From positions 992,001 through 1,056,000 of the forward strand of contig NZ_OZ026474.1 of NCBI RefSeq assembly GCF_964020005.1: a stretch of DNA of 64,000 nucleotides. Reading direction: 5' to 3'. Both the position numbers and the translations under genes were made by a program. Positions 1 through 64,000 of this stretch are shown here, in pieces (the first letter of the stretch is position 1; each line of letters opens with the position of its first letter). This DNA comes from Spiroplasma endosymbiont of Atherix ibis. GTDB lineage: Bacteria > Bacillota_I > Bacilli_A > Mycoplasmatales > Mycoplasmataceae. A model generated the notes under the pieces. That model was not told the DNA's origin. It did no database searches and saw only the letters and a list, made by a program, of their open reading frames with translations.

Positions 1-745
1 CCATTTCTTTATCTCATGGTTGAATTGAACGTAAATCAATTAATTCAATTGTAATATCTGGATTTTTAGATTCCAATTCATCAATTGCTTTTTGACAATC
101 AACAGTTTGTGCTCCATAAGTTACAACTGTTAAATCATTTCCTTCTTGGATTTTAAAAGCTTTTCCTATTTCAACTGTATAGAATCCTTCAGGAACTTCT
201 TGTTTAAAAGCTCTATATAATTTTGTTGGTTCAAATACAATAACTGGATCTGTTGATTCAATTGCTGCAAGTAATAAACCTTTTGTATCATATGGTGTTG
301 AAGGACAAACAACTTTAATCCCTGGTGTATGTGCATACATTGCTTCCATAGCTTCAGAGTGCAATTCAAGAGCTCTAATTCCTCCACCCATTGGCATTCT
401 AATAACAACTGGTGTTGGGTATTTTCCTCTTGTTCTGTTTCTCATTCTACCCATATGCCCTAAAATATTTTGCAATGATGGTCATCCTAAACCTTCAAAT
501 TGTAATTCAACAACTGGTTTCATTTTATTAATAGCCATACCTAATGCAACTCCAGCAAAAACAGATTCAGAAATTGGAGCATCAAAACATCTTTTTTCTC
601 CAAATTTAGCCTGTAATCCTTCAGTAGCTCTAAAAACTCCACCTTCATAACCTGCATCTTCTCCATAAACTACTACATCATCTCATTTTTCCATGGCAAC
701 TTCAAGTGCTTCTGAAACTGCTTTAACATTATTTAAAACTTTCAT
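1..745 (-). CDS. pdhB: Pyruvate dehydrogenase E1 component, beta subunit (3' part missing)
   Basis: Beta chain of the thiamine-dependent E1 enzyme that decarboxylates pyruvate and passes the acetyl group to E2 lipoamide. The visible 248 residues start MKVLNNVKAVSEALEVA and carry the family stretches VVVYGEDAGYEGGVFRAT, FDAPISE and ELHSEAMEAMYAHTPGIKVV. TGA (Trp) occurs at least four times, so the mollicute code is required. The ATG overlaps the pdhA stop codon by one base (TAATG), and an AGGAGGG site lies inside the pdhA end, so translation of the two subunits is coupled. The gene runs off the left edge; the E2/E3 genes are probably just beyond it. Confidence 0.96.
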
Positions 746-1857
746 TAATGGTGCCCTCCTTTTGCAACTTCTGGATATTTAGCAAAAAATTCTTTTGCTT
801 CATTATATTGTTTTTCAAGATCTGGAGTTTTTTGAGCATATTGAAAATTAAAAATATCTTCTAAATCATATGATTTATTTGCTTCAGCTCAATCAAATTC
901 TGCTCTAATAAATTCATCTTGTTCTATATCTAATTTCTGTTGTTTTTTGTCATCTCATATGCCTTTTGAAATTAAGAATTTTTTCATTCTAATTAATGGT
1001 TCTTTAGTAAGAGCTTCTTCAAACTCTGATTTTGGTCTGTATATATCTGGATTATCTGAAGAAGAGTGAGCTCCCAATCTATAAGTATCACATTCAATAA
1101 ATACAGGTCCTTTTCCACTTCTTGCATATTCTACTGCCTCTGAAGCAACAGCATATACTGCCAATAAATCATTTCCATCAACTTTAACTGAAGGAATTCC
1201 TGATGCAATACCTTTTACAGCAATATTTATTGATTTTGTAGATTTTTTATAAGGTGTTGATATCGCTCATTTATTGTTTTCACAAATAAATACAACTGGT
1301 AATTCATGAATTTTAGCAAAGTTCATTGCTTCATAAGTTTCTCCTTCACTCATTCCCCCATCACCAGTAGTAGTTAAAGCAACTCCTCCAGTACCTTTAT
1401 ATTTTTCAGCAAAAGCAATACCTGTTGCTTGTGAAAATTGAGAACCAATAATAATATTTGGTGGTAGTGAATTTACACCTTCAGGTGACTGACCTCCATA
1501 TTCATTTCCCATTCAATAAAGCATAATATTTCTCATTGGCATTCCAACACTTAATCATGCTGCATTATTTCTATATCCTGAAGCAAATCAGTCTTTTCCT
1601 TTAATAATTGGTAAAGTATATCCTATTTCTGATGCTTCTTGCCCTGTTGATGAAAGAAATGATAGTAATCTTCCTTGTCTTTGCGCTTTATTTTGAAAAT
1701 CATCTTGTCTTCTTGAAATATTCATTAATTTGTAAGCTTCTATCATTTGTTTATCTGTCATTTCTGGCATTAATTTTTCATTTAGTATTTTTCCATCTTT
1801 ATCCACAATTTGAACTATTTCGTCTTTTAATGGATCAAATTTTCCTATAAATTTCAT
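745..1857 (-). CDS. pdhA: Pyruvate dehydrogenase E1 component, alpha subunit
   Basis: Alpha chain of E1, 370 residues, the usual length. The thiamine diphosphate motif is clear: GDGGMSEG followed about 25 residues later by ENNKW. The phosphorylation-loop region YRLGAHSSSDNPDIYR is also recognisable. The start ATG is preceded by GGAGGTAAAA, and that site overlaps the stop codon of lplA, so lplA-pdhA-pdhB forms one transcript. This places the lipoate-attaching ligase directly before the enzyme complex that needs lipoate. Several tryptophans are encoded by TGA. Confidence 0.97.
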
Positions 1858-1866
1858 TTTTACCTC

Positions 1867-2862
1867 CTATTGAATTAATAAGTTAAGAATGTCTTGAGTT
1901 GTAAACCCTTCACCAAACATTCCCTTAATATCTGAATTATCTAAAATTTTTTGTAATTCAAATGTCTCATACTTTGTATTGATTAAACTTTTTTCAAGTG
2001 ATTCTGTTCCTTGAAATCCTAAAAAGTCTCCATAGAACTTAGCTTCTTTAATAATTGCTTTTTCAATTTTTAAAAGAACTTCTACAGAACCTTTTCCTTC
2101 TAATCTTTGTTTATTTCTATAATCAAAATCTGCATTTTTTGCAAAATTTCAATCTGGATTTTTGAATTTATTCTCACTAAGAGTTTTAATTTCTTGTAAT
2201 TCTTCTTGAGATAACTCAATTGTTTTAATTTTATCTAAATACTTATATGTTTCAATTAATTTATCCATAAATGACTCAATATTAATTTTATTCTTTATTT
2301 CAGAATTTATATTTGTAACTCTAGCTGAAATAGATTTAATATTTTTTGAAAGAATTTTTGCTCTATCAACAGTTAAATATTTTGTTAACTTATCAAGATT
2401 TGCATTAAATAATATTGTTCCATGTTGTAAAAATCTATCTTCATATTTTCACATTGCATTTCCAGATATTTTTTTTCCATTTAGTTCAATATCATTTCTT
2501 CCAGAAAATTTTGCGGGAACGCCTAAATTATTTAAAGTTTTAATAACTGGTTCTAACATTGATGCAAATAACAAAACAGCTTTATTATCAACATCTGTAT
2601 AAATTATACTAAAATTTATATTTCCCAAATCGTGAAACACAGTTCCACCACCACTATTTCTTCTAACAATATTTACTAAATCTTTTTGTGCATTTTGAAG
2701 ATTGATTTCTCAAGCAGCATTTTGATTTCTTCCTACAACAATAGTATTGTCATTTTGTCATAAAAAAAGAATTGGCTCTTTGTATTTTTTTGCTTTTACA
2801 AAGTATTCTTCTGTGGCCAAGTTAAAAGTAGGATCAACACAAGAAGTTTTATAAATAAACAT
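1867..2862 (-). CDS. lplA: Lipoate-protein ligase A
   Basis: Attaches scavenged lipoate, through lipoyl-AMP, to lipoyl domains such as PDH E2. The 331 residues contain the LplA/BirA-fold motifs RRNSGGGTVFHDLGN (about residue 68) and the lysine motif NGKKISGNAMW. A C-terminal accessory domain of about 90 residues is present, as in bifunctional LplA proteins. It is first in the operon with pdhA and pdhB. The ATG is chosen because AGGAAGGTAGTG lies just upstream. The 178-base gap to the divergent HAD gene must hold promoters in both directions. Confidence 0.93.
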
Positions 2863-3040
2863 TAAACACTACCTTCCTATATAAATATATTCTAAAACTT
2901 TTATATGTTTTTTCCAAAATTTTTTTAAAGTATGAAAAAAAATTTCAAACACTTTTATAGTAAAAATATAATAAATGTTACTTATAGTTAAATAATTGAT
3001 TAAAAAACTATATAATTTATTTTAAAGGAGTTGAATATAT

Positions 3041-3913
3041 ATGCAACTACAACACTTATCTAAAAAAAGATTAATTCTAATAGATTTAGATGGAACTACT
3101 TTAATGTCTAATGGAGAAGAAATTCACCCAATTACAAAAGAGATATTAATAAAAGCAAGAAAAGAAGGGCATGAAGTTTGTATAATAACAGGTCGTCCAC
3201 ATAGAGCAAGTATCAGATTTTATAATGAGTTAGGTTTAACTACTCTTTTAACTAATTTTGATGGAGCTCATATACATGATCCAATAACAAAAAAATTTAA
3301 AAGAATCGTGTTTCCTATAAGTGAAGAAATAGTAAGTCAAATTATGAATCATAGAAAAATTAAAAGTTCTATTTCAAATATACTAGTTGAATCGTACAAT
3401 AAAGCAATGGTAAGAGAAAAAGACGAATTTGTAGAAAACTTTTTTCACTTAGATGATGTTGCTAATGATGAATATAAAGTAACAGATCCATATAAAAATT
3501 GAGAAGGTTCAGCAACTAACTTAGTTTTATTTATTGATACAGAAGATAATAGAGATGAAGTTTTAAGAGTTTTAGAAAAATTTAAAAACACAATCAAAAT
3601 TCAATCAGGAAATATCTATGGAAATTTAACAAACACTTCAAAATTAATGATTACTTTAACTAATAAAATAGTAAATAAAGGATTTGTAGCTGACATATTA
3701 GCTCAATATTACAATAAAGATATTAGAGATGTTATTGCTTTTGGAGATCAAATGAATGACTATGAAATGCTTCAAAAAGTTGGTTATGGAGTAGCTATGA
3801 AAAATGGAAGTCAGGAGTTAAAAAATATAGCAGCAGGTATTACAAATTTAACTAATAATGAAGGTGGCGTTGGAGAATACTTAGAAAAACTGTTAAGAGG
3901 ATTAGAAGTTTAA
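3041..3913 (+). CDS. Cof-type HAD-IIB phosphatase
   Basis: Haloacid-dehalogenase hydrolase of 290 residues. Motif I is LILIDLDGTTL (nucleophile and acid Asp at 16 and 18), motif II is CIITGRP, and the last acidic motif is FGDQMNDYEML near residue 235. The intervening cap fits the Cof/IIB subgroup, whose members dephosphorylate sugar phosphates or flavin/pyridoxal phosphates; the substrate cannot be read from sequence. AAAGGAG precedes the ATG, with a TATAAT hexamer at 3011-3016. It is a single-gene plus-strand unit ending in a strong hairpin terminator. Confidence 0.9.
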
Positions 3914-3936
3914 AAACTGGCTTTTGCCAGTTTTTT
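3912..3936. terminator. Bidirectional rho-independent terminator
   Basis: ACTGGC/GCCAGT stem flanked by A and T runs (3916-3921 with 3926-3931). It separates the convergent HAD and pepF genes and can act in both directions because the A-rich left flank becomes a T-run on the other strand. Confidence 0.85.
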
Positions 3937-5713
3937 ATTTTATTAATTTTTCTAATTCATCTATTAAATTATCAATTTCTTCAATCAAAGGCAAATAAGT
4001 ATTTTTATCTAAAAAATCTACTCCGACTTCTTTTAAAATTTCTAAAGGTTCTTTTGAACCTCCCATTTTTAAGAAATTAATTATATTATTTTTATATCCT
4101 AATTTGAAATCATTATAAAGTTTAAAACTTGCAACTAAATCTATTGCATACTTATAAACATAAAACGGTGATTGAAAGAAGTGAGAAATATAAGGCCATG
4201 AATAGTTTGATTCATCTTTATCTGCAAACTCATCATATCCAAACTCTTTTTGCTTTTGAACAAATAAATTCTTCAATGTTTCTGTAGTAATGGTTTTTTC
4301 TTCCTCAATTAATTTATGTGCACTATATTCAAAATCTGCAAATTGTATTTGTCTAAAAAAAGTTGAAATTAAATCAAATATTCTTTGTTGCAATAAGTAT
4401 TTTTTCTCCTCTACATCATTAGTATTTGAATATAAATATTCAAATAAAAGATGCTCATTAAATGTTGATGCTACTTCTGCCAAAATAATTGGATAATTAT
4501 TTAGAGGATAAACTTGAGATTCATCTGAAAATAAAGTATGAACAGAATGACCTATTTCATGTGCTAATGTACTTACTGAACCAAAAGTATCATCTCAATT
4601 CATTAATATTATTGGTTCAACACCATTACCCCCTGATGAATAAGCTCCATCTGATTTATTATCATCTTCATAATAATCTACTAAATTATCTTTAAAAGCT
4701 ATCTCCAGCTTATTAGAATAGTCCTTTCCTAAAACTTTCAAAGCTTTTTTTACAATTTCTTTTCCCTGTTCAACACTAAATTTTTTATTATAATTTTTAG
4801 CAATTTTTAATAATCTATCTGAAGAATTAAATTCTTTCAAATTATAAACCTTTTTAATTAATCTATTATATTTTCTAAATGACTCAATTGTTTCTTTTCC
4901 AAAATCAATTAACTTTAAATAAATGTTTTCATTAACTTGATCATCAAATAAATTCATTTCTAGAATTGATTTGTAATTTCTTACATTTTTATTTTCATAT
5001 TGTTCTTGAGCAATAGCTTCATATATTTTTGCAAAACTATGTTTTCTAGTAATAAAGTTTTTAAAATATAACTTTTGAGCTTCTTTTCTTTTTTCTTGAT
5101 CAATTTTAGGATCTGAATTTTCCATAATTTCTTTATAAAGAGAAGAACTTAATTCTTGCTCTTTATTTTGTCAAATTATTTTGCTTGTTTCTCTATCTGC
5201 ATAAGCAAGAGAATCATATAAATTTCCAACTGCATTTCTACTTCTTTCTAATTTACTCATTAATTCTTCTTGTGAACTTTCAAGAATATATTTTGTTGAT
5301 TTAAAAAAAGTTTTAAAATAATAATTATAATTTTCAAAATTACTTTCTTTTAATCAAACAAATACTTTTTCTTCACCAATTGCTTTTAGTTCATTTAATA
5401 AAAAAGAGGATTTAACTTTGGATTCTTGATAAAAATTATATAATATTGAACTCAATTCCTGGTTTTCATTATTTGCTTGATCAATATCAAATAAATGAGC
5501 ATATTGGCTTATTTTAGTTATTAATAAATCTTTTTCTTTTTTTAAGTTTAAGTACTTTAAAAAATTCTCCTTAATATCTAAAGTGTTTTTTAAATTGTAA
5601 ATACTTTCACATAAATCTTTAGCTTTTTTAATTTCATCTTTTCATTGTTGTGTATTTTTATATAAATTTGAAAAATCTCATTTATATTTATTATCAGCAT
5701 TTTTTCTTTTCAT
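3935..5713 (-). CDS. pepF: Oligoendopeptidase F
   Basis: Zinc metallopeptidase of the M3B family, 592 residues, which trims short peptides in the cytosol. The zinc motif HEIGH is near residue 383 within TLAHEIGHSVHTLFS, and the downstream metal-binding segment is EVASTFNEHLLFEYL. The N-terminal helical domain and overall length match PepF. TGA codons are used for Trp in several places, including NWDD just before the zinc site. The ATG at 5713 follows an A-rich leader with no strong Shine-Dalgarno. It ends in the terminator shared with the HAD gene. Confidence 0.95.
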
Positions 5714-5973
5714 AAAATTATTATATAAAATAAAAATTAAAAAGATAGAGATTTAATTTATTTTTAATGAATATATTTTAATATAATTTATTTATAAGTT
5801 AAATTGAAATGTTAAGAAACTAAAATAATTTAATTTTAGCTTTTTAAATAAAATCAAACAATATGTTTAAAACTTTATTATTTTTTTTATAATAACAATG
5901 AATTAACAAAAATTATTTACTAATAATTTTAAAAAATAATAAATTTTTATTTTGAGAAAGAAGTTTTTTTATA
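5714..5973. other. AT-rich intergenic gap
   Basis: About 260 bases between pepF and the decayed gene at 5974. I see only long A/T runs, no stem-loop with a T-tract and no reading frame with a ribosome binding site. It should hold the pepF promoter on the minus strand. Confidence 0.5.
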
Positions 5974-7158
5974 ATGGAAGATATAACTTATAGTGGAGAA
6001 AGAAGTTTTAAATATAAAAAAAATGTTTTATACAATAATGGAGAAATAGGTTATTCTATTTCTGATAAAGTTTTAAAAGCTGAAATTATAAAACAGATTC
6101 CTGTTTTTAAAACTTAAAAAGTATTAATTTTTATGTCTGATTTAATTCCTAATTTAAGTTATATAAGAAGACCACAAAATTTAAACTCTTTGAATTTAAA
6201 AAAGTTAAATGAATTTATAAATAAAAATAAAGAACTCTTAGAAAAAAAAGCAATTAATTCAATTAAAGAAAATAAGAGTTTTAATTTAATGAATAATACA
6301 GAGTTTGAAAGTTATTTTAATGTTCAATCAAGAAGTAATGAAATTGAATTTAGAAGACTTTTCACACCTATTGCACAAAAAAACATGATAGAACTTATAG
6401 TAGATCTTAAAAGTGGATTTGGAGATGATTTCATTTTAGAGAAAAAAGGTATGATAACTACAATTAAATCTAATAGAATTAAAAATTGATATTTTGATCA
6501 AAATCCTGCTGACTATATTTCTTTTTCATTAGAAAGCATAAAAGAAAAATTTTTTAGAATAAATAATACTCAATTTAAACATATGTATTTCACAATAGCT
6601 CCAATTTTGGCAACTCCAACATTAATTAATATGAATGCAAAAAGTTTAATTGCAACTACTCCAGAAATAAATATAAATAATTAACCTTCAACACATGTTT
6701 TAGAATCTATTATATATAAATTTTTGGATGATAACTATTAATTCACTTTATTTCAAAAAGAAAGTATTCTTGATTTAACTTTAATTGAAGAAAATGAAGG
6801 AATAAATATTTCAAATTTAAATGTAAATTATTTTAATAAAAATAGTCACACGGAATTTATAGTTAAAAAAACACCAGATGGAGATCAAAGAAATATTCCA
6901 GTTCAATACAATAATTTTTTAAGAACAGTTAATAAATTTTTCTTCCATTATATTGTTGTAAAAGATATGGATAATGCTTTATATCTTTACAATATTTTTA
7001 ATAATAAAAAATGACAAAACATAATGAAAAATAATTCTTTAATAGAACAAAATATGTTTTTTTCTCAAAATATAATAGGAATTTTTTCAAAAAATAAAAT
7101 ATCTTTAGATGAATTAAAAATTTTTAAAACTAAAATAACTTATCAAGAAACTTTTTAA
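5974..7158 (+). pseudogene. Nonsense-interrupted gene of unknown function (possible DUF3137-like)
   Basis: One continuous reading frame of about 395 codons, beginning MEDITYSGERSFKYKK and ending KITYQETF, broken only by three in-frame TAA codons at 6115, 6682 and 6736. No indel is needed to read it through, and Trp is encoded by TGA. The longest open piece (6133-6684) contains FESYFNVQSRSNEIEFRRL followed by FTP. That layout weakly recalls DUF3137 proteins of mollicutes, in which a Tyr/Ser-rich stretch precedes an LTPxF helix; this is a guess. It lies alone on the plus strand between minus-strand peptidase genes. Confidence 0.6.
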
Positions 7159-7249
7159 TTAAAATATATATAAAATAAATAAAATATATACTATATCTTT
7201 TATTTAGAAATTGTTTTAAAAAATTTTTTTTATTAAAAGAAAATAATAA

Positions 7250-7275
7250 TTAAAAAACCGAATAAAATTATTCGG
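7250..7275 (-). terminator. Terminator of pepA
   Basis: Perfect 8-bp stem CCGAATAA/TTATTCGG with a two-base loop (7258-7275). On the minus strand the stem is followed by a run of six T. It lies about 80 bases beyond the aminopeptidase stop codon. Confidence 0.8.
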
Positions 7276-7352
7276 ATTAAAATTATTTTATTTATCATTT
7301 GATAAATTTTTTTATTTTATAATACCTTAAATTAAGATATTTTTAACTCAAA

Positions 7353-8690
7353 CTATTTTTTTAATAGTTCAAACATTGCTCTTAACATAGGTGCTCTACC
7401 ACGTTTGTTAATATCTGCAGTTGATGCAATATCTAAGTGAATAAAGTCTTTTCCCTCAGCAAATGAATCTAAGAATGCTGCAGCTGTTGAAGAACCTGCT
7501 TGTCTTCCTGGTTCTGAGTTAGCTAAATCAGCAACTTTTGAACATTGCATTGCTTTTAAATGGTCTTTAATAACTGGCATTCTTCATACTGATTCTTGTG
7601 CTTTAGCAGCAGCTTTATCAAATTCTCCATAGAATGAATCACTTGTTGAAAATGTTCCTGTAAATCATTTTCCTAATGCAACATCAATTGCTCCTGTTAA
7701 AGTTGCAACAGTAATTGCTCTATCAGCTTTGGCATTTCTTACAGCATAAGTAATACCATCAGCTAATACTAATCTTCCTTCTGCATCAGTATTTGTAATT
7801 TCTACAGTTTTTCCATTCATTGATTTAATAACTGATTCTGTTAAAGTTGCTTTTCCACCAATTCTGTTATCTGTTAATAAACCAATTGATACTACATTAG
7901 TTTTTACTTTTGCTTTTGCAAGTGCCATAACTGTTGAAGAAACAATTGCAGCTCCCGACATATCAAATTTCATATTTTCAATAAAGTTAGATGGTTTTAA
8001 ATTATATCCTCCACTATCAAAAGTAATTCCTTTTCCTACTAAAGCAGTTCTTTTTTGAGATGGATCTGAGTTATACTCCATTACAACTACTCTAGCTTCT
8101 ACATTACTTCCTGCATTAACTGATAGTAATAATCCCATACCCATTTCTTCAATTTGTTTTTTGTCATATACAGTAACTTTTACATCAATTAATTCTTTTG
8201 CTTTTTCAACTAATCTATTTGCAATTTCAACTGATGTACCAATGTTTGGTGGTAAATCTTGTAAGTCTCTTGCAAAATCCATATATTCAATTTTAATTAT
8301 TGATACTTCATAAATTGAAGTATATTTTTTATCAAAAATAAAGTTAATTGATTTTGGATCTGTTGATTTTTGTTTATAATCTAAATCTTTGTGTGAAGCA
8401 AAAGCTATTGCTTCTACAACAGTTTGAAATGGTTCTTCAGCTTTTTCAAATTTAGATACGAATGAATCAACATTTATATTTAAATCATATTTATTTGATT
8501 TAATAAATGATTCTAATGAGTTTCATAAATCTTTAAGACAAGATTTTTCTTCTACAAAATAATAAATTGTTTTATCTTCACTTATTAATGATGCTGCTCC
8601 ATTTTCTTTTAAAACTAATTCACTAACTTTATCTTTTGAACTTACAGCTTTTAAAGTTAATGTAAATTGTTTTTCGTTATTTGTTATCAT
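7353..8690 (-). CDS. pepA: Leucyl aminopeptidase (M17 family)
   Basis: Cytosolic dizinc aminopeptidase releasing N-terminal residues from peptides. At 445 residues it is slightly shorter than enterobacterial PepA because the N-terminal domain is small. The M17 signature NTDAEGRLVLADGI is present near residue 300. Metal and catalytic segments GKGITFDSGGYNLKP and MKFDMSGAA precede it, and VATLTGAIDVALG follows. AAAGGAG sits before the ATG. With pepF next door this is a local pair of peptide-degrading enzymes, although a pseudogene separates them. Confidence 0.96.
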
Positions 8691-8738
8691 ATAAATTCTC
8701 CTTTTTATTTACAAAAATATAATATCACCTTTTTTTAA

Positions 8739-9326
8739 TTAGTTTATTTGAAACTTAATTTTACAATTTTTATTTTTACATATTCCATATAGTATTAAAT
8801 GAATGTAATCTTTATTTTTGTCATAAGAAAGAGAACCTTTAACTAAACCGTGTCCATTTGGACATCTCAATTTTCTATTTACTAACTTTGTATTTAAAGA
8901 GAAGTGTTTCGATTTTGTTGTATATATATAATATGTTTCTTTTTTTAATCTATTATTTTGATTTTCTATCTCCTCTAAAAAAACAAAATTAATATCTCTA
9001 ATACTTTCTATTCTTTTATTCATAATTGAATACATTTTGTTTTTTTTATTAATATATCCTTTTATATGTTGATTAAATCTTTCTTTGACATTTACAGATT
9101 CACCAATATAGCAAAATTTCAATCTATTATTTACTATAGAATATAAAAGATAAACACCTGCTTTATTATTATCAATTTCGTTTAGTTCATTAAATTTTAA
9201 TTTTTTTCTATTTTCTAAAAGTTTATTAATAATTTCAAGTATATAAATTTCAGATAAAATTTTAACATCCAAACTAGTAGAATTTTTTATTTTAGATATA
9301 ATTTTAAATTGATCACTTATTTTCAT
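8739..9326 (-). CDS. GIY-YIG nuclease-domain protein with C-terminal Cys/His cluster
   Basis: 195 residues. An N-terminal helical part is followed by a GIY-YIG domain: GVYLLYS (57-63), CYIGES (72-77), the catalytic Arg in NVKERFNQH (Arg83) and the distal Glu in RLKKETYYIY (Glu130). The C-terminus holds CPNGHG and CKNKNC, which could form a zinc ribbon. Known GIY-YIG proteins include UvrC, homing endonucleases and stand-alone phage or mobile-element nucleases. The zinc-like tail and small size fit the last class better than UvrC. The 48-base gap to pepA leaves operon membership open. Substrate unknown. Confidence 0.75.
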   Translation of the reverse strand: MKISDQFKIISKIKNSTSLDVKILSEIYILEIINKLLENRKKLKFNELNEIDNNKAGVYLLYSIVNNRLKFCYIGESVNVKERFNQHIKGYINKKNKMYSIMNKRIESIRDINFVFLEEIENQNNRLKKETYYIYTTKSKHFSLNTKLVNRKLRCPNGHGLVKGSLSYDKNKDYIHLILYGICKNKNCKIKFQIN

Positions 9327-9514
9327 AAAACTTCCTTTATAAAATTATTATAAAGTAAAAAATATTATTAAATAATTTTCAAAAAAATGTCTATAATTTA
9401 ATACTTTCTTGTTTAACTTATAAATTTTGTTTTAAATGTTTTTCTTTTTTCAATAAATACATAATGATAATCCTTATAAATCCTCTAATCACTATTAAAA
9501 TCATTAAATATTGA

Positions 9515-9543
9515 TAAGCTATTTAATAATTGTAAATAGCTTA
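9515..9543. repeat. Perfect 11-bp inverted repeat
   Basis: TAAGCTATTTA (9515-9525) and TAAATAGCTTA (9533-9543) flank a 7-base loop in an otherwise featureless AT-rich gap. It could be a terminator for an extinct gene or a regulatory hairpin. Confidence 0.5.
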
Positions 9544-9643
9544 TATTTTAGCTTTAATTTTATACTTAATCTAAAAAAGAACTAATTTAATTATCAAAAT
9601 TATGCACGAAGAAAAACAATTTTACATTAATTTGTTCTTTTCA

Positions 9644-9817
9644 TTAATTTAAGAAACTTTTAATCTCTTTATAAGTTAAACTTCTAATAATTTTATTTAA
9701 ATTACCAATTCTTTTAAAATTGTAATTATAAAAAATATTATTTTCTTATCTTTTTATGATTCTAATTTCAAATTTTAGACACTTAAAAATTTTTAAAATA
9801 TCTTCAAAATTTATCAT
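9644..9817 (-). pseudogene. Remnant of a small protein gene with an in-frame TAA
   Basis: A 58-codon frame starting MINFEDILKIFKCLKFEIR and ending TYKEIKSFLN is open apart from one TAA at 9746-9748. No Shine-Dalgarno is obvious. I cannot assign a family. The rest of the 9327-9860 gap shows no other frame that reads as protein. Confidence 0.35.
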
Positions 9818-9860
9818 TTTATCTATTTATAAAGACCTAAAACCTATATATGTTACTAAA

Positions 9861-9906
9861 AAAATAAAAAATCTTTGTATATAAAATATATACAAAGATT
9901 TTTTTT
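9861..9906. terminator. Terminator of tuf
   Basis: A 14-bp perfect stem (9870-9883 with 9887-9900) with an AAA loop is flanked by A- and T-runs on both sides. It stands about 45 bases beyond the EF-Tu stop codon. Confidence 0.85.
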
Positions 9907-9947
9907 AATTTTAAAAAACTTATTTTGTTTTTTATATATTTTTTAAA

Positions 9948-11135
9948 TTATTGAACGATTGAAACAACTGTTCCAGCACCAATAGTTCTTCCACCTTCAC
10001 GGATTGAGAATTTTGTACCTTGTTCAACAGCAATTGGTTTAATTAATTCAACAACTAATTCAACGTTATCTCCAGGCATAACCATATCTGTTCCATTTGG
10101 TAAATGAACTTCTCCAGTAACGTCTGTAGTTCTAAAATAGAATTGAGGACGGTATTTGTTAAAGAATGGTTTGTGTCTTCCACCTTCTTCTTGTGTTAAA
10201 GCATAAACTGATGCATTTAATTTTGTATGAGGTTTAATTGTTCCTGGTTTTGCAAGAACTTGTCCACGTTCGATGTCGTTTCTGTCAACCCCTCTTAATA
10301 ATGCTCCAACGTTATCTCCAGCTTCAGCAAAGTCTAATAATTTTCTAAACATTTCTAATCCTGTAACAACAACTTTTTTACTATTTTCTACTAATCCAAC
10401 AATTTCAACTTCGTCGTTAACTTTAACAACTCCTCTTTCAACTCTTCCAGTTGCAACAGTTCCACGCCCTGTAATTGTAAATACATCTTCTATAGGCATT
10501 AAGAATGTTTTATCTGTATCACGAGTTGGTGTTGGGATGTATTCATCAACTGCAGACATTAATTCTTCTACTTTTTCAACTCATTTAGCATCTCCATTTA
10601 ATGCTCCTAAAGCTGATCCACGAATAACTGGTGCTCCATCTCCATCGAAGTCATATGCAGATAATAAATCTCTAACTTCCATTTCAACTAAATCAATTAA
10701 TTCTTCATCATCTACCATATCACATTTATTTAAAAATACTGCGATTGCTGGTACTCCAACTTGTCTTGATAATAGGATGTGTTCTCTTGTTTGAGGCATT
10801 GGTCCATCAGTTGCAGCAACAACTAGGATTCCTCCATCCATTTGCGCAGCTCCTGTAATCATGTTTTTAACATAATCGGCATGACCTGGACAGTCTACGT
10901 GTGCGTAGTGTCTTTTATCTGTTTTATATTCAACGTGAGAAGTATTAATAGTAATACCTCTTTCTCTTTCTTCTGGTGCATTATCAATATTTGCATAATC
11001 TTTGAATTCTGCTCCACCTTTTGCTGCTAATACTTTTGTAATTGCAGCTGTTAAAGTAGTTTTACCGTGGTCAACGTGTCCGATTGTTCCAATGTTAACG
11101 TGAGGTAAACTACGGTCAAATGCTTCTTTTGCCAT
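9948..11135 (-). CDS. tuf: Elongation factor Tu
   Basis: GTPase that carries aminoacyl-tRNA to the ribosomal A site; 395 residues, the standard length. G1 is [10 protein letters not shown]3 is [12 protein letters not shown] and G4 is NKCD, followed by the two beta-barrel domains ending [17 protein letters not shown]. One Trp (TGA) interrupts a naive standard-code reading near 10579. AAGGAATG precedes the ATG. It is the last gene of the str cluster but has its own promoter in the 115-base gap after fusA and its own terminator. Confidence 0.99.
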
Positions 11136-11188
11136 GTTTTTTTCATTCCTTCCATTTGGTTTTTATTTATTTTATTGCGACCAAGTGT

Positions 11189-11224
11189 CCTAATAATTAT
11201 AAATAGATTTTGTTTAAAGTACAA
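11189..11224 (-). promoter_or_regulatory. Predicted sigma-A-type promoter of tuf
   Basis: Minus strand: TTGTAC at 11219-11224, a 17-base spacer, then TATAAT at 11196-11201. About 50-60 bases of leader precede the tuf start, including an imperfect GACAC/GGTC element. The separate promoter lets EF-Tu be made in excess over EF-G. Confidence 0.75.
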
Positions 11225-11250
11225 TATTTTTTTAATTTGATAAATAGGTA

Positions 11251-13320
11251 TTATTTACCTTGTTTTTTAATAATTTCTTCAGCAATGTTTTTTGGTGCTT
11301 TATTATAATGACTGAAAATCATTGTATAATTTCCACGTCCTTGTGTAAATGAACGCAACTCTGTTGCATAACCAAACATTTCAGATAGAGGAACTTTTGA
11401 CTTAATAGTTTGTGCATTTCCTCTTTGTTCTGATCCTTCAATTAAACCACGTTTTGATGAAATGTTACCCATTACATCTCCATAGTATTCATCTGGTACA
11501 GTTACTTCAACTGACATAATTGGTTCTAAAAGAACTGGATTAACTTTTTTAGCAGCTTCTTTTAATGCCAATGATGCAGCAATTTTATATGCCATCTCAT
11601 TTGAGTCAACATCATGATATGATCCATCAACTATAGTTGCTTTAACATCTATCATTGGGAATCCTGCAATAACCCCATTTTGTAAGGCATTTTCAAGTCC
11701 AACTCTAGCAGCGTTGATATATTCTTTTGAGATTTTACCCCCAACAATTTTATCAACTCATTCAAATCCTTTATCATGATTTGGTTCAAATTCAATCACA
11801 ACGTGACCATATTGTCCACGCCCTCCTGATTGTTTAACATATTTTCCTTCAACTTTTGCTGAACCTTTAATTGTTTCACGATATGAAACTTGAGGTGCTC
11901 CAACATTTGTTTCAACTTTGAATTCTCTTTTCAAACGATCAACAATAATGTCTAAGTGCAATTCACCCATTCCAGCAATAATTGTTTGTCCAGTTTCTTC
12001 ATCTGTATAAGTTCTAAAAGTTGGATCTTCTTCTGATAATTTATTTAATGATAATCCTAATTTTTCTTGATCAGCTTTTGTTTTTGGTTCTAAAGCCAAG
12101 TGAATAACTGGTTCTGGGAATATCATTGATTCTAAAATAATTTCATTTTTTTCATCTGTTAAAGTATCCCCTGTTGTTGTATCTTTTAGACCAACAGCTG
12201 CTGCAATATCTCCAGCATAAACTTCATCAATTTCTTCACGATTATTTGCATGCATTTTTAATAAACGTCCAATACGTTCTTTTTTATCTTTAGTTGCATT
12301 TAATACATAACTTCCTTTTGCTAACTTTCCTGAATAAACTCTGAAGAATGTTAATTTTCCAACGAATGGGTCAGTCATAATTTTAAATGCTAATGCTGCA
12401 AATGGTGCATCATCTGATGCAACTCTTTCATCTTCTGTTCCATCTGGTAATGTACCTTTAATTGCAGGTACATCTAATGGAGAAGGTAAATAATCAACAA
12501 CAGCGTCTAATAATAATTTAACACCTTTGTTTTTAAATGCTGATCCAGCCAATACTGGAAAAAATTCAGCAGAGATTACTCCCTTACGAATTGCAGATTT
12601 CAATTCTGGAATTGTGATTTCTCCTCCATCCAAGAATTTCATCATTAATTCTTCATCATATTCAACAGCCATCTCAATTAATTGAGCTCTTAATTCTTCT
12701 GCTTTATCTTTTAAATCAGCAGGAATTTCTATTTCTTTTGCTATTTCTTCAGCAGCTCCATCAAATCCTCATGCTTTCATTTCTACTAAGTCAATGATTC
12801 CACTAAATTGATCTTCTGCTCCAATTGGCAATTGAATAGGTGCTGCTTTAGCTCCTAATCTATCTCCAATTGTTTTTACTGAATATAAAAAGTCAGCTCC
12901 TGTTTTATCCATTTTGTTAACAAAAACTACTCTCGGTACTCTATAAGTTTTTGCTTGTCTTCAAACAGTTTCAGTTTGAGGTTCAACTCCACTTTGACCA
13001 TCCAATACAGCTACAGCTCCATCAAGAACTCTCAATGATCTTTCAACTTCAACTGTGAAGTCAACGTGACCAGGAGTATCTATAATATTAAATCTATGGT
13101 CTGCTCAAAATGCTGTTGTTGCAGCAGAAGTAATTGTAATACCACGTTCTTGTTCTTGAGTCATTCAATCCATTTGTGATTCTCCTTCATGAGTTTCACC
13201 AATTTTATGAATTCTACCTGTGTGGAATAATATACGTTCTGTTGTAGTAGTTTTACCAGCATCAATGTGAGCCATAATACCAAAGTTACGAGTCATATCT
13301 AAACTATATTCTCTAGGCAT
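11251..13320 (-). CDS. fusA: Elongation factor G
   Basis: Ribosomal translocase GTPase of 689 residues. G1 is [17 protein letters not shown] near the N-terminus, G2 RGITIT, G3 DTPGHVDFT and G4 NKMDKTG. Domain IV carries [11 protein letters not shown]. The order rpsL-rpsG-fusA-tuf is the conserved str operon. Several Trp codons are TGA, for example in the segment after QMDW. The start ATG is preceded by an AAGGAG-type site just after the rpsG stop. Confidence 0.99.
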
Positions 13321-13343
13321 ATTCTTTTCTCCTTAATCTTCTA

Positions 13344-13811
<468 letters not shown>

Positions 13812-13863
13812 AAATTAGTATCTCCTTTCTTTTTTTAATTGATAAAATGTTAATTACACTCTA

Positions 13864-14283
13864 TTATTTTTTCTCTTTAGGTTTTTTAGTTCCATATAAT
13901 GAACGAGATTGCATTCTTCCATTAACTCCAGTTGTATCTAAAGTACCACGAATTATATGATAACGAACCCCAGGTAAGTCTTTTACCCTTCCTCCACGAA
14001 TTAACACAACACTGTGTTCTTGTAAGTTGTGTCCTTCTCCTGGAATATAAGCTGTTACTTCCATACCATTAGTTAATCTAACCCTTGCATACTTACGTAA
14101 AGCTGAGTTAGGTTTTTTAGGAGTCATAGTTGCAACCCTTGTACAAACACCTCTTTTTTGTGGTGATGAAATTTTAGTTACTTTTTTTAATAAAGTGTTA
14201 ACTCCTCTATTTAAAGCAGGAGCTTTAGTTTTTCAAGTTTTTGCTTTTCTTGGTTTTCTAACTAATTGATTAATTGTTGCCAT
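13864..14283 (-). CDS. rpsL: Ribosomal protein S12
   Basis: Decoding-centre protein of 139 residues, first gene of the str operon. It contains the diagnostic [15 protein letters not shown] and [12 protein letters not shown] loops, where streptomycin-resistance substitutions are found in other bacteria; both read as wild type here. AAGGAGGAACC precedes the ATG. A short inverted repeat in the leader (ACAATAC/GTATTGT near 14301-14320) lies between promoter and gene and might matter for regulation. Confidence 0.98.
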
Positions 14284-14335
14284 TTAAGGTTCCTCCTTTC
14301 CACAATACCGAGTGTATTGTAATTACACAAAATAT

Positions 14336-14365
14336 ATTATATATGAAAAAAAAGCATAAATACAA
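14336..14365 (-). promoter_or_regulatory. Predicted promoter of the str operon
   Basis: Minus strand: TTGTAT at 14360-14365, an 18-base spacer, then TATAAT at 14336-14341. The start point would fall just before the hairpin-containing rpsL leader. Confidence 0.7.
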
Positions 14366-14370
14366 GTATT

Positions 14371-14410
14371 AATTAAAAATACAAACCTTTATGAGTTTGT
14401 ATTTTTAATT
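14371..14410. terminator. Long hairpin terminator between 14405 gene and rpsL promoter
   Basis: A 16-bp perfect stem (14371-14386 with 14395-14410) with an 8-base loop is rich in A on one side and T on the other. It overlaps the stop codon of the upstream minus-strand gene and insulates the str promoter. Confidence 0.8.
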
Positions 14411-15163
14411 ATATAAAGTAATATCTGGCATTATATTATCAAAAGCTTGTTGATTCAACATTTCCTCTTGTAAAGGATAAATTAATATTATTTCTAATAA
14501 ATAAGTCATTAAATAATAAATATTCATATATTCCATAAACATTTCAATTCTTTGATTTGATAAATTATCTTCTTTTATATCAGCTAATCTAATATATGTA
14601 TTTTTGTAATTTTGATTAAATTCCAAGATATTTTCCATTAATTTTGAAAATGCTGATTGTGCATCTTGTTTTGCTACTTCTTTAAAAAATTTATTTAAAG
14701 GTTTAAATACTTCATTTTTATCTTGATCTAATTTTAATTGTTCATATTTTTCAATCATTTCATTTGTTTTTATTCCAAATGCTTGTACAGCAGTTGCAAC
14801 AATAACATCAATTCCTTTTGAATCATTTATTACTTCTTTTTCTAATTTTTCCTTTTCCAAATTTACGTCGATGGAAATAAGAATAATAATTGAATTTTGC
14901 AATATTGACATTAAATTATTTAAAATGATTAGCCTATTTGAATTTTTGTCTAAAACTTTTCAATCTCCAAAAGTTTTATCGAACTCTTTTCCTAAATTTT
15001 CAATATCTTCTCTAGTAGATAATTGAGTATTTTTATTAAAAAAACTCTCAATATTTAAGGGAACTTTAAATTCTTTTTTAATGTTTTGTTTTAAATTTTC
15101 ATATACAGTATTTACTCTTTTAACTATAATTTTTTCATAATTAATTGGTTTAATTTTTTTCAT
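14405..15163 (-). CDS. Conserved-looking protein of unknown function, 252 aa
   Basis: Starts MKKIKPINYEKIIVKRVN and ends NIMPDITLYN. One TGA Trp (FGDW) splits it under the standard code, so the two open pieces at 14405-14911 and 14960-15163 are one gene. It is mainly helical and charged with a moderately hydrophobic stretch (NSIIILISIDV) near residue 90 and another (YYLMTYLLEIILIYPL) near the C-terminus. I see no catalytic motif. The Shine-Dalgarno is weak (AGAGAT). It is transcribed away from the divergent gene at 15243. Confidence 0.7.
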
Positions 15164-15242
15164 AAAAATCTCTTTTCTATTTTTATATATAAAATAATCA
15201 TACTACATTTGATATTATTTAAGTAATAAGGGAGATTTTAAT

Positions 15243-16370
15243 ATGGTATGAGGTGAATCAAATTCTAGAGATTTCTTAGATTGAGCAGATTTTTGTAGAA
15301 ACAATACAATTAAAGAAAAATTAATAAATAGTTCAACAAATGGAGCAAATTTTGCAGTTGATAAAAGCTCACCACAATATAATTCTTTCAAAACAACTAT
15401 TTTGAATACTATAGAAAATTATAGAAGTATTAGTGTTCAACAATTGTATAATGTTTTACCTGAAGTTATTGTTGCAAATCCTACTTCAAAACATATTATT
15501 TTACAATTGTATTTTGAAGATAACTTAAAAATACAAGGACAAGTAAAAAATAACAATGATCGTGAATCAAATTTTGTTTTAATTTTTGTTAAAAAAATTA
15601 AAACAAAACAACCAGCTCCATTAACTTCTAAACAAAAAGGTCAATCAAATATTGAAGATTTAATTGATAATAATTGACAAGCTACTGGTAGAAAACTTGA
15701 GTTTGAAAAAATAAAGCATGAAGATAAAAGTAACCTTAATATTAGCTTAAAACGAGTTAATCCAACTTTAACAAATAAAGTTGGAGAAAAACCAAATATA
15801 GATGTTAGAAAAACTATTAAAGAAAAGCCAGTTTATGCTTCAATATCAAAAACTGCAAAAAAAGAAGAAATACTTGTAAAAGTAAATTCAAACATAAATT
15901 ATATTCAAATTCCTAAATCAGAAGCAAAAGAAATAAAAAAAGAAGAAATTAATCCAATCAAAATGAATCTTGAATATAGACCAACTTCAAAAATTAAAGA
16001 AATTGTAATTGAAGACAAAGTCTTTTATGGTCTAAGCACTTTTGAACTTTATTATATAGAAATTTTTTTAAATGATGCTGCAATTAAAGAAAAAACATAT
16101 CAAAAAGAAATAAAAATTACTAGAGATATTGTAAAAATAAGAGCAGATATTAAATATACTGAAGAAAAGCAATACTCTAATTTAGGTAAAAATACTGCCA
16201 AATTTTTTGGTTGTTTAACCATAGTTGGTATTCCATTTGTAATTGCATACAGTGGAAATAAAATAAGAAAAAAAGCAAATAAAGCTTATAAAAAAGAATT
16301 AAAAAATAGAGGTTATAATTATATTAAACAAGATCTAAAATCTGCTAATCCTAAAATAATAGAGTTTTAA
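15243..16370 (+). CDS. Unknown protein with one C-terminal membrane segment, 375 aa
   Basis: ATG at 15243 follows GGGAG at suitable spacing; the frame starts MVWGESNSRDFLDWADF and uses TGA for four or more Trp, which is why it looks like two fragments under the standard code. The middle is lysine-rich and low in complexity (about residues 130-240). A single hydrophobic segment FFGCLTIVGIPFVIAYS lies near residue 320, followed by a basic tail. It ends in a strong bidirectional terminator. No family recognised. Confidence 0.75.
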
Positions 16371-16397
16371 AAAAAGAACCTAATTTTGGTTCTTTTT
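16371..16397. terminator. Bidirectional terminator
   Basis: AAAAAGAACC/GGTTCTTTTT, a 10-bp stem with a 7-base loop, between the convergent genes ending at 16370 and 16398. Confidence 0.85.
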
Positions 16398-16592
16398 TTA
16401 CATTTCTTGTCTTCTAAAACTACTTTTTAAGATTTTCGCTTCACTTATAATATTTTTTAATTCATTTTTCTTAATCTTAATTTCCAATTTTGCTTGTTTA
16501 ACTGTTTCTTTGCATTTTTCAATTTCAGTTTCTTTAGCTTCTTTTTTTATTTTAAAATCTGCTAACTTTTCTTTTAATGCTTCTTTTGTCAT
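16398..16592 (-). CDS. Small charged coiled-coil protein, 64 aa
   Basis: Starts MTKEALKEKLADFKIKKEA and is almost wholly Lys/Glu/Ile/Leu with heptad-like spacing, so a coiled coil is likely. AAGGAG lies 8 bases before the ATG, a strong site. Just upstream is a perfect 12-bp inverted repeat that touches the Shine-Dalgarno. I do not know a function. Similar small Lys/Glu proteins are often chance-looking but the strong ribosome site, terminator and hairpin support a real gene. Confidence 0.6.
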   Translation of the reverse strand: MTKEALKEKLADFKIKKEAKETEIEKCKETVKQAKLEIKIKKNELKNIISEAKILKSSFRRQEM

Positions 16593-16604
16593 AATTGCTT
16601 CTCC

Positions 16605-16637
16605 TTATTGTATAAGAACACTTTGCTTATACAATAA
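16605..16637 (-). promoter_or_regulatory. Perfect 12-bp inverted repeat in front of the coiled-coil gene
   Basis: TTATTGTATAAG (16605-16616) and CTTATACAATAA (16626-16637) with a 9-base spacer. The inner end abuts and partly overlaps the AAGGAG of the gene. It could be an operator for a dimeric repressor or an RNA hairpin controlling ribosome access. Confidence 0.55.
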
Positions 16638-16749
16638 GTTTAATTTAAAAGTAAATTATTGTCAAATATACTTATTCCCCTTGTTTTATTTACATTTTTT
16701 AAATTAAAAGCTAATTGAAAAGCTTTTTGTAAAAATTTAATTAAAAATG

Positions 16750-17138
16750 TTAACTCATAAAAATCAATAGGTACAAAAAATACAAAACTATTACAAGTCT
16801 AATTAACTTTAAATATTTTACAATTCTTATTTTTCAATAGAAATATTTATTAAAAATGTATATCATGTACTTAATTGCAAAAATTAGAACAACTACAAAA
16901 TCACTAATAATATAAAATACTTTAAAACTTTATAATATATTTTTAATTTCAAAGTCTTTTTAATGATTAAAAAAACATCATAAACAGTTGAAGTTATTAA
17001 ATATTCAAATACTACTTGAACTACAAAAATTAACTGTAAAGAACCTTGAATAAAAACAAATCAAATAACTTTAAAAATTACTTCTTAAATAGGCTCTCCT
17101 ACAAATCATTTTTTTGACCTGTCTTTTAACTTTTTAAA
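16750..17138 (-). pseudogene. Decayed multi-pass membrane protein
   Basis: Reading minus, a hydrophobic frame EVIFKVIWFVFIQGSLQ ... LITSTVYDVFLIIKKT runs to a TAG near 16900 in the first frame. A second frame (SDFVVVLIFAIKYMIYIF ... YFLYLLIFMS, TAA at 16750-16752) takes over at about the same place, so a single indel joins them. An in-frame TAA near 17090 separates the main body from KKWFVGEPI. No Shine-Dalgarno or certain start remains. A hairpin with AAAAGCT/AGCTTTT at 16707-16728 could be its terminator. Confidence 0.45.
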
Positions 17139-17142
17139 AATA

Positions 17143-17393
17143 TTACAAAAATACTGCTGCTGCAATAGTTGCAAAGAATGCAATAATGAAGCTCAAATTA
17201 TATCTCTAATTGCAGTGATTCTTCCTTCTATATATCCATCACTTGATAATTTTGAAATTCTAAAATAAATTTTTATTAAAACAAATATTAAAAATAAACT
17301 GATTAAACTACAAATTACTGTAATTTCAGAAAGTCCATAACCTCAAATATAATTTGAAATAGATTTAAAATTTGGTACATCTGCCAATAACAT
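17143..17393 (-). pseudogene. Small membrane protein gene with one frameshift
   Basis: Starts MLLADVPNFKSISNYIWGY, then SEITVICSLISLFLIFVL (TM) and IEGRITAIRDIIW. A one-base loss near 17192 breaks the frame; restoring it gives FIIAFFATIAAAVFL and a stop at 17143, a second membrane helix. That gives an ancestral length of about 83 residues. It is adjacent to another decayed membrane gene. Two-helix proteins of this size are common in filamentous phages, but I cannot show a phage origin. Confidence 0.5.
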
Positions 17394-17397
17394 AAAA

Positions 17398-17701
17398 TTA
17401 AATTTTATTAATATAGTTTTCATAATTTCTACAATCTTTTTCATTGAAAATTACATTTCATATTTTATTGAATTCTAATAATAATTCTCTTTTAATTAGA
17501 TCTTCAATTGCTAATTCTAAACTTGAATAATCTTTAAGTAAAGTTTTAGAATTATTTTTAGAGTTAAATACTTCTAAATCATTTATCTCTTTTTTATTTA
17601 GTTTTTGATTATTTATTAATTTTTCTCTTATAGTTTTAACTATTTTTTTCAATAACTTTATGATATGTTAAACTGTTTAAAATTAATTTTTTTAATTCCA
17701 T
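17398..17701 (-). pseudogene. Small helical protein, apparently frameshifted at a poly-A tract
   Basis: An ATG frame from 17701 (MELKKLILNSLTYHKVIEK) stops after about 21 codons. The next frame, overlapping at a run of seven A, continues IVKTIREKLINNQKLNKKE ... ENYINKI to TAA at 17398. Together they read as one protein of about 100 residues. An AGGGAAAA site precedes the ATG. If the second frame is used alone it needs a TTG start at 17652. Function unknown. Confidence 0.45.
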
Positions 17702-17705
17702 AATT

Positions 17706-17825
17706 TTCTTTTCTATTTTCCCTAGGAAAAAAAATAATTTTGATAAATGAAAACTAGTAGTTGCTAGTTTTCAAAATATTAATTTAAACAAAAAAATAGA
17801 ATCCTAGTCTTGCTAGTGCTCTATT
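17706..17825 (-). repeat. Intergenic repeat copy 1 with terminator hairpins
   Basis: Resembles 20216-20335, sharing a 24-base identical core (17773-17796 and 20280-20303) and a similar order of hairpins. GAAAACTAG/CTAGTTTTC (17749-17772) forms a 9-bp stem. AAATAGA/TCTATTT around an inner CTAG/CTAG, followed on the minus strand by a T-run, looks like the terminator of the MazF-like gene. Confidence 0.5.
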
Positions 17826-17847
17826 TACCTTAAAAAATATAATAACA

Positions 17848-18300
17848 TTATTTATCTCTATTAACTCAATTAAATATCTTTTTTATAGATTCTTTTCTGA
17901 TATATTCTTTTGCAGCTCCTGATAAATTTAAAATTTTACCATTTTTTGAATATAATGATTTTACCTCTGTATTATTTATTTTTTGAACTGCATCTCACAT
18001 AAGATATGATTTTTTACCTAATACATTAAATTCAGATCTAAATGGTTTTGAAATGACTTTACTTTCTGTTTTAGTTGTTAAAGGTACAACCAATAATATA
18101 TAACCACCATTTTTATCTTCTATAAAATTAGAAAGAACTATTGCGGGTCTTGATTTTAAAAAACTACAATTAAAATTACCATTTTCATTTTTATTACTAG
18201 ATATATTAACTTCTAAATTTTTCTCTAATTTTTTAAAAATTTTGTTTGAGTTAATTTTATGCATAATAATTACATCATATTTTTTTATTTTTATACTCAT
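17848..18300 (-). CDS. PemK/MazF-like protein (putative toxin endoribonuclease)
   Basis: 150 residues starting MSIKIKKYDVIIMHKIN. The family core is readable: KYDVI at the start, SRPAIVLSNF (50-59) and ILLVVPLTTKTESK (69-82), then SYLMWDAVQKIN. This matches the RPxIVLSN ... VPLTT pattern of type II MazF/PemK ribosome-dependent or free mRNA interferases. An insertion of about 25 residues separates the first strand from the RP motif. No conventional antitoxin gene is next to it on the upstream side; instead a structured leader with three hairpins lies directly before it. Toxin activity is inference from the fold motifs only. Confidence 0.65.
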
Positions 18301-18410
18301 TTTTAAAAAAACCTCTATTAAATAAAATCTCCCTTTTTCAGGGAGGACTTGCCGCTACGGGCATAAAAAGGAGGTTATTATCACAAAGATAAATGCCTCT
18401 AAAAAAATAA
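18301..18410 (-). ncRNA. Structured leader or small RNA before the MazF-like gene
   Basis: Three stem-loops in series, unusually GC-rich for this genome. Hairpin A pairs GAGG/CCTC (18371-18374 with 18396-18399) and TTATC/GATAA inside it. Hairpin B is TGCC/GGCA (18350-18363). Hairpin C is CTCCCT/AGGGAG (18329-18345) followed on the minus strand by ATTTTATTT, which looks like a weak intrinsic terminator. Several CCTCC stretches could pair with the GAGG ribosome site of the gene. It could be a cis-regulatory leader, a separate RNA or an RNA antitoxin; I cannot tell which. Confidence 0.45.
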
Positions 18411-18629
18411 TAACATATATTTACTTTTAATAAAAAAATTTAGTTATTTAAATACCTATTTATAAAACTTTTTTCTAATTTATATAAAGTTTTATTTATA
18501 TTGCACTTAAAATTATTGATTTCTTTATCTAATCAAATTACACTATTATTTTTAAATTATTTTTTTCTGCAAAATTTAATCTTATTTTTTCAGTTTATGC
18601 ATAAATAAAAACTTTATATGTTTATTTTT
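18411..18629. other. AT-rich gap
   Basis: About 220 bases between the leader RNA and the membrane protein. No frame reads as protein; it must contain the promoter for the minus-strand leader, possibly a TATGTT hexamer near 18420. Confidence 0.35.
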
Positions 18630-19388
18630 TTATTTCTTTTTTTTAGAAATTAATCTTAAAATAAAAAAATAAAAAATATTTATAGATATAAATAAAATAT
18701 GCATAAAAATAAAAAATATAAGAATTAAAAAAATAAATTTACCAATTTGTTCGAAATATTCTGAAATGCTATTTATAGAAGCTCACAAAGGTGGTGAATA
18801 AGGATAAATTATTTCTATTGGTAAATCTATAAAAATTGGATCTAAACTATACATAATTAATCTTACAACTAAAAATAAAGTATAACTTCAAGGATAAATT
18901 AAATATACTCATATATATTTTTTAAAATATGAACTTATTGTAATATTCAATAAGTTAACGTGTTTAACACAATAAAAAATCATTAAACCAGGAGAAATAA
19001 TATGAAAAAATATTGCAAAAGTTAAATCTAATTTCAAAATAGATTTATTACTAATTATAATAGATGGCAATAAAATAAATGTATAAGTTATAGCAGTAAC
19101 TGTTATATAGCTTGTAATTGATAATAAAATAATTTCACTTTTGCAAGTTTTTAAACTTTTCCTATAAAAAACAGATAATAAAAGAAAAATAGCTACAATA
19201 AAATTACTTTGATAAGTAAAAAAACTAAAAAATTGCCCTTGAAAGACGACTGGAGAAAATGGAAAATTAATATTTCCTAATCAATATTCATTTATCATAT
19301 GATCAAAATAAACATAAACTAAACAAAGAAAAATTGAAAAACTTAATAATATTTCAAAATAAAACCATTTATCTTTTCATTTATTCAT
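18630..19388 (-). CDS. Pr6Pr-like integral membrane protein
   Basis: A complete 252-codon frame that is only visible with TGA as Trp (four in-frame TGA). It starts MNKWKDKWFYFEILLSF and has about six hydrophobic segments. Conserved-looking features are FSFFTYQSNFIVA, FFHIISPGLMIFYC, YLIYPWSYTLFLVV and IIYPYSPPLW. This pattern of prolines at membrane edges resembles the Pr6Pr family of six-helix proteins of unknown function seen in mollicutes and firmicutes. TGG is also used for Trp. The ribosome site is weak (GGGAT). Confidence 0.7.
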
Positions 19389-19908
19389 AAAAAATATCCC
19401 AACTTGCTTTTATATTTATAAATTTATTATACATATAAAAGCAAGGGAATTTAAATATTATTTGGGGTTTATATACTTTATAACATTAAAAAATATTATA
19501 TAAAAACTCCTTATTTTTAAAAATTTAGAATTATTTTTTATTGATTTCTAATTTTTATATCTAATCCAGCTCTAAACTCAGTTTTTGAATAAAGCATATC
19601 ATCTTGTTTTTAAAGTGTTTTTCTTTAGATTTTACATATTTATTTAAAACTTTTATTTTTATTACTATCTAAAGTATGTTAATAAATAGTAGGTTCTTTT
19701 TCAAGAAAACTCAAGGGAATATGATTATTTTTTCTATTTCTATGCATTAAAAAATCAATTTACTTTCATATAATCCATGTTATTATCACTAAAAATTTAA
19801 TTCTACACTTAAGGCTTTTGAACTTTTTCAGGAATATAAAAATTATTTTTTTAAATAAAACCATCATAAAAATAGTAATATTTTAAAAAAATTGATTATT
19901 ATCTAAAT
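19389..19908 (-). other. Decayed coding remnants
   Basis: No intact gene. On the minus strand short protein-like stretches remain in different frames, such as NFYIPEKVQKP, DNNMDYMKV and MLYSKTEFRAGLDIKIRNQ before a TAA near 19540. They suggest an old gene broken many times, too degraded to classify. Confidence 0.3.
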
Positions 19909-20100
19909 TTATCATATTTTCTCTAATTCTTTAACTTCTTCTATACTAATTAATTCCTTTTTTAAATAATTTCCAGTACTTTTAAAATTTTTATTTATTT
20001 TTTTCAAACATTTTATAGTATTTAATAGTTTTATTTGTTCATCATCTGTATCTAAATTAAAAACAGCTCGGTATAGAAATATAGTTTTAAATAATAACAT
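19909..20100 (-). CDS. Small protein of unknown function, possibly a gene remnant
   Basis: 63 residues, MLLFKTIFLYRAVFNLDTDD ... EEVKELEKIW, ending in a TGA Trp and TAA. No Shine-Dalgarno is visible before the ATG. Upstream in another frame is KILNLNQLIDSITKEVR, which resembles the start of the frameshifted gene at 17398-17701, so this may be the tail of a second broken copy. Confidence 0.3.
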
Positions 20101-20215
20101 GCTTATAATAATTATTTCTAGATTTTTTTACTATTATTTCTTACTTCTTTTGTTATTGAATCAATTAATTGATTAAGATTTAAAATTTTAAAAAAATTCT
20201 AAAGTTTTTTTATAT

Positions 20216-20335
20216 TTTTTTCTTTCTATTTTTCCGAAAAAAATTAATAATAAATAAAAACTGTCTACTGTTAATAGATAAAATATTAATTTAAACAAAA
20301 AAAGAGCCCTAATGTTACTAGAACTCTATTCATTT
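20216..20335 (-). repeat. Intergenic repeat copy 2
   Basis: Diverged copy of 17706-17825 with the same order of a T/C-rich stretch, A-run, weak hairpin, 24-base identical core and a terminator-like AGAG/CTCT hairpin. Again it lies just downstream of a minus-strand gene, so it probably works as that gene's terminator. Confidence 0.45.
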
Positions 20336-20356
20336 AAAATAAATCATACTATAATT

Positions 20357-20755
20357 TTAATTACTACTAAATTCTATAATTGTTTGAATTAAATAATTTA
20401 ATGCTTTATATCCATAAATTGAAACAAAATTTTTTTCCTTTGTTATTGTTGATTCCAAATGAATCAATATACCTAAACAATCAATCTTTGAAACTGACAG
20501 TTTATGATTTGTATCAATTTTTCAAATTTCATAAGATATTTTAACAAGATCTACACCTGCAATTAAAGAATCTCCTAATTTATTATTTTTTTGTGCTTCA
20601 TTTGCTTTTTGATATGTTTCATTAAATTTAGCCACTAGTTCTTCAATATTTTTATATTCATATCTTTTTTCTACTTTTTTTGTAAATGCCATTGCTGAAC
20701 TACTAGCAGAAACACTAATTGCCAAAATTGATAATGTAGATAATAATTTTTTCAT
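20357..20755 (-). CDS. Small secreted protein with Sec signal peptide, 132 aa
   Basis: The N-terminus MKKLLSTLSILAISVSASSS is followed by AMAF, a typical signal peptide with an AxA-like cleavage site and no lipobox cysteine, so the product is exported rather than lipid-anchored. The mature part, about 109 residues, is charged (ELVAKFNETYQKANEAQKNN) and has one TGA Trp. AAGGAATTAATT precedes the ATG. I cannot assign a family. Small exported proteins of this kind are candidates for host interaction, which is inference. Confidence 0.6.
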
Positions 20756-20831
20756 AATTAATTCCTTTCTTTCTTTTTTCCCCCTCCATAGTTTAAATCC
20801 CTCCCTATAAATTAATTTTAGCTCAATTCTT

Positions 20832-21021
20832 CTAAATATAAATTTTTTTATTATGAATTGCTTTAATTTCTTTTAATTCAAATTTACATATCAATACAAT
20901 TATTATGAACAATTTCATAGATAAAATTGCCAAATACATCAATAGTTCTATAAGAATTATATCCTTCTGATTCTTTAATTTTCTTTTTACATTTAAAACA
21001 ATATTTTGTTATTCTTGACAC
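20832..21021 (-). pseudogene. Frameshifted small CxxC...CxxC protein
   Basis: From a GTG at 21021 preceded by AAAGGAAAT, the frame reads VSRITKYCFKCKKKIKES ... EIVHNNCIDM and stops at 20884. Removing one base near 20892 gives CIICKFELKEIKAIHNKK to a stop at 20832, restoring a second CxxC pair about 40 residues after the first. The 190-base span is one base over a multiple of three, as expected for a +1 insertion. It was probably a 62-residue zinc-binding protein. Confidence 0.45.
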
Positions 21022-22189
21022 AATTTTATTTCCTTTCTATAACTAACTTTTTTAAATTAAACTTTTTCATTTATTTATTAATTTAATTAAATTATAAAAG
21101 TATCTTTTTATTTGTTTTTTATTAGGTTCTTGATATTTTATATATTTGCATAAAATTTTGTTACAAAATAACAAGTATTACTTATACATTGAGCTTTTCA
21201 ATTAAAATTATTTTCCTCCTCATTTAATCATTTTATTTTTTTCACTTATTTTTAAAATATTTAATTTAAAACAGCATTATAGTTATGCTTGTCCATTAAT
21301 ATAGAAAGTATTTAATTTCTGTTTTTACTTAAAGTAATTTGATTAACTCATTTTTCTTTGGCCTCAGCTACTTTCTTTTTCTCTAATTACTTTTAAAGAC
21401 TGATGAATTTTATCATAATCATAATATTTTGAAATATCTAAAAGTAATAAGTAATGTTTTTTCTAATAATTTATAAGCTATTTTTTTCTTATTTTTTTAA
21501 AAATCAATATATTTAAAAATTCTATTTTTAATTTAATTAAAGTATTTTTTGTTAGTTTCTTTAAATTCTATATTTAAATTTATTAATTCCTTTAATTTAA
21601 AAATTATTCTTTAACAAATTATATTATTAGATTTAGTACTATAGTTTTTTTAAACTATTTAAATCATAATTTAAATAAACTATTATAATTAAAATATTAT
21701 TTTGTTTGCTCTTTTCAAATTTTTTATTTAATAAATTAAAAATATAAGAAAGTGTAAATCTACAAATAAATTCACTTTCTAAATCATAAAGAATTAAAAT
21801 TTGTTTCTAAACTAAATAAATAGAACTAAAAACATAAATTTCTTTATAGTTATTTTTTAAACTCTTATTTTTCTATTAATATAAATTCTATTATTTCTAA
21901 AATCTTTTTTTATTTAAAATTTAATTAACTTTGAATTTAGTTTTAATTATATTTTTTTTTCCTATAAATTTTGTTAAAAATTTTCTATACTCTTGAGAAT
22001 TTTATTATTTAGATACTATAAAAAATAATTTTATATATTTTCTTAAACATTTAACAATTTTTTAAATTTTATATTTATAGTTATAATATTCTTTTATTTT
22101 ATTTTTTAGCTATAAAGCATATATATTCAAAATGTTAAATTGTGAATTTGTAGATATTTTAGATCATGATGACTTTCTTAATCAAAATA
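21022..22189. other. Long AT-rich stretch with scattered remnants
   Basis: No intact frame. On the minus strand near 21345-21450 DISKYYDYDKIHQSLKV and IREKESSWGQRKMS can be read to a TAA, and a few other fragments appear in neighbouring frames. The rest is homopolymer-rich sequence with no ribosome sites. Confidence 0.4.
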
Positions 22190-22213
22190 AAAACTGCTTT
22201 TTATAGCAGTTTT
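22190..22213. terminator. Bidirectional terminator
   Basis: AAAACTGCT/AGCAGTTTT, a 9-bp stem with a 6-base loop followed by T-runs. No intact gene now feeds into it, so it may be left over from a lost gene. A 16-base A tract follows at 22260-22275. Confidence 0.7.
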
Positions 22214-22362
22214 TTAATATTTACTTAGAATATTTTTTACTTTTTAATCATCATTTTTCAAAAAAAAAAAAAAAACTTATTTTTTATCATTTGGGTTTTA
22301 GACTTAGTTGAAAAAAGTAGGCATTAAAATTTATGTAAAATATTTAAAAGGAAGAAAAAAAT

Positions 22363-22647
22363 ATGGCAAAACTTGGTCAAAAATTTAGTAAATATAGTGA
22401 AGAATTTAAAGTAAATGTAATACTTTATGCAAATGAAAACGGTGTAACAAAAGCTTATAAAAAATATAAAGTGCCAATGGGAACAATTGGAACCTGACAA
22501 TCAATCTATAGAATAGATAATAATTTATGCATTAATACAAAATCTAAAGAAGATAAATCAGAATTAGAAAATTTGAAGGAGAAATATGAATCCTTAAAAA
22601 AGTCTTTAACCTCATGAGAAACTACATGTCTAAAGAGGAAAAAATAA
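22363..22647 (+). CDS. IS3-family transposase OrfA
   Basis: 94 residues, beginning MAKLGQKFSKYSEEFKVNV. It is the helix-turn-helix DNA-binding part (EFKVNVILYANENGVTKAYKK) followed by a leucine-rich coiled region (ELENLKEKYESLKK). AAGGAAG precedes the ATG. The slippery heptamer AAAAAAG at 22596-22602 is in the right phase, and after a -1 slip the frame runs open into OrfB, as in IS150-like elements. OrfA alone usually acts as a regulator; the OrfAB fusion is the active transposase. Confidence 0.8.
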
Positions 22648-23516
22648 ATTTTATTAAATCAAGAGATTATAAAACAACAATTAAGGAACTACTCGAGTTA
22701 CTAAATTTAAAAAAATCCTATTGAGATAAATATAAAAATCATTGTTTCATAGATAAAAAAAATAAATTTGATTATATAAAATACGATATTTTAAAAGTAT
22801 TTAATGATAATAGAAAGAAGTTTGGATATAGGCAAGTTTCAAAAGAACTATCTCATAAATATTCAACATATATAATTCGAAAAGTAATGCGAGAAAATAA
22901 AATTATAGCTAGATTTGCTAAAAATCAATTAAAAAAAGCAAATAAAAGAAAACTACAAAATTCAAATGTAGAATATCCAGATCTTGTTCAAAGAAAATAT
23001 AGTGCTGTCAAAGAAAAATACAAAATTTTATATACAGATATTACTTATTTAATTTGAAAAGGAAAGAAAGCTTATAAATCAACAATAATCGATGGATTCA
23101 CAAAAGAAGTTATTTCATCATATATTTATTATAAAATGTCTGCAAAATTTGTAATTGCTACTTTAAAAAGAGCAATTAATGTTATTAAAAAAATAAAAGA
23201 TCCGAGTGGAATAATTATTCACTCAGATCACGGAGTTCAATACACAAGCAAAACGTGAAAAAATGTTTGTGATTCGAACAATTTAATTATATCAATGGGA
23301 GCGAAAAAAACATGTGCAGATAACATTGTTATTGAAAGTTATCACTCTTTACTTAAAAAAGGAACAATTCATAATAACAAATATGAATCACTTGAACATT
23401 ATATAACTGATGTTATTGAATGAGATAAATGATATAACTCAAAAAAATCTCAAAATAGTTTTTTAAATATAGAATGAAAAAATAAAGATGTCTTTTATGG
23501 CACAATAAATATATAA
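22626..23516 (+). CDS. IS3-family transposase OrfB (DDE integrase domain)
   Basis: 296 residues from the ATG in the overlap, more if made as the OrfAB fusion. The DDE triad reads YTDITYL, HSDHGVQYTS and NIVIESYHSLLKKG, with the last Glu about 35 residues after the second Asp, as the family requires. The N-terminal HTH_21-like part KKFGYRQVSKELSHK is also typical. Frame is intact with TGA for Trp, so the element could still be active. Confidence 0.85.
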
Positions 23517-23557
23517 ATAAAAAAAATAGGCATAAATATGCCTACTCACTTCATTTT

Positions 23558-24101
23558 CTATCAAAGCTCACTGTTCCATTTTTTTAAATGCTCTATAATT
23601 TTTTTAGGTGTTAATGAATTAATTAATTCATTTTTTGTTTTGTTAAAATATTCCATAGAACTTACATTTTTTGAAATGATCAAAGATACTTCATTTCCTT
23701 TAGGAGATTTTAAAGTTTTTCTATAATTTGTATTTGGAATAAACTGTTCTATCTTATACAGATATATATAATGTCAAGCCATATATATCATTTTTGATAT
23801 TCTATACAAGTAGCATCAAATTTTTGATCTAATTCTTTTTTTTCGTCATCTGTTTTACTATTATAAATATTATCAATTTGTCATTTATAATATTTATCAA
23901 ATCTTAATTTATTATATTCCTTTTCTATATCATATATATTTATTATTTTTTTTTCAATTTCTTCAATACTCTTTGGTTGTTCTGTTTCCATAAAAAAGTC
24001 TTTATCTGTTTCTTTTTCAACTCCAACTTGACATGAACTAAGGTTGTTGAACTCATTGCAGTCATTGAAAGAATTGTAAATATATTTAATAATTTTCTCA
24101 T
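23558..24101 (-). pseudogene. Lipoprotein gene with two frameshifts beside the IS
   Basis: From 24101 the frame starts MRKLLNIFTILSMTAMSS; restoring one lost base near 24045 gives NLSSCQVGVEKETDKDFF, with LSSC a lipobox. The frame then reads on to YIWLDIIY, where a TA-repeat at about 23760-23770 carries two extra bases; correcting it gives LYKIEQFIPNTNYRKTLK and a stop at 23558. With both repairs the protein has 180 residues. AGAGAGGAAAC precedes the ATG. It was probably a surface lipoprotein. Both TGG and TGA are used for Trp. Confidence 0.7.
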
Positions 24102-24269
24102 ATTATCAGTTTCCTCTCTTATAATTATAATACATTTTTAAATGTTAAAAAAATATTATAAATTGATGAAAAAAATTTTTTTAAATTAAACTAATAATTA
24201 AAGGAAAAAGAAAGAAGTAATTTAGTAAAACTTGTTGATAAATTATTTAAAAATAAAGGCCAAAAAAGT

Positions 24270-26922
24270 ATGAAAAAATGCTTAGTAATTAGCTCAATAG
24301 CTGGTCTTGCTTTATCAGTAACTTTACCTATAGTTTTAAAGAATAAAGACATTCAAAATGAGATTTATTATAAATTTGAAAATAAGTATTTTTCTTCTAA
24401 GGAATAAATATATAAGTATTCAAGCAATAAAACAAAAGAAAATAATTATTCATTTGAAACTAGTAAATTTATTTTAGATGATAATGTTTTTTCATCAAAA
24501 AATAAATTAAATGAATATATTAAAAACAAATTTAATATCAAAAATGATATTACAAAAAATAATCCTAATGATTACTTAATTAATGCATCAGGAGAACTTT
24601 CACCACTTGTAAAAACAAGTAACTATGAAAAAAATATTAAAGTATATAAAGGAGTAAACGGTGATTCTTATACTTCTGAAAATGATGCAAGAGAATCATT
24701 TATAAACAACTATAAAATAAATTATCAAGTAGATGGTAGTTTATTTGATAATATTTCTAGTGCAAAAGAGTACTATTTAAAGAAAAAATTATTTGATTTA
24801 GAAAAACAAATAAAAAAATAATTTTGTTATGAACAAGGAGGAATTTGTCAAAGAAAAGAAGAGATTAAATCTTGACTAAGAAATAATATCGAAAAAGGAT
24901 TTCGATATAATGGAAAGGATTTTTCAAATTTAAATTATACAGAGTTTTTAAATGCTATGAGAGATTTAGATAATGACACCATTAATAATCATATTAAAGA
25001 TGTTTTAAATGCAAATAAAAGCTCTTATTGAGTGACTCAAAACACATCAAATGGACTTGGATATTTTGTTGGACCTAAATATTTTGAAAGTAAAGAAAAA
25101 GTGTCTAGTCTTGCAAAATTTAAAGCCATAGAATCTTATGATGTTAATTTTCTTATAAGTTATTATATGGCACTTCCAGCTTTAGGACTACTTATAAACT
25201 CATTTTTAGAATTTAAAGCACCAATGCAAAAAAAATATAATATAAAAAACTATTTGGAAAATATATTAAGTGAAGATGAAGAAAAAGGAATAGATAATAT
25301 TTTGAAGAAACTAAGTCCAAATCAATTAGAAAGTTTATCAGAAGGATTAAATAATATTTCTGATCCAGATTTTAGTAATTTTTATAAATTATTAGTTTCT
25401 TTTAAAAGATTAATCGAAATATCTAAAATTTTTGGTATTAAAAAAATAGAAACAAAAGATTTAGAATCTATTATTCAGCAAACTGTTATTAACATTTTAA
25501 ATAAAAATAAAGATTTTATTAATGGAATTTTAAATACTAAAAATAATGAGGAAAGTTTAAATATTTTAAAAAGACTTACTTTTTAAGATATTTACTCAAT
25601 ATTTTTAAACACAAGTAATTTCTTTAATAAAGGAGGAGTTAATAAAGCAGTATGAGATCTTACTCAAGGTTTTTTAAATAAAGTAGATAAAATAATAGAT
25701 ACTTTTGCTGATGGACTTAATCTAGGAAGTGGATTAACAGATGTATTTACAAAAGATAAAAAAAAATCTAATAATAATGATAAAAAGCTTTCAAATTCTC
25801 TAAAGAAAAAAACAGCTGAAATTTGAAGCAAGTTACATAAAAATAATGGAGATGTTTTAAAAGCTCTTGGAATGGAAGATTATAGAACTAAAGAAAGAGC
25901 TGGTCCTATTGCAATAATGAAAGTTATTAGTGCAGCTTGAAGTATAGGAAAAATAATTAGTTTCATATCTTTAAAAACATATGAAGCAAAATTAGATAGT
26001 AACCAATCCTTATATTATTTTGAACCAACTATTAAAATACCTCTTACAAATATTACTTTTGGAGGATCTGTTCAAGATCAAGAAATTAAAACTTTAATAG
26101 ACACTCCTTTAAAATATTTCAATCCTAAAAATAATGGAAAAGAAATAAATGAATTATATCAATTTAACGGTAAATATTATCGTGAAAAAAATAAAGCTAT
26201 TCAAGATTTAAAATATGAGATATTTAAAAGACCAGAAAATTATTTAAAAACTAAGAAAATACTAACTTCAATTATTAGTAAAGACAATACTTATGATTTA
26301 AATCTACCACAAGTATGTAATGGAAAGGATAATAAAAAAAAACTGTATATCAAACTATGAATATAATATAAGATTTGCACAAGAAAAAGAAAAATTTATT
26401 GGAAATTTATTTAATAAATTTTATGAAAATAGCAAAAAATAATACTTCTTAGATGGTTTTGGAGGAGTACATACAAGCAAAGAAATGGCAATCAATGAAT
26501 TAAAACGAAAAGCTAGTAAATCAGAAAATTATAAAAGAGTTTATATTTACATGCTAAACAATAATAGAATTATTAAAAATAGTTTTGAAGATATCAAAGA
26601 TTTTATTAAAAAAAATCAACCATTAGAACATAAAAATATTATAAATACAGATTTAATTAAAACAAATCATTTTGATAGTTTGAAAGAAAATAATAATTAT
26701 ACTTTTGACATATGAAAAGTAAACTTCTATGGTCAAGAAAAATATTTTAGATCACAATTAGAACTTTGAAAATTTTTAGAAAATAAACTAAATTACAAAG
26801 TTATAAATTATACAAGAGAAGAAACAACACATGTTTATAACAATATAGAGTTTATAAACAAAGAAGAATTTATGAATTTAATTAATAATCAAATAGTAAA
26901 AGTTAGAAAAAAAATTAATTAG
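24270..26922 (+). pseudogene. Large exported or membrane protein gene broken by TAA codons
   Basis: A frame of about 884 codons starts MKKCLVISSIAGLALSVTLP, a signal-anchor or signal peptide, and continues with recognisable protein through TAA codons at 24405, 24819 and 25584. It changes frame at an A9 tract near 26334-26342, then passes one more TAA at 26440 and ends at TAG 26920. Hydrophobic stretches include SYYMALPALGLLINSFL. Short motifs of the type Y-[FYT]-x-S-x-x-x-A recur (SYTSENDARESF, KYFESKEKV, KYYREKNKAIQDL, HTSKEMAINEL, KYFRSQLELW). No family recognised; large repetitive surface protein is the best guess. Confidence 0.6.
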
Positions 26923-26937
26923 AAAATAGTTGAAAAA

Positions 26938-29035
26938 ATGTTTAAAAATATATTATTAACTTTATCTCTTACAAGTTTTTCAACTACTACTGTAAGCAGT
27001 TTAATTAACAAAAACAATGTAAATGAAAAAGAAAATTTAATAAATTTTTTAAAAAATGATATTGAAAAGAAAAAAGTATTTTTAGGAAATGAAAATTACA
27101 TAAAATTTAACAATAAAATTTTTACTAATAAAAATTTATTAAATTAATATTTACTTTCTAATTCATATGTTCAAAGTGAATTTACATCTTCCAATCCAAA
27201 TAAGATAATAAAAGATTATGAAAACATGATTTTAGATAAAAACAAAATTTATAATTTGGATATGGACAATTATATAAAAATATATCGAGATGCCTTTGAA
27301 AATATTACAAAAACTAAAAAAAAGTGCTTTAGATACATATACTAATGCAGGACTTGTAAAACAAAAATACAGTTATGATGAAGTAGACTGATTTGATAAA
27401 CCAGAAGAAGCTAAAATAAATCAAAAAGATAAAATGGAAATTAGAAGTTCGCTTTATTATATTCATAATAATAAATATTATAATGCTTTTAATATTAAAG
27501 ATATAAATAATTTATTAAGTACTTTTAATGAAGGTTATTTTGTAAATAAAGAAAAAAATATTGAGGGAGAAAGATTATTAAAACCTATTAAAGAGTATGG
27601 AGATAAGGAAACTCTTTTTAAAAAACTACAAAGAGAACTACGAAATAACTTTTTAGATTCTTACTTTTATAAAAGTTCAAAAATACAATACATAAATAAA
27701 CTTAAAATAACTCCAAAACAATATAACGAATTTAGAGTATCTTTTCCAGGACAACGAGAAGATATTAGTTTTGAATACAAGGAAGCAGAAATTATTTTGG
27801 ATCAAAAATATAATAGTTATCAAGAAATGTTAAATGATTTTAGAAATATAAATAAATGAGACACTTCAAAATCAAATAAAGAACAAACATTATGATGAGG
27901 TAGATATTTTTGACAAATATGAGTAAATTTGATAAATCCTAAAACTGGAAAAGTTGAAAGAGCAAGAATTAGTCTTTACCCTTGACATGGAAAAGCTTCA
28001 GGAATGTGAGAACCTAGTTTTGATCTTTACACATATAAAGATGGAACTAAATCAACTTTAAAAAATTACTATAATGAGAAAAAGAAAAATCATATAAATT
28101 CAATTAATCTTAGTGGGCCAAGATATTCTTTAAATGAAGTAACAAAAGAAGAAAAAAATCAAGTTTATAACTCATGATTTGAAGAATACTTTGAAAAAAA
28201 TATTATAAATTTTGGAACTAATGAAAATATAAAATTTAACTACAAAGATCTACTAAAAGAAAAATTTACTAAAAATATTGATGGATCAGTATATAAAGAT
28301 TTAATATATGATATTAATTATTCTAAAGGACATAGTTATTCATTAATTAAAAGTTACTATGATTGACTTTTAGTAAAACAAAGAATTTTACAAAGTCCAA
28401 AAATAATTGAAGGTAAAACTATGTATCAATTAATACCAGATTTTTATGTAGAAAAAAATCAACTTAATACATATTTACCATTACAAGGAAAATTTAGTAC
28501 AGTTTTAAAATTCTTTTATGGATCAAGTCCAGATGGGAAACTTTTATCAGATACATATGAAGAAGCAATGGAAAGAACTTTTATAAACAGTAGACAAACT
28601 TTAAAGAAAAAATATATTGCTTTTAACGTATTTGGTGAATCTGTTGAAAGTGGAGAATCTCAAGAAGAAGCCATTAGGAAATTGCAAAATTCTATTTTAT
28701 TAAATTCAAAAATGGTACATAAAAATGAATATAATACTTGAAACTAAAATCTTAAAAAGTCTTATGACTCTATAATTTCAGATGGTCGATATATTGTTTA
28801 TAAAGTATTTGTACAAGAATCTAATGATTATATTTATTTCCCTTCTCAAGAAAAAGCTTTAAAAGCAGTGTTATCAAATTCAATAAAAAGTGAAAACCTT
28901 AATGAATTTATGACTAAAAAGTATATGTATACATATACTGACTCTATAAATAAATTTGAATATAGTGTAATATTTTATAACGATGATATTCAATCAGCTA
29001 TTAATAAAATTTTAGACAAAAGAAATTTAAATTAG
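26938..29035 (+). pseudogene. Second large exported protein gene, frameshifted and with TAA codons
   Basis: Starts MFKNILLTLSLTSFSTTTV, a signal peptide-like end, 15 bases after the previous gene. It is interrupted by TAA at 27145, a frame change at an A8 tract near 27315-27322, and TAA at 28745, ending at TAG 29033. The best-preserved part (27434-28744) is about 436 codons with many aromatic residues (WWGRYFWQIWVNLINP). Motifs similar to its neighbour occur, for example IYFPSQEKALKAVLS and GESQEEAIRKLQ. The pair probably arose as tandem members of one family and decayed together. Confidence 0.6.
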
Positions 29036-29090
29036 ATTTTATGAAAATAATCAATAAAAAAATATGATATTAACATTATAGTTTTTTATT

Positions 29091-29777
29091 TTAATATTTC
29101 TCCATTTCCTTTATTTTTGAAATAACTCTTGTTTGTTCATTTTTGGATAATTTCTCATACTCCATTAAAACCCTATTCTCTCTAGGATTTAAAATAAAGC
29201 AATTTTTAACAGTTTTATTTGAAATATTTTCAAACATTTTTTTATATAAAAATAATTGCGCATTGTATTTCTCTACATAATTTACTTTACTTGTTTTAAT
29301 ATCCATTATATAAAAAATATCTTTTGATTTTAAAATTATATCTATTGTTCCTAAGAAGTTACAATCATAGCCTGTGTAAAAAAATGTCTTTTCTGAAAAT
29401 ATTTGATCAATATCATATTTATAAATAAAAGAATTTAATTCTGTAATTATTCTTTTAGCAATATTTATATGATTAGAATTTTTACAATCTCTTATAATTA
29501 AATTTAATTTAAAATCTCTTCTCTCATTTATTGATTCAGAAATAATTTTATGTACACATTCACCTTGTTTTATATAATTTTCAATTATTTCCTTTTTGAT
29601 AAATTTGTTTTGCAAAAAGGGGAAACACTCTTCAAGTATCTTACTTACAAAAGGTAGTTTTATCTTTCTTTTATCTATAAATTGTTTTAAATTTTCTGGA
29701 AATATTTTTACTTGTTCTTTAATAAAATAATTAAACTCTTCATCTCTTTCAACTAAATTTGTTATACAATTAATCAT
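29091..29777 (-). CDS. PD-(D/E)XK nuclease-fold protein, RecB/Cas4-like
   Basis: 228 residues. The nuclease core is GTIDIILKSKDIFYIMDIKT, with Asp146, Asp159 and Lys161 giving the D...DxK motif, preceded by Glu129 and followed by YNAQLFLYKKMF, the QxxxY helix of RecB-like nucleases. No helicase domain and no CRISPR array or repair partner are nearby, so it is an orphan. AGGAGAAAAAG precedes the ATG. The downstream plus-strand pseudogene converges on it. It could be a phage- or plasmid-derived exonuclease or a repair nuclease. Confidence 0.75.
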   Translation of the reverse strand: MINCITNLVERDEEFNYFIKEQVKIFPENLKQFIDKRKIKLPFVSKILEECFPFLQNKFIKKEIIENYIKQGECVHKIISESINERRDFKLNLIIRDCKNSNHINIAKRIITELNSFIYKYDIDQIFSEKTFFYTGYDCNFLGTIDIILKSKDIFYIMDIKTSKVNYVEKYNAQLFLYKKMFENISNKTVKNCFILNPRENRVLMEYEKLSKNEQTRVISKIKEMEKY

Positions 29778-29807
29778 ACTTTTTCTCCTATATATAAGAT
29801 TAACAAA

Positions 29808-29833
29808 AAAAATAATGGTTATCCATTATTTTT
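29808..29833 (-). terminator. Terminator of the 29819 gene
   Basis: An 11-bp stem AAAAATAATGG/CCATTATTTTT with a TTAT loop that contains the stop codon; a T-run follows on the minus strand. Confidence 0.75.
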
Positions 29834-31906
29834 ATTGTAGTTATATTTAGCTGTTAAATTATTTATAACTGCTTTTGGTGTATTATTTTCAAGTTCATTT
29901 ACAACTTTAGAAATTGATTCAAGTTGTTTATTAATTCTTGTAAAATCTTGTATTACTTGATTATTAAATACTTTATTTCCTAAACTTTCAATTAAACTTT
30001 CTAAATTAAATATTCTCTCTTCAATAGTATTTAATTTATTTAAATCAAACGAATTAATATCAGTTTCAAGTCTATTTAATAATTCTTCTTCTTTTTTAAA
30101 AATATATTTTTTTAACTCTTCAGTTTGAAAATCATTATTACAATTATGCACTAAATTAATTTTTTTGTTTTCTTCATCTAAACTACTTGATTCAAGAACT
30201 GGTTTTGAATTTTCTTTTACTATAACATTGTGTTCAACTAAATTTTGTGAAGATCTATTTTGATTAATTGTTTCTTTAATTGTTGACTCCATATTTTCTT
30301 TAACTAATCATGTTGGTTTGGCAACAAAACTTGGAGTTTCTATTATAAGATTTAATTTTTCACTAACAACTTCAGAATCTTCAACTATAGGTTTAATAGT
30401 TTCATGCTCTTCTATTCTTCCAAAAACAGGTTCATTATTTTTTAATACTTTTTTTTGTTCATCAATATTATTTTTATTATTTATTGAACTATGCACTGAA
30501 GAAAATATTTGAGAAATTGGATTTTCAAGTTCTTTATTATTTTCTTTTACTTCTTTAAATAAAACTTGATTAACTAAATCTGGTTGATCAAAATTAAAAT
30601 CTGAATAAATTAAATTTTTATCTGCATCTGGTTCTTTAGATTCTGTTAATTGATTTAAATCCATATTAACAGCTCTTGCAAGTTTTTGTATTAATAAATT
30701 CTCATCAAGAACAATATTTTCAGATTTAGAAATGTTTGAAACTAATTCTTGAGAAGAAAGTAACTTATTATTTTCTTTATCTCTTACTTCACTTGATTGT
30801 GATAATTCAGTTAAAGTATTTTCATTAATTTTTAAAGACAATTCTTCTTTAGCTTGATTTTTAATTTCAATAACATTTTTTTCAAAAGAAACTACTTGAT
30901 TAGAATTTACATCACTTTTTTCTAAATTTTCTTCTGCGTTTGTTCCCAGAATTATTATTTCTGAAGATAGATTTGATCTTTGAGAAATGTTGTCCTTTAA
31001 TTTATTAGATTCATTACTAATATCTATTGATTCTTGTAAATCAACTACATTATTATCATCAGTTTCTGTAATTACACTCAAGCTATTATTTTTATTATTT
31101 TTATTTTTCTCATTAATATATGAAATATAATAACTTTTTGGCATTCTTAACTTTTTAGCAATAGAGTTTACCTTAGTAACATTAGAATTAAATTTATCAA
31201 CAATATTTAATTTTTCTTGTTCTGAAAATGAATTCTCTTTTAATTGATTTTTAATTAAATTTGGCAACGCAGAATTATCTTCTGTTTTTACTTTTTCATT
31301 CTCCTTTTGAAAATCCTTTTGAAGGTTTTTCAGTTCTACGCTGCCAACTAACTTTCCCTGCTTAGATACCTCTTTTTCAAATTTTTTCTCTTCTTTATAA
31401 ATTAAAATTAAATTTCTTTCTTCAGCATAATTATTTAAAGCTTCTGAATCAAATAATATTGCTTCTAGTAAAATAAATGCTAATAATATTAAAATTGAAG
31501 CTAAAACTAATAATAATTGTCCTGTTAATAATAATACAATTGATAAAATTACCATTGTAACTTTAATATATGGTTTTGAAATTTTTTGGTGTTTTTTTAA
31601 TCTTAATAATTCAATAATTGAAATAGTAATTAATAATATTGCTACTGAAAATGAAATAGCAATTCATATAATTAAAGCTATTTGATTACTTGAACTTGCT
31701 CCTTTAGTTGAAGAATTAATAACTAAATTTGGACCATAAACTGGTGTAAATAGTGATTTTGTTAATATTTCTAAAATTTTTGAAATGAATGCTATTGGGT
31801 TTGTTGCAGTTAACATTGATATTAAAGACATAGAACCAAATAATAATAATCCAGTTGCTGAAACTAATGTTAATGATCATGCACAGATAATAAATATTGC
31901 AAACAT
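29819..31906 (-). CDS. Large membrane-anchored protein of unknown function, 695 aa
   Basis: Starts MFAIFIICAWSLTLVSATGL after a very strong TAGGAGGAAAA site. The first 155 residues hold three or four membrane helices (for example ALIIWIAISFSVAILLITI and VILSIVLLLTGQLLLVLAS). The remaining 540 residues are hydrophilic, rich in Asn, Ser, Glu and Lys, probably disordered with some coiled coil near the end (LNRLETDINSFDLNKL). Three TGA Trp codons split it under the standard code. The start overlaps the regulatory end of the upstream gene, so the two are translationally coupled. A scaffold role at the membrane is speculation. Confidence 0.75.
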
Positions 31907-31917
31907 AATTTTTCCTC

Positions 31918-33615
31918 CTAATTTTTAAATCTATTTCATTTATTTGAAACTGATATTTTTTTTTGATTTTCTTGTTTTTTTCTCATTGATTCTGCAATGT
32001 TAATTGGTGATCTATTAATTAAAGTAGATCCTATATTGTTTGAGTTCTGTTGAGATTGATTTTCATATCTAGAATTGAAATTTTGTTCATCATTAGACGT
32101 TTTAAAATTTCTTTCGTTTGCAAACGGATTTGCATAAGGATTTAAAGTAACATCCTTTTTAGAAATTATTGAAGGATTAAATTCTGACTCACGTTTTTTA
32201 TTCAACAAAGCTTGTTCTTCAAGTTTTTGTTGTTCAATAATTTCAAGTTTTCTTGACTCCAATACCTTTTCCATATTAATTCTTAGTTTAGAATCAATTC
32301 CTAGATTATAATTTTCATTCTCCTGAATTTGACCTTGATAATTTGAATTAAAATTATTATTTATATTTTCTCTTTCTTGCATATTAGCTCTATTTTGAGA
32401 TTCTTGCTGCCAATTGAAAATATCTTCACGCACTTTTTTTAATTCTGATTTATAAGATTGATTCAAATTATCTTGTTGTTGCAAATTTTGATTATAGATA
32501 TTTGAATTATTTTTATTAGTTTCTACTAATTTTTTTTCTATATTTAAAGTTTGATCAAAAACAATATAATCATATACTTCTGATAATTCCTGAATTAATG
32601 ATTTATCAAAATTATTTAAACTAATATTTAATTGACATGATACACTTGGTATTTTCATTAGCCAATTAAATATAAAATCATTAATATATAATATTTTATT
32701 TAACTCCAAACCTATAGAATTAGTTAAAATTAAATTTATTTTTTCATTAAAATTATATGAATTAAATAAATCTTTAAATTCATCTAAAAACATATTAAAA
32801 GGATCACCAATTAAATTTAAATCCTCAATTATATAATTTAATTCTGAATCTGTTTTTCCTCATTCTGTTGCTGCTAAAAATAATGATGTTTTTTCTCAAA
32901 GAACTTTTTTATCTTCCAAACTTATTTGATTTGGCAAATTATTTATAAATTTTTTTAATATAAATAAACATGGATAAGAATAATGTATAGCTTTTTCTAA
33001 ATCTATATTAATTAGATTTTCAAATTTATTTTCAACAATTAATTCTGGATGATTTATTAATAAAATATTTTTTTTATTTAATTCTCCATTTGCTTCTTTT
33101 AATCTATAATCATTTGAATTAATGATTTTATTATTAATATATTGAAATTTTTCACCTTCAAATAATTGATCAAATTTTTCATCAAATGATTTTTGTAATA
33201 AAAGTTCATCTTCCAAATTATAATTTTGATTTGAAAACTCCTTTTCATAATCTTTATTTGAATTTATTTGTGTTTTATTCTCTGAATAATCAAACATTGG
33301 AGAGGGAATTTCATTAAATGGATATGCTCTTTTATTTTGACTTTCAAAATTATTCATTTGATTTTGTAAATTATATTTAGGTTTTGAATATAAAATATTT
33401 TCATAGTTATTACTCTGATAGTTATTATTAGAAACTGAAATTCTTTCTTCTCCAATTAAAGTTTTTATTAATGATGGAACTAAAGCTCTTTTATTTGTAA
33501 AGCCCATTTGTTCTCCTAATCTAACATATTTTTGTTTTTGTTTTTCAATTTCTAAACGTTTTTTTTCTTCTTCCTCATGTTTTTTCTTCATTCTTTCAAA
33601 TGGATTTACATACAT
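31918..33615 (-). CDS. Asn/Gln-rich cytosolic protein of unknown function, 565 aa
   Basis: Starts MYVNPFERMKKKHEEEEKKR and ends VSNKWNRFKN; the TAG stop is also part of the ribosome site of the next gene (TTAGGAGG). A basic/acidic coiled start (6-28) is followed by an Asn/Tyr-rich linker. A more globular middle (about 195-350; ELIVENKFENLINIDLEKAI, YIIEDLNLIGDPFNMF) precedes a second Asn/Gln-rich and coiled tail (ESRKLEIIEQQKLEEQALL). No signal peptide, no membrane helix, no catalytic motif. The low-complexity, coiled layout recalls cytoskeletal or motility-accessory proteins of mollicutes, but that is only an analogy. Confidence 0.75.
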
Positions 33616-33646
33616 AATGAATTGCCCCCTGCCCTAACTCAAAATA

Positions 33647-33652
33647 ATTATA
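33647..33652 (-). promoter_or_regulatory. Predicted extended -10 promoter for the 33615-29819 operon
   Basis: Minus strand TGGTATAAT, an extended -10 (TGnTATAAT), about 32 bases before the AGGGCAGGGGGC ribosome site. The -35 region is poor, as expected for an extended -10 element. rpmE has a very similar TGGTATTAT at 41020-41028. Confidence 0.6.
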
Positions 33653-33683
33653 CCATATTTTTTAAATTTTTGCTCATTTTTGT

Positions 33684-33862
33684 TGCAATAATGATCATAT
33701 TTTGATATAGTATATTAGTTTTTTTATTAGTAAATTTAACAAATTAAAAAGAAGAGATAAGTAAACTAGCTACAAATACTGTTTAAAGACCCCGTCTTTT
33801 CTTTTATTAACTTTTACAAATATATTATAGCACAAAAAAACATATAATAATACACTAGTGTA
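33684..33862. promoter_or_regulatory. Intergenic regulatory region with hairpin, promoter-like boxes and palindrome
   Basis: Between two minus-strand genes. On the plus strand TTGCAA, 17 bases and TATAGT resemble a promoter; about 75 bases later AAAGAC-CCC-GTCTTT (33785-33799) followed by T-rich sequence resembles a terminator, so a short plus-strand RNA is possible. TACACTAGTGTA (33851-33862) is a perfect 12-base palindrome just upstream of a minus-strand TGCTATAAT, which could be an operator for a second upstream promoter. Confidence 0.4.
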
Positions 33863-33928
33863 AATATAAAATCAAACACCTTCTAAAAATTGTATTATAA
33901 AAGTTAAAACTATTAATTAATATACTTA

Positions 33929-35236
33929 TTATTTCTCCTTTGTTTTTTTAAATCTAATACCTAAAATTATATAAATTGTTGCTAAAAAACTTAAACTAAT
34001 AACTGTTTGAGAAACATATTTTAATCCTGACATTCATGGATTTTGATAAATAGTTGTAGGAGAATATCAAGAACCATAAATTTTTTCTAAATATTTTGAA
34101 TCATATGCTTTAGGACTAATTGTTATTTTTTCATTATTTCAAAGACCAGTTAATCTTTGTGCTTCGTGTGTTGAATATGCAATTATTATAAGTACGCTAA
34201 GTATCTCAACAATTAATATTGTAAATTCAACTGCAAATGTTTTTTTAGAGCTTCTTCAATTTTGAATATATGCAATAGATGATATTAATATATTTGATAT
34301 TAAAAATCCTGAAACAATTATTGGTAAAAATTTAATTGAAAAATATGATCCTTCAATCTTTGTAACAGTATCACCTGAGATAGATTTGTAAAGATCAGGT
34401 ATTATAAAAGTTCAATTTAACATGGAACTCATTTTTGAACTTAATAAAGAAATGTTAATTATATAAATTAAAGGAGCTATAAAAACTAAAGTTGTTGCAA
34501 TAATTAATCAAAATAAAATATTTTTACGAGTGTTTAATGAAAATTTATTAATAAAATATTTAATTTTAGATTTATTTATATTTCTATAAGCATTTTCAAT
34601 TGTAAAAATCTTATTTGTATTATTTTTTAGTCAAATATTAAAACACAATATTACTGCTATGATTTTAAAAATAGCTAATCATCAAGTTAAAGTATCAGTA
34701 GATCACTTATAGTTATAACTATTGCCATTATCACCTTTATACATATCTCTAAAAACATTTTGCATACTTTTAATATTCTCATTTTTAAATAAATCTATAT
34801 TTTCGTCTTGATATAAAAACTCAAATAAATTATAAAATTTAGAATAAGAATATTCTGATATAGCTATAAAAACTATTGCTATTACAGCAAAAGAAGCTAT
34901 ACAAATAATATATATTAATTTATACAAACTATTTAATTTTGATTTTAGAAATAAAATTAAAAATAACGACATTATAATACCTATAATTAAAAAAGAAATT
35001 GATAATCAAGCAAATATTTCTATTTCTCATTTATAAGCAATTACATTTTTACCAAAATTCTCTTCTACTACATTTAAATTATTAAAATAATATTTAAGAG
35101 AAGGATTAATACTTAAAATTACAAGATAAGTAATAGTTGGAATAAATAAAAATACAAAAAGCACTGAGAATTTAATCAGTAAAGAATTTTTATTTTTATA
35201 ATTATCAGCTATAAAATTATCTTTTAATTTATCCAT
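33929..35236 (-). CDS. Eight-helix membrane protein of unknown function, 435 aa
   Basis: Starts MDKLKDNFIADNYKNKN with about eight hydrophobic segments, such as IKFSVLFVFLFIPTITYLV, LIYIICIASFAVIAIVFIA, ILFWLIIATTLVFIAPLIY and FTILIVEILSVLIIIAYS. Helices 1-4 and 5-8 have the same spacing and similar lead-in sequences (NKNSLL... and NTRKNIL...), suggesting an internal duplication. The ATG lies in the ribosome site that overlaps the prmC stop (AAGGAGTAG), so it is the last gene of the tdk-prfA-prmC run. Several Trp are TGA. No transporter motif seen. Confidence 0.75.
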
Positions 35237-35240
35237 GATA

Positions 35241-36068
35241 CTACTCCTTACATTTAATAATAAGTAATCTTCAGTTATTTGAATAATCCTTTTTAAAATC
35301 TATATTATATTTTACTATTTTTGATGAAAAAATATTCTCTATTTCTTCTTTTTGTTTGAATCCAAACTCACAAACTATAATTAATTTTTTATTTAAACTA
35401 AATAATTTGTCTAAAGAATTAAACAACTCAATATAAAATTTTAAACCCTTATTATCTGCGTATAAAGCAATTTTAGGTTCATATTTTTTTACATAATCAC
35501 CAATATTAGAATAATTTATATCTATATAAGGAGGATTTATTGTAATAAAATCAGGAATAATCTTTGTTTCATCAAAAACATTTAAAAAATTTGAGCAAAA
35601 TATCTCTGCTTTTTGATTATATTTTTTTAAATTAATTTCAGAAACCTTTAAAGCTTCTTTTGATATATCACTCATATATAAATTAATTTCATTATTTAAA
35701 TTTTTTAATGTAATACCAATACATCCACTTCCACAGCAAATATCAAATAAATTTTTATTATCTAAATTATATTTCAAAATTTCTTCAATAATTAACTCTG
35801 TTTCTGGTCTTGGTATTAATACATTCTCATTTATATAAAAATCATATTTATAAAAATATTTATTATTTAATAAATAAGCAATAGGTTTTTTGGTTTCTTT
35901 AATCTCTTCTATAATTTTTAAAAATGAATCTGATTCCTTCTTTGATAATTTTTGATTGATTACAAAGTTAAAATCAGATTTATTTGTTATATTAATAATT
36001 ATTTCTTTAAATTCATTTAAATTTAATAATTTTGAAACATACTTTTCTTTTAAACTATTTATATTCAT
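35241..36068 (-). CDS. prmC: Peptide chain release factor N5-glutamine methyltransferase
   Basis: SAM-dependent enzyme that methylates the Gln of the GGQ motif in RF1. 275 residues. The SAM loop is LFDICCGSGCIGITL, and the catalytic NPPY motif is in FITINPPYIDINYS near residue 178. A helical N-terminal domain of about 90 residues contacts the release factor in homologues. A TGA Trp near the C-terminus (SNNW) extends the protein past the apparent stop to TAG at 35241. The ATG is 2 bases after the prfA stop, so substrate and modifying enzyme are translated together. Confidence 0.95.
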
Positions 36069-36070
36069 AA

Positions 36071-37156
36071 TTAACCCTCTATATGTTGAGTGATTCGATT
36101 TTTTTGTTCATCATTTATTAGTTCAATAATAATTTCATCTAAATTACCTTCCATTACTTGATCTAATTTATTTAATGTTAAATTAACTCTATGATCAGTA
36201 ACTCTATTTTGTGCATAATTGTATGTTCTTATTTTTTCACTTCTTGCTCCAGTACCAACAGCATTTTTTCTCAAACTTGCTGCTTCACTTTGTTGTTTCT
36301 CAAGTTCTGCTTCATATATTCTTGCTCTTAGTAATGTCATTGCTTTATCTTTATTATCATGTTGACTTCTTCCATCTTGTGAAGCAGCAACAATACCAGT
36401 AGGAATATGAGTAATTCTTACAGCTGAATCTGTTGTATTAATATGCTGTCCTCCAGCTCCTGAGGCTCTATAAGTATCAATTCTTAAATCAGCTGTTTTA
36501 ATATCAACTTCAACATCACTAACTTCTGGAAGAACCGCAACAGTGGCTGTTGATGTTTGAATTCTTCCTTTTGATTCAGTTTTAGGTACTCTTTGTACTC
36601 TATGACTACCTGACTCAAATTTCATTTTTGAATATACTTTATCTCCTTTTACCATAAATGAAATTTGACTAAATCCCCCTGTTGTTGATTCATTCATATC
36701 CATAACTTCTATTTTTCAATTATTTTTTTCTGCATACTTTGTATAAAGTCTAAAAAGATCTCCTGCAAAAATATTTGCTTCATCACCACCAGCTGCTCCT
36801 CTAATTTCAAAAATAACATTTTTATCATCATTTGGATCTTTAGGAAGTAATAAAAGTTCTAGATCATCTTCAACATGAGTTATTCTCTCTTGTGCTTCTT
36901 CTAATTGAAGTTTTGCAAGACTTCTCATCTCTTCATCTTTTTCAGTTTCTAAAATTTGTTTTGCTTCTTCTATATCCTTATTTATTTTTTTATATTCTTT
37001 ATACTTATTAACTATTTCTTCAAGATTTGCTCTTTCTTTATTTAATTCTGTAAGAAGTTTAATATCTTTTAAAATTTCTTCTTTTTGAATAGTTTCATCA
37101 ATAGAAATTACTCTATTTTCCATAACATCTAATGCTTCTAAGGTTTTCTTATTCAT
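36071..37156 (-). CDS. prfA: Peptide chain release factor 1
   Basis: Recognises UAA and UAG and triggers peptide release; 361 residues, the usual length. The GGQ loop is in [19 protein letters not shown] near residue 235, and the anticodon-like region precedes it. One TGA Trp (NNW) lies near residue 147. In an organism that reads UGA as Trp only this factor is needed, since RF2 would read UGA. Coupled to prmC downstream and to tdk upstream (AGGAG overlaps the tdk stop). Confidence 0.98.
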
Positions 37157-37167
37157 AATCCATTCTC

Positions 37168-37770
37168 CTATTCTGGTTTAATATAACAATGTCTGCATCT
37201 TGCTTCATATTTTTCATCTGCAGATATAACAATAATTGGCTCATTTGCTTTTGCAGGCTTCCCATTAATTATTCTCTGTGTTCTATTTGCATTACCACCA
37301 CAAGAATGACAAATTGATGTTAATTTATCTACATATTCAGCTTCTATTAATAATTTATCAACATTTTGAAAAGGATCATTTTTAAAATCCTTATCTAAAC
37401 CATTTACAACTACAATTATACCTTCATCAGCTAATCTTTTAATAATTTCAACTATATCTTTATCTAAAAATTGAATTTCATCAATACCTATTATATCAAT
37501 TTTTTCTTTTTTATTTTCTTTATAAAATATATCTAATAATTCTTTACTGTCTTTAACAGGAATAGACTCAATGCTCATTCCAGAATGAGAAAATATATCT
37601 TTTTTTGAGTATCTATCATCAATTAGTGGCTTAAATACCAAAACATTTTGTTGAGCATATTTATATCTTTTTAATCTTTTAATAAATTCTTCAGTTTTTC
37701 CTGCAAACATACACCCTGTAATTAATTCAATTCATCCTTTTTTACTATTAAAATTCATTCTATATGTCAT
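37168..37770 (-). CDS. tdk: Thymidine kinase
   Basis: Salvages thymidine to dTMP; 200 residues of the TK1 type. P-loop [11 protein letters not shown] is near residue 20, the lasso and Walker B-like [13 protein letters not shown] follow, and two zinc pairs are CHSCG and CRHC. The start at 37770 ([16 protein letters not shown]) is preferred because AAGGGGAAAAAT precedes it and it includes the strand before the P-loop, which needs a TGA Trp. It is followed 11 bases later by prfA. Confidence 0.96.
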
Positions 37771-37790
37771 ATTATTTTTCCCCTTATATA

Positions 37791-38738
37791 TTATTCAATT
37801 AAATTATTTAAATCATTAATTAAAGAATTTAATTGCCTTCAACTATCAAGCTTAGCTCCTGATGCTAATTTGTGACCTCCACCATTATATTTTACTGCCA
37901 CTGAATTTATATCAAATTCTCTACTTCTAATTGAAAGTTTTACTTTATTACTACCAACAGTTTTATACGCAAGAGCTCATATTTTCACTTCTTCAATACC
38001 TGATAGAACAGTTAAAGCACTTTTAATTTCCTCTTCGCCAAGATCTAAATCTTTAAAAATTTTTGTTTTAACTTTTATGAAAGCTATTTGATTTATATTA
38101 TAAAATTTAGCCATATTAAAAGCTTTATTATGTCATTTTGCTAATTTTAATTTTTTTAGAAATAATTGTGAATATATTTCTGTAATTATAACACCAGCTT
38201 CTAATAAAATTTTAGCAGCTTGAAAAGTACTTCCATTTGTTTTTTCAAAAAGAAATCTTCCTGAATCAGTTATTAGACCAAAATAAAGATAAGTAGCAGC
38301 ATCTTTTGTTATTTTTAAATTAAGTTGATTAGCTCATAGCGTAATAACTTGAGTACAAGCTATTGCACTTACATCTACTATTTTATTTTCTGCAAACTCA
38401 TCAACTTCTAAATGATGATCAATTTTAAAAACTTCTTTAACTTCATTTTTAAAATAAAAATCAACTCTGTCAAAATTTGCCACATCAACAGTAATTAAAA
38501 GTGATGATGAAATAATATCTTTATTTAACTTAGATTCGTCTTCTTCTCTTAAAGCTAAATTTAATTTTTCTCCTACAACATATACATTTTTATTTTCAAA
38601 ATTTTTTAAAATAATTTCTCTCAATCCATAAGCACTTCCTTGGGTATCTCAATCAGGAGAAACATGTTTTGCAATTATTATATTTTTATATTCCTTAATT
38701 TTTTTAATTAAAGTTAATTCATTACCTTTTAATTCCAT
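37791..38738 (-). CDS. DHH-family phosphoesterase (NrnA-like oligoribonuclease / pAp phosphatase)
   Basis: 315 residues. The DHH-superfamily motifs are KHVSPDWDTQGSAYG near the start, LLITVDVANFDRVDF, the DHH triad in IDHHLEV, and the DHHA1 glycine motif NGGGHKLASGAKL. This matches NrnA, which degrades oligoribonucleotides of two to five residues and dephosphorylates pAp; a bypass of Orn in reduced genomes. AAGGAGAATT before the ATG overlaps the stop of the next upstream gene. Six or more TGA Trp codons break it under the standard code. Confidence 0.88.
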
Positions 38739-38746
38739 AATTCTCC

Positions 38747-40597
38747 TTACATAACTTTTAAAATTGAATCTTCTCCAATATATAATTTAACTTTTTTATC
38801 TATTTCAAATTTTTCAGTTGAATAAAAGTATATTTTTAAATTAGTTTCTTTCATTAAAGCTTCATACATATTTGGATCAACAAATTTATTATTTTTAATA
38901 ATTATTCCAACTAATTCTAAAATATAGTTTTTATTTTCTTTTTTATTGGTATGAACTTTCATTGGATTAATAACTAATTTACCTACTTGTTCAAAAAGAT
39001 TACTTTGAGTTTTAGTTGTTTCATTCATAGTTTCTAATTTTTTACCATCATATTTATAACTAAATCTATTATTTTTTGCAAAAAAATCTCCACCATAAGT
39101 TGATCAATATTTTTTTAAAATATCTTCTAAACTGCTTTCAATAATTTCTTGGTCATTTATTAAATAAATATTCTTATTTAATTCAGGAATTTCATTAATA
39201 TCTTCTTCAATAAAAACTATTGAAAAATGTGAATCTAAATTAAATAAATTATCAATTACAGCTAACAAATTTTGCTTTTCATTATAATTTAATTTAGCAA
39301 GTACATTATAAAAAATAAAATTATATTTTTTTAAATATATTGCAGTTAACAGTTGAAACCAAATTTCTTCCATTTTACTTAATTTAAATGATAATAAATT
39401 AAATTCAAATCCAAGTTGTTTTGATGTTTCATCAATAAATAAAGTTGATTGCTTATAAATTGATGAAATATCTTTTTTTAATCGAGCCTTATGAACTTTA
39501 AATTCTTCTAAATCTCCTTTTTCACAATCATCATTTAAAACTCTTTTATGATATTTGTGCATTACTTCAACAATTTTTCCTCTCAAAGTACTCGCTTCAT
39601 CTGAAAGACCTTCAAAAAACATTTTTTCTTGTTTCTTTTTAAATTCAAATCTTTGATCATAAGAAGCCTTTCTTCATATAAATAATTCATCAAGATTTCT
39701 TATTCTTTTTTTAACGATTTCAGCTTTATTTAATTCAAAAATAATTTGTTTTTTAAGATTTTTAATTATGAAATTGTTTTTTAAGATTTTTGTTTTAATG
39801 TTGTTTACTTTTAAATCTATTATTTTTAATTGTTTTCTAGTTACAAAATTAATTTGGTGAAAATTTAATTCCTTAGCTAATTTTCTTTTTTGCTTATCTT
39901 TTGATTTTTTTGTTACATATTCACAAGTACACAATGATGATAATTCCATAAGTGTATAAACTTTATCAAAAAGAGTTTGTAAGAATGTTTGAATAAGTTC
40001 TAAATTTTGAGTTTTTTCAACTAGATAATAATAATCTTTAATAATAATTCTTATATGTTCTTCCATATCTCCATAGCTTTTTTGTAAATTTGTATTGTTA
40101 AATTCAACTATTTGATTTAAAAATTCTGAGACTCATTGTTCTTCTATTTCAAAAGAGTTTTCAATGAATTTTGAAATCATAGTTTCTATTTTATCTCTCA
40201 TTAATAAATCTGTTTTATTATTTTTAGATGTTATAAAAGATAAATAAGAATATTTTTTATTTATATAATTAATTTTTGCCTTACTATAAAAGTTTTTATT
40301 TAAAAGCAATGATGTATATAGTCAAAATTTTTCTGGTCATTTTCTAAATAAAGTATTTGCTTTAATTACAGCAACTTTTCGTTTTGTTCACTGTTTATTA
40401 ACTTTATCATATCCATCAATTTTAAATAAACCATTTTTTACAAGATATTTACCTTGTAAAATATTTTTAAAGTTACGTCTTAAGTTTTTATCATAAGAAA
40501 TAACAGTAGTTTTCTCAGAATCATTATTTCTAAAAGTAATGCTTTTAGGTGTTAATTTTCTATTAAAAAATTTAGCATTTTTAATTGTAAAACTCAT
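38747..40597 (-). CDS. ABC-ATPase-like protein lacking the Walker A and B motifs, 616 aa
   Basis: The outline of an ABC ATPase is visible but the catalytic motifs are not. NFKNILQGKYLVKNGLFKIDG (42-62) aligns with the helix after the P-loop and the G-x-I-x-I-D-G strand, while the P-loop itself is ISYDKNLR. Near residue 406 LSKMEEIWFQLLTAIYLKK aligns with the LSGGQ helix, NFIFYNV with Walker B (DE replaced by YN), and SIVFIEEDINEIPELNK with the H-loop strand. A long charged insertion (about 100-400) and a small C-terminal beta region like TOBE surround them. GGAGG precedes the ATG. A non-hydrolysing paralogue of a transporter ATPase, or a structural protein, is likely. Confidence 0.6.
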
Positions 40598-40649
40598 ATA
40601 AAACCTCCATAACTTTAATATTGTATAACATTTTAAATAAAAATAATAA

Positions 40650-40674
40650 AACTAGACCAATTACTAGTCTAGTT
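40650..40674 (-). terminator. Terminator of rpmE
   Basis: AACTAGAC/GTCTAGTT, an 8-bp stem with a 9-base loop; on the minus strand it is followed by T-rich sequence. It separates rpmE from the ABC-like gene. Confidence 0.75.
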
Positions 40675-40686
40675 ATTTGTATTAAA

Positions 40687-40977
40687 TTATTTTTTAGCTT
40701 CTTTTGATTTTTTTTGATTTTCAGCTTTTTGAGCAGCTGATGCTTTTTCAACTTCAGCAAGTTTTGCATCTTTTTTAGCAAATTTTTCTTTGAATTTTTC
40801 AACACGTCCCTCTACATTTGCAAAGTTTTGTTTTCCTGTGTAGAAAGGATGACAATTTGAACAAGTATCAATTCTTACTTCTTCACCTTTTGTTGATCCT
40901 GATATGAATTCATTGCTGCAAGTTGTACAAACAAATTTAGCTTCAAAATATTGTGGATGTATGTTTGCTTTTGGCAT
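40687..40977 (-). CDS. rpmE: Ribosomal protein L31 with Lys/Ala-rich C-terminal extension
   Basis: 96 residues. The first 65 match zinc-type L31: MPKANIHPQYFEAKFVCTTC, then CSNCHPFYTGKQ, giving CxxC...CxxC. The remaining 30 are Lys/Ala/Glu, an extension common in mollicute ribosomal proteins. GGAAGG precedes the ATG, with an extended -10 (TGGTATTAT) upstream. It is the first gene reading left from the 41-kb gap. Confidence 0.97.
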   Translation of the reverse strand: MPKANIHPQYFEAKFVCTTCSNEFISGSTKGEEVRIDTCSNCHPFYTGKQNFANVEGRVEKFKEKFAKKDAKLAEVEKASAAQKAENQKKSKEAKK

Positions 40978-41061
40978 GTTTTCACCTTCCTTTATTTAAA
41001 GTTTTCTAATACAAAATAAATAATACCATATTTTTTTAAAATGTTATTTATTTTAATATTT

Positions 41062-41631
41062 TTATTTAATAAAAAATTTTTTAAATAAAAGCACTAACAA
41101 CAAAATTAAGAAAAATACTACTATAGTCATTTCAAGTTTTTTATCAAGAAATACAGTTGCAAATAGCTCCAAGAATAGTTAATTCTCCATCAAATATAAA
41201 ACTCTTTGAAAAATAACATATTCAATTCCTAATTCTCTATTTATCTCAACTTTAACAGCTATAATTTTTCTAGTTATATCAAAAAAAATAGTATTATAAA
41301 TACAAAAATTGAAATATACATAACTGGATTTAATCATATCTTAATATTTGCAAGTTACCTTCAAATAGATGAAATATTGAAAGTAAAAACTTTTCTATAA
41401 ATTTAAAAACACTAAATAAGTTATCTTTTAAAATAACTTAGAAAAAATTAAAGTTGTAATTAATAAATGCTTGTTTTTTTTGGATTTATTTAAAAAATAT
41501 AAATAAAAATTATAGAGACTAGATAGTTCTATTCCTAGAGAAACTAACTCAATATATTATCTTATACAATATTTATTAATTGCTTTATTATTTTATATTT
41601 TTTTAATACTTTCAAAATTTAATTTTTATGT
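41062..41631 (-). pseudogene. Remnant of a membrane transporter C-terminus
   Basis: Reading minus, protein-like stretches in shifting frames end at a TAA at 41062: IAVKVEINRELGIEYVIFQR, IFDGELTILGAI, and FATVFLDKKLEMTIVVFF with a final hydrophobic helix and FKKFFIK. The order resembles the last two helices of an MFS transporter. At least two frame changes and stops are present; the 5' part is not recognisable. Confidence 0.35.
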
Positions 41632-42471
41632 TTATCTACTTTTATTTGTTAAATTATTCATTTTTTCATAATTACAAATTTTATCTAAAAATAAAATTAA
41701 ATAATTAACAAGCGGGCCAACAAGAAATGTAAAACATATTGTTCCGAGACCAAAATTTGTAAGAAAAAAATTCAATTTTGTAGAATCACCTTTTATAAAA
41801 GGAAAAAAAGCAAAGCCTAAAGAAAATATAAATATATCAATAATTAATCTACCAATTGTATAATTTAATTTTGTTAATCTTAAAAACTGTGTACAAATAT
41901 TATTAAATGGACCCAACATTCATCCAGATTTAACTCAAAAACCAATTCCAAGTACAAAACAAAGAAATCCTGCTATAAATAATCAATTTCTAATTCCAAT
42001 TGAAGAGGAAATTGATTTTCCTTCTCTAGAAACTCATTGACTAACAATAGGTATAAACATTTTTATAATAAAAGGAATACTAAAAGTTATTATAAGATCA
42101 GCTATTATCATTCAAACAAACAAAACTCAAATTTTATTTTTCTTTGTTAATTTATAATCATCAATTGAAGGTTTAATAGAAAATCCTATAGCAAATAAAA
42201 TAAGTATAATATTACAAGTTAATAATGCTATAGGATAAATTGAAACAAATTTTTCTCCAAACATTGAACCATCACTTCCATATGGTGTCATTGTTGCTAT
42301 TATATTATAAAGTGTTCAATCTATTTGACTACCCCCAACAGCTGGTTGTTGATATAAGGCAAGTCCAAAACAACTTATAAAAAGACCTAAAAAAGCTAAT
42401 ATAATTTTTGCTAAAATAGATAATCAATGATTACTTAAATAGATTTTATTTTCTTCAATTCATTTCTTCAT
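41632..42471 (-). CDS. YczE/YitT-like membrane protein, 279 aa
   Basis: Reads through six or more TGA Trp codons from MKKWIEENKIYLSNHW to NNLTNKSR. About seven hydrophobic segments. Two related stretches, SCFGLALYQQPAVGGSQIDW and LGIGFWVKSGWMLGPFNNI, fit the repeated G-x-G ... A-x-x-G-x-x-P pattern of the YczE/YitT membrane proteins, so an internal repeat is likely. Function of that family is poorly defined; some are linked to transport. The ribosome site before the ATG is weak. It follows the HTH gene after a terminator. Confidence 0.6.
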
Positions 42472-42508
42472 TTTATTTTTCTCTCTTTTTGCAGATATTT
42501 TTACATAA

Positions 42509-42533
42509 AAAAATAGTCAAAAAACCTATTTTT
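42509..42533 (-). terminator. Terminator downstream of the HTH gene
   Basis: AAAAATAG/CTATTTTT with a 9-base loop, overlapping the TAG stop at 42526; a T-run follows on the minus strand. Confidence 0.7.
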
Positions 42534-42699
42534 CATATTTAGTTTTAAGAGCTTCAATTCCACCTTGTTCGTATCTTTTAACTCAATTTCTTAGAGAAAT
42601 AACACTTACATTTCTAGTTGGTGCAAATTGAGTTGCAGTAACTCCACTATTTTTAAAGTCATTAATAATTTTTACTTTTTCTTCAACTGTTAAGTTCAT
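42526..42699 (-). CDS. Stand-alone transposase-type helix-turn-helix protein, 57 aa
   Basis: MNLTVEEKVKIINDFKNSGV then ATQFAPTRNVSVISLRNWVK: a single HTH domain of the kind found at the N-terminus of IS3/IS150 OrfA. There is no OrfB and no inverted repeats around it, and it has a strong AAGGAG site and a terminator. It lies between fba and a membrane protein gene. It may be a domesticated DNA-binding protein; a truncated IS remnant is the alternative. Confidence 0.65.
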
Positions 42700-42725
42700 T
42701 TTCTTTTCTCCTTAATATTTTATAA

Positions 42726-43619
42726 TTATTTTGCTTTACCTTGGCAACCAAACACTTTTGTTAAATCTAAAAAAGTTTGTTTTAAAGCTTTAAATCCTGG
42801 TGCAAGTAATTTACGAGGATCAAATCCTTTTGCTTCATCATCTAAGTCTTTCTTAGCTTCAATATATTCTCTTGTAGCATCTCTAAATGATAATTGTAAT
42901 TCAGTATTAACATTAATTTTTGATATTCCTAATTTAATAGATTTTTCAACTTGATCTTGAGGAATTCCTGATCCTCCATGTAATACCATTGGTAATTTGC
43001 ACGCTGCTTGTAATTCTTCTAGTGTATCAAATGATAATGATTTTCATCATTCTGGGTATTTACCATGAATATTTCCAATTCCAGCAGCTAACATTGATAT
43101 TCCTGTAGTTGCCATTTCAGCTGCTTGCTTTGGATCTCCTAATTCACCTTCACCTACAACACCATCTTCTTCTCCACCAATTGAACCAATTTCAGCTTCA
43201 ACTGATACTTCATGAGCGTTTGCAAATTCCATTAATTCTTTAACTTTTGCAATATTTTCTTCATATGGTAAATGTGATCCATCAAACATAACTGATGAAT
43301 ATCCTGCTTCTATACATTTTTTAGCAACCTCAATTGATTGACCATGATCTAAGTGTAAAGCAACTGGTACAGTAATATTTAATGACTCTAATAGACCATT
43401 AACCATACCAACAACAACTTTAACTCCTCCCATATATTTTAAAGCTCCTTCTGAAGTAGCAATAATAACAGGTGTTTTTGATTCCTGAGCTGCTTCTAAA
43501 ATTGCTTTAGTTCATTCTAAGTTATTAATATTAAAATGCCCAATAGCATATTTATTTGTATGTGCTTCTTTAACCATTTTTGTAGCATTCACTAATTTTG
43601 AATGATAAATTCTTGACAT
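42726..43619 (-). CDS. fba: Class II fructose-bisphosphate aldolase
   Basis: Splits fructose-1,6-bisphosphate in glycolysis; zinc enzyme of 297 residues. Metal and active-site segments are VALHLDHGQS, VEAEIGSIGGEEDGV, GIGNIHGKYP and MVLHGGSGIP. Trp codons are TGA (EWWKS). GGAGG precedes the ATG, and a TATAAT lies at 43659-43664 with a poor -35. Its product feeds, through lower glycolysis, the pyruvate dehydrogenase encoded at the left edge. Confidence 0.97.
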
Positions 43620-43703
43620 ATTTCTATTTCCTCCTATAAAGATATTTTATACTTTAACATTATACCCCTTTATCTTTACTTAATATATGTTTTTCTTGCT
43701 TTA

Positions 43704-44225
43704 TTATAATTTTTCAATTTCTAAATCATTTTTAGCAATTATTTTTTGTTTTAAATTTACTTTGTTAAAACTTAAATAAAATATTATCGCAAAAACAATT
43801 GTAAATGTATATTGAATTGAATCAGTAATAACTTCTACAATAGCTATAGAAGAGTCAAAAACTAAAAATGCATATAGTACATATATAAATACTCATATAT
43901 AACTTATAATTATATTTAAATATAAAGGTATAATTTTTTTTAAAAGTAAAAAAGTAATACCTATAAGAACTTTAACAACTATAGTTATAGGCATATAAAT
44001 AAATCCTCCTGCATATAAATCAATTAGTACTCCTGAAATAGATGCTGAAATAATTAATAAAAAAGGGTTTAAAAAATTTAATAAAGATAAATAAATCGTA
44101 TCTGATATTTGAAAAATATTTTTACCACTAATATTTGAAATAAATGAAGATAAAGCACCAATACCAAACATAAATGATATTATTAATCCACAAATTGCTA
44201 TATTTTTTGTAGTTATTTTTTTCAT
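43704..44225 (-). CDS. ECF transporter S-component, substrate unknown
   Basis: 173 residues, almost entirely membrane helices. The pattern FQISDTIYLSLLNFLNPF, then SGVLIDLYAGGFIYMPI and TIVVKVLIG, matches S-components of energy-coupling factor vitamin transporters (conserved Asp before a Gly-rich loop, K at the end of the next helix). It would pair with EcfA/EcfT modules encoded elsewhere; none is in the window. No riboswitch is visible in the short gap after pyrG, so the vitamin cannot be guessed. One TGA Trp. Confidence 0.7.
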
Positions 44226-44272
44226 ATCTGTCTCCTAATTTAATTTTAAATAAAAAAACAAAAAATATATAA

Positions 44273-45865
44273 TTATTTTTTGTTAATCGCATTTATAAAT
44301 CCCATAAATAAAGGATTTGGTCTATTAGGTCTTGATGTAAATTCTGGGTGATATTGACAAGCTATAAAAAAATCATTTTTAGGATATTCAATAATTTCTA
44401 CTAAATCTTGTTCTAAAAATAAACCTGAAAAAATTATTCCTTTTTCTTCAAAAGCTTTTCTAAATTGATTATTAAATTCATATCTATGTCTATGTCTTTC
44501 AATAGCAATTTTTTCTTTATAAAGAGTATGTGCAAGAGTGCCTTCTTTTAAAGAAGTAATATATCTTCCTAACCTCAATGTTCCTCCAATATTTTCTCTA
44601 TTTTTACCTTCCATAATATCAATAATTGGATTTTTTGTATCAGGGTTAATTTCTGTTGTATGAGCATCTTTTAATTTTAAAATATTTCTTGCAAATTCAA
44701 TACAAGCTACTTGCATACCTAAACAAATTCCTAAATAAGCAATATTATTTTCTCTTGCATATTTAGCTGCTAAAATTTTTCCTTCTAAACCATCCTCGCC
44801 AAATCCTCCAGGTACTAAAATTCCTTGAGCATTTGATAATTCAGATTCAATATTTTTTTCTGTAAGTTTTCTAGCATTAACTCAAATAAATTTTATTTTT
44901 TTATTAATTTCATATCCCGCAAATTTTAATGATTCCATTACAGATAAATAAGCATCACTTAATTCAACATATTTTCCAACAATATGAACTTTAAGAATAT
45001 CTTTTGAATTATCAATATTATTGACTAATTTTTTTCAATCTTCTAATTTGGTTTCTTTTAACTTTAAATTTAATTGTTTTGCAACAATTTTATGCAAACT
45101 ACCTTTTTCTATAATTAAAGGTACTTTATAAATAGAGTCACTATCTGGACATTCAATAACGTTTTCTACTGGAATACTGCAAAGTAGTGATATTTTATCT
45201 TTTAATTTTTGATTAAACTCCATTTCACTTCTTGCAACAATAACATCTGGTTGTATTCCTAAACTTAATAATTCTTTAACTGAATGTTGAATTGGTTTTG
45301 TTTTAAATTCTCCTGAAACTTTTAAATATGGTAATAATGCAACATGAATAAACATTACATTTTCTTTACCTTTTTCCATTCTAACTTGTCTTAAAGCTTC
45401 TAAAAAAGGTTGAGATTCAATATCTCCAACAGTTCCCCCAATTTCTGTAATAACTACATCAGCTTTACTTTCAATTTCTGCTTTATAAATTTTTTGTTTT
45501 ATTTCATTAGTAATATGAGGAATAACTTGTACTGTTTTTCCTCCATACTTACCATTTCTTTCTTTTTCTAAAGTTTCATAATAAATTCTTCCAGCTGATG
45601 TTGAAGAATTTTTTGATAAATTAACATCTATAAATCTTTCATAATGTCCTAAATCTAAATCAGTTTCTTCCCCATCATCAGTTACATAAACTTCTCCATG
45701 TTCTATAGGATTTATAGTACCTGGATCAATATTTAAATATGGATCAAATTTTTGCATAAATATTTTTAATCCACTATTTTTTAAAAGTACTCCAAGAGAA
45801 CTTCCAGTAATACCTTTTCCTAGTCCAGAAACTACTCCTCCTGTGATAAAAATATGTTTTGTCAT
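44273..45865 (-). CDS. pyrG: CTP synthase
   Basis: Makes CTP from UTP with glutamine as ammonia donor; 530 residues. The N-terminal synthetase begins [18 protein letters not shown] and contains [16 protein letters not shown]. The C-terminal glutaminase carries the nucleophile in [10 protein letters not shown] and the catalytic His-Glu in [13 protein letters not shown] Trp codons occur. AAAGGAGAAAG precedes the ATG. A terminator of the upstream rpoE lies in the 65-base gap. Confidence 0.98.
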
Positions 45866-45890
45866 AATTTAACTTTCTCCTTTAAAAATA

Positions 45891-45914
45891 AAAAGTAGTT
45901 GATAAAAACTACTT
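45891..45914 (-). terminator. Terminator of rpoE
   Basis: AAGTAGTT/AACTACTT, an 8-bp stem with a 6-base loop; TTTTTATTTTT follows on the minus strand. Confidence 0.75.
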
Positions 45915-45930
45915 ATAATTAAGTTTAATT

Positions 45931-46365
45931 TTAATAATCTTCCTCATCATCATCGTCATCTATAGTTGAATCTATTGAATCATCATCTGTATTTAGATTT
46001 AATAGATTTTTCATTTTTCCAACACCTTCAGTTGTATCTTCATCATATGTATCTAAACCAAGTATAGATTCAGGTTCTAGATCTCCAAACTCTTCTGTTG
46101 TTTCAAATTTATCAACATATTCATATTGCTTTTTAACATCATCAAATTTAAGATATTCTCTTAAACCTCATTTACCATCTGATGTTAATGCAAATCTATT
46201 ATCTAAAACTAAATCACTATAAAGTTCAGCTATTATTTCATTTTTGCTATCATTATCTCCACTTATGTCTTTTGAAATTGTATTTCAGATATCTTCAAAT
46301 GAAGCACTGTCTTTGCATTCATTTAAGTAATCATAAGTCAAATTAATTGGTGATAGTTTGTTCAT
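45931..46365 (-). CDS. rpoE: DNA-directed RNA polymerase delta subunit
   Basis: 144 residues. The N-terminal HARE-HTH domain is clear: SFEDIWNTISKDISG, then ELYSDLVLDNRFALTSDGKW. The rest is acidic and ends in a run of Asp/Glu (about 11 of the last 14), the disordered tail that displaces RNA from the polymerase in firmicutes. Two Trp are TGA, so the gene is easy to miss. GGAGGAAATTG precedes the ATG. The gene order rpoE-pyrG is common in firmicutes and mollicutes. Confidence 0.92.
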
Positions 46366-46395
46366 AACAATTTCCTCCATAAATTCTATTTTACA

Positions 46396-47577
46396 TTATA
46401 CATTGGGAAAAATATAAACTTTTTTTACATTCTTTTCTCAATCAATATTTAAAATTTCTGATAATTCCTTAAGATTATTTAATTTATCATTTTTTAAAAT
46501 ATAAATGTTTTCATCTTTTTTGCCAATGCTATCTTTATAAATAAATACATTTTTTATTTCTACACAATCAAAATAATACTTGGTTTCTCCTTTAAATTCA
46601 GATTTTAATTTATTAAAATCTTTTTCTGTCATATCATATGAAACTTTTAAAAATTTTCTATTTAATAATCTATTTGATAAATCCATTAGTATTTCATCAT
46701 TTTCTTTTTTTAAGATTTTAAATATATCAAACATAGTATAATCGTCTAAAAATATATATTTATCTAAAGGCATTGTTTTCTTTTCAAATACTTCTCTAAA
46801 TAATTCTACAATTTGTGAATTTTTAAATTTAAACCCTGCTATATAAAGATCTTTAAATCTCTTAAATCACATTTTAAAAGTATTATCGAAAGCAGTAGAA
46901 ATTTTATGCTCATAGACTTGTTTAAACATATGATATCTACCTAATAAAAAATTTTCTATTGCATTTAAAGATTTACTTGCAAAAACTATTTTATCTTCTT
47001 GAATTGTTGCATTTCTAATTATTCAGTCAATATCAGGTTTAGAATAATTAACACCAGCACCAATTGAATCTCTTTGAAGATAATCTAATCTATCTGCATC
47101 AAGTTGACTAGATACTAATAAATTAACAACTTTATTTTTGTGATTTCCTTCAATTACAGAAACAACTTCTTTTGGGTCAACTCCATTATTTAATAATACT
47201 TTATTTATTTGAGTATCACCTTTTATTAAATCTACACTGTATTGTTCATGACTTATTGATGAAATAGTTTCAAATGTATGAGAAAAAGGTCCATGACCTA
47301 TATCATGAAGTAAACCTGCTATTTTTAATACTCTTTTATCTTTATCTGAAATATGTTTATTTATTTTTTCATTTTCAAGAAATTTGCAAATAACATGATA
47401 AACACCAATACAATGTGAAAATCTTGTATGATTTGCACTTGGGAAAACAAATTGTCCTCCTCCAAGTTGAATTATTCTTCTCAATCTTTGAAACTCATCT
47501 GTATCAATTAATTCTAGGAAAACTTTATCCTCTATATAAATTTCTCCATGAACATTATCTCTTATAAATTTCTCCAT
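46396..47577 (-). CDS. HD-domain phosphohydrolase (dGTPase-like)
   Basis: 393 residues. HD-superfamily metal ligands appear as HTRFSHCIGVYHV (first His), LLHDIGHGPFSHTFE (HD pair) and SQLDADRLDYLQRD (last Asp). This arrangement matches the YwfO/dGTPase-like group of HD proteins, some of which hydrolyse dNTPs; substrate not assignable. The C-terminal 190 residues are charged and less conserved. Four TGA Trp codons join the pieces. AGAGGTAAG precedes the ATG. It follows gltX by 10 bases, so both are probably co-transcribed. Confidence 0.85.
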
Positions 47578-47587
47578 AACTTACCTC

Positions 47588-49490
<1,903 letters not shown>

Positions 49491-49527
49491 AATAACTCCT
49501 TATAACAAAATAATTATAAAATAAAAA

Positions 49528-49559
49528 ACGATTTATATCTAATTTAGTTAATAAATCGT
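49528..49559 (-). terminator. Terminator of ychF
   Basis: ACGATTTAT/ATAAATCGT, a 9-bp stem with a 14-base loop; TTTTTTATTTTAT follows on the minus strand. Confidence 0.75.
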
Positions 49560-49565
49560 AAAATT

Positions 49566-50663
49566 TTATTTATTAAATTTAAAGAAACATACATCTCCAT
49601 CTTGAACAATATAGTTTTTTCCTTCTAACTTAATTTTTCCACTATTTTTAAGTGCTTGTTCATCACCCAATTCAAATATATCTTCACATTTATAAACATC
49701 TGCTTTAATAAATCCTTTTTCAAAATCTGTGTGAATAATACCTGCACATTGAGGAGCAGTTGAACCTTCTTTAAACTGTCATCCTCTTGCCTCTTGTGGA
49801 CCACAAGTAAAATAAGTTTTTAAATCAAGAGTTGAATAAGCTGCTCTGATTAATTGTTCTAATACAGAAGTTTCAATTCCTGCGTCTTGTAAAAATATTT
49901 GCTTATCATTTTTATCAATTTCACTTAATTCTTCTTCTATTTTTGCAGAGATTTTAACAACTTGTGAATTACATGATTGAGCATATTTTTTTACAAGTTT
50001 AACATAATCATTATCTTCTCTAATTTCATTTTCTCCAACATTTGCTACATAAATAATTTTTTTTGTAGTTAGTAATTGAAAAAATTTAATTGCAATTTTT
50101 TCTTCTTCTTCAAAATCTAACTTATTTAGTAATTTACCTTCAGATAATTGATTTTCTAACTTTTTAAGCAAATTATATTCAAAAATAATATCTTTATCTT
50201 TTGTTGATTTAAATTTTGGTTCAACTTTTGCAAGTCTTTTTTTAACACTTGCTTCATCAGCTAAAATTAATTCTAATTCAATTATTTCAATATCTCTAAT
50301 TGGATCCACATTACCTTCAACATTAGTTATTTCTTTTGAATCAAAACATCTTATAACTTCACAAATTGCATCAGTTTCTCTAATATTAGCTAAAAAAGCA
50401 TTTCCTAAACCTTCACCTTTACTTGCACCTGCTATTAATCCTGCAATATCAACAAATTCAATAGTAGTATAAATAGTTTTTTTAGAATTAAATATAGTTG
50501 CTAATTTATCTAATCTTCAATCTGGAACTTCTACAACTCCAACATTAGGTTCTATTGTTGCAAAAGGATAATTTGCAGCTTCAACTTTTGAATTTGTAAT
50601 TGCATTAAATAAAGTTGATTTCCCAACATTTGGTAAACCTACTATTCCAACTTGTAATCCCAT
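49566..50663 (-). CDS. ychF: Redox-regulated ATPase YchF (Obg family)
   Basis: 365 residues, exactly the family length. P-loop [15 protein letters not shown] near residue 10, switch segment [10 protein letters not shown] and the TGS domain at the C-terminus, with [11 protein letters not shown] and [13 protein letters not shown]. YchF binds ATP rather than GTP and associates with ribosomes; its exact role is unsettled. TGA Trp codons occur. Its start codon lies within the ribosome-site end of the DUF951 gene, so the two are coupled. Confidence 0.97.
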
Positions 50664-50664
50664 A

Positions 50665-50850
50665 TTAACTTTCACTTTCTATTTTTTTTATACTTTTAAT
50701 AAGAGAATCTTTTGAAAATTCTAATATTAAATTTTGATTAATATTAGAATTTAATTCGTATATACTTCCAATTCTTATAACAATTCAAAAAATTGTTTTA
50801 CTTGGATGAACTTTTTTTAAATAAATTTTATCACCTATATTAATCTTCAT
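50665..50850 (-). CDS. DUF951-family protein, 61 aa
   Basis: [20 protein letters not shown], then a TGA Trp ([13 protein letters not shown]). The VGDxVxxKKxHPC...W.(I/V)xRxG pattern is that of DUF951, small proteins encoded next to parB or ychF in firmicutes. The usual cysteines (HPCG and CxxC) are missing here: HPSK replaces HPCG. The start overlaps parB by 11 bases and the end is 1 base from ychF, so it is translated as part of that run. Function unknown. Confidence 0.8.
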
Positions 50851-51712
50851 CTGTTAATCCTAATAACTCTAATATTCTATTCAAATCATCATCATTAAAA
50901 TATCTAATTGTCAATTTTCCATTATCAATTGTAACTTTTGTTCCCAATCTTCTCATAATTTTATTCTCAGTATAAATAACTGAAGGACTTTTAGAAGCAT
51001 TTGGTTTTTCAACTTCTTTTAAGTTATTATTTTTAATTAATTGTTCAATTGCTCTTGCTGTTAAATCCTGCTCTATTATTTTTTTAAAGATTGAGTCTAA
51101 TAATTCTTCATTATTAATAATTGAAAGTAATGGTTTAGCTTGACCCATAGTAATTTTTCTTTGTAACATTACATCTTGAACTTTCTGAGGTAAATTTAAA
51201 AGTCTCATAATATTTGCAACATGTGATCTTGATTTACCAACTCTTGTTGCAATTTCTTCTTGTTTCAATTTTAAGTTAGTTGATAATTTTTTATAAGCAA
51301 CAGCTTCTTCTATATCAAGTAGATCTACTCTTTGAATATTTTCAATAATTGCAAACTCTTCCATTTGATTTGAACTAAGTTCTAAAATAATAGCTGGAAT
51401 TTCTTTTAGTCCAACTAATTTTGCGGCTCTTGTTCTTCTTTCTCCTGCTACTATTTCGTTTTTATTATTAACAATTATTGGTTGAATAATACCATGAGTC
51501 TTAATTGAATCAGCAAGTTCTTGTAATTCTTCCTCTTCAAAAGTTTTTCTTGGTTGAAATGGATTTGATTTTAATAAATCAATACTAATCATAGTTTTAT
51601 TACTATTATTTTTTTCTTTATCGTTTTCAATAACACCAATTATATCTGAAACTGATTCTCCAAAAATATCATCTAGTCCCTTAAAATTATACTTTCCTTT
51701 AGTTTTGGCCAT
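50840..51712 (-). CDS. parB: Chromosome partitioning protein ParB
   Basis: 290 residues. The ParB/sulfiredoxin-like CTP-binding domain shows LLKSNPFQPRKTFEEEEL, GIIQPIIV and GERRTRAAKLVG. The central HTH (ATRVGKSRSHVANIMRLLNL) binds parS. The final 70 residues form the dimerisation part. It overlaps the end of parA by 14 bases and the start of the DUF951 gene by 11. I could not find a parS palindrome (TGTTTCACGTGAAACA-like) in the window, so its binding sites are elsewhere. Confidence 0.95.
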   Translation of the reverse strand: MAKTKGKYNFKGLDDIFGESVSDIIGVIENDKEKNNSNKTMISIDLLKSNPFQPRKTFEEEELQELADSIKTHGIIQPIIVNNKNEIVAGERRTRAAKLVGLKEIPAIILELSSNQMEEFAIIENIQRVDLLDIEEAVAYKKLSTNLKLKQEEIATRVGKSRSHVANIMRLLNLPQKVQDVMLQRKITMGQAKPLLSIINNEELLDSIFKKIIEQDLTARAIEQLIKNNNLKEVEKPNASKSPSVIYTENKIMRRLGTKVTIDNGKLTIRYFNDDDLNRILELLGLTDED

Positions 51713-52472
51713 TTTCTTTTAGCACCTCTTTTACAAAATCAATATAGGCAATTGCACCTGCTCCATTTTTATCATATTCATAAATTGATTTACCTTCCAT
51801 TGAAGATTCAGAAATTTTAATGTTTCTTGGTATAACTGATTTATAAACTTTTGGACCAAAAGTTTTCATTATTTCTTCTAAAACATCATGAGCTAATCTT
51901 GTACGTGAATCAAACATTGTTACTAAAACACCTTCAATTGTTAAATTAGAATTTAATGTTTCTTTAACTTTTTTAATAGTTCTTAAAAGTTGTGCAACCC
52001 CATGCATAGCATAATGTTCTGCTTGAATAGGAATTAAAACTGTATCAGAAATAGCTAAGCTATTTCTATTAATTAATCCTAAACTTGGAGGACAATCAAT
52101 AATAATAAAATCATATGAATTCGATATTTTTTCTATTTCATCTCTTAAAATATTTTGATTGTTTGTTTTTTGTTCCAACAAAATTAAATCCACAGCTGCA
52201 ACATCAATTGAACTTGGAGCTAAATCTATATTTGGTTTAATATTTTTTATTATTACTTCTGAAAGTTGTTTTTCACCAATAAATACATGATACATACTCA
52301 AAGTATTACTATCTATCTCAAATCCAACACCTGTAGTTGCATTAAACTGAGGATCCATATCTATAAGTAAAACTTTTTTATTTGCTAAAGCAAGCCCGCA
52401 AGCTAAATTTACTGATGTAGTTGTTTTCCCCACACCACCTTTTTGATTTGAAATTGAAATTACTTTTGCCAT
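51699..52472 (-). CDS. parA: Chromosome partitioning ATPase ParA (Soj)
   Basis: 257 residues of the short chromosomal ParA type. Deviant Walker A is SNQKGGVGKTTTSVNLA near the N-terminus, Walker A' LLIDMDPQFNATTG and Walker B FIIIDCPPSLGLI. It works with ParB to separate origins. A weak AGAGGTAATT site precedes the ATG. In firmicutes the rsmG-parA-parB order lies close to the replication origin; that this window is origin-proximal is inference. Confidence 0.97.
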   Translation of the reverse strand: MAKVISISNQKGGVGKTTTSVNLACGLALANKKVLLIDMDPQFNATTGVGFEIDSNTLSMYHVFIGEKQLSEVIIKNIKPNIDLAPSSIDVAAVDLILLEQKTNNQNILRDEIEKISNSYDFIIIDCPPSLGLINRNSLAISDTVLIPIQAEHYAMHGVAQLLRTIKKVKETLNSNLTIEGVLVTMFDSRTRLAHDVLEEIMKTFGPKVYKSVIPRNIKISESSMEGKSIYEYDKNGAGAIAYIDFVKEVLKENGQN

Positions 52473-52512
52473 AAATTACCTCTCATAGTGATTATTATAC
52501 CCTAAATATATA

Positions 52513-53208
52513 CTATTTTCCTAATGGTCTTTTTCTTATTTGACTGTACAGTCTTGGATATTCAGTTGGTGTTGAACAATTTTTAATATAAAAAATATTA
52601 TTTCTTTCCCCCAATATTTCATCCTCATAATTTTGCTTTTTATATAAACTTAAACCAAGTTTAGTTTCTTGATTATTTAAATCTTTTAATTCATTTGCTA
52701 TATTTTTAGATTTTAAACAAATAAATATTCCTTTAATTTTAAGAGCTTGAACACCAACTTCTAATAAAATATTTAGCGGTGCCATTGCTCTTGATATTAT
52801 TACATCAAACTTTTCCTTATTTTTGATTGCATATTCTTCTGCTCTAATTTTTAAAGTTCAAATATTTTCTAACTCTAATTCCTTAATTACTGTATTTAGA
52901 AAATTAATTTTTTTTCCATTTGATTCTAATAAATAAATTTTTGAATTAGGAAACATTATTTTTAAAACAATACCTGGAAAACCAGCTCCTGTTCCAATAT
53001 CTAATATTTCTAAACTATCTGGATTAAAAACTTTTGTAAATATTAATGAATCATAAAAATGCTTATCTATAATTTCTTGGTCTTGTATTATTGCAGTTAA
53101 ATTATGTATTCTATTTTGTTCTTGAAGAATATCTTTATATTTTATTAAATTTTGTTTTTGTTTTTGTGTAAATACAATATTTAATTCACTAAATTTATTT
53201 CAGTTCAT
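52513..53208 (-). CDS. rsmG: 16S rRNA (guanine-N7) methyltransferase
   Basis: Methylates G527 (E. coli numbering) of 16S rRNA; 231 residues. SAM-binding glycine motif LEILDIGTGAGFPGIVLKI, followed by VIISRAMAPLNILLE. The second residue after MN is a TGA Trp (MNWNKFSELNIVF), which hides the start in a standard reading. It lies 40 bases before parA on the same strand, the conserved rsmG-parA-parB arrangement. The ribosome site is weak. Confidence 0.95.
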
Positions 53209-53254
53209 ATTAGAATACCTCCAAAAAAAATAAAAAATCTTATGTTTTTTTATT

Positions 53255-54835
53255 TTACATTAGTTTTCTTTTATATTTTTCAATTTCTATTTCTTTATTA
53301 TATCTAAATCAATTTCTAGGTTGAATTCTTAAATATAAATCATTTTCATCAATATTTGATTTTGAAAGTAAACACTCATTAATAACTCAAACTAAAGCAA
53401 TAATTAAAGCAAAAAATATTAAAAGAATTGGATCAATCATTTTTTCTTTATCTTTAAATTTATTTATAAAAAAATCATAGTATATATAGCCCATAACAAT
53501 TATTAATATAGTTGTAGTAATTATACCAATAACAAATCCACCTTTAACTTTATTGACTTCAACTTTATTTGTTTTTCGATTATGAAGAACTGCAATCATT
53601 AAAATTAAATATATAATAAAAGCAAACATTACTGTACTATTAGAAGAATAATCTGCAACAAGAAAATAATTAATTTCTTGTTTTCCATTTGGATTAGATA
53701 TAAATCCAATACATATAGAAATAATTAAAAATAAAGTATAAATAGAAAGAGTTATTATCATTCCTATATAACCTGATTTAATATAACTAATTTTTTCACT
53801 TCTAGATTTAGTATAAATAAAACCTTCTTCAACTGCTGATTGAACTGTTTTAGGAATAAGTGTAGTATAACCATTTACAGTTGTTAATAAAGTACAAGCT
53901 ATTATTATTTTAAAAATAAGTGCAGCTCATGGACTTTTTATAAAAAGATTATCAAAAAAATTAAATATATTACCATCTTCTGCACCTAAAAATACAGCTA
54001 CAGTAATAATTATATAAAATAATGTAACTGCAATTATTGCTGAAAGCATTGCTACAGGAACAACTTCTTTATGTTCACAATCTTTTTGTAAAGTTGCTGC
54101 ATATATAAATCCATCAAAGGCAAATAGTATAGGTAAAATTGTTGCAAAAAATGGACTAATTCCAAAACTATTAATAGTTGAATTTTTTGGATTAAATGAA
54201 TTATTTACAGAAGGGTTCAGTATAAATAATGTAAAACCTCCAACTACTACAGAAAATAAAGGAATAAATTTAACAATTGTAAATATACTTTGAATCATTT
54301 TACTTGGTTTATGTGTATAAATATTCATTAGTGAAAAACCAACTAAAAGTAATGTTGATAAAAATATTTTAATTATCATAAACTCTACTCGTCCTAATTT
54401 TTCAACTAAATAAATACCTGTTGTTGAATAATAAAAAATATCTATTCCATTAAAAAGAGTATTTATTGTAAAAAGAGCACCTAAACCAGCTAAAATAGGA
54501 AGATACATACATATATATAAAATAGAGCACATAGACGCTGTTTTTCTATTTATAAATGTATTTGCTCAACTTTGAGCAGTTGAATGTCCTAACTTAGTTT
54601 TTGAAGATGCTGCTTCAATAAAACTAAGCATTATTAATGAACACAATACACCTATAAATACTCAAACAGAAAGTGCAAGATATGGATTATTACCTGCTTG
54701 TGCCAATACTCCATTTTTACCTGAGTTTTTTAAATATATTCCTCCCCCAACAACAATACCAAAAACCATTGAAAATATAGTTAAAAACTCAAATGTTTTA
54801 TTTTTTCTTTTATTTGTTTTATTTACTTTTATCAT
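53255..54835 (-). CDS. APC-family amino acid permease (copy 1)
   Basis: 526 residues with about 12 membrane helices. The first helix carries the substrate-backbone motif MVFGIVVGGGIYLKNSG, and helix 6 has PILFAFDGFIYAATLQKD, both typical of APC-superfamily amino acid transporters. The start MIKVNKTNKRKNKTFEFL matches the paralogue upstream, and its ATG lies inside the end of that gene. The C-terminus is a charged cytosolic tail (RNWFRYNKEIEIEKYKRK). Substrate not assignable. Confidence 0.9.
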
Positions 54836-56366
54836 TTTGAAGTTCCTTTCTATTTTTAAAATCCTCTAAACATTTTTGTTTATCATATTTAAATCAATTT
54901 TTGAGATTTATTCTAAAATAAAAGTCATTTTCATCAACATTATTTTTTGAAATAATAAGTTCATTAACAATTCAAGCTATAACCAATATTATTATAAAAA
55001 TTAATCAAATTAAAGGAGCAACTAAATTGTCTTTTCTAATAATTGGATCTAAAATATTGAAAAAATGAATAAGAGCTAACATAAATATTAACATTGAACA
55101 AGAAAATATTCCAGCAAAATAAGCACCCTTAACTTTTTTAACTTTAACTTTTTTTGTTTTTCTATTTCTTAACATTTGCACTAAAATAGGTAAATTTAAT
55201 AAATAAACTATTAGTATTGTTGAATCAGATGATAAATAAGCTGTATATAAAAAATTATTTTCTAAAAGTAAACCAGTAGTAACAAAAGTTATAAAAAATA
55301 ATGAAACTATTGCCATTGCTATTCAACTAGATTTTAGTTTTGATAATTCAGCTCCATTTTTTGAATAAATAAATTTCTCTTCAATTGAAACTTTTATAAC
55401 TAATGGATAAATTATACTATATACATTAACCATAGTAAGTAATGTTATTGTTATAATTAAATTAAATGCAAAATGGGCTCTAGGATCTACTTTTTCAAAA
55501 ATATTTAATATATTACCATCACTTGCTCCCATAAAAATTGCAATTGTAATAATTATATAAAATGCTGATACTGCAACTATTCCTGTCATCATTGCTGGTG
55601 CAACAACTCCTTTATGTTCACAATCTTTTTGTATTGCAGCAGAATATAAAAATCCATCAAAGGCAAACATTATTGGAACCATTGTCATAAATATATTACT
55701 AAACTTAAATGGTTTTACATTATCAGGACTAAATGAGTTTTCATTACCAATAGAAAAAAAAGTAATTCCTGCTATAAGAACAGTTAATAAAGATATAAAT
55801 TTTAGAAATGATAATATTGTTTGTAATATCTTTCCTGATTTTGTACTATAAGTATTCATAATTTGAAATAAAAATAATAAAATAGCTGATACAAATATTT
55901 CAACAGCAACTTTAGCCTCATAAGATATTATTTGAGATTGAGTATCACCAGTTGAGAACTTATAAATAATATCTAAGGACTGGAAAAAACTACTAGTTGT
56001 AAATAAAGCTCCAATTATTATTAATACAGGTAAATAAATTAATGCATAAAGAATTGTAATAAAAGAACCATATCTTCTTCCAACAAATCTTCCTGCTCAT
56101 ATTGTTAGTGTATTGTGTTCTCCATTTTTTGTTGAACTAGATATTTCAATAAAAACCAACATCATCATGCAACAAAAAACTGCCATTAAAATTCAAATAG
56201 ATATAGCAAGATATGGATTATTTCCAGCTTTTGCTAAAACTCCATTACTACCAGCATTTTTTAAATAAATTCCACTACCAACAACAATACCAAATGTCAT
56301 TGAAAATACAGAGAGAAACTCAAATATTTTGTTTTTAGTTTTATTTTTCTTATTTACCTTTATCAC
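54819..56366 (-). CDS. APC-family amino acid permease (copy 2, GTG start)
   Basis: 515 residues, clearly paralogous to the next gene along its whole length (for example PIMFAFDGFLYSAAIQKDC against PILFAFDGFIYAATLQKDC). The GTG start is chosen because VIKVNKKNK lines up with MIKVNKTNK of the paralogue and GAGG from the mnmG end is correctly spaced; the ATG two bases earlier reads into TGA-TAA. The last 17 bases overlap the paralogue. Tandem duplication followed by divergence is likely; substrates unknown. Confidence 0.88.
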
Positions 56367-56370
56367 ATTT

Positions 56371-58242
56371 TTATACCTCGTTATATTTTTTCTTTAAGTG
56401 AAATAATAACATTTGAATATCTGCAGGATTCACACCAGTTATTCTTGATGCTTGACCTATTGAATTTGGTCTAACTCTTTCTAATTTTTGTCTAGCTTCA
56501 ACAGCAATATTTTCAACTTTTGAATAATCTATATCTTTAGGTATTTGTTTACTTTCTAACTTAATAAACTTATCAATTGTTTCATTTTCTTTTTTAATAT
56601 AACCTTCAAATCTAATTAAAATTAACAACGTTTGAAGTTGTTGTTTTGATAAAGTATTTAATTCTTCAATATATTTTTTAAAAATATTAATATCAACTTT
56701 AGGTTGTTTTAGAATTTCAAAAGCACTAAATCCTTGATTAAGAATTGCTTGATCTTTTTCTTTTAATTCAATTGCAAGTTCACTTTTTGGACTAAATCTA
56801 ATTTCTTTTAATGACTCTATTTGAGTATAAATTTCTTTTTCAAATTTTTTATGATCTTTTCATTGCTTTTCACTTACTAAGCCAATTTCATAACCATATT
56901 TTTTTAATCTAATTTCTGAATTATCATTTCTTAAAGTTAATCTATTTTCTGCTCTACTAGTAAGAAGTCTATAAGGTTCAATTACACCTTTATTAATTAA
57001 ATCATCAATCATAACTCCAATATAAGATTCATTTCTTTTTAAAATTAATGGTTCTTTATTATCAATTTTTCTTACAGCATTTATGCCAGCAATTAAACCT
57101 TGACCAGCAGCTTCTTCATAACCACTTGTTCCATTAATTTGACCAGCTAAAAATAAATTATTAACTAATTTTAACTCTAATGATAATTTTAATTGCTGAG
57201 GATCAACACAATCATACTCAATTGCATATGCTCATTTATCAACTACAACATTTTCAAAGCCAGGTAAGCTTCTTAACATTTTATCTTGAATTTCAATAGG
57301 CATTGAAGTTGAAAAACCTTGTACATAAAATGTATCAAGTAATTTTGATTCTGGTTCTAAAAATATTTGATGAGTTTCTTTTGTATTGAATCTTACTATT
57401 TTATCTTCAAAACTTGGACAATATCTTGGTCCTACAGATTCAATTTCTCCTGAATACATAGCAGATTTATATAAATTATCTTCTATTATTTTTTTTGTTT
57501 CAGAAGTTGAATGAATTAAATAACAAACTTCTTGCTCTTCAAAAGGTATAAATTTATTAGTAGAAAAAGAAAAAGCCAAATTTTCATTTGTTCCAGGCTC
57601 AATAATTGCCTTTGATAAATCAATTGAGTTTTTTTTAACTCTTGGTGGTGTTCCAGTTTTAAATCTAAAAGTTTTTAATCCAAGTTTAATTAAAGTTTGA
57701 CTTAAAGATTTTGTTGTAATTTCATCATTTGGTCCACTTTCATATTTTTCTTCACCTCTATAAATTAAAGATGACAAATATGTACCTGTTGTTAAAACAA
57801 CTGCTTTACAAAAAATCTCATTACCATCTTCTAATAAAACAGATTTAACTTTATTTTTTGAATCCAAAGTTATATCTTTAACTATTCCTATATAAAGTTC
57901 TAAGTTTTCTTGATTTTCTACAACCCTTTGCATATATTTTGAATATTCAATTTTATCAGATTGAGCTCTTAAAGCTCAAATACCTGGTCCTCTTGATGAA
58001 TTTAAAAGTTTTATTTGTAAAGCAGTAGAATCTGCTGCTTTAGCCATTTCTCCACCAAGTGAATCTATTTCTCTAACTACAATACCTTTTGCAGGTCCTC
58101 CAATTGATGGATTACAAGGCATTGTTGCAATTTTATCTTTATATAAATTTACTAAAATTGTTTTTTTTCTTAATCTTGCAGATGCTAGTGCTGCTTCTAC
58201 TCCTGCATGGCCTGCACCAACTACAACTATATCAGCTTGCAT
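56371..58242 (-). CDS. mnmG: tRNA uridine-5-carboxymethylaminomethyl modification enzyme MnmG (GidA)
   Basis: FAD-dependent partner of MnmE in modifying U34 of some tRNAs; 623 residues. FAD motif [16 protein letters not shown] at the N-terminus, then [25 protein letters not shown], the redox loop TGTPPRV and the C-terminal helical domain. The start is placed at 58242 (MQADIVVVG) because GGAGG is 7 bases before it; the ATG two codons earlier is only one base from that site. TGA Trp codons occur (RGPGIWAL). Confidence 0.96.
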
Positions 58243-58264
58243 GTGCATGCCTCCATTCTAAAAA

Positions 58265-60294
<2,030 letters not shown>

Positions 60295-60297
60295 AAT

Positions 60298-61593
60298 TTA
60301 TTTCATCACCCTTCTAAAAATTTTTTCTACATTTCTTATGAAAAAATTAATATCAAAAAGATCATTTAATTCTTTTTCCTTTGGAATAAAATTTTTAATT
60401 CCATTTTTAAGTAAAATTTCTTTAAAATCCTTCTTTGTTTTTTGACACTCTAAAGTACATTTTTGAATAAAATCATAAATTTCTTCTCTTGAAAAATTAT
60501 AGTTCATTAAAATATGTGTCAATACTCTTTGACTGTAAAATATTCCTTTTTGTTCATTAATATGCAATTCAATTTTATCTTTATTTATTACCAAATCTTT
60601 TATTGTAGAAGCCATTCTTTTTGATACATAAGTAATTATATTATAAATATCAGGAAAAACTAGTCTTTCATTTGAACTATGAGATATATCTCTTTCATGT
60701 CATAAAACATTATTTTCAAAAGCTATATTTACAAATGATCTTGCATATCTAGACAAACCACAAATATTTTCAGAACTTATTGGATTTTTTTTGTGAGGCA
60801 TTGAACTTGAACCTTTTTGTTTCTCTCCAAAACCCTCACATATTTCTTGAACTTCACTTCTTTGAAAATGTCTTATTTCTGTAGCTATTTTTTCTAAAGT
60901 TGATGCAATATTTGCTATTACAGATATTAAAAAAGCATGTCTATCTCTTTGAGTAACTTGTGTAGAAATATTGTCCATATTTAAATCCATTGCCTTTGCA
61001 ACATATTCTTCTATTTCAATTTCTAAATTTGCATAATTACCCATTGAGCCAGATACTTTAGCAACTTCGATTTGTTTTTTTGCCAAATTTAATCTCTCAA
61101 TTTGTCTATTTATTTCATCAAATCATAGTAAAAATTTTAATCCAAGTGATGTAGGTTCTCCATACATTCCATGTGTTCTTCCCATTATAATTATTTTTTT
61201 TGTTTCTTGAGATTTTTGTTTAATAACTTCTCTTAAATTAATTAATACACTTTCCAAAATTTCATTTGATTGTTGAATCATTTTATTTTGAGCTGTATCA
61301 ACAATATCTGTAGAAGTTAGTCCAAGATGAATTCACTTTTTTTCTAATCCAAGATTTTCAGAAATCATTCTTGTAAATGCTACAACGTCATGTTTTGTTT
61401 CTTGTTCAATTTCAAGCATTCTTTTAAAGTCTACTTTTGCACTAGTATTAATTTTAATTGCCTCTTGTTTTGGAATAACTCCCAACTCAACTCAAGCATT
61501 AATAACTTGTTTTTCAACTTCTAATCAAATATTTAATTTATTACTATCTGATCAAATTTCTTCTATTTCTTTAATAGCATAACGTTCTATCAT
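60298..61593 (-). CDS. purB: Adenylosuccinate lyase
   Basis: Cleaves adenylosuccinate to AMP and fumarate; 431 residues. Fumarase-superfamily signature [16 protein letters not shown] is intact, preceded by [13 protein letters not shown] and the [10 protein letters not shown] active-site segment. Multiple TGA Trp codons. It starts 14 bases after the purA stop, with AGGGGAG overlapping that stop. With purA it converts IMP to AMP; with hpt it supports salvage of preformed purines, as de novo genes are not seen. Confidence 0.97.
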
Positions 61594-61607
61594 TTTATTA
61601 ATCTCCC

Positions 61608-62897
61608 CTAAAAAATATCTTCAAAAATTATTGTTTGTTTTCTATCTGGTCCTACTGAAAATCCAACAACATTTACTTCACATATTTTTTCAATCATTTT
61701 TAAATATTTTTTTGCAGCGTCTGGTAATTCATCAAATGAAGTTACTTTTGTAATATCTTCTTTTCAACCTGGATTTTTCATATAAATTGGTTTGCACTTT
61801 TCATATTTTTGATTTGTACTTGGAACATTTTCAATTTCATATCCATCAATTTCATATTTAACACATATATTGATTTCATCAACTCCTGAAAGAACATCAA
61901 GTAATGTTATAAAAATTGAATCAATTCCTGAAGTTCTAATTGCATGTTTTAAAGCAACTGCATCTAATCATCCAACTCTTCGTGGTCTTTTTGTATTTGA
62001 ACCATATTCATTACCACGTTCTCTAATTCCATCTCCAATTTTATTTTGCATTTCTGTTGGAAAAGCACCTGCTCCTACTCTTGTTGAATAAGCTTTAACA
62101 ACTCCCATTGTTGAATTAATTAATTTATGACTAATTCCACTTCCTATTGAAGCATTATTCGCTGAAGTATTAGAACTTGTAACATATGGATATGTTCCAT
62201 GATCTATATCAAGTAAAGCTCCTTGTGCTCCTTCAAATAAAACTTTTTTTCCTTCTTTAATAGCTGATTCAATAAAAACTTCAGTATTAGTTATTTTATC
62301 TTTAATTTCATTATATGCTGAAATTAAATCATCATAAGTTTTATTAAAATCCATTGCCTCTACATTAAACATATTTTTTAAAAATTTCATTTGATAATCA
62401 AAAACTGTTTTAAATCTTTCCTTAAAATTGCTATCACCCAATTCACCCAGTCTAATTCCTAATCTTGAAACTTTATCTTGATATGCTGGCCCAATTCCTC
62501 TTTTTGTAGTGCCAATTTTGTTTTCTCCACGAGATTCTTCTTGTGCTTCATCAATTTTTATATGATAAGGTAAAATTAATTGAACTCTATCTGAAATTAA
62601 TAAATTACCATATTCAATTCCACTTTTTTTTATAATTTCAAATTCTTTTACTAAATTTATTAAATTTACTACACAACCATTTGCAATAATATTTGTAACT
62701 TTTCTATTGAAAATTCCAGAAGGAACTATTGTAACTTTATGCTTTTGTCCATTAAAATTTATAATATGACCCGCATTATCTCCCCCAGCAAATCTAACAA
62801 CTATATCTGCTCTTTGAGCAAAATAATCTGTCATTTTTCCTTTTCCTTCATCTCCTCATTGAGATCCAACAACAACTAATGAATTAAATTTTTGCAT
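61608..62897 (-). CDS. purA: Adenylosuccinate synthetase
   Basis: GTP-dependent first step from IMP to AMP; 429 residues. P-loop-like start VVVGSQWGDEGKGKMTDYF, IMP/GTP segments GTTKRGIGPAYQDK and GAQGALLDIDHGTYPYVTS, and RRVGWLDAVALK. The usual GxQWGDEGKGK has Ser in place of the second Gly. Two Trp codons are TGA. AAGGAGAAAAA before the ATG overlaps the pth end. TAG stop at 61608. Confidence 0.97.
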
Positions 62898-62906
62898 TTT
62901 TTCTCC

Positions 62907-63467
62907 TTAATTAAACTTGTTCATAATTTTTTTTAAATCATTCTCTAAAATAAAATCTTCTACAAAGTTTGATATACTTTTAATTTTTTCTTTAATTAAA
63001 TCTATTTCTTCTTGACTCATCTTTGATAATACTCAATCAATAATTTTATATTGTCCTGGTGAACCTATTCCAATTTTTAATCTATTAAAATTTTGTGTTT
63101 TTAAATGATTTATAATATTTTTAATTCCATTATGACCAGCAGAACTTCCATTATTTTTAAATCTAATATTTGAAAATTCTAAATCTTTATCATCATAAAT
63201 TACAATAAAATCCTCAATATTAATTTTATAGTAGTTAATAATTGAAATAATTGCTTCTCCAGATAAATTAATAAATGTTTGAGGTTTTACAAATAAAATT
63301 TTTTCCCCTTTAATATTTGAAAAATAAATTTCAGATTTAAAATTCTCAGTTTGTTTTTGAAAACCATACTTTTCTAATAAAACATCAATTGCAATAAAAC
63401 CTGCATTATGTCTTGTAGCTGAATAATTAATTCCTGGATTACCTAATCCCACAATTAATTTTGGCAT
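62907..63467 (-). CDS. pth: Peptidyl-tRNA hydrolase
   Basis: Recycles peptidyl-tRNA dropped by ribosomes; 186 residues. Signatures: PKLIVGLGNPGINYSATRHN with the catalytic His, NLSGEAI, and DDKDLEFSNIRFKNNGSSAG HNGIKNI. A TGA Trp after QYKIID extends it to the TAA at 62907. The ATG is one base from the prs stop. prs-pth is a widespread pairing in firmicutes and mollicutes. Confidence 0.96.
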
Positions 63468-63468
63468 A

Positions 63469-64000
63469 CTATTTTTTAAATTCCTTTAAATATTTTTCTA
63501 CTCTTTTAACAATTTCATTTTGCTCATCATTATAAACTCCTGTTAGAGAAGATTCCTCATAAGAGTTTTTTATCATTCTTGCTAATAAATTAGAAACTGA
63601 AATCATTTTTAAAGTTTTAAATTTCTTTTCTTCAGGAATTTCAATTGTATCTGTAACAACAACTCGCTTTATAGTTCCATCACTTATTACTTTATCCATT
63701 TTTGATACTGCTTCACCATTAAATAAACCATGACATGCAATTATATAAATTTCTTTTGCACCTTGTTCTTTTAATGCCTCAGCACCTTTTATAATTGTTC
63801 CTCCAGTATCAATCATGTCATCAATAATAAAACAAGTCTTATCTTTAACATCACCCAATATAAACTCAACTTCAGCTTTATTTGGTTCTGGACGTCTTTT
63901 TGCAATAACAGCAATTCCATTTGTAATATTTCCTGTATATTTTGCAACACCATGAACTCTAGTTAAACCACCATAATCAGGTGATACTAATATACAATTC
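63469..64000 (-). CDS. prs: Ribose-phosphate pyrophosphokinase (5' part missing)
   Basis: Makes PRPP, the substrate of Hpt and other phosphoribosyltransferases. The visible C-terminal 176 residues contain CILVSPDYGGLTRVHGVAK, AVIAKRRPEPNKAEV, and the PRPP-binding FIIDDMIDTGGTIIKGAEAL, all intact. The start lies beyond the right edge. Followed immediately by pth. Confidence 0.96.
   Translation of the reverse strand, partial: NCILVSPDYGGLTRVHGVAKYTGNITNGIAVIAKRRPEPNKAEVEFILGDVKDKTCFIIDDMIDTGGTIIKGAEALKEQGAKEIYIIACHGLFNGEAVSKMDKVISDGTIKRVVVTDTIEIPEEKKFKTLKMISVSNLLARMIKNSYEESSLTGVYNDEQNEIVKRVEKYLKEFKK

What the first reader, a model, noticed from the sequence alone, without database searches (positions are those of the whole stretch)
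18301..18410. Structured GC-rich leader with terminator-like hairpin in front of a MazF-like gene
The sequence shows three consecutive stem-loops, the last followed by a T-rich stretch, immediately before a PemK/MazF-fold gene that has no protein antitoxin upstream. CCTCC segments in hairpins A and C could pair with the GAGG ribosome site. In type III toxin-antitoxin loci an RNA plus a terminator precedes a toxin whose fold is related to MazF, so an RNA-controlled toxin is possible; no tandem RNA repeats are visible, which argues against a classical type III locus. A cis-acting riboregulator is the simpler reading.
Basis: partly seen in the sequence, partly recalled or inferred. Interest (0 to 1): 0.62.

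Follow-up and report, generated by a model that had tools for sequence, protein, structure and literature searches.

The report
RNA-guarded MazF-like toxin in Spiroplasma
In Spiroplasma and its relatives a solitary MazF-like ribonuclease toxin gene is repeatedly preceded by the same small three-hairpin RNA ending in a transcription terminator, which looks like an RNA antitoxin taking the place of the usual protein antitoxin, though this has not been tested at the bench.

Summary
The hairpins are real and are not a local accident. The leader at 18320-18400 (minus strand) is a three-hairpin RNA: P1, a pyrimidine linker, P2 (UGCC-CGUAGC-GGCA), then a terminator 29 nt before the ATG of a 150-aa PemK/MazF-superfamily gene. 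The same order precedes the homologous toxin (31-51% identical) in the other Spiroplasmataceae loci, with compensatory base changes; in one genus the P2 and terminator are degenerate. One locus is on a Spiroplasma taiwanense plasmid. Gene neighbours differ, no MazE was found, and the RNA is the only shared partner seen. Two RNA copies without a toxin gene exist, and two loci keep the RNA beside a broken toxin gene. This is the layout of a type III toxin-antitoxin locus (promoter - RNA - terminator - toxin). Two features differ: the toxin is MazF-like rather than ToxN-like by sequence, and the RNA is a single unit without tandem repeats. Best explanation: a type-III-like module with an RNA antitoxin for a MazF-type toxin; the linker's UCCUU may mimic the toxin's target. 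A cis-acting attenuator is the main rival. Type III membership as defined is not met. No expression or activity data exist.

The parts
18407..18412 (-). predicted extended -10 box (TGtTATTAT; hexamer TATTAT), placing transcription start at about 18400, the 5' base of P1
   Evidence: sequence; a 5-of-6 -10 hexamer lies 4-6 nt before the 5' end chosen for P1 in 7 of 9 loci compared (own second copy not counted), Fisher p = 0.013; weak because the region is AT-rich
18371..18400 (-). hairpin P1 (GAGG/CCUC outer, UUAUC/GAUAA inner)
   Evidence: cognate arm pairing -69.9 vs -37.2 kcal/mol for swapped arms, 0 of 20000 permutations
18364..18375 (-). pyrimidine linker AACCUCCUUUUUA containing UCCUU (its CCUC overlaps the P1 3' arm)
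   Evidence: UCCU in 7 of 10 loci vs 1.8 expected after shuffling (p = 0.0002, chosen after inspection)
18350..18363 (-). hairpin P2, UGCC-CGUAGC-GGCA
   Evidence: conserved and covarying (U-A, A-U, G-C; C-G to U-A)
18320..18345 (-). intrinsic terminator (CUCCCU-GAAAA-AGGGAG, then AUUUUAUUU)
18312..18316 (-). ribosome-binding site AGAGG of the toxin
   Evidence: sequence
17848..18300 (-). toxin gene, 150 aa, code 4 (TGA = W), PemK/MazF superfamily
   Evidence: Pfam PemK_toxin E = 0.0011, 3.9e-6 in the best family member; profile match to MazF E = 1.6e-6; predicted fold matches MazF and CptN

Best explanation
A type-III-like toxin-antitoxin module. Inferred mechanism: a promoter starts at the 5' base of P1; most transcripts end at the terminator after about 80 nt and give a small structured RNA (P1 - pyrimidine linker - P2 - terminator); occasional read-through gives the mRNA of a MazF/PemK-fold ribonuclease. 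The small RNA, made in excess, binds the toxin and blocks it. The single-stranded linker with its UCCUU lies between two hairpins and probably sits in the toxin's substrate groove as an uncut or cut substrate mimic; the same UCCUU is the core of the 16S anti-Shine-Dalgarno tail of these bacteria. Shown here: the conserved RNA, its base-pair covariation, the terminator, the toxin's superfamily, the consistent association, plasmid carriage, no recognisable protein antitoxin, RNA copies without toxin. Inferred: excess RNA, binding, neutralisation, RNase activity, the cut site.
For: Same P1-P2-terminator RNA directly before the toxin in genomes of several genera (z -2.8 to -4.7 for all but the L038 copy, which is -2.0). 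P2 and terminator: 7 of 10 pairs change on both sides, 0 of 500 shuffles reach this; P1 arms are cognate. A covariance model trained on 7 sequences gives 8 strong hits in 317 genomes of the order: the 7 toxin loci plus one new one. A model trained on 5 finds the left-out plasmid locus (E 4.6e-4) and the G058 copy (6.8e-7) as best hits in their genomes. Plasmid-borne in S. taiwanense CT-1, NC_021832. RNA copies without toxin in G058 (absent from sister G057) and G052. Toxin broken but RNA intact in the own second copy and in G003. No MazE above cut-off in 9 genomes, no shared neighbour gene. Layout equals that of type III loci (PMC5086642), and a single CptI repeat has full antitoxin activity (PMC4627078). 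MazF-mt3 cuts U/CCUU (PMC12274833); UCCUU is in 6 of 10 linkers.
Against: No tandem repeats, whereas genuine ToxIN loci found in Bacilli show them. The toxin is not a ToxN relative by profile (probability 0.1), and every toxin with a proven RNA antitoxin that I know of belongs to ToxN, CptN or TenpN. No pseudoknot was demonstrated. No expression, toxicity or binding data. The P2 and terminator are degenerate in the G034/G039 loci, where no model hit is found. The UCCU enrichment was tested after it was seen.
Confidence: 0.55

Rival explanations
1. Cis-acting attenuator: the leader only controls read-through into the toxin mRNA, by switching between P1 plus terminator and an antiterminator in which the 5' strand of P1 pairs with the 5' arm of the terminator; the toxin has another antitoxin or is not toxic.
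For: Terminator so close to the ATG; P1 5' strand against terminator 5' arm is better in cognate than swapped pairs, p = 0.02.
Against: The expected P1 helix is far better supported (0 of 20000). Two RNA copies have no toxin gene and different downstream genes, and no Rfam riboswitch or leader matches. No ligand or sensor is suggested by conservation.
Confidence: 0.25
2. Translational control: the CCUCC/UCCUU linker (anti-SD-like) pairs with the toxin's Shine-Dalgarno site, in cis or as a trans-acting type-I-like antisense RNA.
For: Linkers can pair with SD regions (-2.3 to -8.4 kcal/mol in cognate pairs); the minimum-energy fold with flanks pairs the linker with the start region.
Against: Cognate pairs are no stronger than swapped ones (p = 0.42), and the toxin-less G058 copy keeps UCCUU. 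Any SD will pair with such a sequence.
Confidence: 0.1
3. Ordinary type II MazF whose antitoxin gene lies elsewhere or has been lost, with an autoregulatory leader that the toxin itself cuts.
For: The toxin is MazF-like in sequence.
Against: No MazE-type gene in 9 genomes above cut-off and no common neighbouring ORF in the loci. An unknown antitoxin type cannot be excluded.
Confidence: 0.08

Closest known systems
CptIN type III toxin-antitoxin (Eubacterium rectale, PDB 4RMO)
   Same: RNA - terminator - toxin order; toxin of similar length (155 vs 150 aa) and the same fold class (Foldseek rank 2, E 3.4e-4; Z 10.0 over 116 residues); works with a single RNA unit.
   Different: CptI is a tandemly repeated 45-nt pseudoknot; here one unit with P1, linker and P2 and no shown pseudoknot. 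No sequence match to CptN in the PDB profile search.
MazF/PemK toxins of type II systems (MazF-mt1, MazF-mt3, S. aureus MazF)
   Same: Toxin sequence and predicted fold (profile E 1.6e-6; Z about 11), including R-P-A and P-L-T-T/S motifs.
   Different: No MazE; a conserved RNA plus terminator occupies its place; an added helix is predicted after the first strand (residues 18-28).
ToxIN / AbiQ type III systems
   Same: RNA - terminator - toxin layout; found on plasmids.
   Different: No ToxN profile match, no tandem RNA repeats.

Membership tests
Type III toxin-antitoxin system | Rho-independent terminator between RNA and toxin gene | tested here: met
   degenerate without a U run in the G034/G039 loci
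Type III toxin-antitoxin system | antitoxin RNA made of tandem repeats | tested here: not met
   searches find none; true ToxIN loci from Bacilli show them
Type III toxin-antitoxin system | toxin belongs to ToxN, CptN or TenpN | tested here: inconclusive
   ToxN not met by profile; CptN only as a fold match; no TenpN model was compared specifically
Type III toxin-antitoxin system | RNA directly binds and neutralises the toxin | not testable with these tools
   needs bench work
Type III toxin-antitoxin system | antitoxin RNA is a pseudoknot | not tested
   only nested pairs were analysed; three nested helices found
PemK/MazF superfamily (toxin) | sequence profile match | tested here: met
   below the Pfam cut-off for the window protein (19.6 vs 23.1 bits), 5 of 7 members match, best E 3.9e-6; hhalign to MazF E 1.6e-6
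Type II mazEF operon | MazE-type protein antitoxin gene next to the toxin | tested here: not met
   (PF04014, none above cut-off in 9 genomes); no small partner ORF shared by the loci

The most novel reading that the evidence does not exclude
A new class of RNA-antitoxin system in which a MazF-family ribonuclease, otherwise always held by a protein, is held by a single non-repetitive RNA that displays a copy of the 16S anti-Shine-Dalgarno tail (UCCUU) between two hairpins as a decoy for the toxin's active site.
Probability: 0.25. Interest if true: 0.85.

Novelty: new variant of a known kind. Interest (0 to 1): 0.66.

Why it matters
If true, RNA antitoxins are not limited to the three known type III toxin families and do not need tandem repeats, and a MazF toxin can change from a protein to an RNA antitoxin. 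This would give direct evidence for how type II and type III systems interconvert, and it would add the first RNA-antitoxin modules in the wall-less, gene-poor Spiroplasma lineage, where they could stabilise plasmids or limit phages.

Tried and rejected
Rfam: no match at gathering level and only chance below it. tRNA/tmRNA: none. DNA search of the leader in 20 congeners: only the two own copies, the rest noise. Viral contigs: none. PADLOC: none. PDB sequences: no true match. Weak covariance hits in G054, G029, G010, G003, G023, G318 and G201 do not show the three-hairpin arrangement with a toxin and were taken as chance. Linker:SD coevolution rejected (p = 0.42). Antiterminator by linker and terminator 3' arm rejected (p = 0.40). 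Toxin remnants next to the toxin-less RNAs: none convincing. An upstream protein fragment shared by the two own copies was considered as a lost antitoxin and set aside because no other locus has it.

Full report
What is there. The window belongs to a 1.07-Mb genome with the Spiroplasma genetic code (code 4). On the minus strand a 150-aa gene (17848-18300) is preceded by an AT-rich promoter-like stretch and three hairpins. P1 is at 18399-18371, a pyrimidine linker follows, P2 is at 18363-18350, and the terminator is at 18345-18329 with a U-rich tail. The terminator is unique among the 55 long ORFs of the window.

The leader is conserved with the toxin. The same genome holds a second copy of the whole unit (about 780 bp, 90% identical), whose toxin frame has an in-frame stop while its RNA is intact. 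A protein search of 60 genomes of the family found the toxin in 10 genomes. Two of those are marginal matches (E 0.003-0.005) and were not used; eight genomes remain, with nine loci counting both own copies. Upstream of these nine toxin genes lies P1, then P2, then a terminator-type hairpin. The G034 and G039 loci have a clear P1 and a perfect TTGACA-17-TATATT promoter in G034, but a diverged P2 and a terminator without a U run. Profile searches of 320 genomes of the order and 395 of the class added only distant MazF-like proteins.

Statistics. On the alignment of seven leaders, P2 and terminator pairs are 90% standard; 7 of 10 pairs change on both sides, against 2.3 in shuffles (0 of 500 reach it), and sliding the pairing by one base drops it to 51-59%. 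P1 differs in sequence in every locus but is always a stem. Cognate arms pair at -69.9 kcal/mol in total, swapped arms at -37.2; the arms were delimited from the folds, which favours this result. P1 segments fold better than shuffles in each locus (p 0.004-0.03), with the same caveat.

Independent recovery. A covariance model of linker, P2 and terminator found eight strong hits in 317 genomes: the seven training loci and one new copy in G058, E 5.8e-9. A model from five sequences still recovers the left-out plasmid copy (E 4.6e-4) and G058 (6.8e-7) as the best hits in their genomes, and both G052 copies more weakly (0.03 and 0.12).

RNA without toxin. In G058 the RNA lies between a cobalamin-adenosyltransferase-like gene and rplJ; the sister genome G057 has the same gene order without it. 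In G052 a second RNA copy has the full P1-P2-terminator topology and no toxin frame. Together with the two broken toxin genes beside intact RNAs (own second copy, and G003, where the 5' end of the frame is shifted), this is what one expects if the RNA is harmless or protective and the protein is the dangerous part. It is not proof.

Toxin. Family searches name only PemK/MazF. Profile comparison gives MazF E 1.6e-6 and no match with ToxN. An AlphaFold2 model (pLDDT 80.5) matches MazF-mt1 and CptN at similar strength in Foldseek and MazF slightly better by Z (11 against 10, with more residues aligned to CptN). So the protein is a MazF-superfamily ribonuclease by inference; activity is not shown.

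No protein antitoxin. PF04014 (MazE) has no match above cut-off in nine genomes, while nine of the 14 control genomes do. The neighbours differ from locus to locus: transposases, a phosphotransferase gene, phage-like genes, rimP/nusA, a plasmid lipoprotein. The plasmid is NC_021832, 11,138 bp, Spiroplasma taiwanense CT-1, where the gene is annotated as hypothetical.

How it most likely works. The order promoter - short RNA - terminator - toxin gives excess RNA and little toxin, as in type III systems (PMC5086642). The linker carries UCCU in 7 of 10 loci (1.8 expected), UCCUU in six. The 16S rRNA of these species ends in GGAUCACCUCCUUUCU, and MazF-mt3 cuts at U/CCUU (PMC12274833). I therefore suggest that the linker occupies the toxin's substrate groove. 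This step is inference from a motif seen first and tested afterwards.

Type III membership. The terminator layout is met, tandem repeats are tested and not met, and a ToxN toxin is not met. I do not file it as a type III member; it works like one in layout. A paper search found no report of such a system in Spiroplasma or mycoplasmas, but the library holds open-access papers only.

Noticed in passing
L050 (genome G068, another family of the order), 1381-1776 minus: Another solitary MazF-like gene (PemK_toxin E 1.3e-4) with a GC-rich terminator-like hairpin plus eight T ending a few bases before the ATG; perhaps a second, independent case of the same layout.
   Followed up: partly
L089 (G058:C1:162156-162211) and L091 (G052:C3:49937-49997): Copies of the three-hairpin RNA without any toxin gene.
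   Followed up: partly
L096 / NC_021832, 2110-2916 minus: The plasmid toxin carries a C-terminal extension with CxxC-type cysteines, absent from the other toxins.
   Followed up: no
window 18430-18555 and the second copy in L002: Upstream of the promoter both own copies share a degenerate coding fragment of unknown origin, not seen at the other loci.
   Followed up: no
window 22363-23516: IS3-type transposase pair of frames near the module.
   Followed up: no
window 18630-19388 minus: Pr6Pr-like membrane protein gene upstream (below its cut-off).
   Followed up: no
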